Source: a virus
Direction: 5' to 3' (one strand)
Length of the DNA: 56,427 bases
Virus record (IMG/VR): IMGVR_UViG_3300005529_000043
Coordinates: 1-56,427 of that record
The notes under the pieces are model-generated. The model worked only from the letters and a program-made list of their open reading frames with translations. It did no database searches and had not been told where the DNA came from. Shown one piece after another: positions 1 to 56,427 of the stretch. Each line of letters starts with the position of its first letter. The first letter of the stretch is position 1. A program made the translations under genes and the position numbers.

Positions 1-3000
1 AACGTCGACGTCGATCGACTGGAGGGATATGCTGTGCGTGCCCCCGCTCGGCGTCGAGCTAATGCGAACATAAGGCGCGATACTCATACCCTCGGCCGCC
101 GTCGTGGGAACGATGTGAACGAGCGTGTTCGGGCGGCCGGGTGTTGCGATCGTAACCGGCCAGATTGTCGCGCTATCGATGATATGACCTCGGACGGCAT
201 CGTAGGAACCGTCCGTTTTCGCCATGCCGGTGATGAATGTCAGCGCGGCATTGGCGCTCGCCTTCACATAAAGTGTTCTGAGGAGCTTCGGCGACTGAGG
301 GAGGGTGAGCGCGAACGGCATTTCTGCAATGGCCGACCCGGTCCATGTTGCGGGATAATCGCAGTTGATAGTCGCGATCTGTGTCGCCGTTGTATCCGCA
401 TAGCTCGCATACAGCGTTCCATCCCCATGCGACGCGAAGAAGACCTGATCGGATCGGAACTTAGAAGGGTCGAGCCGGTTACTCGTGTTGTTTACGAGCG
501 CAAACGACGGCGAGAGGTCGAACTGATAGTTCTCTACCCCGAGCACTTCGCCCGAGAGATAATGTCGCCGGACCTCGCCGGTAAGGAACTTATAGATGTA
601 AAGTGACTGTGGGAGCCCGCACGAGACCCAGTTGACGCCATCGTTCGCAGGCGTGACGTTGGTATTCCCCTGAAGCGCCTTCCACGTTACGCCGCCGCTC
701 GATACGAGGTTCCCAGCGACATACGCGGTCGTACTGCTCCACGGCGCCACGCCGGAAGCCGACGCCCAGAGATCGACGCTGGATGGGAAATACAGCCAAA
801 GCTCGTACCGGTGCGCCAGCATCCCGAGCGAAGCGCGTTTCGCATTCGCATGCCGCCCCAAGCCGGGAATGTATTCATCAAGGTATTTTCGAACGGCCGT
901 CTGTATTTGCGCCGGAAATGGAACGACGCCGGAACCTTCGGCAAAATAAAGGCCGCTGGCGGAGAGGAAGAAGACGACCTTATTCCACTTCTGAATTGCT
1001 GTCCGGCTAATCGCTCCGATCTGCCGGGTCTCCTCTTCGACGCGTGGCTTACTGGCCTGAAGGATCGTAAGCGTCGCGGAGTCTGTCGTAAAGACCCACA
1101 GCTCTCCCAGGATAACTTCCATACCCGTAATCGGAGCGAACGGGTGCGCCCTCTCGACCTGAAGCGGAGGCCACTCGGTCGGAGCGTTCGGAAGCGAATA
1201 AATGTACTGCGGCGGCTCGTAGTAATTTTTTACCGTCTTCGTCGGCCGCGGAGTAATGCCGCTCGGGTCCGAGTACGCCGGAACGCTGTCGGACGAAACG
1301 GCGATCACCGGGTCCGTAACGGGATAGTCTCCGAGCTTAAAATACTTCCTCACGCCACCCGAGTAGCGGCTGACATAGAGCCGGAGCGTCACAATGTCCG
1401 GCGTCATGCCGCGTGGAAGCACGAAAAACATCCAGTCGGCTTCGTCGGAGTCGTGAGCGATCGCGGCGTTATTGAGCGTAATATCCGAAAGATCGGATTG
1501 ATTACCCTGCCCATCGACATACGCGAAGTGGAACGAAATGGTATTGAGTCCGTCGCCCGGTCCGGTGGAGGGAGCGAAATCGGTGCTTGGCGTTAGGTGA
1601 CTGCTTGGGCTGATACCATTATAGACTTTGCCGTCTAAGTACATTGCAGAGACCGCTGGGCCAGGCGTATCAACCCAGTACGTCGTCTTGGTGTTGCCCA
1701 GGACGAGTTTCGTTTGATAATCGCGAACGCGCTGCGCGGAGAATTGACCGACCTCGTACCCATCGTATTGATCGGGGGTGTTGCCAAAATCAATTCCCGT
1801 ATCCGGAATGTCGTCCGTAAAGACCTGCCCCTGCTTGAGGGAACCGATGTAGCCGTAAGTATGCGGCTCGAAGAGTGGATCGTCAGTGACGTTCTTACTA
1901 TCGTCCGGCTCGCTGTGTGCGGTACGAAAGATGAGGATTTCTTCCGTCGTGCTCCAGTCGATCGGGAACGTAGTCGCATCGAACATCGTGAGCGGCGCGC
2001 CCTTGAACTCGCTCGCGGGGCACATCAGTTTGTACGGCGTAACGTCGCCCGGGAACTTCATAACGGCGGGGTCGCCCCACCCCAGATAACGCGCCGTTGC
2101 ATAGTATGGCGTTTGCGTGGCAAGCGGCGCGGACGAGGTACTCAGGCTTCGGAACTTCGCCTGAAGATCGAAGAAGTCGTCTTTCGACGGGAAGAGCGTT
2201 TGACCGGTCGTGCCCGTATGGACCGTCGTGAATGTGCCGTCGCCATTGCCGATCTGCCAAATTCCAGGCCCAGAGTTATCCGGGTCCCAGGAAGAGAGAT
2301 CGGAGAGGTCGAACCAGATTTGCGGGTTCGTGTTCGGGTTCGCGATCTGGTCCGGGAATGTTAATACGCCCGAGACAAGCCGACCCGCGATCGGAGGAAT
2401 ATACATCCGGTCCTCAACCCACAAGTCCGCCGAGGGCTTGGAGTTCCGATATACGGTATTGCCTTTCGCATCGACGCTCGTGCGGACCGCGACGAAGCGG
2501 TATCCCCACGCGCGGCTCTTCGTGTGGTTGTAGAAGTGCGCGCTTGCCGCATCTTCGGGGACGGCGGGGTCGCCGGCGCCTTTCACCCAGGGCGTCTGCG
2601 GCACAATAGAACTATATTCCGGACCGGTCGCGAGGAAGTAGGGCGCGTCGATTGGAACTTTTAAAACTTGGGGATCGCCCGTGATCGGGTCGGGGATGGA
2701 GCTGAATACGTGGAGCTGCCCACCGCTCGCTCCGTGAGAATCGTAGAGGTGATCGTCGTTATTAAAGACGAGCAGATCGCCCGTTGTCTTTCCAACGAAA
2801 GAGACGGTCAATGGGACCGGCGTAAGGTCCTTGCCAAGCGTCGTGACATTCCACGTCGTTCCGCTCGTGATCGGCGTCAGAACGGACGTGGGCTCGAGAC
2901 TGTACGTCGCAACGTCATAGACGCTGACAATGAGCGACGTATTGAGCTGGCACACGCCGACCGTCGGCGGCGTAGGTGGCGTCGTCGTCGTGTCTCCCGC

Positions 3001-3423
3001 GGTAATCGTAGAACTGAGCGTCGCAGTCCAGGAGGTTTCGGCGGCTTTGTCGACGATCGAAAGCGCGACTGCACCCGTGGCGCCATCCCACCACAGCAGG
3101 ACGTTGTATCGCAGGGTCTTCATCGCGCCCGACGTCACATACTCCACGACGTACTCGCACGTCGCGACGGGAACGCTTCCAGCAGGCATCGGGACGAACC
3201 CCGACTCCGGATTCCACGCCCGCGTAATATCGTACTCTTTGATGCCGGTGCGGAGCGTAAGCTCTCCCTCCGACTCAATGCGAAAATTTCGAAGGTCCGT
3301 AAACCGGCCCTTCGAAATTGTGGAGGTGTTCGAGTCTAAGTCAAGGCCAGCAAGGGACGGGATCGATTCCCTGTGATATTCCTGGCCGACCTTGAGGGTT
3401 CTTGGGTCGAGCGGTGTCGCCAT
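1..3423 (-). CDS. large tail/hub-like virion protein, C-terminus outside window
   Basis: An open frame of 1,141 codons runs from an ATG at 3423-3421 to the left edge, so the C-terminus is missing. The start overlaps the previous stop as TAATG. The product is rich in beta-strand-like and Thr/Gly segments, with no signal peptide or membrane segment. Around residues 895-930 a stretch with WSSTTAYVAGNLV, WKAL and W resembles a CBM5/12-type carbohydrate-binding module, often found in phage tail and fibre proteins. It is last in the visible virion operon, after five adaptor-like genes. This suggests a tail hub, stopper or host-recognition protein. Role inferred from size, module and position. Confidence 0.75.
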   Translation of the reverse strand, partial: MATPLDPRTLKVGQEYHRESIPSLAGLDLDSNTSTISKGRFTDLRNFRIESEGELTLRTGIKEYDITRAWNPESGFVPMPAGSVPVATCEYVVEYVTSGAMKTLRYNVLLWWDGATGAVALSIVDKAAETSWTATLSSTITAGDTTTTPPTPPTVGVCQLNTSLIVSVYDVATYSLEPTSVLTPITSGTTWNVTTLGKDLTPVPLTVSFVGKTTGDLLVFNNDDHLYDSHGASGGQLHVFSSIPDPITGDPQVLKVPIDAPYFLATGPEYSSIVPQTPWVKGAGDPAVPEDAASAHFYNHTKSRAWGYRFVAVRTSVDAKGNTVYRNSKPSADLWVEDRMYIPPIAGRLVSGVLTFPDQIANPNTNPQIWFDLSDLSSWDPDNSGPGIWQIGNGDGTFTTVHTGTTGQTLFPSKDDFFDLQAKFRSLSTSSAPLATQTPYYATARYLGWGDPAVMKFPGDVTPYKLMCPASEFKGAPLTMFDATTFPIDWSTTEEILIFRTAHSEPDDSKNVTDDPLFEPHTYGYIGSLKQGQVFTDDIPDTGIDFGNTPDQYDGYEVGQFSAQRVRDYQTKLVLGNTKTTYWVDTPGPAVSAMYLDGKVYNGISPSSHLTPSTDFAPSTGPGDGLNTISFHFAYVDGQGNQSDLSDITLNNAAIAHDSDEADWMFFVLPRGMTPDIVTLRLYVSRYSGGVRKYFKLGDYPVTDPVIAVSSDSVPAYSDPSGITPRPTKTVKNYYEPPQYIYSLPNAPTEWPPLQVERAHPFAPITGMEVILGELWVFTTDSATLTILQASKPRVEEETRQIGAISRTAIQKWNKVVFFLSASGLYFAEGSGVVPFPAQIQTAVRKYLDEYIPGLGRHANAKRASLGMLAHRYELWLYFPSSVDLWASASGVAPWSSTTAYVAGNLVSSGGVTWKALQGNTNVTPANDGVNWVSCGLPQSLYIYKFLTGEVRRHYLSGEVLGVENYQFDLSPSFALVNNTSNRLDPSKFRSDQVFFASHGDGTLYASYADTTATQIATINCDYPATWTGSAIAEMPFALTLPQSPKLLRTLYVKASANAALTFITGMAKTDGSYDAVRGHIIDSATIWPVTIATPGRPNTLVHIVPTTAAEGMSIAPYVRISSTPSGGTHSISLQSIDVDV

Positions 3424-4172
3424 TAAAACAAGCCAGCTAAATTCGGGGGCGGGAGCGTCATCTGTGTGTAGTCGGTCTGGTCGGTCTTCGCGGCGGAAAT
3501 CGCAGCCTGGAACTGGGACATCGCGAGATCGTATTCATCCCGATGAACTTTGAGGCCACCCGGCGAGCCCGCGAAAATTTGAGCTTTCACGTACTCCTTA
3601 ATCCCATGCGTCGCGGCGGTGAAGCAGTCTTCCGGACCGCACGACTGCATTTTGTTCGTCGGATCGGCGCCGTACCCAGCCCACTCGTCTTTGTCCGTCG
3701 GGCTGTACGGATTTAAATACGGCGCATAGTTAATCGTCAAGTAGCCCGTCGAGAGATCGAAGGGATAGACGAGTAGCTCTTTCCGCGGCGTAACTGCGAC
3801 GAAGATTTTACCTTGAAGGTAATCGTTCGACGGTGGAATAGGATCGTTTATAGAGGTGCGATTGCTCGCGGCAACACGGTGCAGGTCCTGATACGCCCGC
3901 ACGAAGACGGTCACGAAATCCGGAGTGTCGGTTGTAAGCGACCAGGTGACTTCGTTGAACTGGCGGAAGCCCGCAGGGAGGTCATAGATGCCGTTCGTAT
4001 TGTTCGCGACCAACCCGATTGTCGCCGTCCTCCAGCACGCAGAGGTTTCCTGCTGAAGGATGAACTGGGCGGTCGACATCCATTGCATCGCAATGACACT
4101 GTTCAACCACGCCACCGGCACAACCTCTTTCGTTTCTGTTCGCGCCTGCATATAAATTTCAAACCACGTCAT
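3423..4172 (-). CDS. adaptor-like head-tail connector protein, copy 5 of 5
   Basis: A 249-residue protein with an N-terminal helical half, a central YDLPAGF turn followed by beta-like segments, and a C-terminal helical part with an acidic/Gln-rich end. The pattern of helices, then an LP(A/T/S)(G/D)F turn, then strands, then helices recurs in the four genes upstream. It is typical of the gp4/gp6-type connector proteins that extend the portal (family placement from memory). The gene lies between another adaptor-like gene and the large tail gene, whose ATG overlaps its stop. Confidence 0.6.
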   Translation of the reverse strand: MTWFEIYMQARTETKEVVPVAWLNSVIAMQWMSTAQFILQQETSACWRTATIGLVANNTNGIYDLPAGFRQFNEVTWSLTTDTPDFVTVFVRAYQDLHRVAASNRTSINDPIPPSNDYLQGKIFVAVTPRKELLVYPFDLSTGYLTINYAPYLNPYSPTDKDEWAGYGADPTNKMQSCGPEDCFTAATHGIKEYVKAQIFAGSPGGLKVHRDEYDLAMSQFQAAISAAKTDQTDYTQMTLPPPNLAGLF

Positions 4173-4181
4173 TTTGGAACG

Positions 4182-4859
4182 TTAGGAAGTGGTGGGAATT
4201 TCTGCGCCGTAGAGCCGGAGAGGCGTGTTGGCGTCTCGGATCGCATTAATCGCGTCGCTTAACGTCTGGAGACCTTTCGAGACATCGCTCGGGTTATCGA
4301 CGAGGAGGTTGTGGCGGAGGCGCGCTAACCGGACCGCTTCCAAAATAACCGGCTGCTCGAAGGTCCACGGAATAATTGCGAAGTGTCCGTTCCCGGGGTC
4401 CGTGATTTCCGTCGTTTCGTCGTCGATGAATTGAAACGTCCAGATGTAGTGAAGCGTAACGCTCATCACCGACTGCGGCCGGAGTTTGAGCACGGTCGTG
4501 TCGATGCGGCACACCGGATTCGCGGCCGTGCCGCCCTGGAACGGATTGTTGGCGACGTTAATGTATTCGCGATGCCCAAGAATGCGCGCAGCTCCCTCTT
4601 TCGCACCGCTTACTTCGACCAGGAGGCCCTTGTAGAAGTCGGTGGGAAGATCGAAAGTCCCTTCGTTGGTCGTCTGCGAAGCCTGGGCGATGGTAACCGA
4701 CTTCGTGTAAAAAGTCTGGTCGGCTCGAAGTGCGATCGGGTAATAAAATTGCAGCGCCTTATTCACCAACTGCTTTGCGGTCGGCTGGTCGAGGCTAACC
4801 GCGGTGGCCGTGTGCTTACAGCGAATAAGCACCTGGTAGATCATGTTGTCGAGAGTCAT
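4182..4859 (-). CDS. adaptor-like head-tail connector protein, copy 4 of 5
   Basis: A 225-residue protein, strongly helical at the N-terminus with a Gln-Leu-Val-Asn-Lys-Ala pattern. A FDLPTDFYKG turn near residue 75 is followed by strands and C-terminal helices. It shares the architecture of its four neighbours, so it is read as a connector or adaptor protein that joins portal to tail. It is separated from the next gene by only 9 bases. No enzymatic motif is visible. Assignment rests on shared layout and operon position. Confidence 0.6.
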   Translation of the reverse strand: MTLDNMIYQVLIRCKHTATAVSLDQPTAKQLVNKALQFYYPIALRADQTFYTKSVTIAQASQTTNEGTFDLPTDFYKGLLVEVSGAKEGAARILGHREYINVANNPFQGGTAANPVCRIDTTVLKLRPQSVMSVTLHYIWTFQFIDDETTEITDPGNGHFAIIPWTFEQPVILEAVRLARLRHNLLVDNPSDVSKGLQTLSDAINAIRDANTPLRLYGAEIPTTS

Positions 4860-4868
4860 GGGAGCTTT

Positions 4869-5534
4869 TTAGACGGAGCCGGACGACTCGGTGCGAGAAT
4901 TCAGCATTTGGTTATCAAAGAGGCCCTCGTAGAATGCCTTGTTCTGCGTAAGGACCTCCGCGGCCTGCTGCTGCGTGAGGAGGTAAGCTTTCTCTTCGGG
5001 AAGAAGCTGCTCTAAGGTGTATTCAGCGGCAAGTTGATGGATCGCGCTCTCCGACTGATACGGCATCGTGTCGTACGTCGCGTCGGGAATTGTCGAGCCG
5101 AACATCTTCGGCTGACGCGGGTAGTAGCCCAGCGTAATCGTCAGGCCCGAGGGCAGCGTGTTAACTTTCTGGTTCTCGAAGAAAATCGAAGGCGACGTGT
5201 TGGACGCGAGACAATAGGGATTCGTCTTTCGCGTACCGATTTCTTCCGTGTCGATGTACGAGAGAGGATACTCCACCCCATTGTTGACGTACACTGCGTC
5301 GTTGGCGTAGGCCGTGAAGTCGGACGGGAGCGACGCTCCGTCGGCGATAGAAATGTACTTTCTAAAATCCGATTCGTTAGCGATGACGTAGGTCCTCCAG
5401 ACGTAGTCGCGAGCGTACTCTACGTTCGCGTCAATCAGGGCGTCGTCGTATTGAATGTCCTGCGCGAAGGCCATGAGGAGGGTCTTAACTTTCGCGCGAC
5501 GCTGACCCTTGTTATAAAGGCTTTGAGCTGGCAT
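4869..5534 (-). CDS. adaptor-like head-tail connector protein, copy 3 of 5
   Basis: A 221-residue protein. N-terminal helices (residues 1-60) are followed by a LPSDFTAY turn near residue 70, a beta-like centre containing GYYPRQP, and C-terminal helices rich in Gln/Glu/Leu. It has the same turn as the neighbouring copies. It is probably part of the head-tail connector stack. No catalytic residues or signal peptide are visible. Confidence 0.6.
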   Translation of the reverse strand: MPAQSLYNKGQRRAKVKTLLMAFAQDIQYDDALIDANVEYARDYVWRTYVIANESDFRKYISIADGASLPSDFTAYANDAVYVNNGVEYPLSYIDTEEIGTRKTNPYCLASNTSPSIFFENQKVNTLPSGLTITLGYYPRQPKMFGSTIPDATYDTMPYQSESAIHQLAAEYTLEQLLPEEKAYLLTQQQAAEVLTQNKAFYEGLFDNQMLNSRTESSGSV

Positions 5535-5546
5535 AGGGCAAGGGAA

Positions 5547-6113
5547 TTAAAGTCGACCGCCGGGGATGAAGTCTTCTGTCATGAGCGCTTTATGCACCCA
5601 GTCGACTCGGATTTCGTCGTAACCTGCGGGCGGCAGGATGGGGAGATCGGCCTGAAAATTTGCAAGTGTGGGCTCCGTCAGAAGCGTAAGGCCGATGGCG
5701 TTCCCCGAGAAGACAACGGTTCCCGAAACGAAGGAATAGAACGCGGCGTCGTCGGAGGTTACGTCCGCCATTTGATAATACATGGCGGGATCGACGGGGA
5801 CGGCCGGGACCCAGAGACTGTCGCCTACGTTCCTTTGAATCGCCGCGCCGAGAACTTTGACGGTGTTGCTTGGTAGTACGGCTCCATTGCTATACGTAGC
5901 GACAGTGATAGCCGTACTGCCAATAGCTTCAAGTTCCTCGGGAGGAATCTCGCGTAAGAGCTGACAACTGATTTCATAAAGGAGGAGCTCGACGTCAGCC
6001 GGGTCCCAGTACGGATTGAACTCTTCGTTCTCCGACGGCGTGCTGAACAGTTCGGCTTCGCGCTCGCGCTGCGCGATCGAGTCTTTGAGGTCCGCCCAAG
6101 TTACTTGCGGCAT
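5547..6113 (-). CDS. adaptor-like head-tail connector protein, copy 2 of 5
   Basis: A 188-residue protein with an acidic helical N-terminus, an AVLPSNTVKVL segment corresponding to the LP turn of its neighbours, and an Ala/Val-rich strand region. It ends with GGRL and lacks the long C-terminal helices of the other copies, so it is the most divergent of the five. Its start directly follows the stop of the gene before it, which implies coupled translation. Probably a connector component. Confidence 0.5.
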   Translation of the reverse strand: MPQVTWADLKDSIAQREREAELFSTPSENEEFNPYWDPADVELLLYEISCQLLREIPPEELEAIGSTAITVATYSNGAVLPSNTVKVLGAAIQRNVGDSLWVPAVPVDPAMYYQMADVTSDDAAFYSFVSGTVVFSGNAIGLTLLTEPTLANFQADLPILPPAGYDEIRVDWVHKALMTEDFIPGGRL

Positions 6114-6704
6114 TTAGGTGAACGAGAGAAGTTTGCGCTGGAACTCTTTATTGAAATAATTCCACCGGTCGACCGCGTCCCGATCTTCCTGCGCCACAAG
6201 CTCGCGGCAGGCGAGCGTTTTAACCAAGTGATAAAAACCATCCGGGAACGGCGTGAGCGTCGCGCCAGAGTTCCCGATCGCCGGCGGGAGGGACCAGTAG
6301 ACCATCGTGTCGGCCGACCCGTACGCCAGCCCCCCTTTGACGTAAATGAAGTTCGGGCCGAAGCTACCGCCGCGTGTGCGAAAGGCATCGCCGATGCCGA
6401 CTGGAACTTTAGGAACGAACTGATACGGGGAATTCTTATATCCGCAGAGGCAGTACCAATAGTCCGAGGGGACGGCCGTGCCGGCGCCGAGCGAGGCGGT
6501 GACGGCAGCCGTTTTGAGTAGGCGTGCTACAATAACGTCCGGCGTATGTGGCGCGTGGATCATCGCGCGGCACAGATCAGCCTGCGCGACGGTCAGCGCT
6601 CGTGCGATGCTGGCGTCCGTATAGAAACGGGCGGAGGTGGAGGCCCCCCGCCCGGCATCGTTCAGCAAATATCGCGCGCGGGAAATTAAGTCCGTATCGA
6701 GCAC
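6114..6704 (-). CDS. adaptor-like head-tail connector protein, copy 1 of 5
   Basis: A 196-residue protein beginning with helices (MLDTDLISRARYLLNDAG) followed by an AVPSDYWY turn, strands, and two C-terminal helices that end in a Lys/Arg-rich FQRKLLSFT tail. This is the clearest match to the podoviral adaptor (gp4-like / DUF6682-like) pattern in the set. It follows the capsid-proximal gene at 6714-7286. Function inferred from pattern and position. Confidence 0.6.
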   Translation of the reverse strand: MLDTDLISRARYLLNDAGRGASTSARFYTDASIARALTVAQADLCRAMIHAPHTPDVIVARLLKTAAVTASLGAGTAVPSDYWYCLCGYKNSPYQFVPKVPVGIGDAFRTRGGSFGPNFIYVKGGLAYGSADTMVYWSLPPAIGNSGATLTPFPDGFYHLVKTLACRELVAQEDRDAVDRWNYFNKEFQRKLLSFT

Positions 6705-6713
6705 GGCGCGGAA

Positions 6714-7286
6714 TTATTCTTGCGGGAGGTTGACTTCCGGCATGGCGATCGCGCTCACGCCATCTACCGCGTTAACAGCAAGGAGTGGATTCTCGGAGAG
6801 AACTTTTTTACGGGCCTCGATCTCCGTTCGAGCCGCTCGATCGCGACCCAGGCGAGCCAGGTCCCTTGAATCCTCATTCGTCACTTCGAGCAGGTCGAAG
6901 AAGAGGCCGTAGGAGGGGTCGACGATCAGCGCACGGACGATGTCTTCCGACTTGAAGCCATCGCGTACCGCCTGATTCACGTCGGTCCGACACGGGAGCT
7001 TAAAGACATAAATCTTCTCCTCGTGCCCGAACATATTGTCTTTCGTGAGGACCGGCTTCGAGAGCGCCACCTGAATACTTCCGCAGTCCGGCGAAGTGGT
7101 CTCATCCGTGATAGTGCGACCCGAAGGGGCCTGGAACGATTCGCGCTTGACGGTGCTGATCGGAACAATGAGCGCCCGCCGAAACGGAAGGTCGTCGTCC
7201 TGATCGAACTGCGGAGAGGCGAGGGCCGCGGCCTGTTCGCGCGCCGCTTTGGTGACGCGTTTATTGCCGGCTAATTTGCTTGGCAT
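6714..7286 (-). CDS. conserved virion-operon protein of unknown function
   Basis: A 190-residue soluble protein. The N-terminus is basic (MPSKLAGNKRVTKAA), the middle has alternating strands, and the C-terminal third is a charged helix (LARLGRDRAARTEIEARKK). I do not recognise the family. It is the first gene after the terminator that follows the capsid gene, so it is probably made in lower amounts than capsid. A head-completion or capsid-associated role would fit its place but is not shown. Confidence 0.55.
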   Translation of the reverse strand: MPSKLAGNKRVTKAAREQAAALASPQFDQDDDLPFRRALIVPISTVKRESFQAPSGRTITDETTSPDCGSIQVALSKPVLTKDNMFGHEEKIYVFKLPCRTDVNQAVRDGFKSEDIVRALIVDPSYGLFFDLLEVTNEDSRDLARLGRDRAARTEIEARKKVLSENPLLAVNAVDGVSAIAMPEVNLPQE

Positions 7287-7310
7287 AGGGTAACTTTTTA
7301 GTGTGGGGAT

Positions 7311-7354
7311 TAAAAAAGAGGGTGGGCCTCCAGGGACGGAGGCCCAGCACCCTC
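7311..7354 (-). terminator. intrinsic terminator after the major capsid gene
   Basis: On the minus strand GAGGGT-GCT-GGGCCTCC pairs with GGAGGCCC-ACCCTC around a short loop and is followed by six U residues (plus-strand A run 7312-7317). It lies 13 bases past the capsid stop codon. It probably lowers expression of the connector genes relative to capsid. Confidence 0.9.
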
Positions 7355-7366
7355 AGAGCGAAGACC

Positions 7367-8581
7367 TTAGTTGGGGTTCTTCAGGATCGCGTGCGAGGTC
7401 GCAAAGCGAGCTTCGACGCCATAGCGCGAGCTGAGCGCGATCGAGTGACCGGCCTGACGCGGGAGCGAGGTGTCTTTCACCTCCATGAAGTTCGGACCGA
7501 ACTGGCGGAGCCAGATGAACTTCGGATCGACGACCAGGATGCCGTGCTTATACGGCGCGACCTCCCAGAACTCCTTCTCGAGCATTACGAGAATCTTGAA
7601 GTTCCCGAAGAGCGTGTACTGGGCGATGTCAATGCCGTAGGCTTGACGGCCCATCTGAAGCACGCGGACCTTGTCCTTTACGAACTGGTTCAAGTCGAGC
7701 GCGGCATCCGGACCGAACAAGCCGATCTTCGTGGAGCTACCCGAATACTTGTTGTTCCAGACGGCCGTGCGAAGGAACGTGTCGAACTTCGACTCCGTAA
7801 GGGAACCCGAGAACGTTTGCACGTTGCCAGGATCGACGGTGTTGATGACGCCACGCGTACCGCGCAGAGTACCAGTAAAGGACCCGTTGACGCTGGCCTG
7901 GGTATATCCAGTCGCAACGAAGTATTGTCCGAAGAGGACGTTGCGCTCCATATCGCAGCGGAACTGCGTGATGGCCGCCTCTTTGTCCATCTGGAACTTA
8001 TTGCCGTAGTACGTCGGCGAGTACATCATTTCCTCGGTGATGTCGACCGAATAGGACGTCGAGGTAATGCTGTTGCTCTTGAAGGTCGGGCGCGTACCGC
8101 GGGCATCCGGGTAGTAGCCGCCTTCCACGAGGATGTTCCCACAGGAGACGAGAGTGTAAGGACCCGTGACCGCAGCGATATTGCTTCCCGTCGGGAAAAG
8201 CATGAGCGTCACCGTGGACGTGGTGCTCGTGCGGCTTACGACTGCGTGCGTGACAAAATACTGTCCGCTGGTAGCCTCGAAGAATGCGTCGCCAACGACG
8301 ACGGTGGGCGAAGAGACGATGACGTTCTCCGTCGGATTGCCTCCGACGATCGAAGCGGTCACGACGTTCGTGCCGTAGTCATACTGTTGTTCCTGCCACT
8401 CGAAGGTCGTTTGGCTGGTTGGCTTCAGCCGGCCTTTGGTCTGGGACAGGAACGAGGTTAAAGGGGAGGACTCACGATCGTAAGTCGTGACGTCTCGGGC
8501 AACTTCACGAATGAGGTCGTTGCCACCGAGAGAAAACGTGCCAACCGTCGACACGCTGGGCGTGCCAATAAAATTAGCCAT
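7367..8581 (-). CDS. major capsid protein, SU10/DUF5309-like HK97 fold
   Basis: A 404-residue protein. The N-terminal arm carries the YDRESSPLTSFLSQTKG pattern typical of SU10/DUF5309-type capsid proteins (Pro followed by Leu-Thr-Ser just after the arm). Next come a P-domain-like centre (EWQEQQYDYG) and many short beta segments. The C-terminal half contains helix-rich A-domain-like stretches such as TKIGLFGPDAALDLNQFVKD. Length suits a full-length coat protein with no N-terminal scaffold fusion, and a separate scaffold gene lies directly upstream. A strong terminator follows it. Confidence 0.85.
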   Translation of the reverse strand: MANFIGTPSVSTVGTFSLGGNDLIREVARDVTTYDRESSPLTSFLSQTKGRLKPTSQTTFEWQEQQYDYGTNVVTASIVGGNPTENVIVSSPTVVVGDAFFEATSGQYFVTHAVVSRTSTTSTVTLMLFPTGSNIAAVTGPYTLVSCGNILVEGGYYPDARGTRPTFKSNSITSTSYSVDITEEMMYSPTYYGNKFQMDKEAAITQFRCDMERNVLFGQYFVATGYTQASVNGSFTGTLRGTRGVINTVDPGNVQTFSGSLTESKFDTFLRTAVWNNKYSGSSTKIGLFGPDAALDLNQFVKDKVRVLQMGRQAYGIDIAQYTLFGNFKILVMLEKEFWEVAPYKHGILVVDPKFIWLRQFGPNFMEVKDTSLPRQAGHSIALSSRYGVEARFATSHAILKNPN

Positions 8582-8644
8582 AGGTGGTAGCTGGGACTAA
8601 GAGAGTTGAATGGCCGGCGCGGGAGGATGCGCCCGCCAAAGGAA

Positions 8645-9910
8645 CTATTGTGCGGAAGCAAGGAGCTCTCCGATCGCGCCGAAGACACCGTCGTCTTCGT
8701 GGACGGCTTCCGAGGGGACGGCGTTCGTCGCCACGGGGCCAGCGCTGATCGGAGGGTTAGGTGCCACGTCCAACTTAGATTGTGCGAGCGTGGGAATTTC
8801 CGGAGCCGCTTTCTTTGCCGTAAATGCGCTCAAGTCTGCCTTGAGGACGATGAGCGACATATCGTTTTCAGAAATCGGATTTTTCGAGAGCCACTCGCGA
8901 TCGGTGACGTTGACTTTTAAGCCAAGCGCCGAAGCCGTGAGCGCCGCGCCCAACTCCTTCTGTTGCTCGGGGGTGAGCGTAGAGGGATCGAACTTACGCT
9001 CGGCAAGAAGATACGTATGAGCGTTTTTAAGAAGCGCCTCGTTCTTTTGCAGCGTGGCCGTCGCCGAAGCGCTGGCTTCGTTGCGTTTACGAGCCTCTTC
9101 CTCTTCGGCCGCACGTTGCTTTGCAGCTTCTTCTTCGCGTTTCGCGCGATCTGCTTCGATCGCGTCCTGGGCCCCTTTCGCGCTGACGTGGTAGAGGTGT
9201 TTCCCATACCATACGTCGTACTCGGGGGTGCCTGGGGTGAGGTCGTCGGGCTGGTCTTGTAGATAGTATTCTACGGAGCCCGGTTGTGGCTTGGAGGGGG
9301 TGGCCGGTGTCACAGGGGCCGGGTTCACACCCAGCGCGGCCTGCGCCGCTTGCAGCGCCTTCTGAGGATCGTTCGTGCGGTTGAGCGTAACCAAATACGC
9401 GCTCGCACCCGGGTCCTTGTCGGCAAGATCGAGCCAGCCTTTCGCCTGCGCGATCGTCTGCTTGTCGGCAGCGACTTTCTCCTTCTCTTTATTTAGTTCA
9501 CCTACCCGCTCGTCGTACTTCGCTTTGAGTAGCGTTCCGCCGATGACCTGATGCCACGGGGCGGTCGAGCCGTCGGGAAGTTTTACGAGCTGGTGCGGAT
9601 CGATCGAGAGGGCCTGAGCCGCCGTCTCGACTTTATTTCCCTTGTCATCGACAACGGAACCGTCCGTCTGTTGGGTGAGCGTTGTGGTTCCCGCGCCTGC
9701 TTCGGGCGTGGTTTGCGATTTCGTCTCTTCGGCCGTCGCGGATTCATTCGAATTTGTCGCGGGCGTTGGTTCAGATTTCGCTGGCACGTTTGCGTCGGTG
9801 CCGGACGCGGTCTTTGCTTCCGGGGCTGGGAGCTTATCGTCGGTGAAACCACCCGACATGAGCTCGCCTATCGCTTGTCCGGGATCGACCTCTTCAAAAA
9901 CATTCTCCAT
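8645..9910 (-). CDS. capsid scaffold protein
   Basis: A 421-residue highly charged protein with almost no aromatic core. Residues 25-90 are a Thr/Ala/Glu-rich disordered segment. Residues about 150-330 contain long predicted coiled coil with Glu-Lys and Ala repeats (EEEAAKQRAAEEEEARKR). A helix-rich C-terminus follows. This composition, together with its place between portal and major capsid genes, is typical of scaffolding proteins that guide procapsid assembly. No protease motif is evident. Confidence 0.8.
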   Translation of the reverse strand: MENVFEEVDPGQAIGELMSGGFTDDKLPAPEAKTASGTDANVPAKSEPTPATNSNESATAEETKSQTTPEAGAGTTTLTQQTDGSVVDDKGNKVETAAQALSIDPHQLVKLPDGSTAPWHQVIGGTLLKAKYDERVGELNKEKEKVAADKQTIAQAKGWLDLADKDPGASAYLVTLNRTNDPQKALQAAQAALGVNPAPVTPATPSKPQPGSVEYYLQDQPDDLTPGTPEYDVWYGKHLYHVSAKGAQDAIEADRAKREEEAAKQRAAEEEEARKRNEASASATATLQKNEALLKNAHTYLLAERKFDPSTLTPEQQKELGAALTASALGLKVNVTDREWLSKNPISENDMSLIVLKADLSAFTAKKAAPEIPTLAQSKLDVAPNPPISAGPVATNAVPSEAVHEDDGVFGAIGELLASAQ

Positions 9911-9996
9911 AAAGGGGACTACGTGTGGGTGTGGGAGCCTTCATCGCTGCGACGTATCCACGCGGGGGCCGCGGTTTCGACGAAGGCGGGTTGGGG

Positions 9997-10080
9997 TTAT
10001 ATGTAAGAGCGGCGGAGGAGCGCGACCCCCTCCATAATAAGAGTCCCCACAAACTCTACGTTTACGCGCTTGCGCCGCAT
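9997..10080 (-). CDS. possible 27-residue peptide between scaffold and head gene
   Basis: A short frame, beginning MRRKRVNVEFVGTLIMEG, occupies much of the 176-base gap. It has a basic start followed by a hydrophobic stretch. There is no homology support and no clear ribosome-binding site. The gap otherwise shows nothing recognisable. Confidence 0.25.
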   Translation of the reverse strand: MRRKRVNVEFVGTLIMEGVALLRRSYI

Positions 10081-10086
10081 AAACTT

Positions 10087-10467
10087 TTAAAGCTCCATCA
10101 AGCTATACCCAACGCTGTACGTATAGCTGGAGCCATCCACGTGTGTCACTTGAATTTGGAACCGCGGGGGGACAACGCCGGAGGTCGCCTGCTGGACCGA
10201 TCCCGATGCACTGCTGCACCCCGGTCCAATTACGTACGCATAGGTGCCGGTTGCCGTGACGGCGGTAGGGAGGGCGTTCAACGCAAACCCGTTACCACTG
10301 ATGGGATCGATTCCCAGAATCTGCACTTTCAGGCCGCCGGTTCCGGAGGCCGCAGTGACGTTGAGATAGACGACCATCCCCAGCACCCCGCGAGGATTCG
10401 CCTGGGTCGCGGAGGTCGTCGTTGTCGTGCGGGTAGCGAGCGGAAGGCCGCTTTGTGTGCTAATCAT
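10087..10467 (-). CDS. small beta-rich head protein, possible decoration protein
   Basis: A 126-residue protein rich in Thr/Ser/Gly/Val with a repeating strand pattern (LGMVVYLNVTAASGTGGLKVQ). No Lys/Arg-rich or helical section is seen. It abuts the portal stop directly, placing it between portal and scaffold where minor head or decoration proteins are often coded. Similar GGLKVQI-type proteins occur in many phage head operons, but their role is not settled. Decoration function is a guess. Confidence 0.5.
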   Translation of the reverse strand: MISTQSGLPLATRTTTTTSATQANPRGVLGMVVYLNVTAASGTGGLKVQILGIDPISGNGFALNALPTAVTATGTYAYVIGPGCSSASGSVQQATSGVVPPRFQIQVTHVDGSSYTYSVGYSLMEL

Positions 10468-12822
10468 TTAACTCGAAGTGCGTTTGATGGACCGGTTTGC
10501 GTTATCTTTGGCGGTTGGGACGCCGGTGCTCGACTTACCCTGATGGCCTCCGCCACCACGATCTCGTTCCCACGAAGGAGTGAGGTCGTTCTGATGCTCC
10601 TGCGCCATATCGAGAATCTCCTGGCGGAGCATTGCATGAAACGCGTTGTCGGACGCGACGGCAAGCGGTTCGGCTTCGACGCCGGCCGCCTGTAAGAGCG
10701 TGGCCTGCGTCGCGGGGCCTTCGGGGAGTTTTCCAGTCAGCGTAATCGATGGCATATTGCGCGCTGCCAAATCCGCGAGACGGCTCTTCACCATCGCCTG
10801 CATGATCTGGACCTCGAGCTTCTTCATGTCGCGCGACTGCTCGAACTGCTGGATTTGCTGCTCCATCTGGTTTTGCGCCTGGAGCCGCGCGTCCCGATTC
10901 TGGATAATCTTCGTCTTGTCTTCGAAATCGATGTCGGACAAATCCAAAATGACTTCGGCCGCATCCATCGCGAGGTCGGGAACCTGACCGAGTAACTGCA
11001 TCAGGCGCGAAAGGCGTGCGTCACGTTCTGTCGGGCTCGCGACCACTTCGCTGACAATGATGTTGAATTTCATGTCCTCAATGGATTTTACTCCGTAATC
11101 GAGGATGGAATGGAACTCCGGATTACTCGCCTCATCCGTCACCATCATCTGAACCCCTGGGTCCAGGAACTGTGAGTAGTAAAGAATATCCTCTGCGACT
11201 TGTTTATTGAAGCGCCGGAGCGCATCGAAGGCGGGGATATTCGCAAGCGACGCTTGCGATCGTAAAAACTGAGCGTTGCGTCCACTTTGTCCGGCGAAAG
11301 CTTCTTGGCCGATCGCATTGGGCCCTCCGAACTGCTGCTCCATGTCTCCGGAGACGATGCCGAAGAGCGTTTGATGGAGCGTGCCGGGTACAGGCGGCGC
11401 TGCGTGGTGGACTACTTCGCTCAAGTTCTTGCCAGCGGCGCGCGCGCCATTCACGAGCAAGACTTGGTTGGGGAGGGTGAGCGTTGCTTTGAGCTGGTCG
11501 TCCGATATTTTTTGTGGTACGGCATCCCGGTCGACAAGGGTAAGCCCCTTTACGCCGGACGCCATTTGGTCGATGAACGACAGGATGCGGTTACGCATGC
11601 GCTGGTCGTCCTTGCCATGCTCGAAGTAGCTCGTTACCTCGCCATCGTAAAACTCTGGGATGTAAAATTTATATGGGTATCGATCGACGGTCGAGGTCGT
11701 GACGCGGAGGAGCTGGTCCCCCACGAAGATAAATTGATCGATCACCGGCAGCGCGACCTGACGCGGAGCGCTGATGCGCGGAACCATTCCATAATACTCG
11801 ACGACGCCGGACTCGTAGTATTGCCGCATAAGCTTATTCGCTTCGTCGGCGGCCTGGTTCGGGGTGTCGTAGTAGTAGGAGGTGCCGCTGTACCCGTCGC
11901 GAATCAGCCACTTGGTGGCAAAGCGACGGCGATAAAATTCGCGCTTAAAAACAAGGGCGCCGTATGCGCGCTTGATAAAGGGATCGAAATACGTCGAGTA
12001 GTTGTCCTTGCGGCCGGCCGGAGCGTGAATCTTCGGGCGGATCATGGTGTATATGCTCTCGTACCCCGTCGCGCCGGTCAGTTGCCCCGACTGCCCCCAA
12101 ATCTCGTCGTGCCATTCGGGGAACTCCGCGGCCAGCGACGCCTTGTCGACGAAGTAGCCGCGCCACAGGTTCGACGTGTTCTGAAGGGAACCGTTCTGCG
12201 CGCTGTGGATGTCCCACATGAATTCCTGGGGGCGGTGCCGGTGCAGCGTGATTTTCCCAAACGGATCGTACGGGTCGAGACCGACACCGCACACGCCAAC
12301 GCCGCCGATGATACCGTCGCGAAAGATTTCGCTTTCGATCGCGTCCCAGTCGTTTGTCTGGGCGACCCATCGGAGGATATGGTTCATCATATCCGCCTTA
12401 CCCTCGGCGAGTTTATTTGCGGGGATCGCTCGCCAGTCGGTGCGCTGGCCCACCTGCTCGCCTAAGAGCGATAGGATGAAGCGCCGCATCACGTTGCTCA
12501 CGTAAGGCTTGCGGCCTTGCGCGATAATTGCTTCCCTGTCTTCGCGAGTCCATTGGTGCGAGAGAAAGAAGTCGACGTTCTCCTGATGGACTTCGGCGCG
12601 GGCTTCAAACCAGAAGCCGTGCAGGACCTCGAAGTTCTGCATTTCGCGGCGGACAGTCGAAGAGAGGTCCTGAGCGAGCCCTTTTAGTTCACTATAGTCC
12701 GGACCGCCATTAAGGGAAACGAGGCCCGCTTCCTCCGCAAGCGACTGGACCAGCCCCGGTTGAGCCTGGGCGGTCTGAAGGTTAAGCTGCTCTTCTTTTT
12801 CGAACGCGCTAAGAACTTGCAC
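10468..12822 (-). CDS. portal protein, P22-like size
   Basis: A 784-residue protein. The portal forms the dodecameric ring at the capsid vertex through which DNA is packaged. The N-terminal half has the alternating strand/helix body expected of portals (HQWTREDREAIIAQGRKPYV, then GDPYDPFG-like turns and WDIHSAQNGSL). Residues about 590-700 form a long helical crown/barrel region with Gln/Lys-rich coiled coil. The C-terminus ends in a basic, Ser/Asn-rich tail. The length is near that of P22-type podoviral portals (about 725). It lies between terminase and scaffold, the usual order. Confidence 0.85.
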   Translation of the reverse strand: MQVLSAFEKEEQLNLQTAQAQPGLVQSLAEEAGLVSLNGGPDYSELKGLAQDLSSTVRREMQNFEVLHGFWFEARAEVHQENVDFFLSHQWTREDREAIIAQGRKPYVSNVMRRFILSLLGEQVGQRTDWRAIPANKLAEGKADMMNHILRWVAQTNDWDAIESEIFRDGIIGGVGVCGVGLDPYDPFGKITLHRHRPQEFMWDIHSAQNGSLQNTSNLWRGYFVDKASLAAEFPEWHDEIWGQSGQLTGATGYESIYTMIRPKIHAPAGRKDNYSTYFDPFIKRAYGALVFKREFYRRRFATKWLIRDGYSGTSYYYDTPNQAADEANKLMRQYYESGVVEYYGMVPRISAPRQVALPVIDQFIFVGDQLLRVTTSTVDRYPYKFYIPEFYDGEVTSYFEHGKDDQRMRNRILSFIDQMASGVKGLTLVDRDAVPQKISDDQLKATLTLPNQVLLVNGARAAGKNLSEVVHHAAPPVPGTLHQTLFGIVSGDMEQQFGGPNAIGQEAFAGQSGRNAQFLRSQASLANIPAFDALRRFNKQVAEDILYYSQFLDPGVQMMVTDEASNPEFHSILDYGVKSIEDMKFNIIVSEVVASPTERDARLSRLMQLLGQVPDLAMDAAEVILDLSDIDFEDKTKIIQNRDARLQAQNQMEQQIQQFEQSRDMKKLEVQIMQAMVKSRLADLAARNMPSITLTGKLPEGPATQATLLQAAGVEAEPLAVASDNAFHAMLRQEILDMAQEHQNDLTPSWERDRGGGGHQGKSSTGVPTAKDNANRSIKRTSS

Positions 12823-12883
12823 GCGGAACGTGGGGAGAGGGACGGGCGCGCGAACGCGTCGCGCGAGAGGGGACCGTCGTTAA

Positions 12884-14083
12884 TTAGTCGCCGAACGGCA
12901 GACCGAAGATCGTGTGAGCGCCGGGAGTGGGAACCGGGGACTGTGGCGCAGCAGGGGCGGACGGAGAGACGGGCGTAGCTGCCGAAGGGTCCGCATGCGA
13001 TTTCCAGTCTTCCATCGGGCTCGATGGGGTACGGGATGGATCGCTGTCGTAAGTCGCGGCCGGACCGTTCCAGTAGTCCTGGAACCGCGTGCCGGCGTTC
13101 AAGATCAGACCGAGCCGACTATAACCAGCCTTCGTGTTTTCATCGATCGTGGGGTCCGAGAGTCGCCCGTTGATATAGTTACCGTAAAAATCATGGTTCC
13201 GAACGTCGAAGGGGTTATCCACCTTCACGCCACCCAGCATCTGATTCGTAGCGCTCGTGACGTTAGGCCCGAAGCCGCCGTATTGCGCTTGCAGCAGGAC
13301 CTTGGAGTGAGCGAGATCGAGGCTCTTGTTTGCCGCGTCGAGCTCCGCCTGCTTAGCTTTAATTGCAGCATCGAGCTCTTTCGCCTTCGCAATATCGCCC
13401 TGGTCCAGCGAAGCGGGGTCGATGGCTTTGCGCTGGGCGCTGAGGTCTTTCAGGTCGGCGGAAAGCCGCCCAGAAGTATTCGCCGCCGACTGATACGCCG
13501 CGGCGTCGTTCAACGCCTCATTAGAAACGTCGTCTCCAACGGCGGGGGGCGCCGTTTTAGTAGCGACCTCAGCCTGCTTCAGCTTGTACTCCGCGGCCGC
13601 ATTCTGTCCGCCCCACGCCTCGGAAAGCTGGGTTCCCGTATGCGCGCTCTGAGCCGCAGGCGTTAATTTTGGAACGAACGAAAGGGCTGTGAGATTCGGG
13701 GCGGCCGCATTCGGGTTCCCCATTTCGTCCCCGATGTAGTTGAGCAGGATCGACGCGCGTTCGCGGTCGGCCGGATCGGCGTCCTGATTCAGTGCCGTTT
13801 CTTTCAGCGGCGCAGCGGCGAGCTGGAGCGCTTTGACCGTATCTTCGCGCTGACTTTTGATGTCTTCGTGCGCGAGCGTTAACTTTTTAAGCGCGTCCTC
13901 GTGCTCTTGTTTCGCCTGCTCGAGCGTCCGCTTGTTGGCGAGCGCGTTCGCCTGCTCCGACTCCTCTACTTCGTTGTCGGCCTCTTTTTGAGCCGCCGCC
14001 GCACCCAGCCTAAAAGAGGAAAGAAACGCGTTGGCATTTGCTTCACGCTGGGCGTCGTCCGTTTTAAACGTAAGAAAGGACAT
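12884..14083 (-). CDS. helical virion-operon protein, possible internal/ejection protein
   Basis: A 399-residue protein. Residues 1-85 and 210-260 are Ala/Glu/Lys/Gln-rich coiled coil (EQAKQEHEDALKKLTLAHED; AKELDAAIKAKQAELDAANK). The last 60 residues are Pro/Ser/Ala-rich and flexible. No catalytic motif, signal peptide or membrane segment is seen. It is placed between portal and terminase, next to the phage tRNA. Internal head or ejection proteins can look like this, but the family was not recognised. Confidence 0.55.
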   Translation of the reverse strand: MSFLTFKTDDAQREANANAFLSSFRLGAAAAQKEADNEVEESEQANALANKRTLEQAKQEHEDALKKLTLAHEDIKSQREDTVKALQLAAAPLKETALNQDADPADRERASILLNYIGDEMGNPNAAAPNLTALSFVPKLTPAAQSAHTGTQLSEAWGGQNAAAEYKLKQAEVATKTAPPAVGDDVSNEALNDAAAYQSAANTSGRLSADLKDLSAQRKAIDPASLDQGDIAKAKELDAAIKAKQAELDAANKSLDLAHSKVLLQAQYGGFGPNVTSATNQMLGGVKVDNPFDVRNHDFYGNYINGRLSDPTIDENTKAGYSRLGLILNAGTRFQDYWNGPAATYDSDPSRTPSSPMEDWKSHADPSAATPVSPSAPAAPQSPVPTPGAHTIFGLPFGD

Positions 14084-14148
14084 GCAGGGAAGAGAAGGAC
14101 GGGAGGGAAAATTGGAAGCAGACTATCGGCGGTCTGCCAGCGCACTCG

Positions 14149-14221
14149 TAACGGGGACGGGATTCGAACCCGTGACCTTCGGCTTATGAGGCCGACGAGC
14201 TGGCCGCTGCTCTACCCCGCA
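14149..14221 (-). tRNA. tRNA-Met (CAU), initiator-like features
   Basis: A complete cloverleaf is visible on the minus strand: acceptor TGCGGGG/CCCCGTT, D-stem GAGC/GCTC, anticodon stem TCGGC/GCCGA with loop CTCATAA, five-base variable region AGGTC, T-stem ACGGG/CCCGT with loop TTCGAAT, discriminator A. No CCA is encoded. Positions 1 and 72 are T and T, unpaired, as in initiator tRNAs. The anticodon loop and D-arm flank (GCTCGTC) also match initiator tRNA. Only two of the three initiator G-C pairs are in G:C orientation (third is C:G). It could also be an elongator or Ile-CAU tRNA. Confidence 0.9.
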
Positions 14222-14223
14222 AT

Positions 14224-14262
14224 AAAAAAAGCCCACAAAACTCTCTGCGAATTTTGTGGGCT
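14224..14262 (-). terminator. intrinsic terminator just upstream of the tRNA
   Basis: AGCCCACAAAA pairs with TTTTGTGGGCT (14230-14240 with 14252-14262), followed on the minus strand by a seven-U run that ends three bases before the tRNA. It should end transcripts from the terminase side, so the tRNA and portal genes need read-through or a promoter of their own. Confidence 0.9.
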
Positions 14263-14335
14263 CGAAGAGTCGCGGGTCTGGCCCGCTATCTCTTGCTTAA
14301 ATAATACAACGGCGAATGTTTAAAAATAGTTCGCC

Positions 14336-14593
14336 TCAGTGGTCGCCGATGCTATGCTCGCGAGCGGCGCGATCGATGTTCGCTTTTACTTCGGCAGCCT
14401 TGTCGCCGAGCGCCGCGCGGTTCTTCGGCATTCCGATGTACGACTCGGCGGCGCGGATATGTTCATCCGTATCGATCGGATATTTATGGTCTGCCGGGTC
14501 CGCGAACTTTACGTCGCCATATTTCTTCTCACCTTCATCGGCGCCGTCGTGCCCATGAAGGTCGTGAATCGTGTAACCTTGTTTAGCCGCCAT
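14336..14593 (-). CDS. DUF6582-like small virion-operon protein
   Basis: An 85-residue acidic/His-rich protein with a KYPIDTDEHIRAAESYIGMPKN core. That core resembles phage and prophage proteins of the DUF6582 type, in which a YP...D.EHIR.A motif precedes a short helix pair. Function of the family is unknown to me. Its stop lies 74 bases before the terminator, and its start meets the upstream stop. Confidence 0.6.
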   Translation of the reverse strand: MAAKQGYTIHDLHGHDGADEGEKKYGDVKFADPADHKYPIDTDEHIRAAESYIGMPKNRAALGDKAAEVKANIDRAAREHSIGDH

Positions 14594-15055
14594 TTATGAC
14601 GCTGCGGGTGTATCGGTGGGAGCAACGGATAGATCGGCCGGGGGAGCGGGCTCGGAGGGGGCCGAGTTCTCAGCCGGAGCCGGTGCGTCGCTCGATGGCG
14701 CGGGGAGATCGGCAGGCGGCGACGCAGGTTCTGCCGGCGAACTCGTCGGATCGCTTGCCGGAGCCGGAGCGACATCGTCGTTCGTCCATTCGGCGATCAC
14801 GCGCGTATTCGAGACTTTCACCATCGTGTTCGTGTCCGTGTCGAGCACTCGTTCCTCGTACTCCTCTACGAGCTGGGCGGACGCCTGTTCGGCTAAACTC
14901 AAAAAGTGCTTGACGGATTTTTCACCCGTCACCGGGTCCGGGACAACAGTTCCCTTCACCATCGCGTCGAACTCGTGGGAGGCGATGACGGAGTTAAGAG
15001 GGTTATAGGTCTGCGACTCGGTCGCGCCGAGCGGGGTGTGGACAATGTAGATCAT
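14594..15055 (-). CDS. unknown protein with Pro/Ala-rich acidic tail
   Basis: A 153-residue protein. Residues 1-90 look folded, with MIYIVHTPLGATESQTYNPL and a helix LAEQASAQLVEEYEERVLD. The last 60 are almost entirely Ala/Pro/Ser/Asp and probably disordered. No family recognised. Its ATG overlaps the stop of the preceding 70-residue gene, suggesting coupling. Confidence 0.5.
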   Translation of the reverse strand: MIYIVHTPLGATESQTYNPLNSVIASHEFDAMVKGTVVPDPVTGEKSVKHFLSLAEQASAQLVEEYEERVLDTDTNTMVKVSNTRVIAEWTNDDVAPAPASDPTSSPAEPASPPADLPAPSSDAPAPAENSAPSEPAPPADLSVAPTDTPAAS

Positions 15056-15264
15056 TCTGGGTCTTGCTTGTTGATAGTGACGCCTTTCTTATTGGCTTTG
15101 AGGACGTAGCGTTTCGTCGTCCCCAGATCGCCCTGCGTCGTATGTGTGATAGCTATTTCTGTGGCGTCTTCGAAAATATATTCGTGACGCCCGATCCTGA
15201 GCCGCACCTGCGCTAAGCGTTTAAACGGCCCATATCGATGCTCGTCCGTAGACAGTCTGCTCAT
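15052..15264 (-). CDS. small basic protein after large terminase
   Basis: A 70-residue protein with many strand-like segments (AQVRLRIGRHEYIFEDATEI) and a basic C-terminus. It overlaps the 3' end of the large terminase gene by 44 bases in another frame and overlaps the next gene by four bases. No family recognised. Coupling at both ends supports it as a real gene. Confidence 0.55.
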   Translation of the reverse strand: MSRLSTDEHRYGPFKRLAQVRLRIGRHEYIFEDATEIAITHTTQGDLGTTKRYVLKANKKGVTINKQDPE

Positions 15265-16825
15265 AAATTCTTTCGTAGGCTCCTTCGGCGCGCGGGCTGT
15301 TGTACCCAGCCCCGTAGCTCGACTCCGGCGGCACGTAGTCGGAGCGGCCGGCAGCCATATAGAGATAGCGAAGCGCGTCCGATTCGTCGTCGCCTTCGCC
15401 CGGAGGATATTCCCCCGTGGTCTTTTTCACGTCTTCCGGCCGACGATCGTCATGCTGGAGCTTTCTAATGCTACTCCAGAGAAAATGAAGATCATCGAAA
15501 ATTCGAATCTTCGGTTTCTTCTTGAGCCGCGTGACGACATTGCCGTCCCGATCGCGGTCCTCCTCCTGCTCGTAATGGAATCCTTCCAGGAGTGCCTGCC
15601 ATCCAGCGATTCGGTCGTTGTTGGCTTTTAAGAGGCGGAAGCTCCCGATCTCGTCCTCGGCGTTGTAAATCTCACCGGGTGTGCGATTCCCCTCGAGAGA
15701 ACCGTCCGTTTTCCACATCGAAGGATCGCCGACCGCGACGAGGAACTTATCTAATTCGAATCCCGTCTGGGCGATCCGGTGCGCGATCCCTTCTTTATTC
15801 TGGAGTGGGGAGCGCCGGACCGCACTATAATCCATCCCGACCCATAGGGTGCCATCGAAATCGACGCGAGCGGCGATCGCCGCGCACGGGTGGGCGTAGC
15901 CCTGGTCGACGGCAAGGAATGAGTTCCATTCCTTCGGCATTTCGAACCGCCTGACGAGGTGGACGTCGGGAACGAGGTCGTAGAACTGACCTTCGAAAAC
16001 ATCCCAGTGGCCGTAGAAATAAGCGTCGCGCAGCTTGGGCGGCTTTTTGTACAGCGCGTCCAGGTACTGCGCGGGGAGGGTCGGGTTGTCGATCGGAAGG
16101 GCCTGAATAAAATAGTGCCCTTTACTGACGTACCCCGTCTCCGGATTCTTGCGCGGTTTATCGCGTTTATCCGGGTCTACGAAACGGCGACGTACCCACG
16201 CAGCGCCAACGCCGGTAGGATTTGTAGCGCAAAGTATTGGAGAGTGTTCGATGCCTGGCCAGCGCAAGCGTGTCGCAAGAAAGTCGTACTCAGACTCTTC
16301 AATCTCGGTGACTTCATCAATCGCCGCCATCGCGAACTCGACGGATTTGTACTTATCGGGATCATCTAAATTTCGGAACTGAATAATACCGCCCCCATAC
16401 TCGGGGTAGAGGCGGTATTCGTTGGACTTGCCGTGAAAATACCCGAGCCACTTGGGGAAGTGCCGCTCGATTTCTTTTAGGTGCCGATCCTCGATGGCCT
16501 TATACGTCGAGCAGAAAAGACCAACGCGCACATTCATGTGGCCTTCGGCGGCACGATCGAGAAGGAACTTTACGCAAGCCCAGCGCAGAATCCACGACTT
16601 CCCCGAACCCATACTGCCGCCGTACAGCACGGCGTCGTACATATCCATCGCGCGCAGGAACTCGACCTGCTTCGGAAGGACGATCCGTTCGCCGGGCTTG
16701 ATCTCGTATTTCGTTCCGCCTGAATCGCGAACGAAGAGCGAGATCTTTTTTGTATTGTAGAGCGGCCAGACGAGAGACGCTAAATCAACGTTCGTCTCGC
16801 TGGTCTTCGGATTGAGAATTATCAT
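15221..16825 (-). CDS. terL: terminase large subunit (packaging ATPase and nuclease)
   Basis: A 534-residue protein that powers DNA translocation into the procapsid and cuts genome ends. ATPase domain: Walker A GGSMGSGKS at residues 69-77, Walker B FAMAAIDEV at 164-172 with Asp170-Glu171, and coupling motif CATNP at 199-203. RNase H-like nuclease domain: AVDQGY (Asp307), VGDPSMW (Asp367) and the late GDDESDALRYL motif supply the metal-binding acidic residues. All key residues look intact and the length is typical. It overlaps the probable small terminase by 41 bases and lies upstream of portal. Confidence 0.95.
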   Translation of the reverse strand: MIILNPKTSETNVDLASLVWPLYNTKKISLFVRDSGGTKYEIKPGERIVLPKQVEFLRAMDMYDAVLYGGSMGSGKSWILRWACVKFLLDRAAEGHMNVRVGLFCSTYKAIEDRHLKEIERHFPKWLGYFHGKSNEYRLYPEYGGGIIQFRNLDDPDKYKSVEFAMAAIDEVTEIEESEYDFLATRLRWPGIEHSPILCATNPTGVGAAWVRRRFVDPDKRDKPRKNPETGYVSKGHYFIQALPIDNPTLPAQYLDALYKKPPKLRDAYFYGHWDVFEGQFYDLVPDVHLVRRFEMPKEWNSFLAVDQGYAHPCAAIAARVDFDGTLWVGMDYSAVRRSPLQNKEGIAHRIAQTGFELDKFLVAVGDPSMWKTDGSLEGNRTPGEIYNAEDEIGSFRLLKANNDRIAGWQALLEGFHYEQEEDRDRDGNVVTRLKKKPKIRIFDDLHFLWSSIRKLQHDDRRPEDVKKTTGEYPPGEGDDESDALRYLYMAAGRSDYVPPESSYGAGYNSPRAEGAYERIYEQTVYGRASIWAV

Positions 16826-17201
16826 CCGGGACGGGTTGTGGGGCGGGAACCGGAGCGCCGACGTCAGGGAGGGCGAAGTTCAGCGTCGGCTTATCTTGCT
16901 TCTTGGGGGCTTCCTGCTGGGCAGCCTTCCCCATCGTAAAGTTGATGTAATCAACTGCGGCCTGGCGCGCGACCTCGGGCTTTACCTTCGAGTCGTCGGC
17001 GATTTCGTAGAGCCGGTCGAAGCAGCGTTTCAGCTTCGTCTTCGAAATCGCGTGCAGCCGCGCCTCCTCGAAAACATCTTCGATGGTTGCGTCGGGGTCC
17101 TTGCGAGGGCGGCCGGGCCCGCGCTTGGGTGGGCCTTCGGGAGAAGGCCCTTCGTCTTCGATCGGCTCCTCGTCAAAGACAGGAGCCTCAGCGTCGCTCA
17201 T
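16785..17201 (-). CDS. probable terminase small subunit
   Basis: A 138-residue protein from the ATG at 17201, which overlaps the upstream stop as TAATG. A longer in-frame start at 17264 would overlap that gene and is less likely. An acidic N-terminus leads into an AT-hook-like GPGRPRKD, then a helical segment (EVARQAAVDYINFTMGKAAQ), then a Pro/Gln-rich tail. AT-hook or HTH DNA binding followed by helices and a position just before terL suggest the DNA-recognition subunit of terminase. It is small and not a clear family match. Confidence 0.6.
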   Translation of the reverse strand: MSDAEAPVFDEEPIEDEGPSPEGPPKRGPGRPRKDPDATIEDVFEEARLHAISKTKLKRCFDRLYEIADDSKVKPEVARQAAVDYINFTMGKAAQQEAPKKQDKPTLNFALPDVGAPVPAPQPVPDDNSQSEDQRDER

Positions 17202-17533
17202 TACGCGGCAACGGAGAAGAGGAGCCACTCGGAGTTTTTGCCGTCGTAGATCAGACCTACGCATCCGGCGCCGGTGGTCGCGACGGTGTTACCCAACAGG
17301 TTAATTTGATTCCCGCTCTTGGAGCTGGAACTTCCCTTGTCGGTAATCGTCATGGCGTTGGAGGTCGTGTTATACAAAATCACGATTTCGCCATCACGGC
17401 CGCTGGCAATACCGTCGATCGAGAATGCGCCCGTCGGACCGCTGATGCGGACGAGCGACTGGTCTGCGCCGTCAATGTCGTGGTTGGCGCCGTTTGCCAG
17501 CGTAATCGTAACTGGCCGAGTTTGAAGTTTCAT
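17201..17533 (-). CDS. small beta-rich structural protein
   Basis: A 110-residue protein made almost wholly of strand-like segments with Thr/Asn/Ser turns. The central GEIVILYNTTSNAMTITDKG resembles the repeating sandwich of phage head-fibre or tail-knob proteins. No helix, signal or catalytic site is seen. It sits ahead of the terminase genes, so it may be a head fibre or decoration protein, inferred only. Confidence 0.5.
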   Translation of the reverse strand: MKLQTRPVTITLANGANHDIDGADQSLVRISGPTGAFSIDGIASGRDGEIVILYNTTSNAMTITDKGSSSSKSGNQINLLGNTVATTGAGCVGLIYDGKNSEWLLFSVAA

Positions 17534-17554
17534 TTTGGGAGGAGGAAGGTCGAG

Positions 17555-17773
17555 TTAAGAGTGGACGTTATCTTGAGGATAGCCGAAGTCGCCGTCAGCC
17601 GGCTCGCCAGCGTTGGTGTCTTCGATCGCACTTTGGGCTCCCGGCTCATCGAGCCATTCGGAGGCGCCTCGCGCAACGGTGGGAGCTGAAGCCGATATAT
17701 TGAACGGATCGACAGCTTCCTTGTGGCCGGCCGATTTTGGGACCGACACAGGGACAAGAGGGTCGTTGGACAT
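17555..17773 (-). CDS. small acidic protein of unknown function
   Basis: A 72-residue Pro/Ala/Asp-rich protein, probably largely disordered, with no recognised family. It is placed between a terminator upstream and the small beta-rich gene downstream. A short purine stretch (GTTTCC reversed) precedes the start. Support is mainly an intact frame in an otherwise full operon. Confidence 0.4.
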   Translation of the reverse strand: MSNDPLVPVSVPKSAGHKEAVDPFNISASAPTVARGASEWLDEPGAQSAIEDTNAGEPADGDFGYPQDNVHS

Positions 17774-17782
17774 GGAAACTTT

Positions 17783-17812
17783 AAAAAGAAAAGGCCCCGT
17801 GAGGGCGGGGCC
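17783..17812 (-). terminator. intrinsic terminator in early virion operon
   Basis: GGCCCCG (17793-17799) pairs with CGGGGCC (17806-17812). On the minus strand the hairpin is followed by a T-rich run interrupted by one C. It lies 31 bases past the stop of the exported small protein gene. Confidence 0.85.
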
Positions 17813-17842
17813 TGGAAACTATTTCTACGACGAGAAGGGGCT

Positions 17843-18115
17843 TCATCCCGCACCCGAGTTCTTCACCCACGGCGTCCAATAGTAGCTCGGTAGAAGGTCG
17901 TCTACCTTACCATGAAGACCGCCTTCGCGATACCGGCGATGCTCGGTCGCGCGCACGTAGGAGTCATCCCGATAAGCAGAATCGACCCAGTGCATAAGCG
18001 AGTCGTAGGAACTTGGGGCCGACGGACGCGCGTGGTGTGTGCGATGGCCGTGTAGCCGCGGCGACGAAAGAAGCGCGAAGATGAGCAATAAACTGTTCAT
18101 GCTCATCCTTAACAA
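17843..18115 (-). CDS. small exported protein
   Basis: A 90-residue protein. An N-terminal hydrophobic stretch (NSLLLIFALLSS) looks like a signal peptide, followed by a His/Arg/Tyr-rich soluble part. ATG codons at residues 1, 4 and 6 are possible starts; the third gives the most normal signal peptide. No family recognised. A cell-envelope role in infection or lysis is possible but not shown. Confidence 0.5.
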   Translation of the reverse strand: MLRMSMNSLLLIFALLSSPRLHGHRTHHARPSAPSSYDSLMHWVDSAYRDDSYVRATEHRRYREGGLHGKVDDLLPSYYWTPWVKNSGAG

Positions 18116-18138
18116 AAAAAATCGTGCCAGAATTACTA

Positions 18139-18702
18139 TTATTTCACCGGCTCTTTAACCGTCGTCGCAGGCGTATACTGCGGCTGGCCGGACTGTGGGT
18201 CGACCTGGAACTGATCGGGATTGCTGAACGGATCGGCGGCGATGAAGCCGGGGCGCGGCTGGACGCGGGGGGTTCCTGGCTGCGGGCGCTCATCGGCGGG
18301 GAGCGAAGCCATGTCCTGGGCGTGGGCGGCCTCCAGGACGTCGGCGTCCGAATGTAAGCCCTCGCCGAACGGGTGCGTGATGCCGCGGTCGGGATGTCCC
18401 TCGGGGAATTCTTTGACGCCCATACCCTTCACGTCCGCGTTATCCGGATCGTAGTATTCCACGCCGGCGCCAACGGGAAGCTTTTTCTCGTCGTCAGTCA
18501 TGCCGTATCCATCCGTCCCATGCGTGCGCGTGCGTGTGCGTTCGACTTTGGGTTCCGGGGCCGGAGTAAGAACGCCGCCCTGGGGACGGGCTGGAGGGTT
18601 CCCGCCGCCGTCATAAGCTCCAGAGTCTCCGGAGTCGCCGGACGCCGGCATAGAGTTAATGTGGTCGTCGTGAGAGTAGGTCTCGAGTAAAGTACCTGGC
18701 AT
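18139..18702 (-). CDS. hydrophilic protein at the start of the virion operon
   Basis: A 187-residue, Pro/Gly/Asp-rich protein with low hydrophobic content, probably disordered for much of its length. The middle EYYDPDNADVKGMGVKEFPEGHPDRG and the segment GLHSDADVLEAAHAQDMA look more ordered. No family recognised. As the first gene of the minus-strand operon, it lies closest to the control region. Confidence 0.5.
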   Translation of the reverse strand: MPGTLLETYSHDDHINSMPASGDSGDSGAYDGGGNPPARPQGGVLTPAPEPKVERTRTRTHGTDGYGMTDDEKKLPVGAGVEYYDPDNADVKGMGVKEFPEGHPDRGITHPFGEGLHSDADVLEAAHAQDMASLPADERPQPGTPRVQPRPGFIAADPFSNPDQFQVDPQSGQPQYTPATTVKEPVK

Positions 18703-18811
18703 TGGTAAAAGCTATATAGCGGAAAGAGGGGAAGAAAAGGTGGGGGACCGCACGCCTTCGAAGAATCGTGCGTATTAAATATAACCCCAAAACTCACAAA
18801 AAGAGTCCCAT

Positions 18812-18827
18812 ACTCAGGATTTCTCAG
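18812..18827 (+). promoter_or_regulatory. operator-like site A (ACTCAG-N4-CTCAG)
   Basis: ACTCAGGATTTCTCAG: two CTCAG half-sites with a five-base spacer, the same layout as site B and as the site between the repressor and the early operon. A binding site for the phage repressor is the likely reading. Confidence 0.65.
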
Positions 18828-18863
18828 AATTCATAAAAAAAATTTGAGTAAGTCGGAACTACG

Positions 18864-18879
18864 CTGAGTTTGTCTGAGT
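18864..18879 (-). promoter_or_regulatory. operator-like site B, inverted relative to site A
   Basis: Plus strand CTGAGTTTGTCTGAGT, which on the minus strand reads ACTCAG-N5-CTCAG. It lies 36 bases from site A in opposite orientation. This suits control of two divergent promoters. Confidence 0.65.
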
Positions 18880-18992
18880 TATACTCTCCGAATCGACAAT
18901 ATGGGCGTCGGAAACGCCGATCGTCCACAGCGGGACTTCACTTAACTAAAGACTATATGAAGCGCAAATAACCCCTGCCCCAACGACAGCGA

Positions 18993-19349
18993 TTGAATAG
19001 GTACGAGCGTGCAGCTCGAAGCAGGTCGCGGGTCGCTCGGCGGAAGGAAGAGTTGCGAAGGATACGGGCCGCGTTCTATCGCGCCTGCCCGTGCGGCGAA
19101 AGCGATCCTGCCTGCCTCGACTTCCACCACAAGGACCCCAGCCTCAAAGTCGCCCCGATCTCCGACATGATAACCAACTGCGTTTCGACGGAAGCGTTCC
19201 TCGCGGAGCTGAGTAAATGCGTCTGCATTTGCTCGAACTGTCATCGGAAGCACGAAGCGGAAAAGCGGGGATACCGAACGGCCGACTACACACTTAAAAC
19301 CGAATTCGAGTCCGAGAGTTTCGATCACGAAAGCGAGGTGGAAGAGTAA
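18993..19349 (+). CDS. HNH endonuclease-like protein
   Basis: A 118-residue protein. A basic N-terminal helix precedes ACPCGES, then DFHHKDP and, after a helix, CVCICSNCHRKH. The CxC/CxxC zinc pairs and the HH and NCHRKH histidines form the beta-beta-alpha-metal fold of HNH nucleases. It could be a packaging-associated nuclease or a homing-type enzyme; it is the first gene rightward of the control region. A T-run and a tRNA-like element follow its stop. Confidence 0.75.
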   Translation: MNRYERAARSRSRVARRKEELRRIRAAFYRACPCGESDPACLDFHHKDPSLKVAPISDMITNCVSTEAFLAELSKCVCICSNCHRKHEAEKRGYRTADYTLKTEFESESFDHESEVEE

Positions 19350-19360
19350 CGTTTTTTTTG

Positions 19361-19462
19361 GGCGCCGTAGCTCAGTGGGTTAGAGCGTCCAGGGCCTCTG
19401 AGGGGATGGAATCGCCTCACGCCACTGGAAGGCCGCGGGTTCAAGTCCCGTCGGTGCCCCCA
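19361..19462 (+). tRNA. 102-nt tRNA-like gene with CCA and a 32-nt anticodon loop
   Basis: Acceptor GGCGCCG/CGGTGCC, T8-A9, D-stem GCTC/GAGC with loop AGTGGGTTA, anticodon stem TCCAG/CTGGA, variable AGGCC, T-stem GCGGG/CCCGT with loop TTCAAGT, discriminator C and an encoded CCA. All arms are canonical except the anticodon loop. It has 32 bases (19393-19424) instead of seven and can itself fold: GGC with GCC and TGAGG with CCTCA. No anticodon can be assigned. A 25-nt insertion, a processed intron, or a non-decoding tRNA mimic are possible. Group I introns are far larger. Confidence 0.75.
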
Positions 19463-19551
19463 GCCATAAGAAGAACGGAAGTAGTTCACGCCAACTCTCA
19501 CCGGTGTGAGCATCAGTATGCAACACTCAACCCAAGGTCTCTCACCTTGGT

Positions 19552-19634
19552 GCGGGCGCCTGAAGGCAAGGCGAGGCACAGGGTTTTTCTTTCATGTTTC
19601 CCTGTACAAGCGGGTTCGATCCCCGCCGCTCGTG
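19552..19634 (+). tRNA. 83-nt tRNA-like element with 16-nt anticodon loop
   Basis: Acceptor GCGGGCG pairs fully with CGCTCGT (two G-T pairs). T-arm GCGGG-TTCGATC-CCCGC is perfect. The anticodon-position stem CAGGG/CCCTG closes a 16-base loop of mostly T. The D-arm is weak (CCT/AGG) and a six-base linker precedes the anticodon stem. No CCA is encoded. It ends two bases before the ATG of the next gene. Hairpins CTCAC/GTGAG and CCAAGGT/ACCTTGG lie just upstream (19497-19551). Confidence 0.55.
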
Positions 19635-19636
19635 CG

Positions 19637-19855
19637 ATGAAAGTTATACGAATTAAGGGCTTAAAGAAGAAGCGGCCGCTCCGGTGGCTCGTGACGATCC
19701 CAGAGAACCCGATGCTAACGAAAGCCATCCAGGCGACGCAGCGGACGGCGTATCGCAGGGGATACTCGCGCAAACAATCGACACAGTTCGCGCTGAACTT
19801 ATTTAGCTCCGAAGTGCGGCGCGCGCTCGGGGCGCTGGAGCCAGCGACCAGCTAA
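19637..19855 (+). CDS. small basic protein after the tRNA-like pair
   Basis: A 72-residue Lys/Arg-rich protein (MKVIRIKGLKKKRPLRWLV, then RRGYSRKQSTQFALNLF). The ATG at 19637 is preferred over an in-frame start at 19358, because the longer version would translate through two RNA elements. The compact basic character suggests RNA or DNA binding, but no family is recognised. Confidence 0.5.
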   Translation: MKVIRIKGLKKKRPLRWLVTIPENPMLTKAIQATQRTAYRRGYSRKQSTQFALNLFSSEVRRALGALEPATS

Positions 19856-19920
19856 AGCGTGACGTTCCGGCATACGTCCCAAGCGAAGGCGTGACGACGC
19901 TTCGCTTAAAACGCCGGGTT

Positions 19921-19973
19921 GGGGTGCAGGCGGATGGGCCGGCGCGGGCGAGGTTCGAGTCCTCGGCACCTCT
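19921..19973 (+). ncRNA. 53-nt acceptor/T-arm mini tRNA-like element
   Basis: GGGGTGC pairs over seven bases with GCACCTC, and CGAGG-TTCGAGT-CCTCG forms a perfect T-arm. Only 21 GC-rich bases lie where D-arm and anticodon arm should be. A separate hairpin AAGCGAA/TTCGCTT (19881-19907) stands just before it. Such an acceptor/T minihelix is the minimal substrate of RNase P and RNase Z, which suggests a processing signal. Confidence 0.55.
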
Positions 19974-19981
19974 CTATTTTC

Positions 19982-20005
19982 TTTGTCAACCGAACCGTTG
20001 ACAAA
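19982..20005. promoter_or_regulatory. perfect inverted repeat before the zinc-ribbon gene
   Basis: TTTGTCAAC-CGAACC-GTTGACAAA: nine paired bases around a six-base centre. A third TTGACA copy and a TATACA lie between it and the gene start at 20043. It may be an operator overlapping a promoter, since no U-run follows that would make it a terminator. Confidence 0.45.
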
Positions 20006-20042
20006 AGTTCACAAAAACCAAGCTATACATTGACAAGGTCTT

Positions 20043-20252
20043 ATGGAAAAGCGAGCGTTTAAACGGCAGATTTTACGCAACGAGGCGGCGTGCCCCAGGT
20101 GCGGGGAGGTGCTAACGTCGCATAGAGTCACCGTTATGCACCGGTGTGCCTGCGGGAACCTGTTCGTGGGCGGCGGAAAACTCCTGATCGATCGGCATAG
20201 CCACATCGGGCCGTATGTCGAAATGAGTATTTGTAAGGTAGTCCCGGCATGA
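20043..20252 (+). CDS. small zinc-ribbon protein
   Basis: A 69-residue protein with CPRCG near residue 17 and CACG near residue 35, a four-cysteine zinc ribbon. A basic N-terminus (MEKRAFKRQILR) could contact nucleic acid. No specific family. Its stop overlaps the start of a 31-residue membrane peptide as ATGA. Confidence 0.6.
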   Translation: MEKRAFKRQILRNEAACPRCGEVLTSHRVTVMHRCACGNLFVGGGKLLIDRHSHIGPYVEMSICKVVPA

Positions 20253-20344
20253 TCGCGGTCCTACTTCTCCTTCAATGGTTCCTTCGCCGGCGCGACGAAC
20301 GGGCGCTTGGGAAGAACTACGATTGGTCGGGAATCGACGTATGA
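20249..20344 (+). CDS. 31-residue membrane micropeptide
   Basis: MIAVLLLLQWFLRRRDER followed by a short polar tail. It has one hydrophobic span then three arginines, giving a single-pass peptide with its C-terminus in the cytoplasm by the positive-inside rule. It overlaps both neighbours by four bases (ATGA at each end), which supports translation. Function unknown. Confidence 0.55.
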   Translation: MIAVLLLLQWFLRRRDERALGKNYDWSGIDV

Positions 20345-20919
20345 AACATCCACTCCTCTGCTTTATTGACCTCGAAACGACGGGGACGAACTTCGAGCGG
20401 CACGCGGTCACGCAGATCAGCGGGACGATCGCGGAGCTTATCGAGGGGAGCGTTGCGCCATCGAAGACCTTCGACTTTTTGGTGAAGTCGTTCGAGGGTG
20501 CGGAGATTTCCGAACAGGCGCTCGAGATCACGGGGAAGACGCGCGAAGACTTAGAGGGACATTCCGATGCCAATGAGGTCTATCGCGACTTCGTGAAAAT
20601 ACTCGGGCGCTATTGCAGCAAGTTCAACAAGACGGAAAAGTTCTGGCTCGTCGGCTACAATGCGCGGTTCGACTACGACTTCCTGCGAAAATTTTTCGAG
20701 CGCCAGGGCGATAAGTATTTCGGTTCGTGGTTCTGGTTCCCGCCGATCGACGTCATGAATATGGCGGCCGAGCGGCTGATGAAGGAACGCCACGCGATGC
20801 TGAACTTCAAGCTGGGAACCGTGGCCGATAAGCTGGGGGTCGAGGTGCCAGAGCGACTTCATGACGCGTCGGTCGACATCGCGCTCACGCGAGCTATCTA
20901 CGACAAACTAAGGCAATAA
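20341..20919 (+). CDS. DnaQ-like 3'-5' exonuclease (DEDDh)
   Basis: A 192-residue protein that should remove nucleotides from 3' ends. Exo I: FIDLETTGTN, Asp10 and Glu12. Exo II: NARFDYDFL, Asp111. Exo III: HDASVDIA with His174 and Asp179. All four acidic residues and the general-base His are present. The start at 20341 overlaps the micropeptide stop; an upstream in-frame ATG at 20275 would run through that peptide. It could proofread for a host or phage polymerase, or degrade host DNA or RNA. Confidence 0.85.
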   Translation: MKHPLLCFIDLETTGTNFERHAVTQISGTIAELIEGSVAPSKTFDFLVKSFEGAEISEQALEITGKTREDLEGHSDANEVYRDFVKILGRYCSKFNKTEKFWLVGYNARFDYDFLRKFFERQGDKYFGSWFWFPPIDVMNMAAERLMKERHAMLNFKLGTVADKLGVEVPERLHDASVDIALTRAIYDKLRQ

Positions 20920-20923
20920 CCAT

Positions 20924-21427
20924 ATGACAGCACAGTATATCACGACAGCGCTTAAAAGCATTCATCTTTCGAAAGCAGAGTACGATGAGCTCGTAACAAC
21001 GGCACGAACGAGGCTGCGGGAAACAATGTCGGACGTACAGATAACACAGCCACTCGCGGACGGATTCGTTCTTGGCTATTCTATGATCGCCGGCACCGAG
21101 GTCGTGCCGCTGAGATACGCCGATCCGGACCTGATCGCGAGATACTGTGTATTCGAGACTCCGGGCGAGGTTCTGCGAGAGGCGCGGGAGCGCGAAATTC
21201 GCCGCAAAGCCAGCTTGGTGCGGAAGCGGATTTTGAAGGAGGAAGGGTTCGAAGAGTATGAACCCGGCCCGCAAGACCTCGTCTACACGGCCTCGTTTAA
21301 GCGCGGAGAGTGGGCGCCGCTGTGTGGGAGACACGATGGCGTTATTCCCTGGTACGTATTCCCCAGCAGCGCAACACGGGACCGGTTCTTTCGACTCATG
21401 GGGCCGGAACTTAAAGACTTGGTGTGA
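20924..21427 (+). CDS. unknown conserved-looking phage protein
   Basis: A 167-residue soluble protein with a central, strongly charged helix (EVLREAREREIRRKASLVRKR) and an aromatic C-terminus (WYVFPSSATRDRFFRLMG). No motif recognised. It sits between the exonuclease and the HD-domain gene, and overlaps the latter by four bases. Confidence 0.5.
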   Translation: MTAQYITTALKSIHLSKAEYDELVTTARTRLRETMSDVQITQPLADGFVLGYSMIAGTEVVPLRYADPDLIARYCVFETPGEVLREAREREIRRKASLVRKRILKEEGFEEYEPGPQDLVYTASFKRGEWAPLCGRHDGVIPWYVFPSSATRDRFFRLMGPELKDLV

Positions 21428-21951
21428 CGGAGGGATTTTATCGCGCGATCTTTTCGCGGAATTCTGTAAAATACTGGGATGAACTTTGCGCGGTCGTCCC
21501 AGACCTCAGACCCAACTTCGGAGTGCCGCAGTCGAAAGAGTGGCACCCGGAAGGCGCCGTCCATATCCATATCTGCAAAGTTATCGATGCGGCCGCGGAA
21601 CCTTTAATTCGAAGTTCCGCGCCGCTCGACCGATGCGATTATACATTCGTACTGGCCGCCCTATTCCACGACATCGGGAAGGCCGCGACGCATGAGTTTA
21701 AAAACGGCATTCACAGCTTCCGCGACCACGAAACGAAGTCCGTCGAGATACTGCAAGACTATCACGGGCTTATCTACGGACTCGGAGTAAAGCGGTGGAG
21801 GCTCGAGGCAATCGTACGGGACCACATGCGCGCCCACAGATATATCGACGGGCGCATGACAAAGCGAAGTAAGCGGCTGGAATTTATCCAGCTCCCGCAT
21901 TACGAGGACCTTCTCAAATTCGCAAAATACGACAGACAAGGAAAGCTTTAA
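21424..21951 (+). CDS. HD-domain hydrolase resembling the CCA-enzyme HD region
   Basis: A 175-residue protein with the metal-binding HD signature: HPEGAVHIH (His41), AALFHDIGKAATH (His82-Asp83), FRDHETKS and a later Asp-rich region. The HPEG...HDIGK...F..HE..S pattern is that of the HD domain attached to bacterial tRNA nucleotidyltransferases and related nucleotidases. The nucleotidyltransferase half is absent. A phosphohydrolase acting on nucleotides or RNA 2',3'-cyclic ends is plausible. Its closeness to the tRNA-like elements is noted but proves nothing. Confidence 0.75.
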   Translation: MTEGFYRAIFSRNSVKYWDELCAVVPDLRPNFGVPQSKEWHPEGAVHIHICKVIDAAAEPLIRSSAPLDRCDYTFVLAALFHDIGKAATHEFKNGIHSFRDHETKSVEILQDYHGLIYGLGVKRWRLEAIVRDHMRAHRYIDGRMTKRSKRLEFIQLPHYEDLLKFAKYDRQGKL

Positions 21952-21955
21952 TCAA

Positions 21956-21966
21956 CCTAAACGACA
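21956..21966 (+). promoter_or_regulatory. leader motif CCTAAACGACA, copy 1
   Basis: Exact motif ending directly at the ATG of the next gene. Confidence 0.7.
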
Positions 21967-22340
21967 ATGGGAAAGAAAAAGACATTATTGACAATAGAGC
22001 CTCTCGGCAACAACATCCCCTACATAGACGATGCGGACCTACGTATCGCCGAGTGGGAGCCGGAGGAGCTGGGTGGGCACTGCGTCAGCATAAGCGACGA
22101 AGGAATTACCATCGGATGCCAGGGGCCCTATTCGTTGCAACAGTGGCGAGGGTGCTCGGCAGAGAACTCGCGCAGAAGAACTACCTCACCAAAGACGCCG
22201 AAGCCAATCTCCGCTACGTATTGCCTATTTTGGTGAAGGCATTTAAGGCGCGCAAAAAAGCGATCGCCGCGTTCGAAAAAGAAATGTCGAAGACCATCGA
22301 TATTCCCGCACGTCCTACCAAGAGGAAGCGTGGAGCCTGA
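21967..22340 (+). pseudogene. unknown gene split by a -1 frame change
   Basis: The first frame, from the ATG at 21967 after a leader motif, gives MGKKKTLLTIEPLGNN and sensible protein to about 22125. It then becomes low-quality and stops at 22236. The sensible protein continues in another frame as VARVLGRELAQKNYLTKDAE and ends at 22340, overlapping the next start. Joined, it would be about 124 residues with a helical, basic C-terminus. The switch lies near CAGGGGCCC (22121-22129). Options: sequencing error, inactivation, programmed frameshift, or two overlapping genes (internal ATG at 22116). Confidence 0.5.
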
Positions 22341-22800
22341 AGCGATTATCGAAGCCGTGTGTCGTGAGTTCGAGATCACTCCAGAGGTACTCGCGGGGCC
22401 GGACCGGACAGCACGCGTTAGTTCGGCCCGTAGTATCGCAGCGGCGCTGCTGTGCGATAACCTCAACCTCACGTTCAGGCATGTAGGCGAGATATTAAAG
22501 AGGGATCGCTCCACCATCCATACGGCCGTAAAAACCACACGCGCGAAAGCTAAAGCGCAACCCAATTTCGCTGTAACGATGAGCAATATCTTCTCCGATG
22601 CGCGCGACGCACTTCTACCCCCAAAGGGACGCGAGGCGAAGCACGCGCGTCGAGCACGGGAGTTTTTCAGGCTCCTTCGGGAACTACCTCACCTTTCGTG
22701 GGAGCGAAAGGTGGAATTATTAGAAATCGAATTCGACGCCGTCGCTTCCGACGCCGTGCGCGAATTCGCGACGGCCACGCCGGGCCAGACGGCGCACTAA
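22330..22800 (+). CDS. DnaA domain IV-like DNA-binding protein
   Basis: A 156-residue protein using a GTG start at 22330. Residues about 30-75 read SSARSIAAALLCDNLNLTF then HVGEILKRDRSTIHTAVKTT. This is the helix-turn-helix of DnaA domain IV, with (D/H)xSTxxxA in the recognition loop. The AAA+ ATPase part of DnaA is absent. It could bind DnaA-box-like sequence to direct, compete with or block initiation at a phage or host origin. The C-terminus is helical and unassigned. Confidence 0.8.
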   Translation: MEPEAIIEAVCREFEITPEVLAGPDRTARVSSARSIAAALLCDNLNLTFRHVGEILKRDRSTIHTAVKTTRAKAKAQPNFAVTMSNIFSDARDALLPPKGREAKHARRAREFFRLLRELPHLSWERKVELLEIEFDAVASDAVREFATATPGQTAH

Positions 22801-22816
22801 CACAACCACTACTTTA

Positions 22817-23149
22817 ATGCTAAAAACAGTATTCGGGGCCCTGGGCGTCATCGCAGTTCTCCTCGCCCTTACGTGGCTCGCTCAGGGCAATGAGTTTTTT
22901 ATGTACAAAGTCTTTGCGCCGGCTCGGGAGAACGTGCGGCGCGAGGTTTTTGAGAATACGAAGTCATACAACCAGGGGATGGTCCAGCAAATCCGCGGGT
23001 ACATGGCTTCCTACGCGCAGGCGGACTCGTCCCAAAAGGACGCGCTCGCCTCCGTCATCGTCCACGAAACGGCAGACTACGACGAAACAAAGCTTCCCGC
23101 CGACTGCCAGACCTTCATTGCTCAACTTAGACAGAAACAACTCCAATGA
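22817..23149 (+). CDS. single-pass membrane protein
   Basis: A 110-residue protein. Residues 4-22 (VFGALGVIAVLLALTWLA) form one membrane span or signal anchor. A soluble charged helix follows (ARENVRREVFENTKSYNQG), facing the periplasm. Similar small membrane proteins of unknown role occur in prophages. It overlaps the lipoprotein gene by four bases, so the two are probably made together. Confidence 0.6.
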   Translation: MLKTVFGALGVIAVLLALTWLAQGNEFFMYKVFAPARENVRREVFENTKSYNQGMVQQIRGYMASYAQADSSQKDALASVIVHETADYDETKLPADCQTFIAQLRQKQLQ

Positions 23150-23643
23150 AATACGCCTTTATTTTACTACTCGCTATCTTCTGCGCCTCGTGCAGCCGGA
23201 ACTCGTCTTCAGACGACGTTCAGCGCCAGCAACAAGAAAAGCTGTTAGCCGAGGGAACTGCTCAGACCGGAATGCCGGCGATCAAAAACTTCCGGGAGCG
23301 GAAGATGCTGAAGGATATTCTGGAGCTTCGCGACCAGAATGGACTGACGACGTACACGTATCTCTATAACGAGATGCAGGGGAAACTCGTATTTTTCGGG
23401 GAGACGATCGGCTACGGGATTCCTTACGCCACAGAGTACACCAGCCCAGAGAAAGACGCGTACTACACGACAAGTTCAACCGTCCACATCACGCTCCCGC
23501 AGGCCGACCCGAACGGGCTTTTTGCTCCGTCGAGCGCCGAGGGGACGTGGGTGTTACTTAAAAACCCCAACGGTAAAGACGTGCAGCCCGTCTACGTCGA
23601 GCCACGGATCATCGTCAGTCCCTTCCGGCTCGACCTGAACTAA
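23146..23643 (+). CDS. phage lipoprotein, GMPAI/GYGIPYATQ family
   Basis: A 165-residue protein. The signal peptide MKYAFILLLAIFCASC ends in a lipobox-like Cys. The mature part has the conserved stretches AQTGMPAIKNFRERKMLKDI, ILELRDQNGLTTYTY and IGYGIPYATEYTSP, which recur in prophage proteins of many bacteria (recognised from memory, function unknown). It is paired with the membrane protein upstream. It may act at the envelope, for example in superinfection exclusion, but that is inference. Confidence 0.75.
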   Translation: MKYAFILLLAIFCASCSRNSSSDDVQRQQQEKLLAEGTAQTGMPAIKNFRERKMLKDILELRDQNGLTTYTYLYNEMQGKLVFFGETIGYGIPYATEYTSPEKDAYYTTSSTVHITLPQADPNGLFAPSSAEGTWVLLKNPNGKDVQPVYVEPRIIVSPFRLDLN

Positions 23644-23710
23644 CCATCACGAATAATTGCGCGAGACATGGGGTGTGAGCCGCACCCCTTGGCACGTCGC
23701 GCTAAAAATT

Positions 23711-23794
23711 ATGGAAATGATACAGGAATTTCTTGGCGGCTTCTTCCTCGGGGTGATCCTTGTGGTGGTAATCCGGTGGAGGGAGATACGATGA
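23711..23794 (+). CDS. 27-residue membrane micropeptide
   Basis: MEMIQEFLGGFFLGVILVVV followed by a basic end (IRWREIR). One hydrophobic span with positive residues after it. Its stop overlaps the next ATG as ATGA. Homologues of this size are often missed in annotation. Function unknown. Confidence 0.5.
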   Translation: MEMIQEFLGGFFLGVILVVVIRWREIR

Positions 23795-24000
23795 AGCCGA
23801 AGCTCCAATACAAAATTAATGGGAAGTGGTACGATGCGCGCGACGTCGCCACCGTCGCGGGCGGCGAGGCGGACGAGGTGAGCTACGCCGTTGTCAATGG
23901 CGACTCTAACCACCACGTCATCGAAGACACGCGCCACGCTTTTTATTGTAACTGCGAAGGGCAGTGTAAGGGACACAAACACGGAGTAATAGTTCCATGA
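23791..24000 (+). CDS. small Cys/His protein
   Basis: A 69-residue protein with a C-terminal CNCEGQCKGHKHG cluster that could bind a metal. The N-terminus is strand-rich (KLQYKINGKWYDARDVATVA). The ATG at 23791 is coupled to the micropeptide and is preferred to an earlier in-frame ATG. Its stop overlaps the next start as ATGA. No family recognised. Confidence 0.55.
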   Translation: MKPKLQYKINGKWYDARDVATVAGGEADEVSYAVVNGDSNHHVIEDTRHAFYCNCEGQCKGHKHGVIVP

Positions 24001-24368
24001 AAAAGAAAAAGAGAATGCCGCTTATGACCCCGGAGCAGCGATCGTCATTTATCGATGCGCTAAGAAGCGGGAGATATAAACAGGGGCGCGGGATGATGAT
24101 TAGCCTCGACGGCCAGCGGCTTTGCTGCCTCGGCGTCCTTTGCAAAATCAACCACATTGCGCTTGGGAACGTCAACGACTGCGTCAGCGACGAGCGCGCG
24201 AACGCATACGAATACGTGAAGAGCCTCCTGGGCGATGCGTGGTCAGACCTCCTCCACGCGAATGACAAGCAGTCACTTTCTTTTAACGAGATCGCGGACA
24301 TCGTCGAAGGGCCGGCATTCACGCGTGCACTAAGTACCGCGATCCGAGACGACGACGATGACGAGTAA
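23997..24368 (+). CDS. CCLGVLC-type phage protein
   Basis: A 123-residue protein. WxxALRSGxYxQGxGMM-like start (FIDALRSGRYKQGRGMM), then RLCCLGVLCKIN, then an AFTRALSTAIRD tail. The pattern ALRSG.Y.Q...G....CCLGVLC marks a family widespread in phages and prophages, whose role is unknown to me. Two genes at 51.8-52.7 kb carry the related RCAIGLL-P-D-LYD version. The acidic end (DDDDDE) is notable. Confidence 0.7.
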   Translation: MKKKKRMPLMTPEQRSSFIDALRSGRYKQGRGMMISLDGQRLCCLGVLCKINHIALGNVNDCVSDERANAYEYVKSLLGDAWSDLLHANDKQSLSFNEIADIVEGPAFTRALSTAIRDDDDDE

Positions 24369-24379
24369 AATAATTCTAA

Positions 24380-24841
24380 ATGCTCGCACTTCAGCCGATA
24401 ACATTTAAGGACGCGAAAGCCTTTATCGCGGCTCATCACCGTCACCACGCTCCTCCTCGAGGCTGGAAGTTCGGAGTCGGATGCGCGAGCGTCGGCCGAC
24501 TCGTGGGAATCGTAACTGTCGGGCGTCCGGTCGCTCGCCACTACGACGACGGATGGACGCTGGAAGTCACTCGACTCTGCACAGACGGGACCAGAAATGC
24601 CTGCTCATTTCTATATGCGGCGGCGGGAAAAATTACGCGCGCGCTCGGATACAGGCGGCTCATAACCTACACGCTGCCCGAGGAGGGTGGCGCAAGCCTC
24701 AAGGGGGCTGGATGGCGCTTAATCGGCGAGAGAGGCGGCGGGTCCTGGAGCCGTATTCGACGACCGCGAGAAGATAAACACGCGACACAAAAAAAAAGTA
24801 TCTATGGGAACTCCAGCTCGCCGAGGCCGACCGTCGGGTAA
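24380..24841 (+). CDS. XF1762-type acetyltransferase-like protein
   Basis: A 153-residue protein matching the XF1762 family: ITFKDAKAFIAAHHRHHAPP, VGIVTVGRPVARHYDDG, TLEVTRLCTDGTRNACSFLY, ITYTLPEEGGASLKGAGW and a WSR(I)RRPREDKH end. The family is GNAT-like and common in phages; substrate unknown. The frame continues 15-20 residues past the usual end, through a run of nine A, so the extreme C-terminus may be misread. Confidence 0.8.
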   Translation: MLALQPITFKDAKAFIAAHHRHHAPPRGWKFGVGCASVGRLVGIVTVGRPVARHYDDGWTLEVTRLCTDGTRNACSFLYAAAGKITRALGYRRLITYTLPEEGGASLKGAGWRLIGERGGGSWSRIRRPREDKHATQKKSIYGNSSSPRPTVG

Positions 24842-25055
24842 GCTAAAGGACTACCCGCGCAGTCGCGGTCGCACGCAATATCAGTATGCGAATACGCGAG
24901 TGTCGGCGGAGGAATTCGCTAAGACCTTCGGGAACTGGATTCCGAGGCTTTTCACGACGGATCGGGGATGGTCGGGTATGGATATACTCTGGCTCACCCC
25001 CTATTGTACAAAACGCTTTATGAGGAAACTGCGAAAACGGAGGGGCGATGAGTAA
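24804..25055 (+). CDS. small basic phage protein
   Basis: An 83-residue, Arg/Lys-rich protein (MGTPARRGRPSGKLKDYPRS) with a possible AT-hook (RGRPSG) and a helical C-terminus. It overlaps the acetyltransferase end by 38 bases in another frame and overlaps the next gene by eight bases. Unknown function. Confidence 0.45.
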   Translation: MGTPARRGRPSGKLKDYPRSRGRTQYQYANTRVSAEEFAKTFGNWIPRLFTTDRGWSGMDILWLTPYCTKRFMRKLRKRRGDE

Positions 25056-25188
25056 GCGGGCGAAAAGCGGAGTAATCAAGAAGACTCGCGGCGCCGACGT
25101 CAGGATGGGGAAGGCGAAGCTGCGCGAGTTGAAGCGGATTGAACGCGAAGCCTATCTTCGCGAGGGATGGAGGCAGGTGATAAATTAA
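25048..25188 (+). CDS. 46-residue basic peptide
   Basis: MSKRAKSGVIKKTRGADVRM then a charged helix (KLRELKRIEREAYLREGW). Its stop overlaps the following ATG as TAATG and its start overlaps the preceding stop, which supports translation. Nucleic-acid binding is possible from its charge alone. Confidence 0.5.
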   Translation: MSKRAKSGVIKKTRGADVRMGKAKLRELKRIEREAYLREGWRQVIN

Positions 25189-26075
25189 TGGCAGACATAC
25201 CATATTTCCCCCACGACTTCAACGCGCGGGGAACGAAGAAGCTGAAGAGACTTCGTCGCAAGCACGGACCAGGCGGCTACGGCCGATACTGGATGTTGCT
25301 CGAAATGATGAGGGAATCTCCTCTTTATCGGATCGACTTGCTGGACGAAAATACGCTCGAGGATGTGATCGAGGATTTGGATTTCGCGACCGAAGAGGAC
25401 CTCCGCGGCTTTTTAAAAGAGCTCGTCGATCTCCGACTTATCGAGGTCGACGGCAATATCATTTCGTCCGCCGGCTTCGATGAGCGCATGGCGTGGATGG
25501 ACGCATTCCGACAAGGCAATTCGGAGCGGGCCAAGAAGGCTGCAAAGGCCAGGTGGGGGCGCGCTGGCGGAGAGAATGCTAACGATGCTCGAGCATTGCT
25601 CAAGCATGACGAGCACATGCTAAGCAATGCTACCCACCCACCCACCCACCCACGTACCCACGTACGTACGGACGGGGCCCTTGTGCCTTCGGCACCGGGC
25701 CCGGATCGGGAGACAACGGTTTCTTACAGCCCAGCCCTGGACTACAAATATGGAGTCTGGAGTGAGAGGGACGGCGTGAGGTATTTCCGGCATGAGCGCT
25801 GGGCCTCCATGAGTGAACAGGAGAGGCAGCGATACGTCGCCGATGGGCATGTGGACCCTCGCTATATCAAAGAGGATGGGACAACAAGGAGCTGGCTGCC
25901 GCCGGACCTGGAAGGTCGATCGAGCGACGAGCCAAGCGATGGTTTGAAGAGCGTCATCAGCGCGCGGTTGGGGAATAAGATAATCAACACTTACCCAACC
26001 CCCAAAATAAGTGAATCTTCGCCCCACTCCCATATTGAGATCGAGGAGGAGGTGGAGGAGGGGGACCCGTTTTAA
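25188..26075 (+). CDS. Lin1244/Lin1753-type replication organiser
   Basis: A 295-residue protein. Residues 1-90 match the Lin1244/Lin1753 (DUF4373) domain seen in phage DnaD-like replication proteins: YFPHDFNARGTKKLKRLRRK, GGYGRYWMLLEMM, and a Leu-rich helical end. This fold starts replication by loading helicase near the origin. The middle has a His-Pro-Thr stretch coded by tandem CCCA repeats, and the C-terminus is acidic. The start at 25188 overlaps the previous stop. The long non-coding stretch that follows is a candidate origin. Confidence 0.75.
   Translation: MADIPYFPHDFNARGTKKLKRLRRKHGPGGYGRYWMLLEMMRESPLYRIDLLDENTLEDVIEDLDFATEEDLRGFLKELVDLRLIEVDGNIISSAGFDERMAWMDAFRQGNSERAKKAAKARWGRAGGENANDARALLKHDEHMLSNATHPPTHPRTHVRTDGALVPSAPGPDRETTVSYSPALDYKYGVWSERDGVRYFRHERWASMSEQERQRYVADGHVDPRYIKEDGTTRSWLPPDLEGRSSDEPSDGLKSVISARLGNKIINTYPTPKISESSPHSHIEIEEEVEEGDPF
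25627..25672 (+). repeat. CCCA microsatellite inside the replication gene
   Basis: Four-base CCCA-type units run to about 25650 and then become CCCACGTA and CGTA units, coding a Thr-His-Pro-rich linker. Four-base units would change frame if the copy number altered, so this tract could act as a switch or simply be slippage-prone. Confidence 0.6.
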
Positions 26076-26109
26076 GGAGGGTTTCTGCACAATATAAAAA
26101 CGGGAAAGA

Positions 26110-26134
26110 ATGCTTTTTATATGGAAACCCACTT
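26110..26134 (+). repeat. direct repeat, copy 1, after replication gene
   Basis: ATGCTTTTTATATGGAAACC and five more bases, 21 of 25 identical to the copy 121 bases on. Together they bracket the terminator. Could be iteron-like or duplicated protein-binding sites. Confidence 0.55.
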
Positions 26135-26188
26135 ATACCACGAATTGAAGCGGGTACAGGGAGAACACCATCGTCGGGCGGCGCGCGA

Positions 26189-26223
26189 GGGGCCCCGAAT
26201 TGAATCGGGGGCGGGCCTTTTTG
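26189..26223 (+). terminator. intrinsic terminator of the 20-26 kb operon
   Basis: GGCCCCGA...TCGGGGGCGGGCC followed by TTTTT. Pairing of CCCCGA with TCGGGG around ATTGAA is perfect, and GGCC/GGCC extends it. It stands 113 bases past the replication gene. Confidence 0.8.
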
Positions 26224-26230
26224 AAAAAGG

Positions 26231-26255
26231 ATGCTTTTTTTCTGGAAATCGACTT
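26231..26255 (+). repeat. direct repeat, copy 2
   Basis: Second copy of the ATGCTTTTT..TGGAAA repeat, immediately after the terminator. The copies differ at four positions. Confidence 0.55.
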
Positions 26256-26747
26256 CGTTCCCGTGCCTGAGATCGAAGGACGGTTTCTAATTGAACTCGG
26301 AACTAATCTAAAACCCTCCGGTACGTTACGCCGTAGGTCATAATCGCGCCGTAAGTGTCGTTTTTGGTTCGTTTAACCGACAACACTCTGACTTGTTTTC
26401 ATTGCCGCCGGTCGTATCGCTGTTTTACCTTTCTATTAGATAGTTTTTGTCTTTGTGAAATCGCTGGTTTGTCTATACAGCTAACCGGTTGTCTATGAAA
26501 AAGGTGTGCCAACGCTCGTTTTAGTGCAATTGCCACCGCTGGCAATCATTGGCACGGCATTGGTGAAGGTAGCCCAGTGAGTTCATTTTACAATTCACTT
26601 TCCTTCGGGACAGCTAAGGGTGACAGCCTTAGCGTGTAGAGAGTCAGTCAGTAGGTCAACACCCCGAACCCTCGGCTTTCCGCTAAACCCTGTCCTGATT
26701 GAATGTTCTTTGACAACCGCCGGAGCCTATCGCTCCAAGAACTCACT
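26256..26747 (+). ncRNA. non-coding stretch with nested hairpins; candidate structured RNA or origin
   Basis: No convincing gene occurs between 26076 and 26857. Several perfect hairpins are present: GTGCCAA (26506-26512) with TTGGCAC (26549-26555) encloses ATTGCCA/TGGCAAT (26529-26546), and GCTAAGG/CCTTAGC (26613-26633) follows. GTCTAT is repeated at 26470 and 26491. The segment runs directly into an 85-nt tRNA-like element. Possible readings are a large phage RNA beside a tRNA (as GOLLD RNAs can be) or a replication origin; I cannot decide between them by eye. Confidence 0.4.
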
Positions 26748-26832
26748 GGGAGTAGCGTCGTGCTACGGTATGCCTATAAAGGCCAATAGGGCCGGGTTTA
26801 CGCCGTAAAGGGTTCAAATCCCTTTACTCTCT
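26748..26832 (+). tRNA. 85-nt tRNA-like element, possibly class II
   Basis: Acceptor GGGAGTA pairs perfectly with TACTCTC (one G-T). T-arm AAGGG-TTCAAAT-CCCTT is perfect and can extend. Length and a short extra arm (CGG/CCG) suit a class II tRNA. The anticodon-position stem CCTAT/ATAGG has an eight-base loop AAAGGCCA; an alternative GCC/GGC hairpin competes. No secure anticodon. A leader motif begins ten bases later. Confidence 0.55.
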
Positions 26833-26841
26833 CAAATTCAA

Positions 26842-26852
26842 CCTAAACGACA
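26842..26852 (+). promoter_or_regulatory. leader motif CCTAAACGACA, copy 2
   Basis: Exact motif, five bases before the ATG at 26858 and ten after the tRNA-like element. Confidence 0.7.
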
Positions 26853-26857
26853 CACTT

Positions 26858-27145
26858 ATGTATTCACACCGTTTCCAACCCGAGCAATTCCGGGAAGCGG
26901 TCTTACGCCGCTATCCTCGCATTCCATTAGAAGCATTAGATCGAATCGTTGACCGGGAAGCTCAGCGGCCCGTTAACCACTCGCTTTCTCCTGCCTCTTA
27001 CGTTCCCCTCGCAGTCGCAAGTGTACACGGGTTCGTTCGTCATAACTTTACAAATTATGATATACTGCTCGAACGCACTATGCGACACATCGCACGCGAC
27101 AAGGTGCGTCGCGCAGTAGAGAACTATCTTACCGCGTGGAGCTAA
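26858..27145 (+). CDS. DUF2293-like protein
   Basis: A 95-residue protein with the DUF2293-like pattern: an RYPRIPLEALDRIVDREAQR helix, then AVASVHGFVRHNFTNYDILL and a terminal ARDKVRR helix ending in W. The family is found in phages, bacteria and fungi, with no known activity. Preceded by a leader motif and a tRNA-like element; the next gene begins one base after its stop. Confidence 0.65.
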   Translation: MYSHRFQPEQFREAVLRRYPRIPLEALDRIVDREAQRPVNHSLSPASYVPLAVASVHGFVRHNFTNYDILLERTMRHIARDKVRRAVENYLTAWS

Positions 27146-27146
27146 T

Positions 27147-27260
27147 ATGGAAACACTTCCATACTATACCAAAGACGTTTACGGGGTTCGGAGACATTAT
27201 CTGCGAGACCCCGAACAGGCCCGGCACGTTGTCGCGCTGACGGGGAAAAGACGCCGCTAA
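27147..27260 (+). CDS. 37-residue conserved-type phage peptide
   Basis: METLPYYTKDVYGVRRHYL then QARHVVALTGKRR. The YY.KDVYG...Y......A...LTGK pattern is familiar from short phage proteins. It follows the DUF2293 gene by one base. Function unknown. Confidence 0.55.
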   Translation: METLPYYTKDVYGVRRHYLRDPEQARHVVALTGKRRR

Positions 27261-27261
27261 A

Positions 27262-27308
27262 AACCCCAAATGGAGATTTTTACGGGGGGTTAACTCCCTC
27301 CGCGGGTT
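27262..27308 (+). ncRNA. degenerate mini tRNA-like element
   Basis: AACCC pairs with GGGTT (five pairs) around a T-arm-like hairpin GGGGG-GTTAACT-CCCTC. The loop is not TTCRANY and the acceptor is short, so it is the weakest of the series. It is kept because it begins two bases after a stop codon and precedes a leader motif, exactly like its better relative at 30602. Confidence 0.35.
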
Positions 27309-27323
27309 CACTATTCTTTAAAA

Positions 27324-27334
27324 CCTAAACGACA
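27324..27334 (+). promoter_or_regulatory. leader motif CCTAAACGACA, copy 3
   Basis: Exact motif two bases before the amidoligase ATG. Confidence 0.7.
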
Positions 27335-27336
27335 AC

Positions 27337-28557
27337 ATGGACGAAGAACTACTAACACTGCTCGAATCGGCACCGGCGGTTCTTGAGCCGGATATAGGAA
27401 CGGAGCCGGAAGAAGAAGAGCCGGAACCGTTTTGCTCGTGCGGAAGGTGCGGCGAAGTTATCGAAAAAGAATCTGACGCACACCGCGTTCGCGTTCGTAA
27501 TTCTGGCGAACCATACGAAAACTGGTGTACCGACTGCACGGATTATGCCGCTTTCGACCCGCATCACACGGAGTTATACAGTGACGAGCTGTGGGATGAA
27601 TGCTACTTTTGTTGCGACAACTGCAATGAAATCTATTCGCGAGACTACTATTTCGGCGATGGAATTTGTGAGGATTGCGCTCCGAGGGACGACGACGAAG
27701 AAGACGATTCCCCCTTAAGGGACTACGGCACACGTGCCGAAAAGGTACACGGATTCTACGGCGCTCACCGTGCGAACTGGAGCGGATTATACGAATCCGG
27801 GTATAAGGTTCACGGGGAAACATTGTATTTCGGAATGGAACTCGAAATAGAATGTCTTTCCGACGCCGAGGATTTACGAGCCGCTATCGACCGTATTAAC
27901 GACTTACTCGCGGGATTCGCGATTTTAAAATCCGACGGTTCCCTTACACGTGGGTTTGAGATTGTTACCGCGCCTGCTACGATGCCTGAATTCAAGAAGC
28001 GAACGGCAAAATTTTTCGCCGCGCTTCCCGAACTTTGCAGGCAGTATCACTTGCGTTCGTGGCATACGTCCACGTGCGGTTTGCATGTTCATGTTTCGCG
28101 TAGTGCCTTATCCGAATTGCAAATCGGAAAGATACAGGCGTACATAACTGATCCCGCGTCTTATGCACTGGTTCGAAAGATTGCGGGCCGCGACTCTTCA
28201 CGATGGGCCGGATTCTCGGAAAAGAAGTACCTCAAAGATCGTCCGCTCGAAATGGGACACTCCGCCGAGCGATACACAGCAATTAATCTTTGCAACGCTA
28301 AGACCATTGAGTTCCGACTGTTCAAGGGTACAACCTTAGAGGCGGGAATTTTTCGGAATTTAGAGTTCGTGTTGGCGCTGGCGGAATTCACGTTACCCGG
28401 CGGCGGGATGAGTATTTCTGAATCTCACGGTGGCAGCTCATTTCAAAAGTTTTTGGAGCAAGCCGCCCAACGCAACACCTATCCAAACCTTACACGCTTC
28501 TTGACCGCACGCGGATTTCTTCGCGGTCATAAGCGACACGGGAACATTTTAAAATGA
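27337..28557 (+). CDS. amidoligase (COOH-NH2 ligase) with N-terminal zinc region
   Basis: A 406-residue protein. Residues 33-114 hold eleven or more Cys in CxxC pairs (CSCGRC, CTDC, CCDNC, CEDC), a treble-clef or zinc-ribbon region. From residue 164 the Amidoligase_2 motifs follow: YFGMELEIE, SDGSLTRGFEIVTAP (199-213), CGLHVHVSR (247-255), an INL strand and TIEFRLFKGTT. These are the ATP/metal-binding residues of the glutamine-synthetase-like fold. The family forms amide bonds on amino acids or peptides. The next gene, a class II glutamine amidotransferase, is its typical partner. Confidence 0.85.
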   Translation: MDEELLTLLESAPAVLEPDIGTEPEEEEPEPFCSCGRCGEVIEKESDAHRVRVRNSGEPYENWCTDCTDYAAFDPHHTELYSDELWDECYFCCDNCNEIYSRDYYFGDGICEDCAPRDDDEEDDSPLRDYGTRAEKVHGFYGAHRANWSGLYESGYKVHGETLYFGMELEIECLSDAEDLRAAIDRINDLLAGFAILKSDGSLTRGFEIVTAPATMPEFKKRTAKFFAALPELCRQYHLRSWHTSTCGLHVHVSRSALSELQIGKIQAYITDPASYALVRKIAGRDSSRWAGFSEKKYLKDRPLEMGHSAERYTAINLCNAKTIEFRLFKGTTLEAGIFRNLEFVLALAEFTLPGGGMSISESHGGSSFQKFLEQAAQRNTYPNLTRFLTARGFLRGHKRHGNILK

Positions 28558-28576
28558 ACAGGAGAATCAAGTATAT

Positions 28577-29446
28577 ATGTGTGTAATTGTGGTAAAGAAG
28601 CCAACGGATATTCTCACGAACGCGGATTTCAGACTCTTCGCTCGTGAGAATACAGATGGCTGGGGTTTCGTTTATAATGATGAAAAGGGGACGCACGCAG
28701 TGAAGGGGATGAAACTCCCCCAACTCTTTCAGGCCGCGCCCGTGCTTGAGGGCAAGGAAGCAGTCCTGCATTTTCGTTTGTCAACGCACGGAACGAAAAC
28801 GGAAGAGAATTGTCACCCATTCGAAGTGCTTCCAGGGCTTTACTTCCTGCACAACGGCATTTTGCCTATCGCGTGCAGTAAAGATAAGAAGCGTTCCGAT
28901 ACGTGGCACTTCGCGGAATTAGTGCTAAAGCCGATGTTTGCGGCGATTCCCTCCGCTAAGTTGAGCGACTACATCCGGAGTGGAGCGTTTCGCTATCTAC
29001 TCGAATCCGCAATCGGAGCAACTAACAAAGTTGTGCTCTTTGATTCTTTCGGTCCTGTCATTTTCAATCGGGACAAGTGGAGCGAAAAGACCGGCCCAAA
29101 AGGGTTGCTTATGAGCAACGGCTATCCCTATCTTTTTTCGTTTCGCGACGATCCGTTCGAGGATACGGAATTCCCGTTTGGCGCGAATAAAGCCAAGAAG
29201 TGGAGGTCGGAAGATGAATGGCAATACGAAGCGCCGCCGCTGTCCACGCTAACGCCGGATAGCTTTATCGACTTCTTGGAAGAAATGCCGGAACATCGAC
29301 TTTGTGATCCGTCATGGCTTTTCGAAAACGATATTACTCCGGGGATGATCGAAGACTTCGTCTCTTTCTATCCCGCCGAAAGCGCAAAACTACTGGCTAA
29401 ACTCGCGGAGGAATATCAAACCTACGTTCAGTATTATTATGAATAA
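28577..29446 (+). CDS. class II glutamine amidotransferase (Ntn hydrolase)
   Basis: A 289-residue protein. Cys2 directly after Met1 is the catalytic N-terminal nucleophile once Met is removed. NTDGWGFVYND (25-35), HFRLSTHG (65-72) and LHNGIL (91-96) are the substrate-binding motifs of GATase class II, including the Arg that holds glutamine. It should release ammonia from glutamine or hydrolyse a gamma-glutamyl bond. It lies 19 bases after the amidoligase. The pair is known from amidoligase gene neighbourhoods, where peptide or metabolite tagging has been proposed. Confidence 0.85.
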   Translation: MCVIVVKKPTDILTNADFRLFARENTDGWGFVYNDEKGTHAVKGMKLPQLFQAAPVLEGKEAVLHFRLSTHGTKTEENCHPFEVLPGLYFLHNGILPIACSKDKKRSDTWHFAELVLKPMFAAIPSAKLSDYIRSGAFRYLLESAIGATNKVVLFDSFGPVIFNRDKWSEKTGPKGLLMSNGYPYLFSFRDDPFEDTEFPFGANKAKKWRSEDEWQYEAPPLSTLTPDSFIDFLEEMPEHRLCDPSWLFENDITPGMIEDFVSFYPAESAKLLAKLAEEYQTYVQYYYE

Positions 29447-29648
29447 CTGCAAATATCTCGAAAGAAAAGCGGTTCCCGAATCGGCCCTAACGCTCTTCGA
29501 TGGGCCGGGGGGCCGCATATACTTCGTGCGGGAAGACGGGTTCGAATACGAAAAACCGATGCTGTACTTTCGCCTCCCGGACGGAACGATTCGCGCCTTA
29601 TCGCTACTCGGCGAGTTTCGCGCTATGCGAACCGCTCTTTCCAGTTAG
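29439..29648 (+). CDS. small protein of the amidoligase cluster
   Basis: A 69-residue protein with strand-like segments (GGRIYFVREDGFEYEKPMLY) and no recognised family. It overlaps the amidotransferase stop by eight bases, so it is probably co-translated and may belong to the same pathway. Confidence 0.5.
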   Translation: MNNCKYLERKAVPESALTLFDGPGGRIYFVREDGFEYEKPMLYFRLPDGTIRALSLLGEFRAMRTALSS

Positions 29649-29663
29649 CACACACAACCCTTA

Positions 29664-29714
29664 ACCCTGCCGTGAGACGGTCACACTACGAGAGTTCGAA
29701 TCTCTCGCCGGGTT
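29664..29714 (+). ncRNA. 51-nt mini tRNA-like element with one hairpin arm
   Basis: ACCCTGC pairs with GCCGGGT (six of seven). GAGAG-TTCGAAT-CTCTC is a perfect T-arm. Between them is one hairpin GTGA/TCAC with five loop bases; D- and anticodon arms are missing. It begins 15 bases past a stop codon and precedes GGAGGGACAAACGATG at the next gene. Confidence 0.55.
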
Positions 29715-29749
29715 CTTATTTCTATTCCCATTAACCGGAGGGACAAACG

Positions 29750-30268
29750 ATGCAACTACCGAGATTAAAGGCGTCCGACATGTATCTTTATGAGGAGCAG
29801 GACGCAACTCATGAGATAGCACAGACATTCCGCTATCTTGCGGAGCCTCAAGAAATCGCGAAGGAGCGCGCCTGCGCTATCGCTCAGGCCGTGAACCGTC
29901 ACGATAACCTGATCCGCGCAGTCACTTGTGTGCTGAACTGTATCGAAGGGCACGAAGAAATCAAGCACCCATTCGAAGACTACGAACCGGAGTCGCTCAG
30001 ACAGTTACAGGACATGGTTCGCGATATTCGGGCAGGGGCAGACGACTTGGAGGATATGAGCGGGAACGTTTCCCAGGCCTCACGAACGAACGATAACAAG
30101 CGAACGATCCGGGAACTAACGGAAGCCTTGGAGGCGGCGGTTCAGCGGCTCGTTAGTTTAGATAGACAGCTACTCGCGGAGCTTGGAATTAAATTCGAGA
30201 ACGATTTAGGAGAGATGATTCGCGGACGCGCCGCACTCGCCAAAGCGAAAGGAGAGCAACATGCTTGA
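29750..30268 (+). CDS. helical protein of unknown function
   Basis: A 172-residue, mainly alpha-helical protein with an acidic middle and coiled-coil-like C-terminal half (TIRELTEALEAAVQRLVSLD). GGAGG lies seven bases before the ATG, one of few clear Shine-Dalgarno sequences here. It overlaps the next gene by eight bases. Family not recognised. Confidence 0.5.
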   Translation: MQLPRLKASDMYLYEEQDATHEIAQTFRYLAEPQEIAKERACAIAQAVNRHDNLIRAVTCVLNCIEGHEEIKHPFEDYEPESLRQLQDMVRDIRAGADDLEDMSGNVSQASRTNDNKRTIRELTEALEAAVQRLVSLDRQLLAELGIKFENDLGEMIRGRAALAKAKGEQHA

Positions 30269-30602
30269 CACAACTCGCATCATATCCATCGACCCGGAGA
30301 AACGCAAGCCGTGTGAGGCGTGCTCCGGCACGGGCTGGCTGTTCGCGAGTACGTCGTTTAAGATCGAACGATGCGATGCGTGCGAACAATACACGAACGA
30401 CGCCTACGGTGCATTAGCGTTCGCCGAGGACGTATATATCGAAAGCAAAGGCGAGGTTACCGTTCGCATTTCGGCACAGCTTCAGCGCGGCGAAGCGAGT
30501 AGCTGGTGGTTTTTCGCTAATCCGAAATACGTCTCGGGATTCGTTCTCGCGGTAGCAAAACTGTTCCCGGACTACAATCCCTTATCGGACGAATTCCGCT
30601 AA
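30261..30602 (+). CDS. DnaJ-like zinc-motif phage protein
   Basis: A 113-residue protein with CEACSGTGWLF (residues 18-28) and CDACEQY, a CxxCxGxG...CxxC zinc site as in the DnaJ cysteine-rich region. The second half has a strand-rich segment with SSWWFFANPKYV. Common in accessory phage operons; a folding or RNA role is unproven. Its stop codon is also the first base of a mini tRNA-like element. Confidence 0.6.
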   Translation: MLDTTRIISIDPEKRKPCEACSGTGWLFASTSFKIERCDACEQYTNDAYGALAFAEDVYIESKGEVTVRISAQLQRGEASSWWFFANPKYVSGFVLAVAKLFPDYNPLSDEFR

Positions 30603-30644
30603 CCCCGTTTGGAACATGCGCCGGTTCGATTCCGGCGCGGGGTT
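30602..30644 (+). ncRNA. 43-nt acceptor/T-arm minihelix
   Basis: ACCCCGT pairs perfectly with GCGGGGT (one T-G), GCCGG-TTCGATT-CCGGC is a perfect T-arm, and only 11 bases replace the D- and anticodon arms. It begins on the last base of the preceding stop codon and ends 12 bases before the leader motif CCTAAACGACATG. It is the cleanest minimal member of the series and has the form of a model RNase P substrate. Confidence 0.65.
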
Positions 30645-30655
30645 CTATTTACTAT

Positions 30656-30666
30656 CCTAAACGACA
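30656..30666 (+). promoter_or_regulatory. leader motif CCTAAACGACA, copy 4
   Basis: Exact motif whose last A is the A of the ATG at 30666. Confidence 0.7.
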
Positions 30667-31004
30667 TGAAACTTACGGAACGAGAAACTGCAACCGTGCT
30701 GGCGGCCTTGCGCTACTGGCAGGAAGACTTCGGCATTGCCGGTGGCGCGCTTCGAATGCCGCTCCACTTCAACGACTGCGATCCGCTCACGTCCAAGGAG
30801 ATCGACGACTTGTGTGAGCGCATTAATGTCGTCGAGGGTGATGACGCCGAGGGTATGGAGCGATTCGTACGAGAAATTGCGGACGACGAAACGCGTTGCA
30901 CCTGCGCGGACGAGAGTTACTTCGGGGAAGACCATACCTCGAACTGCGTATTCGCTAATGCCCACGAACTCATTTACGGATATAGACCGGAGGGGAAACC
31001 ATGA
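30666..31004 (+). CDS. phage protein with ALRYWQ motif
   Basis: A 112-residue protein: LTERETATVLAALRYWQEDF, PLHFNDCDPLTSKEIDDLCERIN and a Cys-containing C-terminus. Short phage proteins with ALRYWQ and HF...EID.LCE are common; role unknown. The ATG at 30666 fits the leader motif better than an earlier in-frame start inside the RNA element. Confidence 0.65.
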   Translation: MKLTERETATVLAALRYWQEDFGIAGGALRMPLHFNDCDPLTSKEIDDLCERINVVEGDDAEGMERFVREIADDETRCTCADESYFGEDHTSNCVFANAHELIYGYRPEGKP

Positions 31005-31270
31005 CCCGAACAGAACTCTTACGCCGCTTTCCCGAACTGGGAACCGACGAGCCGCTGAGCGGCGCAGACGTTGTTGACCGGCTCTCCGCGTGGTATAACG
31101 AACTGACAAACGACGATGGCGAGGCCGACTTCGGCTTCGTTCCGTCCCCGGCGCTCGCCGATGCGTGGGAGCGATACCAAGCGGGCCAAGCCGTCTCTCA
31201 GTACGAGCTTCGCCGATTAGACGAGGAACGCGCTTTGTATTACGAGCGAAAGGAGTATGAAGATGACTAA
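31001..31270 (+). CDS. phage protein with FPELG..EPLSGADVVD motif
   Basis: An 89-residue acidic protein. TRTELLRRFPELGTDEPLSG then VVDRLSAWY is a pattern seen in short proteins of many phages. It overlaps both neighbours. Function unknown. Confidence 0.6.
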   Translation: MTRTELLRRFPELGTDEPLSGADVVDRLSAWYNELTNDDGEADFGFVPSPALADAWERYQAGQAVSQYELRRLDEERALYYERKEYEDD

Positions 31271-31670
31271 GAGGATCATTGTACGCGAGATCGAGGAAAA
31301 CGAAGAATACGAGGTTTCCCAGCGTGTGGAAAGGTATCGGTTCCAATACGACTTTGAGTGTCTTGGACGTTCAACGTGGATCGTATGGGGATGGGATGAA
31401 GGCGCTGGCGATTATACGGACTTCCTCGACACCATTGACGCCGAATACGGCCACATTGAGGACGCCGTGCGCGAATTTTTCAAACTCAACGTGTATGGCG
31501 TTTATAAACAGTTCCGTCGCGGGCGCGGCTATGAGAAGCCCGCGTTCACGGTGCAGGCCGGCAACTACGAGGAGGCATACGAGCAAGCCCTCGCGCATTT
31601 AGGCTACAAAGACCTCGTTGGCGGTGCAATGGTGGGGGATGTAGAAATCGAAATCCAAAAGGAAGGATGA
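31257..31670 (+). CDS. unknown protein with aromatic core
   Basis: A 137-residue protein with alternating charged strands and Trp/Tyr-rich centre (STWIVWGWDEGAGDY), then a helix. Met at residues 1 and 3 are both possible starts. Overlaps the preceding gene by 14 bases. No family recognised. Confidence 0.5.
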   Translation: MKMTKRIIVREIEENEEYEVSQRVERYRFQYDFECLGRSTWIVWGWDEGAGDYTDFLDTIDAEYGHIEDAVREFFKLNVYGVYKQFRRGRGYEKPAFTVQAGNYEEAYEQALAHLGYKDLVGGAMVGDVEIEIQKEG

Positions 31671-31674
31671 GAAG

Positions 31675-31998
31675 ATGCCTAAATACACCGTACATATCTA
31701 TGCGGTCGCAAGGGTTCCCGTTGAGGTCGAGGCCGAGTCGATGGAGGGGGCCATTAAGAAGGCCGAAGAAAAGACGAACCTCTACGATGTTCTGGATAGC
31801 GAGAAGGCGTCGTTTGCAGAGGAAGTAACGGGCTATCTCGTCGATGTCGAAGGCGACGAGGGGTGCGAAAACTCCCGCTACTTTAATACGGACGACCTTA
31901 CCTCGGTTTCCTTCCGCTTTCTGGGTGGCGAGGGTTCGGCCCCGCTTGCGTTCGCCAACGAAGGCGACGGCGAAAACGAAAGATCGTGGGAATCTTAA
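31675..31998 (+). CDS. small acidic protein
   Basis: A 107-residue protein. YTVHIYAVARVPVEVEAESM and AIKKAEE resemble DpnD/PcfM-like small domains (strand-helix pair common in phage). The C-terminus is very acidic. Four bases separate it from the previous gene, and a 72-nt tRNA-like element follows after eight bases. Confidence 0.55.
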   Translation: MPKYTVHIYAVARVPVEVEAESMEGAIKKAEEKTNLYDVLDSEKASFAEEVTGYLVDVEGDEGCENSRYFNTDDLTSVSFRFLGGEGSAPLAFANEGDGENERSWES

Positions 31999-32006
31999 AT
32001 CCCACC

Positions 32007-32078
32007 GGGAGCGACAGGTTGGTGTCGGTCATGCCGCTAAGCGGGGCCGTGAATGGGGTTCGACTCCCCTCGCTTCCA
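32007..32078 (+). tRNA. 72-nt tRNA-like element with remodelled anticodon arm
   Basis: Acceptor GGGAGCG/CGCTTCC pairs at all seven positions, discriminator A. T-arm has four strong pairs, GGGG/CCCC, and loop TTCGACT. D-arm ACA/TGT has a GGTTGG loop. Anticodon-position stem CGGTC/GGCCG is five pairs, but the loop has 14 bases with an inner CCGC-TAA-GCGG hairpin. No seven-base loop, so no anticodon can be read. Length is close to a normal tRNA. Confidence 0.6.
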
Positions 32079-32136
32079 CAAACGACAAACAGACGAGTGT
32101 GCCACCCAAGCCCACTCGTCACAACCAAAAACGACT

Positions 32137-32502
32137 ATGGAGAACAAACCACACGGCGCTCCTCACGCGAGGAGCGTCACGGAATTAGTCCTCATGGCAA
32201 AACGTGAGGACGCGACCGAGCTGGTGCGTCTGCGCCGCCGGTTACTACGCAACGCCAAAGCCCGGCTCCTACGCTGCAACGAGGATTTGGCAATCTTACG
32301 CTCGCGATTTCACCCCGGCGACCTCGTCCACTTCCAACCGGACACGGAAGAGGAATGCCTGGGCGGACGCTACATCAAGATCGACATAGTGCTTCCGACC
32401 GACACCGGATACCCTCGCTACGTTGGCACCGACTATCAAACAGGTGACGAACTAACGATGTCGTGGCGGGAGGCCGAGACGGCGGAGCTTTTAGACGAGT
32501 AA
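32137..32502 (+). CDS. unknown charged protein
   Basis: A 121-residue protein. Basic helix ELVRLRRRLLRNAKARLLR leads to a folded, strand-like half (GDLVHFQPDTEEECLGGRY). The ATG at 32137 follows CCAAAAACGACT, a variant of the leader motif, and is preferred to an in-frame start inside the RNA element. Confidence 0.5.
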   Translation: MENKPHGAPHARSVTELVLMAKREDATELVRLRRRLLRNAKARLLRCNEDLAILRSRFHPGDLVHFQPDTEEECLGGRYIKIDIVLPTDTGYPRYVGTDYQTGDELTMSWREAETAELLDE

Positions 32503-32511
32503 CTTTTTAAA

Positions 32512-32522
32512 CCCAAACGACA
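32512..32522 (+). promoter_or_regulatory. leader motif variant CCCAAACGACA
   Basis: One base differs from the consensus; it lies two bases before the ATG at 32525. Confidence 0.6.
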
Positions 32523-32524
32523 AT

Positions 32525-32815
32525 ATGACGACGTTAGAGAAGAAGATCGAGCGGGTGACCGCTCAACGCTACAGCATTGCCCGTAACAAGCCGGTCGTCG
32601 TTGGGCTGATCCCCGCGAACCCGGCTCCGGACGCACCGGTGGCTGAGCGCAAGGAACGCCTTTCGATCCGCATTGCACGAACGAAAGAGACGCACTACAT
32701 CGCGCTCGAAGACATTATCAAAAAAGCCTTATTCGAAAATGCGATGGCGGTCGCCGAGGAGAATGTCCGCACGCGGGCGATCCGTCGCAAAGTCAGGAGG
32801 GGGGCGTTGGGATGA
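32525..32815 (+). CDS. small basic protein
   Basis: A 96-residue protein with basic ends, a Pro-rich middle and a C-terminal helix (IIKKALFENAMAVAEENVRT). Overlaps the next gene by four bases. Family not recognised. Confidence 0.5.
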   Translation: MTTLEKKIERVTAQRYSIARNKPVVVGLIPANPAPDAPVAERKERLSIRIARTKETHYIALEDIIKKALFENAMAVAEENVRTRAIRRKVRRGALG

Positions 32816-32970
32816 GGTGGCGATTCAAGAATCTAAGCGAGTGGCACCGCTGGTTTGCGTGGTTCCCAGTGCGCCTTGACGACGTGGGCGTAACAGTCTG
32901 GCTTGAATATGTCGAGCGGAGATTCGATGCGTGCGCGAACCGGTATTATAGGGAGGTGACCGCGCGATGA
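32812..32970 (+). CDS. 52-residue WHRWFAWFPV phage protein
   Basis: MRWRFKNLSEWHRWFAWFPV then a VWLEYVERRF end. The WHRWFAW.PV...WLE.VER pattern recurs in very short phage proteins. It overlaps neighbours at both ends (ATGA). Amphipathic, perhaps membrane-associated. Confidence 0.6.
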   Translation: MRWRFKNLSEWHRWFAWFPVRLDDVGVTVWLEYVERRFDACANRYYREVTAR

Positions 32971-33068
32971 CGGAGAGCGAAACAAAAACAGAGTACGAGG
33001 TTCGCTGCTATCATGGGTTTGTGAAGCTGCTCAAAGTAACGACTACGACACGAGAGCTTAAATTCTGA
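32967..33068 (+). CDS. 33-residue peptide
   Basis: A short polar peptide (MTESETKTEYEVRCYHGFVK) coupled to both neighbours by start/stop overlap. No family recognised. Confidence 0.4.
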   Translation: MTESETKTEYEVRCYHGFVKLLKVTTTTRELKF

Positions 33069-33250
33069 TGAAGGCCATAGATATTCGTATATTGCAAGCG
33101 GTGTTCAAGAAGCACAACAAGCTCACGTCCCGCTATTCGTGGGAGCCTCACGAGATTGTGGAGTACGAGCGGCTTATGAAGGAGTTAAATGGAGTGGAGA
33201 CTGTTTATATCGAGGAAGAGGGAACCCATGAGACTTCAGATCGACCTTGA
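33068..33250 (+). CDS. 60-residue helical protein
   Basis: A charged protein (MKAIDIRILQAVFKKHNKLT, then HEIVEYERLMKELNG) with two probable helices, coupled to the peptide upstream (TGATG). Unknown function. Confidence 0.45.
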   Translation: MKAIDIRILQAVFKKHNKLTSRYSWEPHEIVEYERLMKELNGVETVYIEEEGTHETSDRP

Positions 33251-33458
33251 ACTGCATATCGACCCGCTGGTGTTGCGTGGAATGCGTGCCGCCGTGCTGG
33301 CCGAATGCGAAAACGCCGCGAGCGCGCACGATCCCCATGTCTCGGAACGAGCGCATGCGTGGTTCGACTTGAGATCGCTGCTTAACCTCGTTGCGCTGAA
33401 GGGGAAAATTCTTCACCCGGAGGCCGACTGGGATGAGCCGCGCTTCGTTGAATTTTAG
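33228..33458 (+). CDS. 76-residue protein ending the accessory operon
   Basis: MRLQIDLELHIDPLVLRGMR and a C-terminal region with DLRSLLNLVALKGKI. The ATG at 33228 is preceded by a GAGG purine stretch. Family not recognised. Confidence 0.45.
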   Translation: MRLQIDLELHIDPLVLRGMRAAVLAECENAASAHDPHVSERAHAWFDLRSLLNLVALKGKILHPEADWDEPRFVEF

Positions 33459-33479
33459 GAGAGCTGTGCGTTGGGCGGA

Positions 33480-33508
33480 GCGAAAAGGAAGAGACTTCTT
33501 CCTTTCGC
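33480..33508. terminator. strong hairpin between convergent operons
   Basis: GCGAAAAGGAAGA pairs with TCTTCCTTTCGC around a GACT-type loop. It lies 22 bases past the last plus-strand accessory gene. It lacks a full U-run, so it may be a terminator or an RNA-stabilising end. Confidence 0.6.
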
Positions 33509-33589
33509 CCGCGCATGGACCGGGGCGATCGCGTGTAGAGCGACTGCACGGATCGCCCTCTTTACGCCCGGCAATCCGAACAGACTGTA

Positions 33590-33617
33590 CCGCCTCTCTC
33601 GCCCGGAAGAGAGGCGG
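33590..33617. terminator. hairpin before the end of the T9SS gene
   Basis: CCGCCTCTCT pairs perfectly with AGAGAGGCGG around eight bases. It is positioned 10 bases past the stop of the minus-strand T9SS gene, so it probably ends that transcript. Confidence 0.65.
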
Positions 33618-33627
33618 CATTAATCGC

Positions 33628-36600
33628 TCAATGCTCGATCGTAAACTGCACGGCTTTATGTTGACCCTGCGTTTGAAGATCGGCATAATAAATACCGCTT
33701 GGAAGTTTGGAGCAATCGAGTTGGAGGCAGAGGCCCAGTTCAGCCTCGGGAGTGGCATTGTACAGCGTGGCGATTTGCGTTCCCATTTCGTTAACGACAT
33801 CGACTGTTACCTGAATCTGGGCAGGCAAGTCCTCAACGCACACTTTCACGGTTCCTTTGACCGGATTCGGATGCACCGTCACGACCAGGTCCTGCTGCTG
33901 CGGGGAGCCTAATGCGGTCGGTGAGGCCTTTTTATAACCCGCCCCTCCGGAAGTATCGGTAGCCTCCGGAAACGAAATCCCGGTCGAGTACAACTCCTCC
34001 TGGACAAGCTGGCCTTGCGTGGCACTGTCTTTAGTCGCTATGACGGTCACGTAGGCGGTCCCCGATGGCGTCGGAACAAGGGGTGCATAAATATGGTAGC
34101 CCTGACCGGTAATTGTGGTATCCCCCGGATCGAGCCCCGGACAACTATAGTTACCGCTACCCGGATTTCTGCCATAAATGACCGCCGAATCGATCACCTG
34201 AGTGATTTCCCCCGTAGCAGAATCCTTGACTACCATTTTGTAAGAAAAATAGTTGGATGGACTCTCCAGCACGAGCGAAAGCTGCGTCGTATCGACAACG
34301 AGTACTCGGTCCATTTCGAGCGTATCCCCCGATGAGACCGCAAAATAATTCGTTCGAACGGTATCTTGCGTCAGTGGCCACGACACTTGCGTAATTCCGT
34401 TCTCCGAATCGTCAATGGCATATTCCTGAAAGGTTCCAAGAGGCTGGTGTTGCCAAACTGGATTTATCCAATTCCCTGTGGGATTTGGAGGTGGCTGAAT
34501 GACAGACCCTCCGCCGGTCAGATGAAGATAAATCGGTACAGCGCATTGTTCTGCGACCGACAACGGCATTACCTTCAATTCTTTTATCAGTTCCGAAGGC
34601 GCCTGCATTTCAGCTGGAGTTCCCGGCGACGTAACGACCTGTGCAGCGTATAGGCCGTTCTCATCGGCAACCGTGCCTCGGTAAGTCAACACGCCAAGGT
34701 CGGGAGGCACATCGCACTCATAGGGCAGCGATACGTTCCCGAACTGGGCATAGTCTTTAAGCTTGGTCATCCCATTCCATACGGGGGAAACTCCTGGCGA
34801 TGAGGTCTTACATCGGCTCAAGAATTCCTGGTGGACAAATGTGTCCTGATAAATTTCTTCTTTTATTACGGAAGCAGAACCATTGCAAAGAATGTCCTCA
34901 TATCTCAACTGAGGTTGCGGAACGTTGACGTTATTTTTTCCGTCACTGGCGAATGGCTGAAACGAAGTGAGATCGCCCCACACGTTCATCGGATAATACC
35001 ATCCGAGCATTTCCCGAAGAATAGACCTCGTTGCTTGTCCGGGAACCGGAACTTCCCAGGTAATGCCCGGCACTGCAAAATTGGCAGAATTATTCGGTTC
35101 GACGGCGATCATCGGGTGGATGTTTTTACAAGCACCAAACGAAACCTGCGTCGTTAAAAACTTATTGTAGGTTGTCGTTGCCAGTGGATGATCGACATAC
35201 GTGAAATCGATGTCGCTCGACCCGTCCGGATGATCGGCTTCCCAGGCAAAATAGAAGCGTTCGTAAGAATACCCGACATAGCCCGGCGGCTCGTGCGGTG
35301 GATCGAGTTTCGTTTGATCGTACGAAGCGATCGAACACATTCGAAATTGGTCCGTCGCTTTTGAGGGTAGTAGAACGGTATTAACCCCACCGCTATCTAA
35401 AACCTCGAGTGCCGTGACGGTCGTTGCCCCGCTGGTATATGCTACCAGATATCCCTCGCAAGCCGGTGTAATCACCGGAGTCACAAGATTGAAGGAGTTT
35501 TCCCCGACATTCCCGGTAATGTCATGCACTCTCGGCGTAAGATATGGCAGTGCCGTCGCAAGGGTAGCGGTCGTCCATGTCGCATAATTCGAAGATGGAT
35601 CGCTTTTGGCGAACATCACCTTTCGGGTTCCCTTCGTTTGATCGTTTGTAAAATCATCGACAGAGAACACGATCGCAACTTCGCCAGGTCTTGCATCGGG
35701 ATTGTGATCGAAAGCATATTGCGAGACAGAGGCTATGGAAGGATTGTGGCCGTCCTGGGTATGATCGGTGCCAGGATCGTACACGACCTGCGGCGCATAT
35801 AAGCCCGTCCCGGAAATTCCGATCGGGTCCTGCGCTTCATTCTGCGTGCGGCAAAACATGATCTTCCCGTTCTGCTCCCACACCACCCCATAATCGGCAG
35901 TCGAGCCTTTGGGACCAATCTTGGCGATCCGGTGACCGTTATTATATGCCATCCCCGCATAGGGAGTGCGGCCAAGTTCGAGCGAAGTGGCCGGTGCGAT
36001 CCTCAATAAAGTGCCTTCGCCCGGGTCGAGTTCTAATTCGTAGTCCGTCGGACTGGAAGCCTTATCAACGAAGGTCTTTCCCGTGCGAAGATTTGTGATC
36101 GTGTAATACTGAACCCCGCTGCTGGACCAATTTACAGTATTGCCCTGAAAATCCGTCCAATTCGGCTTGAGTACCAAATCGACTATTCTCGCGTCGATAG
36201 CTCCCAAATACTCGATACTATTATTTGGAGCTGTCGGGTCAAACTGTTGGACGGACGCAATCGAACCATTGGGATTATAATTATAGTTGATCGGCCATGT
36301 CCTTCGGTTTGCGATGGTTACATAAATTGCGTCCTGATCGACAGGGTCGCCGGCATCATTCGGATCGTGGAATATACCAACATTATAGTAGAGTGGGCTT
36401 GTGGTGCCGTTATCAAAATTCCCGCTGTGGTGTGTAAAAGGAATAGCCGTTGCATTTGGTGCGGCAAATGGAGTCTGCTGATCGACCTGAAAACTTGTGT
36501 CGATCGTTAGCGGGAACATCGGCTCGCCAGATGGATGCGGACCGTCCTTGCTATAGATATAAGCGTTCCCATTCGAATTTAGAACCTGACCTGAAGCCCA

Positions 36601-39600
36601 GGTTTGATCCGAGGTCAGCGCGGGATGATTCCCGGAGTTAATCTGGGCTTCTGCACTTACAAAATCCGCATAATTGAATGCCGTCACCCACTGCAAAGTT
36701 TTCAGTTCTTGCGCGATCGGCGCAATATCCGCCGTGGAACGCTTTACTCCATCCGATCGATCTTTCATACCGTAGTAGGTTGGAATATGAGTAATCGGAG
36801 CAACGATCCAACCCCCTGGATAAAATAGCGGCGCATGATAGTACCAGGGGCTTGCATATGCATGAACGCTATGTCCAGGAAAATCACCATCGAGAGTCCG
36901 ATCGAAGGCGAGCCAATCAGAAACACCTGGCAACCCGTCTTGCGTAGCGGTATTAGCGGTGACAAGCTGCGAACTGTCGTTGATTGTTGTTGCGAACCAG
37001 GGACCCGCCGCACTCCCATAATTGGTAGTGAGATTGACGTCCGGCACTTTAAACGACGCATCAGGCCAGTAGGTCGTACCGGTATTAACACCGGCATAAT
37101 TTTGGACAGCTTCTATATACTCATCAATCATATTGACGCCATTGGTATTTGTTGCCGTAAGCTGGGTTCCAGCATCGATTAAGATTGTACCAGTGGGAGA
37201 ATTGCCGTTATGATTAGGATAAACCTTAAGATCGCTCAAGGCTGGCACCCAACATTTACTTCCAGCCTGATTCATTACATAACGGTCAGGGAAAGTGGTC
37301 GAAGGATCATGGTTTGCTGTCGTAGCAAAAGGAATTAATCGGTCGGGAGGCAAAAAATTCCACCCTGGAAATTCACTAAAAAGAGGTGAACTATTTGTTG
37401 GTTCGCCGTGTGAAATATCTGAGAACCCGCTATTAATATTATCTTCGAAGTTGTTGCCGCATAGCCCTACGTTTCCGCCTGCGTCGGAACCCATTGGATT
37501 GTAGATTATTCCTTTCGCTCCCCAGGCAATGCCATCCCAGGTCTCTTCCCTGATTTCCCATGGAGTTACCGGTTGATCTTCAAATCTAAAGTAATCAGCT
37601 AAAGATGGCATGCTCGGCTGCCAATAAAAAGGACCTGTCCCGCAAGAGCAACCAGGACTGGAATTCGCCGGAGGAGTCCCGGCGGCCGGGGGTATAACAT
37701 GCTTCGGATCTGGGGGGAAGCAGTAATAATAATAAGAACTACAGCATCCGGACGTATATTTTACCCACGAGCCGACGGAATATTGTTTTGAACTATCATA
37801 GAGAGGGATTGGTGATGGTACAAAACTGCTTAGTTGAGAATAGGATAGGCTGGATGGAATTGAACTATCTGATTTAAGATCGTTATAGAGCGTTGCTCTT
37901 AGGCCATTCTGTCCGTTTTCGATGAGCGGCCAGGCATTATACGGTTGCGCCCCAGCAAATACCGAAGGATAACTAAAATAGGGAACCCATTCTGAAGCGG
38001 GTTTATCCTGTGGATAACACGTTTCAGCCGTCTGCTTGTTTGCAGCGGTTACGCCACGGGATGCAATCTGAAACCGAGCCGTATAGGTAGCGTAATCGTC
38101 ACTATCGCTTGTGCCGCCTAACGTTGTAGCCCCGTAGGTGCCACTTGGATTCGCTGTCGTCACCGAATTGGCTCCATTCCATCCAGTGATACTCAAGCCA
38201 AGTTCCAAAAAACCCGTATGATTTTTTAATTCGGCTGGAATAGCATCCCCGGCGAACAGCATTCCGGCGAAGGGATTGCCGTTAGCATCATCACAACAGT
38301 TAAAGTACGCCGGGTTCCCATTCGCGCCAGTAGGAGTGTTGGAATATGTTGGACCTCCGGTAAAGTAAAAAGGTCTTGGTTTAAAGTCATGATCGGGTCG
38401 CGGATATTGCCCGAACTGAATGCTCTCATTTTGAAATGCAGGGGGCGGAGCGTTTGTCCTTGATTGATCCTCGTAAATGGGACGCCACAAAGCCAAATTA
38501 CTGCCAAGGTTGCTGCCGGCTCCTGTAATAATGGTAAAAAAGTCTTTTTGGACCCCGCCGTTTTGTGGCTTCTTCGAAAATGCGCGGAACTGTTCATTGA
38601 TATATGCAAAACAGCGGAAGAACGGCCAGTCGCCCTCGTTACCGATGTTCAGGCCCAACGCGCCGTTCCATAAGTTTGCCGCATTCGCGTTCGAGTAATA
38701 GGCACTAAAGCTACTAAGCAAGCCATGTGGCAAATTTAAGTTAAATTGGGCAAGATCGAGGTTCCCGCCTGAGCCATCGGGACCCGTATGAGCATTATCG
38801 AAGTATCCGCGATATAAATCGTCCGCCCAGTTCGAACGGATACGAACTCCGCGTACGTAAATGCCGTCGCTTGCCGCCGCTTTTACAAGATTAAACTTTA
38901 TCGGGCAAGCCCCGCTATTAAGATTGTTAGTGTAGTTACTTAATAGCGTTCCGCCGCTAAGTTGTACCTTGATTCGGATTACGGCATATGGTTGAGGTTT
39001 ATAATTAGATAATGGGAATGGCGGACTCAGGCTTCTATTTGGAAATCTCAAGTAATTTAAGTTTTCGGTCGGATGCAATGCAAAATCTCGAGCAGTGTCG
39101 GGCACTGGATTGCTCGCATCGACACCGATATAGTCCAGATAGCTCTGGAAATGCGTTGGGTCCGCGTGCGTGTCGGTATAATTAATGGGAATGATGCTCG
39201 TCCCGGCTACAGGGGCGTTTCCGGTCGTAGGTGTCAACCAATGCGCTCCATCATCCGCTGAGTAGGTGATCGTCGCCGAGCCGCCAGTCGTTTGAAGGTT
39301 GCATAAAAGATTATAGACAGTTGTCGGAGAGGATGGATAATCAGTCGGATCGAGCCGGTAAATGAAGTCGATATAAAAGGTTGTTGCCGGTGTCGGATTT
39401 TCAGGCGAGCCAACCACCCCAATATAGGTTCCTGGATCGAAAATTTCGGTCCCATCAGTATGTTGATTGAAATCCCATAAATAATAAACGTTTGGATCAT
39501 TTGGGCTTAATGGATCGTCGGAGGGATTTTGAATTCCAATATTCGGTCCGGGAGGGTCGATATAATATTCGTTATTGCCTTTTAAAGGATCTCCTGGCGC

Positions 39601-40002
39601 AGCAGTGGCCCAAAATTTAAGAGTGCTTATTCCTGTTGCCGAGGAGGCCAAATCCCACGCTGCGTCGCCATGCTCATTCGAGACGAGATCGCAATCGAGT
39701 TCGGCAAAGAGCGGATTATAGCCACCCGTTGGGGGATTGGCATTCGTTCCCTGCGGAAAAAAATAGTTCAAGTCGACGGAAGGATCAACCGATATACCAT
39801 AAATGCCGGGGGATAGGTTATAGAACATATTGAGCCCGAATTTCGAAAGTTCTGAACCGGCGACGCTCCCATTTAAACAACAGCTATTCAACCCGCCGAG
39901 CGGAAACACCGTGTCGGCCGGGGCCGCTGGCTGTGTTGTCTGAGCATGAAGTGAAACGTTAAGCGCAAGGACGGCGATGATTGAAAGATAAAAGACTTTC
40001 AT
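33628..40002 (-). CDS. 2,124-residue secreted protein with T9SS sorting domain
   Basis: Signal peptide MKVFYLSIIAVLALNVSLHA at residues 1-20. The body is Asn/Pro/Tyr/Gly-rich with many aromatic strand-like segments, several CC and CxC clusters and no recognised catalytic domain. The last 80 residues are a type A T9SS sorting domain: VHPNPVKGTVKV, then a strand, LPSGIYYADL and a basic end. It should cross the outer membrane by the type IX system and attach to the cell surface or be released. Being flanked by phage genes on both sides is unusual. Base use looks less GC-rich than that of the neighbours. Confidence 0.85.
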   Translation of the reverse strand: MKVFYLSIIAVLALNVSLHAQTTQPAAPADTVFPLGGLNSCCLNGSVAGSELSKFGLNMFYNLSPGIYGISVDPSVDLNYFFPQGTNANPPTGGYNPLFAELDCDLVSNEHGDAAWDLASSATGISTLKFWATAAPGDPLKGNNEYYIDPPGPNIGIQNPSDDPLSPNDPNVYYLWDFNQHTDGTEIFDPGTYIGVVGSPENPTPATTFYIDFIYRLDPTDYPSSPTTVYNLLCNLQTTGGSATITYSADDGAHWLTPTTGNAPVAGTSIIPINYTDTHADPTHFQSYLDYIGVDASNPVPDTARDFALHPTENLNYLRFPNRSLSPPFPLSNYKPQPYAVIRIKVQLSGGTLLSNYTNNLNSGACPIKFNLVKAAASDGIYVRGVRIRSNWADDLYRGYFDNAHTGPDGSGGNLDLAQFNLNLPHGLLSSFSAYYSNANAANLWNGALGLNIGNEGDWPFFRCFAYINEQFRAFSKKPQNGGVQKDFFTIITGAGSNLGSNLALWRPIYEDQSRTNAPPPAFQNESIQFGQYPRPDHDFKPRPFYFTGGPTYSNTPTGANGNPAYFNCCDDANGNPFAGMLFAGDAIPAELKNHTGFLELGLSITGWNGANSVTTANPSGTYGATTLGGTSDSDDYATYTARFQIASRGVTAANKQTAETCYPQDKPASEWVPYFSYPSVFAGAQPYNAWPLIENGQNGLRATLYNDLKSDSSIPSSLSYSQLSSFVPSPIPLYDSSKQYSVGSWVKYTSGCCSSYYYYCFPPDPKHVIPPAAGTPPANSSPGCSCGTGPFYWQPSMPSLADYFRFEDQPVTPWEIREETWDGIAWGAKGIIYNPMGSDAGGNVGLCGNNFEDNINSGFSDISHGEPTNSSPLFSEFPGWNFLPPDRLIPFATTANHDPSTTFPDRYVMNQAGSKCWVPALSDLKVYPNHNGNSPTGTILIDAGTQLTATNTNGVNMIDEYIEAVQNYAGVNTGTTYWPDASFKVPDVNLTTNYGSAAGPWFATTINDSSQLVTANTATQDGLPGVSDWLAFDRTLDGDFPGHSVHAYASPWYYHAPLFYPGGWIVAPITHIPTYYGMKDRSDGVKRSTADIAPIAQELKTLQWVTAFNYADFVSAEAQINSGNHPALTSDQTWASGQVLNSNGNAYIYSKDGPHPSGEPMFPLTIDTSFQVDQQTPFAAPNATAIPFTHHSGNFDNGTTSPLYYNVGIFHDPNDAGDPVDQDAIYVTIANRRTWPINYNYNPNGSIASVQQFDPTAPNNSIEYLGAIDARIVDLVLKPNWTDFQGNTVNWSSSGVQYYTITNLRTGKTFVDKASSPTDYELELDPGEGTLLRIAPATSLELGRTPYAGMAYNNGHRIAKIGPKGSTADYGVVWEQNGKIMFCRTQNEAQDPIGISGTGLYAPQVVYDPGTDHTQDGHNPSIASVSQYAFDHNPDARPGEVAIVFSVDDFTNDQTKGTRKVMFAKSDPSSNYATWTTATLATALPYLTPRVHDITGNVGENSFNLVTPVITPACEGYLVAYTSGATTVTALEVLDSGGVNTVLLPSKATDQFRMCSIASYDQTKLDPPHEPPGYVGYSYERFYFAWEADHPDGSSDIDFTYVDHPLATTTYNKFLTTQVSFGACKNIHPMIAVEPNNSANFAVPGITWEVPVPGQATRSILREMLGWYYPMNVWGDLTSFQPFASDGKNNVNVPQPQLRYEDILCNGSASVIKEEIYQDTFVHQEFLSRCKTSSPGVSPVWNGMTKLKDYAQFGNVSLPYECDVPPDLGVLTYRGTVADENGLYAAQVVTSPGTPAEMQAPSELIKELKVMPLSVAEQCAVPIYLHLTGGGSVIQPPPNPTGNWINPVWQHQPLGTFQEYAIDDSENGITQVSWPLTQDTVRTNYFAVSSGDTLEMDRVLVVDTTQLSLVLESPSNYFSYKMVVKDSATGEITQVIDSAVIYGRNPGSGNYSCPGLDPGDTTITGQGYHIYAPLVPTPSGTAYVTVIATKDSATQGQLVQEELYSTGISFPEATDTSGGAGYKKASPTALGSPQQQDLVVTVHPNPVKGTVKVCVEDLPAQIQVTVDVVNEMGTQIATLYNATPEAELGLCLQLDCSKLPSGIYYADLQTQGQHKAVQFTIEH

Positions 40003-40060
40003 GGGATCGATGGATTGGAAATGGTGAAAACGAACGAATTTTTAAGACGGAGACAGTGGA

Positions 40061-41767
40061 TCATCGGACGATGACGAGCTTTGTACGCGCATCGTGCGAT
40101 GACCCGTGAATTAAAACTTCATAAACTCCGGAAGAAAGGCTCGGGAAATACATCCGCAGTTGCTCGGCGCCGCCAAGCATTCGAATCGTTCCCGTTTGGA
40201 CAATGCTTCCTAAGAGACTATAAACTTCATAGCTTGCTTCTTCCCCTTCTGGCCAAAAGATCGTGGCCACGCTCCACGTTTGAGCAGGATTCGGCGAAAA
40301 CGAGAGTGCTGTCCCGCCCTGCACTGGTAGATTTACTAAATCCACAAATTGCGGATTTAGGTGTACGGGAATTTGTTTCGAGCCGTATATTAGCCATAAG
40401 GTGCCATTCGGTCCGAAGCTTGGATTCCCCAGTAAAAGATCCTCAAGGCTATCGGAATTCGCGTTTAGCGTATCCCCCAATCCTCCGAAACCGCCATAGA
40501 AAATATCTATCTTGCTATCGAGCGCTTCTCCAGTCACGTAGTAATTTTGGTCAGCGCTGAATTGACTTCCGCCACCAGTATAGAGGACGTCTTTACCCGT
40601 ACCTGTCATGTCACCGGCATTCGTTAGTATACCCGGCCAAATTTCGTAACCTAAAGTTTTGGGCGGTATAATAACGTATACAGCACTATCGATCGTAAGG
40701 CGGTGGGAACCGAAAGTGGGTCCGCCGCGAAAAATAAAAATCCCATTGTCGCTATCGTTCGTCGTCGGAATCCAAGCGGCCAAATCGACAGAGTTATCGC
40801 CTCGTTTCTTTGGCAGGAGGTGCATGACAATCGCGTTATCTGGCTCGAGCAACCACGCATAATCAGAATCTTTCATCACCTTGTTATCTTTTGAAGTCCA
40901 AAAGGTGTCCCTGCCAATAGCGTTCGCAAGTTTCTGGAGCGAGAACGGAGGATCGTTCCCATAAAAATACACATCCCTCTCACGGACACGGTGGAATTGA
41001 ATATTGACTATCAGAAGGTCGTCTCTTCCGGAACCACGAAAATCTCCCTGAAGTGTATAATAATCGTCGTTTAATGGCCCAAAATTTGCCGACGTATCCT
41101 CATACGCCGTGTCTTTCGCTGCAAGTGTGCCGCCACCACTGAACAGAACTAAATACATACTGTCCTGAGATTCTATGGAATCATTAGTGCCATAGCCAAG
41201 AACAATATCATCGACCGTGTCGGAAATAAGCGGGGAAATATAGGCGATAAATCTTGAGCCTCCCGCAACAACTCCATTTCCAATAACATGGGTCTCTAAC
41301 TTCGTTTTGTTTTTAATGTCATAATTTCCATTTGCATCGGCCCAATAGATAACCCAGGAATTCCATTCCAAAATATCGACGCTCGTCTTATTACGAAAAT
41401 GGCCGAACCGCATGTATTGCGGATCGACATCGGGGAGGTTAGCGGTCGCTTTCACTTTCAAGTCGTGCAAATTAAACGTCGGTCCTGTTGCAACGACCTT
41501 CACATTGTCGATCAACATATTCCCCGGAGTGCCGTCCGGCTGCGGGCCGAGATTGTAAATGAAAGTGCCGAGTCCTTCGCCTTGATTTCCCATGATCGTA
41601 TCGATCTCGCCCGGCATGCCGATTTGCGGGAAATAGCAGTCCGAGTCGAGCGATGGGTTTTTAAACGGCGGGTTGCTTTGAGCGCGGGCAGTTACCGGCA
41701 ATGCGGCGGCAAGAGCAGTGACACTCGCCCAAACACATAAAAACGCGAAAAATCGAAATGATTTCAC
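40061..41767 (-). CDS. FG-GAP-like secreted protein with T9SS sorting domain
   Basis: About 568 residues from a GTG at 41767, which puts the signal peptide (KSFRFFAFLCVWASVTALAA) at the N-terminus. An upstream in-frame ATG at 41890 adds 41 residues that do not look like protein. The body has FG-GAP/VCBS-like repeats (GDFRGSGRDDLLIV, GDMTGTGKDVLYTG, DSLEDLLLGNPSFG). A T9SS type A domain ends it: SFSPNPAQTW and LSSGVYEVLIHG. FG-GAP propellers often bind ligands or surfaces. It lies 58 bases upstream of the giant T9SS gene, so both may share a promoter. Confidence 0.8.
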   Translation of the reverse strand: MKSFRFFAFLCVWASVTALAAALPVTARAQSNPPFKNPSLDSDCYFPQIGMPGEIDTIMGNQGEGLGTFIYNLGPQPDGTPGNMLIDNVKVVATGPTFNLHDLKVKATANLPDVDPQYMRFGHFRNKTSVDILEWNSWVIYWADANGNYDIKNKTKLETHVIGNGVVAGGSRFIAYISPLISDTVDDIVLGYGTNDSIESQDSMYLVLFSGGGTLAAKDTAYEDTSANFGPLNDDYYTLQGDFRGSGRDDLLIVNIQFHRVRERDVYFYGNDPPFSLQKLANAIGRDTFWTSKDNKVMKDSDYAWLLEPDNAIVMHLLPKKRGDNSVDLAAWIPTTNDSDNGIFIFRGGPTFGSHRLTIDSAVYVIIPPKTLGYEIWPGILTNAGDMTGTGKDVLYTGGGSQFSADQNYYVTGEALDSKIDIFYGGFGGLGDTLNANSDSLEDLLLGNPSFGPNGTLWLIYGSKQIPVHLNPQFVDLVNLPVQGGTALSFSPNPAQTWSVATIFWPEGEEASYEVYSLLGSIVQTGTIRMLGGAEQLRMYFPSLSSGVYEVLIHGSSHDARTKLVIVR

Positions 41768-41890
41768 AATACGAAGACCGATAAGAGCTCGGAAGGTTAC
41801 AAAACCTAATGCACAAAAGTAAGGTAAAAATTTGGGACTGTTATGAACTTCGAATCGATCACGGTTCATCGGCGCTCCCGCCAGGAACAT

Positions 41891-42127
41891 CGCATTCAGG
41901 CGTTTAAATGTGAGTCCGATTCAAAGACGTTATATTCTGACGTCTAAAACCCGAAGAAAGTGACGATTGCCGCCGATCCGTGAGAGGATTCATTCGAGTT
42001 ATTAGGTTTTCCTGAATACAGAAGTTCCGTTTGAGTATTAGGTCGCTCGGATATCCAATTCGTCCTGCGATTTTAAGGCTAATCTAAAATAAATATATTT
42101 TGGGCCGCCACTCTTTTTTATTTTTCT
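41891..42127. other. AT-rich spacer between divergent genes
   Basis: No gene is seen on either strand. It should hold promoters for the T9SS pair (minus) and the regulator genes (plus). Base composition falls sharply (AAATAAATATATTTT at 42087). No convincing promoter pair can be called. Confidence 0.5.
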
Positions 42128-42265
42128 ATGGACCATATAGCAACACTCATTCTTATGTGGCTGTTTGTGAATTTGGGAATTCCCGCAATGATAATGTGGA
42201 TGAAGACCGACAACGAAAGGATGCTCGATGAAGCCAGACGCAAACGACATAACGATAGCAAATAA
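42128..42265 (+). CDS. 45-residue membrane micropeptide
   Basis: MDHIATLILMWLFVNLGIPA forms one hydrophobic span, followed by a charged tail ending HNDSK. It overlaps the regulator gene by 38 bases. Unknown function. Confidence 0.45.
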   Translation: MDHIATLILMWLFVNLGIPAMIMWMKTDNERMLDEARRKRHNDSK

Positions 42266-42704
42266 CATTCGCGCGCTCATTGGTAAGCGCGAGCGTAGCA
42301 AAACGCGGCCCAAGGGCGTCGGAGAAATCGCGACGGATGCCGGCATCGATCCGGTGACATTATGGCGTTATATGAACGCCAAGCGGCGCCCGAGCGAAGA
42401 GCAGCTTATAAAACTCGCGCAAGGCATCGGTTGTCAGCCCTGGCGTTTTCTCGTTGGCGTCGAGCGGCCGAACGAGAAATTTCCCAACATAGAAGTTCCA
42501 CATCTCCGTAAGAAACCTATGTATTCCCGGATCGAAACCGCGATGCGTTCCGACAAGGAGCTGGCACGCTTCTTTGGGGGTATGAATAAAGAGACGTTCG
42601 ATTGGCTCCGGGCCAACATGGAGAAGATTGTCGATTATGTCCAGCGTAAACGACAGCAGGACATCGACGAGGGACGCTTCGATAAAAAGAAGCCGATCTA
42701 TTGA
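42228..42704 (+). CDS. Cro/C1-type HTH regulator
   Basis: A 158-residue protein. Residues 10-75 fit the XRE helix-turn-helix: ANNIRALIGKRERSK, VGEIATDAGIDPVTLWRYMN and a PSEEQLIKLAQGIG helix. The remainder is helical (RIETAMRSDKELARFFGG, IVDYVQRKRQQD). It is separate from the repressor at 55.2 kb, so it may control the neighbouring cargo genes or be a second lysogeny regulator. Confidence 0.75.
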   Translation: MKPDANDITIANNIRALIGKRERSKTRPKGVGEIATDAGIDPVTLWRYMNAKRRPSEEQLIKLAQGIGCQPWRFLVGVERPNEKFPNIEVPHLRKKPMYSRIETAMRSDKELARFFGGMNKETFDWLRANMEKIVDYVQRKRQQDIDEGRFDKKKPIY

Positions 42705-42727
42705 CCGGAACCGTTCCGCCTCGCTAA

Positions 42728-42738
42728 CCTAAACGACA
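42728..42738 (+). promoter_or_regulatory. leader motif CCTAAACGACA, copy 5
   Basis: Exact motif five bases before the ATG at 42744. Confidence 0.7.
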
Positions 42739-42743
42739 AATAC

Positions 42744-43079
42744 ATGATGCATCTGCTTACGCGCCGTTGTATCAACGGCCACCCTTTTGATATTATTGCG
42801 TATGACGACAAAAAAGAAACTCATGAGGACGCATTGCAGGCACTAGAGCGTGAGCGCCGCTCCCACAGCCTACCGCTCGCCTGCCTGTTCTGCGGAACGG
42901 GCGGAATTATTTCCGAGGACTCCGCAACGCCATTCGACGATCCGCAGGACTTCCTTCCATTTATGCGTAAGCGCGTGAGCGAGTTATATGAGGAGAACGT
43001 CGATAATTTAGTTGGGAGCGTTCTCGCGAATGCGCTCGGGCTACCACCGCCGCGCCATCTTCCGCCACCGCGCGTGTGA
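42744..43079 (+). CDS. small Cys-containing protein
   Basis: A 111-residue protein with RRCINGHPF near the start and LACLFCGTGG at residues 46-55, a possible zinc site of two well-separated parts. The C-terminus is Pro-rich (PPPRHLPPPRV). Met1 or Met2 may be the start. Family not recognised. Confidence 0.5.
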   Translation: MMHLLTRRCINGHPFDIIAYDDKKETHEDALQALERERRSHSLPLACLFCGTGGIISEDSATPFDDPQDFLPFMRKRVSELYEENVDNLVGSVLANALGLPPPRHLPPPRV

Positions 43080-43164
43080 AACGGCCCAAAACGGAGGAAC
43101 TCGGCATCCAGCGCAAGTCGTTCTTTTGTACACGTTCCATCATCCAATTTAGGCCCTTACAATA

Positions 43165-44112
43165 ATGAAAAAAAGATTGTTGATGTCCTTTACCGCGGTT
43201 TTTATTGCTCTTATTTTTTTAGCGATGGGGAAACCGCCGGTCAATCCCCCAACAACTGATCCTCCAATAACCAAGGATCAATTACAGGCGGCGATCGATG
43301 CCAAATTCGCAAAGGCAAGTTTTACTACAACTTTACCAGACGTGGACCTCGAAGGATACCAGCTCCCTGCCAACATGCTTAATAGCTCCCCTTATCTTGT
43401 GGGAAGACTTGTGAACATTGAGGAATCTAATGGAAAGACAAAGATCGATTTGATCGGCGATTTGGATTATCTCATCAACGCAAATAAGCTCAGTAGTTCT
43501 ATGGTTTCCTCTGCTCCATTTTTCAATGACTATGTCACAAAGAGTGTTCACACTAACGTGTCTGCTGTGATGGGAATCGCAGCGAGTCTTAGCGACTCAG
43601 AATCAGTCCACGTTACCTATCAGACAATTCTTAGTTCAACACCTCAGAATCAATTTTTAGATCGAAAACAGTTAGAAGCCGACAACGTTAGTTATGGACT
43701 TCAATCGAAATGGAAAAATCCAAAAATTGTGTATTCTGTTACGGTCAACCGCCTAACGTATCAAAAATTTCGGCAGTTCTCTGGCGGTATTACAGGCTCT
43801 AATCTCATTGTTAATTTAAACGGGGGAATGTACTACAGTGAGGGAACCGAGGTAAACATTTATGAGGTGTATATCACGGTGGCAGATCCCGTTTTTCCTC
43901 AAACTACAATTACAGGTGCAGCGGCAACTACAATTTCTACGACCCCACCTCCACCACCTCCTCCTCCGCCGGACACTGATAATATGACAATAAGCGTCAG
44001 CGATCAATCAGCCCTAACAGTGGGACAAGAAGAAGAAATAAAACCTGACGTTTTGGGAAGAGTTATAAAGGTGGATGAGGTTGCGCGCATTAAATCGCCA
44101 CGCCGACATTAG
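43165..44112 (+). CDS. secreted protein with polyproline linker
   Basis: A 315-residue protein. Signal peptide (KKRLLMSFTAVFIALIFLAMG), then residues 40-250 with mixed strands and helices, then a nine-Pro linker (TTPPPPPPPPPDTD) near residue 268 and a short charged C-terminal part. No T9SS domain. AT-rich relative to the phage average, which suggests a recently acquired gene. Function not recognised; it might be a secreted effector or envelope protein. Confidence 0.6.
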   Translation: MKKRLLMSFTAVFIALIFLAMGKPPVNPPTTDPPITKDQLQAAIDAKFAKASFTTTLPDVDLEGYQLPANMLNSSPYLVGRLVNIEESNGKTKIDLIGDLDYLINANKLSSSMVSSAPFFNDYVTKSVHTNVSAVMGIAASLSDSESVHVTYQTILSSTPQNQFLDRKQLEADNVSYGLQSKWKNPKIVYSVTVNRLTYQKFRQFSGGITGSNLIVNLNGGMYYSEGTEVNIYEVYITVADPVFPQTTITGAAATTISTTPPPPPPPPPDTDNMTISVSDQSALTVGQEEEIKPDVLGRVIKVDEVARIKSPRRH

Positions 44113-44267
44113 TTAGGAGCGTTGGGTGAGGGGAAATATCACAGCCGATTTTTCTCGAGCGAATTTTTTAGTATCATGCCATGTTCGATATTTTGCTGCC
44201 GCTGGCTGGATAGCAGTTTAATCGGTTTCAAACCTACCTAACTGATACAATTGTTTCAATCTTAGGG

Positions 44268-44426
44268 ACTTTCCGAAAGGGAAGTACAACCTGCGAGTCC
44301 GGCTACGGTGGTTTTTGAGCGCCTATCGCGTGAGGCTCTTTGGGATTTTTTCTTTTGGGGTGAGCGGCATAAAAACCGTCAATAATCTCCACACCGAATA
44401 CCCAAAACCGACACTCCATAGGCGCT
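44268..44426 (+). ncRNA. candidate structured RNA
   Basis: Within a 473-base stretch with no gene (44113-44585). ACTTTCC-GAAA-GGGAAGT (44268-44285) is a GNRA-capped hairpin. AGCGCCTAT (44318-44326) pairs with ATAGGCGCT (44418-44426) across 91 bases, enclosing TTTTGGG/CCCAAAA and CGG/CCG. The GNRA loop suggests plus-strand transcription. I do not recognise an RNA family. Confidence 0.4.
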
Positions 44427-44488
44427 TTTCTAATAAGTGCGAATTATCTTTACATTCTCACAGGTATAAGCTGTGATTAGGATGTCAT

Positions 44489-44583
44489 CCTAAACGACAG
44501 GACAGGGTGGCGGGGTACGCAGCGGTCGCAGGCTATGTTGGTTGCGAGAAAATTTTGCGATGAGCGCGCCGCCCCGCCACCCT
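44489..44583 (+). ncRNA. leader motif followed by a long-stem RNA element
   Basis: CCTAAACGACA (44489-44499) is followed not by a gene but by AGGGTGGCGGGG (44504-44515), which pairs perfectly over twelve bases with CCCCGCCACCCT (44572-44583). Inside, TCGCA/TGCGA and AAAATTTT can pair. It could be a small RNA carrying the same leader as the genes, or a terminator for the minus-strand operon that ends three bases away. Confidence 0.5.
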
Positions 44584-44585
44584 TA

Positions 44586-45398
44586 TTATTCTGCGCTACT
44601 CCTTGCCATGAGCCAGTCCGCATAATCGTAGCCATCCGGTTTACCGGGAAACATATTGCGGATGTTGAGAATTTTGGGCAACGCGCCTGCGTCGCGTAGC
44701 CTGTCCCCGCAGAACTTCGCACCCTTCATCCCGGCTTCATCGAGATCGAATGCGATGAGGATATGCCGGCAGGCAAGTGGAGCGGCCTTTTCTTTACTAA
44801 TCCCGGTGCATCCTCCGGCTGCAAGCCAGATCGTTCCTGGGAAAAAGTGGGACGCGACGATCGCTGTTTTTTCGCTCTCGACGAGGACGATCGTACCCTT
44901 GCGTTTGAGCTGATGGAGGCCGTATAGGACCTGGGAGCCTCCATCTTTGGTGCGTAATAAAAATTCCACATCGCCCGTACGCTCGAATCCGTCGTAGCGC
45001 ATTCTCTTGCCATTGATGATCCGGCCATCCGCGTCCGCCATCCAGTGCGTCACGATCCCGCCCGCCTCCAACCCCACGCGCCACGAGCGCAGCGTCTCGA
45101 TCGACGTCAGCTTCGCGAGGATGAGGCCGAACGAATTAACGGCCGGATCGTTGGCTTCTAAGTATTTCAGGGAACGCTTGATAAGCGGCGAGAGCATTTG
45201 TTCTGCTTCTTCGGCTGGCAACAATTTTTTCACGGGTGGGGCTGCTTCAGCCTCTCCCGTTTTTTCGTATGCGGGGGTAACGGTGTAGCCGCATGCGTGG
45301 CAGTAGCCGCACCCCGCCAATCCGCGAAGGGGGGCGAACCCCCTCCGGGCGTGGCAGTGCGGGCATTCTACTCTTCGGGCTTCGAACTCGTGAGTCAT
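44586..45398 (-). CDS. Toprim primase-like protein with zinc ribbon
   Basis: A 270-residue protein from the ATG at 45398; a longer frame to 45605 overlaps the previous gene and has no family signal. Residues 10-40 hold CPHC...CGYCHACGY zinc-binding pairs. From about residue 150 come Toprim motifs: VLVESEKTA (Glu) and IAFDLDEAGMKG (Asp-x-Asp). This resembles primase-like proteins of Bacteroidota phages (DUF6371 type). It should make RNA primers or act with the DnaB helicase coded in the same operon. Last gene of the early operon. Confidence 0.75.
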   Translation of the reverse strand: MTHEFEARRVECPHCHARRGFAPLRGLAGCGYCHACGYTVTPAYEKTGEAEAAPPVKKLLPAEEAEQMLSPLIKRSLKYLEANDPAVNSFGLILAKLTSIETLRSWRVGLEAGGIVTHWMADADGRIINGKRMRYDGFERTGDVEFLLRTKDGGSQVLYGLHQLKRKGTIVLVESEKTAIVASHFFPGTIWLAAGGCTGISKEKAAPLACRHILIAFDLDEAGMKGAKFCGDRLRDAGALPKILNIRNMFPGKPDGYDYADWLMARSSAE

Positions 45399-45763
45399 AT
45401 TCGTTTCTGAGCTGCGCGCGCTTTCGCTCGGTCGCTTCGGTCGTCGTATTTTCCATACGTTTCGTATTCGAGGTCGTAGTGCATGAGTGTCATCGCGCAC
45501 CACAGGACGGAGGCCAGGTGATGCTGACCGTCCTCGGCATCGTGCCGCTGCCCCATCCAGAATTTCCAGGCGTGCCGCATGAGCGCCGCAAAGATGCGCC
45601 CCCACTTCATACCCTTTTCCCAGTTGCGATCGGCGTATTTCCGCGCTCCCATTTCGAATACTTCCCCGAGCTCCATCAGGACGGCCGGGCTCATGAGGTC
45701 GAAGCGGGCCTTCCCGCTGTCGTTCTTCACGCCCTCCGGTGCTTGTTCAACTGCCTTACTCAT
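45395..45763 (-). CDS. dATP/dGTP diphosphohydrolase-like (DUF5664)
   Basis: A 122-residue protein with the DUF5664 pattern: DSGKARFDLMSPAVLMEL, VFEMGARKYADRNWEKGM, AALMRHAWKF and EDGQHHLASVLW. Such proteins are linked to purine deoxynucleotide hydrolysis in phages. Overlaps both neighbours by four bases. Part of a three-gene nucleotide-pool group. Confidence 0.75.
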   Translation of the reverse strand: MSKAVEQAPEGVKNDSGKARFDLMSPAVLMELGEVFEMGARKYADRNWEKGMKWGRIFAALMRHAWKFWMGQRHDAEDGQHHLASVLWCAMTLMHYDLEYETYGKYDDRSDRAKARAAQKRI

Positions 45764-46125
45764 TCGGAGTCCTCCCAGAGCGATAGCCGTTCCCTCGCAA
45801 TATCGAGTAGCGGGTGATCGATCGCAGCTTTAAACGCACCGTAATGGAACGTTTTAATGCGAAGGGATTCCGCTAAATTATATTCGAGCACAGCACCCCG
45901 AGAGGCGTTCCATCCTGGAAGCGCCACGAGGCCCTCGCAGTCGACGAGGAGCTTTACGTCGTGTTTAAGATATTCTTCCCACGGCAGATCGCGTCTGCCG
46001 CCGAAGTTTTCGGCCGGATTCACGACCTCGTGGCCGCAGCCCCGTAGAACCTTCGCCGCCTCGTTGAAGGCGGGGAAGTTGTAATCGGCGTAGCCCGTCA
46101 TGGGGCCAGCTAAATAGAGCTTCAA
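45760..46125 (-). CDS. DUF4406, nucleoside deoxyribosyltransferase-like
   Basis: A 121-residue protein: LYLAGPMTGYADYNFPAFNE, GHEVVNPAE, and the LPGWNASRGAVLEYNLAE catalytic-type segment with a Glu. The fold is that of N-deoxyribosyltransferases, which act on deoxynucleotide glycosidic bonds. It probably changes the nucleotide pool, perhaps removing or sparing a particular base. Overlaps neighbours (ATGA). Confidence 0.75.
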   Translation of the reverse strand: MKLYLAGPMTGYADYNFPAFNEAAKVLRGCGHEVVNPAENFGGRRDLPWEEYLKHDVKLLVDCEGLVALPGWNASRGAVLEYNLAESLRIKTFHYGAFKAAIDHPLLDIARERLSLWEDSE

Positions 46126-46571
46126 AGTTTTCCCTCCCGTTGTTTTTCGAGATCGTCAAGCTGTTTTAAAAATGCGCGCGCCCGCTCCTTGTCGTGGAGC
46201 GAGAATTTGGAAGAGACGTCGTAGGTCTCGTCCTGGATCATTTCGAGCCAGCCGAACGTCTCGTTGGGATCGGTGAGGAGTTCGTGGTCGCGCGGCACGC
46301 TCTTATTGTGATCGCGGATGAGCTTAGAACGAATATCTAATATCTTTCCCAGCTCGTCAATCAGCTTCACTGCGTCTCGACCGATGAATACTGTCGTGTT
46401 GTACCGGTGATAGAGCGACGTCAGAACCCCCCCCAGCTCTTCGGCTGGAATTTCGGAGTTCGTGCGCGCCGCATGGACCATCGCATTGTACTCTTCGATT
46501 TCGTCGCCGTGCTCCGCGAGTAGCCTGTTTAAACGTTCCGAGTAATCCCGGATGTCGCTTTCGACGCTCAC
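46122..46571 (-). CDS. helical protein of unknown function
   Basis: A 149-residue, mostly helical acidic/basic protein (DYSERLNRLLAEHGDEIEEY; ARAFLKQLDDLEKQ). The GTG at 46571 overlaps the MazG stop as GTGA and is preferred over an ATG at 46649 that would run back into that gene. Family not recognised. Confidence 0.5.
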   Translation of the reverse strand: MSVESDIRDYSERLNRLLAEHGDEIEEYNAMVHAARTNSEIPAEELGGVLTSLYHRYNTTVFIGRDAVKLIDELGKILDIRSKLIRDHNKSVPRDHELLTDPNETFGWLEMIQDETYDVSSKFSLHDKERARAFLKQLDDLEKQREGKL

Positions 46572-46912
46572 GCTGTACCTCCGCTCGTCCGGGCGCTGAC
46601 GCCATCGTACTTGAACTTCTTCCAGTCGCGCTGCTTCACCTCGTTCCACGTCTCCTCTAAAATTTCTTCGAGGTCAAACCCGCGTTTGTTACAGTAGTCG
46701 AGAAGAAAGATGACGATGTCGCCGATCGCGTCTTTTTGTTTAAAGCGGTGCTCGATAAGCGTTCCGCGAATACCCTGCTTCGATTTTAACACCGAGTGGG
46801 CGAGCTCGCCGACCTCTTCCACGACTCCTAAGAGCGAGTAGACCGAGTCGAGCGGTTCGAAATTTTCGAGCGTCCACGCGTGGACCTCGTGTTGTAGCTG
46901 TTTTAAATTCAT
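46568..46912 (-). CDS. MazG-like nucleotide pyrophosphohydrolase
   Basis: A 114-residue protein (ATG at 46912; an ATG six codons earlier is possible). MazG motif: GVVEEVGELAHSVLKSKQG with EExxE, then KDAIGDIVIFLLDYCNKRG with ExxD-type metal ligands. It should hydrolyse (d)NTPs to monophosphates, which in phages may shift pools or lower alarmone levels. Confidence 0.8.
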   Translation of the reverse strand: MNLKQLQHEVHAWTLENFEPLDSVYSLLGVVEEVGELAHSVLKSKQGIRGTLIEHRFKQKDAIGDIVIFLLDYCNKRGFDLEEILEETWNEVKQRDWKKFKYDGVSARTSGGTA

Positions 46913-46969
46913 TGGCAAATAAAATCCCACGCCCCGGCCGGTGGCAGACCTGGAACGTGAAATAGGGCT

Positions 46970-47902
46970 TTAAGGGATAATCTGGCCTTTGGGCGGTGCG
47001 GCATCCACCTTCTGGGTTCCGACGATCGCGAGCATATAGCCGCTGCGCTTGAAATAGTCGTTGGCTCTGTCAACCGCATCCGCCGACGACTTAGCCCTTG
47101 CGTAGTAGGTGTATTCGGTCCCCGAGTACATTCCTTTCGCATGGATAGCGTACATAGATAGCGGCGCCTGCGTCGCTCCTACACCGCCGTAGTAGCCTCG
47201 GACATCCGCCGCTTCGTCGTAGTCGTCAAAATCGTCGATGTCGAAGACCGGCTCGGGATTGATTCCAATACTCGACTCGATCTTCTGAAGCTTACCGTTG
47301 ATAACCAGTTCGTCCGGCATGCCGACCTTTCGGCGGATGAGGCGTAGATTGCGGCCGACATCCGTGAGCGCCGCCTGCGTCGCATTCACGTCGTCGACGT
47401 GCGCGCGGAAGAGCTCGCCCACCTTCTCGCCGATCGTAAGGCGAGCCGCGTGAGATTGCTCCAGCGGATCGAGGCGCTTATCGATCGATCGCTCGAGCGC
47501 GTCGACTTTATTATTGACGAGCGTCGTGAGGTTCGTCCAGGTCCGCGACGAGTAATGGCGGCTCGTGTTTTCGAGCGCTTCCAGTCGCGACAGGATCGGC
47601 TTGAGCTGGGCGTCGAGCGCCTCCGCGAACGCTTTTACTCCTTCGTCGACCAGGCGCACGCGAGCTTCGGTCGTCAAGCTGCCGATCGGGCCAGGACCGA
47701 AGTCCGCCATTTGGAATTCGCGTTCGAACTCCGTCAGCGTATAGAGCTTTACGATCCCGCTTCCGACGAGTTGAACGAGACAGACGTGGTCCCGCTGCCC
47801 GCTCCAGCGAAACGCCGTTTCGGGGTCCAAATGAATACAGACCGCAAGCTGCCCGGTCTTTGTGTGTTTATAGATCATAAATAGGTTACCAGTCGCGGTC
47901 AC
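46970..47902 (-). CDS. unknown protein with coiled-coil centre
   Basis: A 310-residue protein using a GTG at 47902 that overlaps the upstream stop (GTGA). An N-terminal small folded part is followed by a long charged coiled coil (residues about 90-200), an acidic linker (IDDFDDYDEAADV) and a C-terminal strand-rich part (YTYYARAKSSADAVDRANDY). No motif recognised. Its operon place suggests a role around replication. Confidence 0.5.
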   Translation of the reverse strand: MTATGNLFMIYKHTKTGQLAVCIHLDPETAFRWSGQRDHVCLVQLVGSGIVKLYTLTEFEREFQMADFGPGPIGSLTTEARVRLVDEGVKAFAEALDAQLKPILSRLEALENTSRHYSSRTWTNLTTLVNNKVDALERSIDKRLDPLEQSHAARLTIGEKVGELFRAHVDDVNATQAALTDVGRNLRLIRRKVGMPDELVINGKLQKIESSIGINPEPVFDIDDFDDYDEAADVRGYYGGVGATQAPLSMYAIHAKGMYSGTEYTYYARAKSSADAVDRANDYFKRSGYMLAIVGTQKVDAAPPKGQIIP

Positions 47903-48171
47903 GAAAAGAGATTGCCCGAGAGGGTGTCTTTGGGCTTCCTCGATATTCGCTTGACGATTGGTTCGGTTGTCTTCTTCTTAGGTTTGTTGGGTTTCTTTTT
48001 CTTTTCGGGTTCCCTCCGCTTCCACCACTGGAACTGCGGGTCGGGGTCGGCCGAAAAAAAGTGCTCGCCTTTCGGGCAGGGACAGGGGTCGCATAGGAAC
48101 ATCGGATAATGGTTGATGTTGATACGCCCCCCGAAGTCCCTACCCGGCTCGCCGCAGCAGGGACAGTTCAT
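47899..48171 (-). CDS. small zinc-finger-like protein with Lys-rich tail
   Basis: A 90-residue protein: CPCCGEPG at the start, CDPCPCPKG mid-way, then EKKKKPNKPKKKTTE. The paired CxxC sites suit zinc; the tail should bind nucleic acid. No specific family. Confidence 0.5.
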   Translation of the reverse strand: MNCPCCGEPGRDFGGRININHYPMFLCDPCPCPKGEHFFSADPDPQFQWWKRREPEKKKKPNKPKKKTTEPIVKRISRKPKDTLSGNLFS

Positions 48172-48292
48172 CTACCAGCCGTACACTACGCGAGCGCTTC
48201 GATACCAGCCGAGAGCCTTTAAAAAAAATCCCGGCCCCGGCATACGCAAGCGCCGTGCAGAAGATACTGGCGACGATCCACTCAATAGTCAT
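48140..48292 (-). CDS. 50-residue membrane micropeptide
   Basis: MTIEWIVASIFCTALAYAGA and a basic tail (KGSRLVSKRSRS). One hydrophobic span. It overlaps the neighbouring genes at both ends. A run of eight T within it could be slippery. Function unknown. Confidence 0.45.
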   Translation of the reverse strand: MTIEWIVASIFCTALAYAGAGIFFKGSRLVSKRSRSVRLVDELSLLRRAG

Positions 48293-48545
48293 GTCCACCC
48301 TCCTCCGGGGCTCGAAGCTCGATCTCCGCGCCGTCGTCGTAAACGGTGATGTGGAGAGTCGTCCCCATGACCCTGATCTTGCTGAGGTCGGACGTCGTTA
48401 GCCGCATCCTGCGGCCGGGCTCTCTGAGTAAGAGCGTTTGCAGTGCCGTCGAGACGAGTAGCGCCGCCTCGCTTTGGATCGGCACGACATAATGTTCCTC
48501 TTCTTCGTCCGGCTGCAACGGTAAGTCGTTGTCGTTTTCTGTCAT
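48282..48545 (-). CDS. small acidic protein
   Basis: An 87-residue protein from the ATG at 48545 (ATGA overlap with upstream stop). Acidic N-terminus, then SEAALLVSTALQTLLLREPG, then strands with TVYDDGAEIEL. Family not recognised. Confidence 0.45.
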   Translation of the reverse strand: MTENDNDLPLQPDEEEEHYVVPIQSEAALLVSTALQTLLLREPGRRMRLTTSDLSKIRVMGTTLHITVYDDGAEIELRAPEEGGHDY

Positions 48546-48829
48546 TGTTGTTGTGAGATAGTTACCGCAAGGCAGTCGATAGTGAAGAGTAGTAGCTTCG
48601 TCACCCAGTCGGGCGGCTTCGTGCTCCACTTACCTCCGGGCTCGAGGTTGCGGCGAAGCACGCTCACAACGCGCGGCACGTCGGCCGCGGGGATGGCTTT
48701 CACCGGCTCGTCGTGGGGCGCGGGGGCTACGCTTGGGCTGCTCGCTGGGCGAGTCTCTGGCGCGTTCGCCACGCTAAGGGTGTTGGGCTCTACCCACTCG
48801 ATTTGCGGTGTGATTTTTCTTCTGGGCAT
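48542..48829 (-). CDS. unknown small protein after helicase
   Basis: A 95-residue protein with a Pro/Ala-rich centre and a more ordered C-terminus (TKPPDWVTKLLLFTIDCLAV). Its start overlaps the helicase stop by one base. Family not recognised. Confidence 0.45.
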   Translation of the reverse strand: MPRRKITPQIEWVEPNTLSVANAPETRPASSPSVAPAPHDEPVKAIPAADVPRVVSVLRRNLEPGGKWSTKPPDWVTKLLLFTIDCLAVTISQQQ

Positions 48830-50217
48830 TAGATAAGAGCTCCGCTGATGAATTTAGATAAGCACTTGACGAACCGCACGTCCACCATCACGTTCGCTTC
48901 TCCGTTGCGTTGCTTGGCGACGATAAGCTTGTAAGGCTCCCCCAGCTTGCCGAAGTTTTGGCCGCTCACGGGATTCGGGTTCCACGGGAAGAGAACGACG
49001 TCGGCGTCCTGCTCAATGTTACCGCTCTCGCGCAGGTCGCTTAGCTGCGGTCGCGCAGCTTGCTTCTCCTCGCCTTTCGCTCCGCCGCGGCTTTCGATCC
49101 CGCGGTTGAGCTGGCTGAGCGCGATAACGGGGACGTCGAGTTCTTTCGCGACGGCCTTCAGGCTCCCCGTAATGAATCCCACTTCGCGATCGCGAGAGGG
49201 CTGTCGAACTCCGCACTGCATGAGCTGGAGATAGTCGACGACGAGAAGTTCCACCCCGTATCGGCGCACCATTTCGGTCGCCTTGGACCGGAACTCCATT
49301 GGTGTGATCGCCGGCGTTTCGTCAATATAGATGGGGAGCGCTTCGAGTTGGTCTACGGCTTCGTAGAACCGCGTGAACTCGTCCTGCTCGAACCGGAGCT
49401 TATTGATTAGCTTCGAGTCGATCTCCGACAAGTTCGCGAGCATTCGAACGACGAGGCTGAATGCGCTCATTTCGAGACTAAAGAATCCGACGGGGCTGCG
49501 GTTGAGGGCGGCGGCAAGCGTCTCGTGAATTGCGAGTGCCGTTTTGCCTTGAGAAGGCCGCGCGGCAAGGATAATGAGATCGCTTTTCTGCCACCCGTCC
49601 GTATAAGCGTCCAGGTCGGACAGTCCCGAAGTGATGCCGTAGATGCCGGGGGCGCTCGACTGGGCGTTAAGCCTGGCGCTGGCCGTCTCGAGGGCTTCCG
49701 TCATGGAGAGTATATGCGCCTTACGCTGGCCGGCCGTGCGAAGAGTGAGTAGTTCTTCGCCTTTTGCCTCCAGGAGCGTAAGCGTATCGACCCGTCCACG
49801 CGAAAGCCCCTCTTGCAGGTCCTCGCCAATACGAATCGCCTCGCGGCCAACGTACTTATCGAGAATGATGGCGCAGTGCGCGCCCACGCCTTCGTGACCT
49901 GCAACGGCGCCGGTGAGCTCGATGAGGTACGCGTCGCCGCCCACCGTGTCGAGTTCCCCTTTACGCTCGAGCCGGTTGCGGACGGTGAGGGAATCGACTA
50001 CCTCTCCCTCCGCATACAGCTCCGCCGCAGCAGCATAGATGGTGGCGTGGGACGCGAGGAAGAAAGGGTTCCGCTCGACCGCGCGGGTGCCGATCGTTCG
50101 GATGACCTGTTCCAACGAGTCCCGGCTCGTCATCATCGCGCCCAGGACGCTTTGCTCCGCGCGAGTGTCGTGCGGGGGAAGTCTCGCGGGCGTTGTTTGC
50201 TTGGTCTCTTCGGGCAT
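48829..50217 (-). CDS. dnaB: replicative DnaB-family helicase
   Basis: A 462-residue protein, the length of bacterial DnaB. N-terminal helical domain with EQSVLGAMM (21-29). C-terminal RecA-like domain: Walker A ARPSQGKTA (219-227), FFSLEMS (245-251), Walker B LLVVDYLQLM (324-333), LSQLNRG (367-373) and the SDLRESGNIEQDAD loop (393-406). All are intact. It should unwind DNA at phage forks, with the Toprim protein as primase. It forms an operon with SSB-like, RecA-like and RuvC-like genes. Confidence 0.95.
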   Translation of the reverse strand: MPEETKQTTPARLPPHDTRAEQSVLGAMMTSRDSLEQVIRTIGTRAVERNPFFLASHATIYAAAAELYAEGEVVDSLTVRNRLERKGELDTVGGDAYLIELTGAVAGHEGVGAHCAIILDKYVGREAIRIGEDLQEGLSRGRVDTLTLLEAKGEELLTLRTAGQRKAHILSMTEALETASARLNAQSSAPGIYGITSGLSDLDAYTDGWQKSDLIILAARPSQGKTALAIHETLAAALNRSPVGFFSLEMSAFSLVVRMLANLSEIDSKLINKLRFEQDEFTRFYEAVDQLEALPIYIDETPAITPMEFRSKATEMVRRYGVELLVVDYLQLMQCGVRQPSRDREVGFITGSLKAVAKELDVPVIALSQLNRGIESRGGAKGEEKQAARPQLSDLRESGNIEQDADVVLFPWNPNPVSGQNFGKLGEPYKLIVAKQRNGEANVMVDVRFVKCLSKFISGALI

Positions 50218-50226
50218 GAAGCGCGC

Positions 50227-50718
50227 TTACATTGTAATTGTGCCAGGCGGCCAGGCTCCAATCCCGATCGGAGCGGGTAGGGGAGTTCCCCACGGATAGG
50301 GGTAGTCCTTCCCGCAACCGAAGCCACAGGCGCACCGGCAATCCTTCTTCGCGAGCTCGAGCCCGAGCTTCGCGAGTATGTCGATGATGCTGTCGTATTG
50401 ACGCTTCACATCTTCGATCTCCTCGCGCCGGGACCCGTTTACGACCTCGACCGTCGTTCCGCCTGGCTCGTCGATGTGGAATTCGAAGGCGAGCCGCGGG
50501 TTACCGAGTCGCACGATCGTTCCGTTGGGAACTACGAGTGTCCTCGACAGGTCAGCATACACCGTCGAATGCCTTTCTTTACCGATAGAATACTCCACAA
50601 AGAAACGCTCGTTATTAATATCGACGTAGGCGCCGTCAAGGAACGATCCGACGATGTCATAAAGCGTGCGCGCGGGCTCTTTCGGCTTTACGCTCTTCAT
50701 GGTCTTTGATTCTGGCAT
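50227..50718 (-). CDS. unknown protein with C-terminal Cys motif
   Basis: A 163-residue protein from the ATG at 50718, or six codons less from 50700. Both overlap the preceding gene. Beta-rich centre (FEFHIDEPGGTTVEVVNGS), a helix, then CRCACGFGCGKDYPYPWG, a possible metal site, and a Pro/Gly-rich end. Family not recognised. Confidence 0.5.
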   Translation of the reverse strand: MPESKTMKSVKPKEPARTLYDIVGSFLDGAYVDINNERFFVEYSIGKERHSTVYADLSRTLVVPNGTIVRLGNPRLAFEFHIDEPGGTTVEVVNGSRREEIEDVKRQYDSIIDILAKLGLELAKKDCRCACGFGCGKDYPYPWGTPLPAPIGIGAWPPGTITM

Positions 50719-50953
50719 AAGCAGCTTCCGCTTCTTGGACCGCCGCTTCGAAGGAAGGGCAGCGTTCATACGTGTTGATGTCGCGATCGCTGGAGGCGAT
50801 GACGCTCCAGGTCCAGCGAGCTTTAACGTGGTCGCACATAACGCTCGCGACGGCGTTGTCCTCTTTATCGAGGCCCTGCCACCGTTCGAAGAGGTGACGT
50901 TCCGCCGCGTGAGCGCCAGGAATGCGCTCCCACCGTAGTAGTGTGTTCTCCAC
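50657..50953 (-). CDS. small charged protein
   Basis: A 98-residue protein: HLFERWQGLDKEDNAVASVM, VKARWTWSVIASSDRDINTY and a Glu/Ala/Arg-rich terminal helix. The mixed charge and good core favour this frame over the longer overlapping one. Family not recognised. Confidence 0.5.
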   Translation of the reverse strand: MENTLLRWERIPGAHAAERHLFERWQGLDKEDNAVASVMCDHVKARWTWSVIASSDRDINTYERCPSFEAAVQEAEAAYARIKDHEERKAERARAHAL

Positions 50954-51023
50954 AAATAATTATTTGGGAGAGAGGGCGCAAGCGTAGGTCGTCTGCCTTG
51001 CGCCGTTTCTCGCGTGGGAATGT

Positions 51024-51314
51024 TCAGACGGAGGCGTTCGCGGGAGCCGGGGCGGTCGTGCTTGGCGCTGGCGCTGGGGTCGCGACCGGCGCGGTGGTCG
51101 ACGCCGTGGCCGCGGGGGCGGCCGGCTCCGTTACGGCGATCGGGGAACCCGAGGGCGTGGGGTCGCCCTCTTCGTCGTCGTAGTAGTAGCTGTCATCCTC
51201 TTCTTCGAGGGACTTCCACCACGCTTTGATTTTATCCCAGTTCTTGTCGGCATAAACCGCGCCGGCGACGAGTGCGGCGAGCGCGAAGAGGACTATGACT
51301 TGTGCTGTTGACAT
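51024..51314 (-). CDS. membrane-anchored acidic protein with Ala/Pro tail
   Basis: A 96-residue protein. Residues 4-22 form a membrane span (AQVIVLFALAALVAGAVYA), then WDKIKAWWKSLEEEDDSYY, then an acidic stretch and a low-complexity Thr/Ala/Pro tail. Overlaps the RuvC-like gene by 22 bases. Function unknown; the layout is spanin- or pinholin-like only in a loose sense. Confidence 0.45.
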   Translation of the reverse strand: MSTAQVIVLFALAALVAGAVYADKNWDKIKAWWKSLEEEDDSYYYDDEEGDPTPSGSPIAVTEPAAPAATASTTAPVATPAPAPSTTAPAPANASV

Positions 51315-51763
51315 TGTGTTAATTCGTAATTAAGGAGTAAGAGTGCGTCGCAAGTCTTGAGCGTGATCTGTTTCGCGAGTTCGGGATAGAGCGATAAGGC
51401 TCTCTCTTTTAGCTCGCGTTTTCGTTCCTGGCCCTTCGACGTAATGCCGAGTGACTTCTGCCAGACCTGCGGGCGATAATGCGTTAATGGTATTTGGCGC
51501 TCGATAACCGCTCCGCGCAGAAAGCCGTAGCCTCTGCCGAAGTTAAAGAGCCGCTGCCCTTTGAGGGGATCGCCAGGACCGAGCGAGCCGACATGCTCGA
51601 TAACGGCCCGGACGCTCTGCTCGCGGGGCGCGATGCTGTCGATGAGTTTGACCGTGCGGAATTCGTTTTCCGGCATCGGATACAGGCGAATGCCTTCGGA
51701 ATCTTTTACCGCGAATCCTCCGCTGCGGCCGGGATCGATAGCAATGATAATTTCTTCCGGCAC
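51293..51763 (-). CDS. RuvC-like Holliday junction resolvase
   Basis: A 156-residue protein from the GTG at 51763, which overlaps the previous stop as TAGTG; the frame to 51883 lies inside that gene. RNase H-like motifs: IAIDPGRSGG (Asp10), VIEHVG (Glu56) and TCDALLL (Asp139), matching RuvC acidic residues. It should cleave recombination junctions so DNA can be packaged. Confidence 0.8.
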   Translation of the reverse strand: MPEEIIIAIDPGRSGGFAVKDSEGIRLYPMPENEFRTVKLIDSIAPREQSVRAVIEHVGSLGPGDPLKGQRLFNFGRGYGFLRGAVIERQIPLTHYRPQVWQKSLGITSKGQERKRELKERALSLYPELAKQITLKTCDALLLLNYELTQCQQHKS

Positions 51764-52142
51764 TACGCTTCCTCGATGTAGGGGAGACGTAGCCGGTGAC
51801 GTTGGGCGATCTCGATAAGGCAGGCTTCGATCTCCGCGTAGAAATCGGCGTCGGGGTTCATCGCGGCGAAGTCGTGGGCCCACTGGAGACTCTCGAGGAG
51901 CTGACCCGAAACGTTACTGAAGTGCTCAGCGACGCGTGGGTAGTGTGTGAGAATCCCCCGGGGACCGCGATCTTCCGGTTCTCCATCGACTCGTCGTATA
52001 GCCGGTCGGGAATCAGAAGGCCGATCGCGCAGCGCGTATCGTTCGCGCCGCGAAGAAAGCAGACGCCCTGCGCCATCCCCGGCTCATTCCGTTCGACGAC
52101 GAAATGACGCCAGACTTGCTCGAAGACGTGTTGGTTAGTCAT
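51763..52142 (-). pseudogene. RCAIGLL-type phage gene with a -1 frame change
   Basis: First frame from 52142: HFVVERNEPGMAQGVCFL, RCAIGLLIPDRLYDESMENRK, to about 51965. The homologous continuation is in the -1 frame: HYPRVAEHFSNVSGQLLESL, FYAEIEACLIEIAQRHRLRLP, ending at 51763 and overlapping the RuvC start. It aligns along its whole length with the next gene. The shift falls at a CCCC-GGGGG run (plus strand 51956-51964). It is either an assembly error, a real mutation, or frameshifting. Confidence 0.7.
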
Positions 52143-52666
52143 ACGGGAACCGTCCTGGGAATAGAAAGACCGAATTGCCGTGAGATTTTGAGGAGAGAGC
52201 GTTCGATCTCCGCGTGGAAATCGGTTCCATCCTGCGCCCAGCGGATCGCCGCGTCGCTATGCGCGCCCTGGAGCGCGGAGAGTAGCTTCGGCGGGATGCG
52301 CGAGAAGTATCTCCAGACGTCCGGGTAACGTTTTACGACCTGCATGATCGGACAACCTTCCATCCATACGTCGTAAAGATCGTCCGGAAGAAGGAGTCCG
52401 ATCGCACACCGCAATCCGCCCTCGCCTCGGTAATTCGAGAAGCCGTTCTCGTTCATACCGCCCGGTTTTCGCTCCAGGACGAAATGTGTCCAGATGCGAT
52501 CGAACGCCATTTGCGGCGTCGGGCCTTGCGGTACGCTCGGCCGTTTCTGCGTGCGGCGAGGCTGGGGGTTGGGACGAAGTGGAAGACGCCTCGTGTCGGC
52601 CGGCGACCCCGCCAGATGGCGGAGCGCACCGGCGAACGGGCGTTGGGTGAGTGGCGCTTTGTTCAT
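52139..52666 (-). CDS. RCAIGLL-type phage protein
   Basis: A 175-residue protein (ATG at 52666; one nine codons earlier overlaps upstream coding). N-terminus Pro/Arg-rich. From residue about 55: AFDRIWTHFVLERKPGGM, GLRCAIGLLLPDDLYDVWME, RYPDVWRYFSRIPPKLLSAL and FHAEIERSLLKISRQFGLSIP. It is an intact relative of the frameshifted neighbour and shares the Cys-(L/I)-G-(V/L)-L core with the gene at 23997. Family common in phages, role unknown. Confidence 0.65.
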   Translation of the reverse strand: MNKAPLTQRPFAGALRHLAGSPADTRRLPLRPNPQPRRTQKRPSVPQGPTPQMAFDRIWTHFVLERKPGGMNENGFSNYRGEGGLRCAIGLLLPDDLYDVWMEGCPIMQVVKRYPDVWRYFSRIPPKLLSALQGAHSDAAIRWAQDGTDFHAEIERSLLKISRQFGLSIPRTVPV

Positions 52667-52667
52667 T

Positions 52668-53117
52668 TCAGAACGCGAGGTCGTCTGAGGCACTCGCTAA
52701 CGCCTGCGCCTGGCTGGCGGCGCGTTCCGCCTCTTCGCGTGGAATATAGGTCTGGATTTTGTTCCGGACCTCGCCGTTATACTCTTCGTGGATGATCTTG
52801 ACCTGCGTCGAGCAGTTGAGAATCTCGTCGATCTCGAACTGGCCTGCCTCGTAATCGAGACCGACCGACTGGACGAAGTCTTTGAGACGCCATGCCGTCT
52901 TTTCGTTGGTGAGGAGCACGTTGTCGAAGATCGTCGTTTCGAAATCAGGACCAAAGACTTTCACTTTGACCTTGAGCATCGGGTCGTTCGCTTTCGATTT
53001 CGTGAGCTCCGCACTTACGACGACGCCGTCATAAATTGCGAACTTCTTCCCCTCCAGGAGGGGCAATAGGAAGTTACCCCGCGCTTCCACGGGTGGGTTC
53101 TTATATGTTACTGTCAT
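52668..53117 (-). CDS. SSB-like single-strand DNA-binding protein
   Basis: A 149-residue protein. Residues 5-110 alternate strands of OB-fold type (NFLLPLLEGKKFAIYDGVVV; LKVKVKVFGPDFETTIFDNVL). Residues 135-149 end in an acidic DDLAF, like the DDIPF tip of SSB that recruits partners. It also resembles DUF669-type phage proteins. It lies next to a RecA-like ATPase, a common pair in phage recombination modules. Confidence 0.7.
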   Translation of the reverse strand: MTVTYKNPPVEARGNFLLPLLEGKKFAIYDGVVVSAELTKSKANDPMLKVKVKVFGPDFETTIFDNVLLTNEKTAWRLKDFVQSVGLDYEAGQFEIDEILNCSTQVKIIHEEYNGEVRNKIQTYIPREEAERAASQAQALASASDDLAF

Positions 53118-53127
53118 AGGAATTTAT

Positions 53128-54051
53128 TTAAAGAGCGTTGACCTTGGCCCGGAGCTCTGTATCGAGCTTCGCGACCCAGGTGTCCATTGTGACCGTGGAG
53201 ACTTGGGAATAGTCGTCGGCGTTCACGCTCCGAAGCGCTTTCGCACGACGCTGGTCTTTTTCGGCCGGTGAAATAGTTTCAAGGAGATATTCGAATCTCG
53301 CGACTTGCTCCTGCGAGCACGGGTGGAAGAGCTCCGTAGCGCGCGTGATCGTATCGAAGCCGATCCGCTTGCCGAACTCCTCATAGCTCCACTCGAAGGG
53401 CTGGAGTTGCGGGAACGCTTCCAGGCGCGACTTGATCGGTAACGCCTGGCGTTTCTCGCGGCTAAGCTGTTTGATCTGTAAAATCAAGTGGAGGTCGTGC
53501 ATCGCTTCGATCGGCACGTCCGCGGTTTTACCGGAGCGCTCGCCGCCGACGTATTCGTCCTTCTCGTAGCAGATAAGGAACGTATTCATATCGAGCCGCG
53601 GATGAATCCAGTCGAGTAGCTTTCGGAGCTTACTCAATACCGGCTTCTTCTCGGCGCCATAGGCCGGGTCCTTACCCGTGGCCTTGATAATGTTTTCGCG
53701 CTCTTTCCGAATCTCCAGGTTCAGGAGCTTCGTGAGGGAGTCGATAACTAAGGTCTGATAGGGATGTTCTTCGGTCGCGAGCCCCTCGACCTGGTCGATA
53801 ACGCTGTCTAAGTCGCGACTGCCGTGATCCGGACCGACATACGTTCCGCCGGACTCTTCCAGCAGCTTCATATAATGGCTCAGATCGGCGCCGCCTTCGA
53901 CATCGATATAATAGACCTTCGGGAATTTAAGAGCGGTCCAGGTCTTGCCCACTCCGTACGCTCCGAAGAGGACGACTTTCGGTTTACTGGGACGCGTCTG
54001 GGATGGGGCGATCCCCTTTAGCTTCGAGGCTTTCGTTGTTGCTTTTGCCAA
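53128..54051 (-). CDS. RecA-like ATPase of the Sak4 type
   Basis: A 307-residue protein. Walker A GAYGVGKT (30-37), YYIDVEGGADL (47-57) in which the acidic pair can serve catalysis, and Walker B YQTLVIDSLTKLL with Asp104. The C-terminal half is helical with a Ser/Val end. Such proteins promote single-strand annealing together with SSB. The SSB-like gene follows directly, in keeping with this. Confidence 0.8.
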   Translation of the reverse strand: MAKATTKASKLKGIAPSQTRPSKPKVVLFGAYGVGKTWTALKFPKVYYIDVEGGADLSHYMKLLEESGGTYVGPDHGSRDLDSVIDQVEGLATEEHPYQTLVIDSLTKLLNLEIRKERENIIKATGKDPAYGAEKKPVLSKLRKLLDWIHPRLDMNTFLICYEKDEYVGGERSGKTADVPIEAMHDLHLILQIKQLSREKRQALPIKSRLEAFPQLQPFEWSYEEFGKRIGFDTITRATELFHPCSQEQVARFEYLLETISPAEKDQRRAKALRSVNADDYSQVSTVTMDTWVAKLDTELRAKVNAL

Positions 54052-54055
54052 TTAC

Positions 54056-54289
54056 TCATAGGTTTGGTAATCGTTTCTGATGAGGCACTACCGTTACTTG
54101 CGTAATCTGGTATAGTGCATGCGCGAGTTGCTCCGCGCCAATGAGGCGGCGTTCAAAACTCCAGCACAGGGAATGAAGCGCCATATCGCGCCTTGCGCTC
54201 ACTCGCGCCGCAGCTTCCGCCGCTAAAAACCGCAGTTCCGCGCGGCGTTGCGATCGTCGGCGAAGAAAGAGCTTAGAAATAAAAGTCAC
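54056..54289 (-). CDS. small basic helical protein
   Basis: A 77-residue, Arg/Ala-rich protein (RRRSQRRAELRFLAAEAAAR). Start overlaps the previous stop by four bases; its stop lies four bases from the RecA-like start. Family not recognised. Confidence 0.45.
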   Translation of the reverse strand: MTFISKLFLRRRSQRRAELRFLAAEAAARVSARRDMALHSLCWSFERRLIGAEQLAHALYQITQVTVVPHQKRLPNL

Positions 54290-54768
54290 GCATGGAATAA
54301 GCTGAATTGCGTGGAGAAGTTAGGACGTGCGGCCGCGAGCGTTTCCGCCCGCGCCCGAATGTCTCGAGCCCTGTTGAGAAGGCTCTGGCCCCGCTTTCGC
54401 ATCGTCTCGGAGTGTGCCACCATCTCCTCGGCGCTTTGGGCGCAGACAAAGCCCTTCGACGTTCCGACGACGGGATACCCTTCGTCGGCGAGCTCGTTAA
54501 TCGCTCGCACGATCTCTCGCCTCGAAGCCGCCAGCTCACGCTCCAGCGTCTTGATGGATTTAGGAGCGTTGAGTAGCTGTAAAAGGGCGTGCTTCATAGA
54601 GAGAGACAGAGAGGAGCGCATCGTAAGTTTAGGGACCGTTCCGTAGGCGCCGCTCGCGTGAAGTTCCGTTAAAGTGTGCCGAACCGTTGCGAGGGGTGGC
54701 GGACGAACCGATGCCACGCCTTCCGCGTTACGACCCACGCGGATACGTTTAAACGCATAATCGCTCAT
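54286..54768 (-). CDS. winged-helix regulator-like protein
   Basis: A 160-residue protein. Residues 55-105 (SMKHALLQLLNAPKSIKTLE, SRREIVRAINELADEGYPVV) form a winged helix-turn-helix like the N-terminal domain of BirA. A charged helical C-terminus follows. Probably regulates or supports early replication. Confidence 0.6.
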   Translation of the reverse strand: MSDYAFKRIRVGRNAEGVASVRPPPLATVRHTLTELHASGAYGTVPKLTMRSSLSLSMKHALLQLLNAPKSIKTLERELAASRREIVRAINELADEGYPVVGTSKGFVCAQSAEEMVAHSETMRKRGQSLLNRARDIRARAETLAAARPNFSTQFSLFHA

Positions 54769-54795
54769 GCGGCATGATCGCTCATGCGATTGTAA

Positions 54796-55044
54796 CTATT
54801 CTTTGGGCAGCCTGCCGGTCCTCGTTGCCCACCGGCACACATCGTCCTCCGTGAATCGCGGAGGGCCAAGTGTGCTCCCGTTCGCTACCAACAAGCCATA
54901 GCACTTCTCGTTACGAAGTGTAGAGACTTTGAGCCGGAAGAATGCCGCGATCTCGGCATACGTCACGACTCCGGGGTAGAGCTCCCGCCAGCGTGCGCGA
55001 AAACGCTGCTGGCGAGGTGTGAGAGTTGGGGCAGATTGTGACAT
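54796..55044 (-). CDS. excisionase/MerR-like HTH protein
   Basis: An 82-residue protein from the ATG at 55044 (an ATG at 55065 is also possible). PGVVTYAEIAAFFRLKVSTLRN is a helix-turn-helix; PRFTEDDVCRWATRTGRLP is the wing seen in excisionase or AlpA-like proteins. First gene of the early operon, next to the operator and divergent from the repressor. It is a good candidate for excisionase or an early regulator. Confidence 0.65.
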   Translation of the reverse strand: MSQSAPTLTPRQQRFRARWRELYPGVVTYAEIAAFFRLKVSTLRNEKCYGLLVANGSTLGPPRFTEDDVCRWATRTGRLPKE

Positions 55045-55078
55045 GCAAAAGAGCCTAAAAATCAATTACATTAATACA

Positions 55079-55094
55079 ACTCAGAACCACTCAG
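55079..55094 (+). promoter_or_regulatory. operator-like site C between repressor and early operon
   Basis: ACTCAGAACCACTCAG, with the same CTCAG-N5-CTCAG layout as the two sites at 18.8 kb. A further CTGAG half-site is at 55152-55156. It lies 35 bases upstream of the early-operon start and 112 bases before the repressor, so it could control both. Confidence 0.7.
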
Positions 55095-55205
55095 GCATAG
55101 TTCGCAAGAATTATGAATTCCTTGATTCTTCTTATTTTTCACGAACTTACCCTGAGCTACGCGGCGTTACTCTATCCTCACACACCTTCAATCCGACTTT
55201 AACTT

Positions 55206-55631
55206 ATGGAAAAAACATTTGCCGAGTTGCTCTCCCATTGGATGGAAGAGCGGGGCATGGGAAATACAGATCTTGCCCGAGCAGCCTCAGAAGGCCAGCC
55301 GGACGGGTTCGCTATCTCCAATTCTGGCATCAGCCGTATCGTAAAGGCATTCCGGGAAGGTCCCAACAGCAAGGGCGCCATTGTTCACCCACATCCCAAA
55401 ACCAAAGCGCGCTTAATCGCTGCGTTAGGACTCACGAATGAGGAGTTCTATAAAGATGCACCTCGTTTTCGGAGCGCGACACCTCTCGTGGGCACGAAGC
55501 CCGAACCCATAGATATTGAATACGCGCTACGGAATGGCGCAACCTTCGGTGGTATTCCACTGACGGAAGCCGAACGCCGCGCTCTTTTATCTGTCGTCGA
55601 AGTGCTGGGGCAAAGCCGCCGTAGCGGATGA
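55206..55631 (+). CDS. phage repressor (XRE-like HTH)
   Basis: A 141-residue protein. Residues 5-60 fit an XRE-like HTH (LLSHWMEERGMGNTDLARA, FAISNSGISRIVKAF) with an inserted loop. A helical dimerisation-like segment and a polar C-terminus (LTEAERRALLSVVEVLG) follow. It lacks a LexA-type peptidase domain. It is divergent from the early operon and near operator site C, the expected place for the lysogeny repressor. Confidence 0.75.
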   Translation: MEKTFAELLSHWMEERGMGNTDLARAASEGQPDGFAISNSGISRIVKAFREGPNSKGAIVHPHPKTKARLIAALGLTNEEFYKDAPRFRSATPLVGTKPEPIDIEYALRNGATFGGIPLTEAERRALLSVVEVLGQSRRSG

Positions 55632-55662
55632 TTCCCAGACCCTCGCCGTTGTTTTTTATATA

Positions 55663-55673
55663 CCTAAACGACT
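55663..55673 (+). promoter_or_regulatory. leader motif CCTAAACGACT, copy 6
   Basis: Motif with the last base changed, 30 bases before the ATG at 55704. Confidence 0.6.
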
Positions 55674-55703
55674 CTATAACTCGCAGTACCCAAAGCTTCT
55701 GCC

Positions 55704-55907
55704 ATGATAGATTTGCCAAAAACTGACATCCGCGCCTTGCTTGCTCAGGGTGCGGTTGTGTGGGGTCCCGACGGGACGCCTACGCCGCCTTTCCTCCTGG
55801 AGCGACTGGAGGAAAGCCTTCACTACTTTGAGCTTTTTCAACCAATCCTAAACGACAATGGAAAAAAAGAAAAGGAGGACGTCCACCGGAATCAGGCCAC
55901 TCGGTAA
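55704..55907 (+). CDS. possible small protein before the integrase
   Basis: A 67-residue frame (MIDLPKTDIRALLAQGAVVW) whose C-terminus reads through the integrase leader motif and start in another frame. The first 45 residues look protein-like. It may be a leader peptide influencing integrase expression. Confidence 0.4.
   Translation: MIDLPKTDIRALLAQGAVVWGPDGTPTPPFLLERLEESLHYFELFQPILNDNGKKEKEDVHRNQATR
55847..55857 (+). promoter_or_regulatory. leader motif CCTAAACGACA before integrase
   Basis: Exact motif ending at the integrase ATG. Confidence 0.7.
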
Positions 55908-56427
55908 CGGTGAGTTCCGGGCCCGCAAGGGCGTGGGGCCTCGTGGGCAACAAAAGCAGCTTTACTTTCGCGGGACGATGAACGAGTGCCGCGCATGGTG
56001 GGCTGAAATGACGCGTCGGATCGAAGGCGGTTTGCCGCTCTTCGCGCCGATCGATGGGCTGTCGTGGCCCACGAAACACGCCGACGCCGAGTCCGAGGGT
56101 GACCGTCACATCCACTCCGGGACTACGCTCTACCAACTCGCAGAGGATTACCGCAAGCATCCCGATCTATATGTGTCGCGCGCCCGCTCGACAAAAACCG
56201 AGATCGACTATGCGTTCCGCGTTTTCCTGGACTGGTGCGACCGGAACGGGATTCGTTCCATCGACGAAATGCAGGCGCGTGGGGAAGATTTTTACGCGTG
56301 GATGGTCGGCGCCTTCGGAGAAAAAGAATACGCGATCGTGAACGTGATGAAGCGCGTGAAAAAGCTCTTCAAGTTCGCGCTCGCAAAGCGCCGTCGCGAC
56401 CCCTCGTATTGCTCGCTGCAATTTAAC
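55858..56427 (+). CDS. int: tyrosine-type integrase, N-terminal part
   Basis: An open frame of 190 codons from ATG at 55858 to the window edge. Residues 1-60 are a small basic arm-binding-like domain (MEKKKRRTSTGIRPL). From about residue 90 a SAM-like core-binding domain follows: LYQLAEDYRKH, TEIDYAFRVFLDWCDRNG and a helix ending KRVKKLFKFALAK. The catalytic half with the Arg, His and Tyr residues lies outside. It should drive recombination between attP and attB. No att site could be identified in the window. Confidence 0.8.
   Translation, partial: MEKKKRRTSTGIRPLGNGEFRARKGVGPRGQQKQLYFRGTMNECRAWWAEMTRRIEGGLPLFAPIDGLSWPTKHADAESEGDRHIHSGTTLYQLAEDYRKHPDLYVSRARSTKTEIDYAFRVFLDWCDRNGIRSIDEMQARGEDFYAWMVGAFGEKEYAIVNVMKRVKKLFKFALAKRRRDPSYCSLQFN

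Follow-up and report, generated by a model that had tools for sequence, protein, structure and literature searches.

A probable non-decoding tRNA mimic with an enlarged anticodon loop, one of about seven same-strand tRNA-like elements in a prophage early region

The window, the whole stretch of 56,427 nt that was analysed, carries a prophage that sits in a 3.47-Mb genome and is marked by genes for the terminase large subunit (15221..16825, minus strand; phrog_2, 2e-28) and a SU10-type major capsid protein (7367..8581, minus strand; PF17236, 5.2e-22), together with a portal gene. Terminase and portal searches of viral_contigs and genome_contigs revealed no close prophage relatives, and among the 80 distant loci brought together by the terminase alignment the sole useful tRNA-like match was a homologue, in the distantly related phage L296, of the element called E6 below. 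On the plus strand, the stop codon of a gene encoding an HNH endonuclease (18993..19349; phrog_2255, 4e-18) lies 11 nt upstream of the element under study, E1. The early region also encodes an HD-domain protein (21424-21951; Pfam HD) that weakly resembles the HD portion of a family of phage tRNA nucleotidyltransferases (phrog_2244, 2e-4). The host has a full tRNA set of its own, including tRNA-Ala(CGC), as well as a tRNA-like gene with the anticodon UUA, which reads the UAA stop codon, and a weak tRNA score of 36.3 bits (G000:C48:15798-15882, L222); this gene is a possible suppressor or degenerate tRNA-Ser.

E1 (19361-19462, plus strand) is a full tRNA cloverleaf with an encoded CCA and a 32-nt anticodon loop. 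The arms assigned from the sequence are the acceptor stem (19361-19367/19452-19458, 7/7 pairs), the D arm (19370-19386), the anticodon stem (19388-19392/19425-19429, 5/5 pairs), the variable loop (19430-19434) and the T arm (19435-19451, 5/5 pairs, loop TTCAAGT), followed by the discriminator C73 (19459) and CCA (19460-19462). The Rfam tRNA model RF00005 matched 19361-19459 with 51.7 bits (gathering 29), the 7-nt anticodon loop being expanded to 32 nt, and ARAGORN called E1 only with introns allowed, as a tRNA-Ala(cgc) of 77 nt plus a 25-nt 'intron'. Within the enlarged loop (19393-19424), GGC/GCC (19393-5/19421-3), TGAGG/CCTCA (19399-403/19415-9) and GAT/ATC form an inner hairpin, with a 5' bulge CTC and a 3' bulge C at TGAGG/CCTCA, that is also present in the minimum free energy (MFE) fold. 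The D arm was absent from the MFE fold and the overall z-score was only -1.66; it is the tRNA profile, not folding energy, that supports the cloverleaf. A sequence-only reading had described a 102-nt tRNA at this place with an encoded CCA, a 32-nt anticodon loop, otherwise canonical arms and 25 extra loop bases forming a stem of their own, and each of these points was borne out, the boundaries to the base.

All of the acceptor, D and T arms and the N73-CCA end found in a functional elongator tRNA are present in E1. In addition, G-1 (19360) can pair with C73, and a G-1:C73 pair is a hallmark of bacterial tRNA-His; the host tRNA-His likewise has C73. The stack of acceptor and T arm in E1 is 7+5 bp, or 8+5 bp with G-1:C73, matching the RNase P-type stack of ~12-13 bp with a T loop. 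E1 occurs once in the genome. BLAST against 50,697 phage records found no close copy, nor was one found in 100 related genomes, where only fragments of ordinary tRNAs matched. An open reading frame (19358-19855) runs through E1 and the neighbouring element E2, in frame with a small gene (19637-19855), and may hide both RNAs from gene finders. By manual translation its first 93 residues resemble a translated tRNA (GAVAQWVRAS...GRPRVQVPS), and a protein-coding reading of the E1/E2 region was rejected on that ground, the likely gene start being the ATG at 19637.

A functional elongator tRNA has a seven-nucleotide anticodon loop with U33, either directly or after splicing, and E1 has such a loop in neither way. 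Keeping k bases from the 5' side of the loop and 7-k bases from its 3' side gives eight joins, and none of the eight created by a single contiguous excision from E1 supplies U33. For calibration, a single search pattern requiring a 45-75-nt interval that separates D and T arms was applied, and every well-formed cloverleaf matching it was used; the great majority of those from genome_contigs were archaeal, and introns in tRNAs are normal in archaea. With a stricter requirement for Y32-U33-R37, all 57 of the 57 archaeal long-loop, intron-bearing tRNAs passed, compared to 8/25 long-loop cloverleafs from IMG/VR (a set including E1 and that of Aeromonas phage Aeh1) and 17% of random loops, indicating that the test separates real intron tRNAs from other cloverleafs and that E1 is among the others. 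Splicing of E1 by a single contiguous excision was thus rejected; a two-step or trans reaction would be compatible with this result. A group I intron was likewise rejected, since such introns measure roughly 200 nt or more and contain a catalytic core, the 25-nt excess is far too short, and no Rfam match to a group I intron reached the gathering level in the window. Archaeal-type tRNA introns have a bulge-helix-bulge (BHB) motif where they meet the exons and are removed by a splicing endonuclease.

E1 is one of about seven tRNA-like elements on the same strand of the prophage early region. E2 (19552..19633) consists of an acceptor and T arm, lacks U8, has a possible 16-nt anticodon loop and lies just ahead of the next small gene, whose ATG is at 19637. 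E3 (19921..19972) is a 52-nt acceptor/T-arm minihelix with no anticodon arm and a weak mascRNA-like match, and E4 (26748..26831) has a 7-bp acceptor and a T arm, with a weak tRNA-Sec-like match. In E5 (29663..29714) an acceptor with 6/7 pairs and a 6-bp T stem are joined by a linker containing a small hairpin, and the tail is CTT; E6 (30601..30644) is a 44-nt acceptor/T-arm minihelix, also with no anticodon arm, belonging to the 'TTGGA' family described below. E7 (32007..32078), which ARAGORN called 'tRNA-Leu aag', resembles the tRNA domain of tmRNA (20 bits) and has one T-stem mismatch. All of these are on the plus strand. The contrast case is E0, an ordinary tRNA with a CAT anticodon in the structural region (14148..14221, minus strand). 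Relative to the preceding stop codon, E1 begins at 11 nt, E5 at about 14 nt, E6 at -2 and E7 at 8 nt (after the gene 31675-31998); E2, E3 and E4 have no nearby stop codon.

The cluster exceeds chance expectation in several counts. In the window, 7 copies of the T-arm motif GGTTCRANYCC stand against 0.69 expected (0/100 shuffles), one in the ordinary tRNA and six in the plus-strand elements between 19 and 32 kb; E5, found by structure, is the seventh early-region element. Fully paired T arms (5 bp) followed by fully paired acceptors (7 bp) were found six times on the plus strand, whereas shuffled sequences gave a mean of 0.03 and a maximum of 1. The acceptor of E5 scanned at first, at 29606, is probably spurious and was replaced by that at 29663 (one mismatch); E5 was therefore left out of the strict count, which then stands at five elements with closed acceptor and T arm versus 0.03 expected, and two more elements have one mismatch. 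The same scan over 394 kb of DNA from the same genome outside the window found closed acceptors only in real tRNAs. Directly after the acceptor or discriminator, all seven elements have C, which is also found at N74 in 39/39 tested host tRNAs, although the full CCA is encoded in only 3/39. Several of the elements sharing the transcription unit of E1 likewise lack usable anticodon arms. The sequence-only reading had left a choice between a novel splicing event that returns the loop to seven bases and an RNA with no decoding role; the first branch is not supported, as no join gives U33, and the second was strengthened by these neighbours.

E6 belongs to a widespread, uncatalogued and covarying phage RNA family positioned exactly between consecutive genes. 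E6 overlaps the stop codon of the gene 30261-30602 and precedes the ATG of the following gene, at 30666. A pattern drawn from E6 and its counterpart in L296 (TTGGA, a T arm and TCT at fixed spacing) was present in 94 IMG/VR contigs, compared to about two expected by our estimate, and both helices were closed at 92 of the 96 matched places. The family has a 7-bp acceptor with A1:U44, an 11-nt linker containing TTGGA, a 6-bp T stem, a TTCGANT loop and a CT tail, all of which E6 shares, including the RNase P-type stack (7+6 bp); related copies have a GG-containing variant in place of TTGGA. Across 29 distinct aligned sequences, 99.7% of cells were paired, two-sided changes occupied 125 cells versus 34 in shuffles, and the covariation score was 0.898 versus 0.196 when shuffled. 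A hold-out model, R2, built without E6 and L296, recovered E6 with 64.2 bits (E=1.6e-13). The median stop codon is 9 nt upstream and the median ATG 20 nt downstream, and both were in range in 80% of 61 cases compared to 0% for the opposite strand and 0% for shifted controls. Several contigs have four to six such copies separating successive genes, and minihelices of this type between successive genes were found in L381, L358, L398 and L385; in the first three, the minihelix is mostly followed by a second small hairpin ahead of the start codon. Rfam gave no significant match at E6, only a sub-threshold antisense match, and no description of these elements was found in open-licence papers. In 294 genomes of the class, the family model R1 matched only the genome of origin and one weak site, and with filters off and up to E=10 it gave no match at E1 in the window.

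We propose that E1 is a non-decoding tRNA mimic, a reading in which we have good confidence; that it acts as a punctuation signal we rate at slightly under even odds. The combined statement, that E1 is a non-decoding tRNA-like RNA of the early transcription unit, one of about seven, processed as tRNA-like punctuation or as a cap, seems to us evenly balanced. What was established directly for E1 is its structure, its position and the failed splice test. RNase P and tRNA 3' processing probably act on E1, which may thereby punctuate or cap mRNAs. In the proposed mechanism, the early-region elements have kept the acceptor/T-arm stack and lost or altered the remainder; host RNase P would cleave 5' of them and the tRNA 3'-processing pathway 3' of them, and these cuts would split the polycistronic phage message into units whose 3' ends are tRNA-like, or would release the mimics as free, stable RNAs. 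RNase P binds the T-arm/acceptor stack and measures from the elbow without needing the D loop (PMC4919913), and its known substrates include tRNA-like RNAs of phages, T4 gene 32 mRNA and polycistronic mRNAs (PMC11143913). The anticodon arm of E1 would accordingly be free to vary because the processing enzymes read the acceptor/T-arm side. In E6-type elements, a D-loop/T-loop elbow could be built from the TTCGANT loop and the conserved linker GG, and the simplest reading is that these elements would mark cutting points or form stable end-caps in the polycistronic messages of phages. Extended to many DNA phages, the idea that operons are punctuated by tRNA-like elements ranging from minihelices to cloverleafs, with host tRNA machinery maturing the message as in mitochondria, is put forward only tentatively.

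The evidence for punctuation is strong for the E6 family and would apply to E1 only by analogy, E1 having in common with its sister elements the transcription unit, orientation, tRNA-like 3' end and a place after a stop codon. Such placement was rejected as a general rule for long-loop cloverleafs, as those in IMG/VR followed stop codons in 12% of cases, showing no enrichment over ordinary tRNAs (15%; shifted control 6%). E1 also retains a D arm and CCA, for which a mere cleavage site has no need. Because E1 is a whole cloverleaf outside the E6 family and its long-loop kin are not especially near stops, we hold the mimic more confidently than the punctuation.

Long-loop cloverleafs are common in phages, where they probably comprise several kinds, and elsewhere they often lie in or near tRNA arrays. 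One kind has an inner hairpin followed by ACAGCAA and includes prophage-like loci in Lachnospiraceae (L435, L491, L518); arrays of 110-120-nt cloverleafs in which the hairpin and ACAGCAA replace the anticodon loop were seen in L015, L022, L052, L060/L227, L066, L094, L096 and L097, with Aeh1 (L060/L227) carrying variants of the motif. Another group is marked by CATGGTGAAGGACC, and a Flavobacterium/Fluviicola group (L420, L462, L477, L489, L496) has related cloverleafs with TTTTGAAATTA...GGTCAAT...CTTACTTC. One phage anticodon loop holds a complete tRNA (L017, tRNA-Phe, about 4969-5117), and others hold an acceptor/T-arm minihelix (L038, 2.2-5.2 kb; L087, about 450-570; L036, about 6.3 kb, on the opposite strand). 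In these four loci the loops have CT...AA ends and would become normal on removal of the insert, which suggests that the inserts may be introns that RNase P and RNase Z could cut out. L115 (6872-7483, minus strand) has four phage tRNA-like genes with long variable-region inserts sharing AGCCTACAAGT-like ends. Annotations of the long-loop elements in cultured Aeromonas phages read tRNA-Val(CAC), tRNA-Leu split into two or tRNA-OTHER; the elements are thus on record, although the open-licence literature found does not recognise them as a class.

This distribution, and that of Aeh1 and its relatives in particular, fits another account, that E1 is a free tRNA mimic, a decoy or a charged non-ribosomal RNA, in which the parts read by synthetase, EF-Tu and the CCA enzyme are kept and the anticodon arm is replaced. 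Such an RNA might, for example, soak up an anticodon nuclease or some other defence directed at tRNAs, and G-1:C73 is a feature through which it could possibly be read by HisRS. The full cloverleaf and the encoded CCA, rare as the latter is in host tRNAs, also favour this account, which leaves unexplained why sister elements lacking D and anticodon arms sit between genes; we consider it unlikely. Slightly less likely still is that E1 is a decaying tRNA gene that took up an insertion in its anticodon loop and is under no selection. The lack of a relative with this loop in the phage records and related genomes searched is consistent with decay, as is the wide variation of loop sequences among phages, but the helices and CCA of E1 are intact, the insert is itself a hairpin, and E1 stands among tRNA-like elements numbering 5-6 where 0.03 were expected. 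That a novel splicing system excises the 25 bases as a small intron, yielding a decoding tRNA-Ala(CGC), appears highly improbable: ARAGORN fits an intron of this length and some phage long-loop tRNAs have intron-like CT...AA loops with a minihelix insert, but no contraction of the E1 loop attains what every archaeal long-loop tRNA attains, the loop proposed by ARAGORN (CACGCCA) has A at position 33, and the host already has this tRNA. A sequencing error may lie behind the extra bases, given the lack of a close copy elsewhere, but 25 bases folding as a hairpin are untypical of errors and the host has its full, separate tRNA set.

If the proposal is correct, phage annotations of 'intron-containing', pseudo- or 'other' tRNAs would include a separate class of tRNA mimics, and the uncatalogued E6-type family would offer a testable handle on the cutting of phage messages by host tRNA-processing enzymes. 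The presence of U33 after contraction is a simple sequence test for telling real tRNA introns from non-decoding tRNA mimics.

Comparison with known systems shows both shared and distinct features. Like archaeal and eukaryal tRNAs with BHB-type introns and bacterial tRNAs with group I introns, E1 is a cloverleaf with an enlarged anticodon loop, but it allows no U33-compatible excision and its 25-nt excess is far below group I intron length. The long-loop 'tRNA-Val/Leu/OTHER' genes of Aeromonas phages Aeh1 and PX29 are likewise phage cloverleafs (about 112-122 nt) with a non-standard anticodon region; the insert of E1 differs in sequence and E1 falls outside the subgroup with a hairpin and ACAGCAA-like motif. 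The tRNA-like domains of mascRNA/menRNA and tmRNA resemble the sister elements in having an acceptor/T-arm minihelix with the rest degenerate, and weak Rfam matches were found at E3 and E7, although these were far under the family thresholds (20 bits versus 42.5 and 47). M3 RNA, C4 RNA, T4 gene 32 mRNA and E. coli operon mRNAs (PMC11143913) are also tRNA-like, with an acceptor/T-arm-type fold in phage or operon transcripts, whereas here the putative substrates for cleavage are an entire cloverleaf (E1) and a covarying family repeated from one gene to the next (E6). Finally, as in mitochondrial tRNA punctuation, where tRNA-shaped elements between genes are excised by tRNA-processing enzymes, tRNA-shaped elements lie between genes in this prophage, but most of them are non-decoding and they belong to a DNA phage of bacteria.
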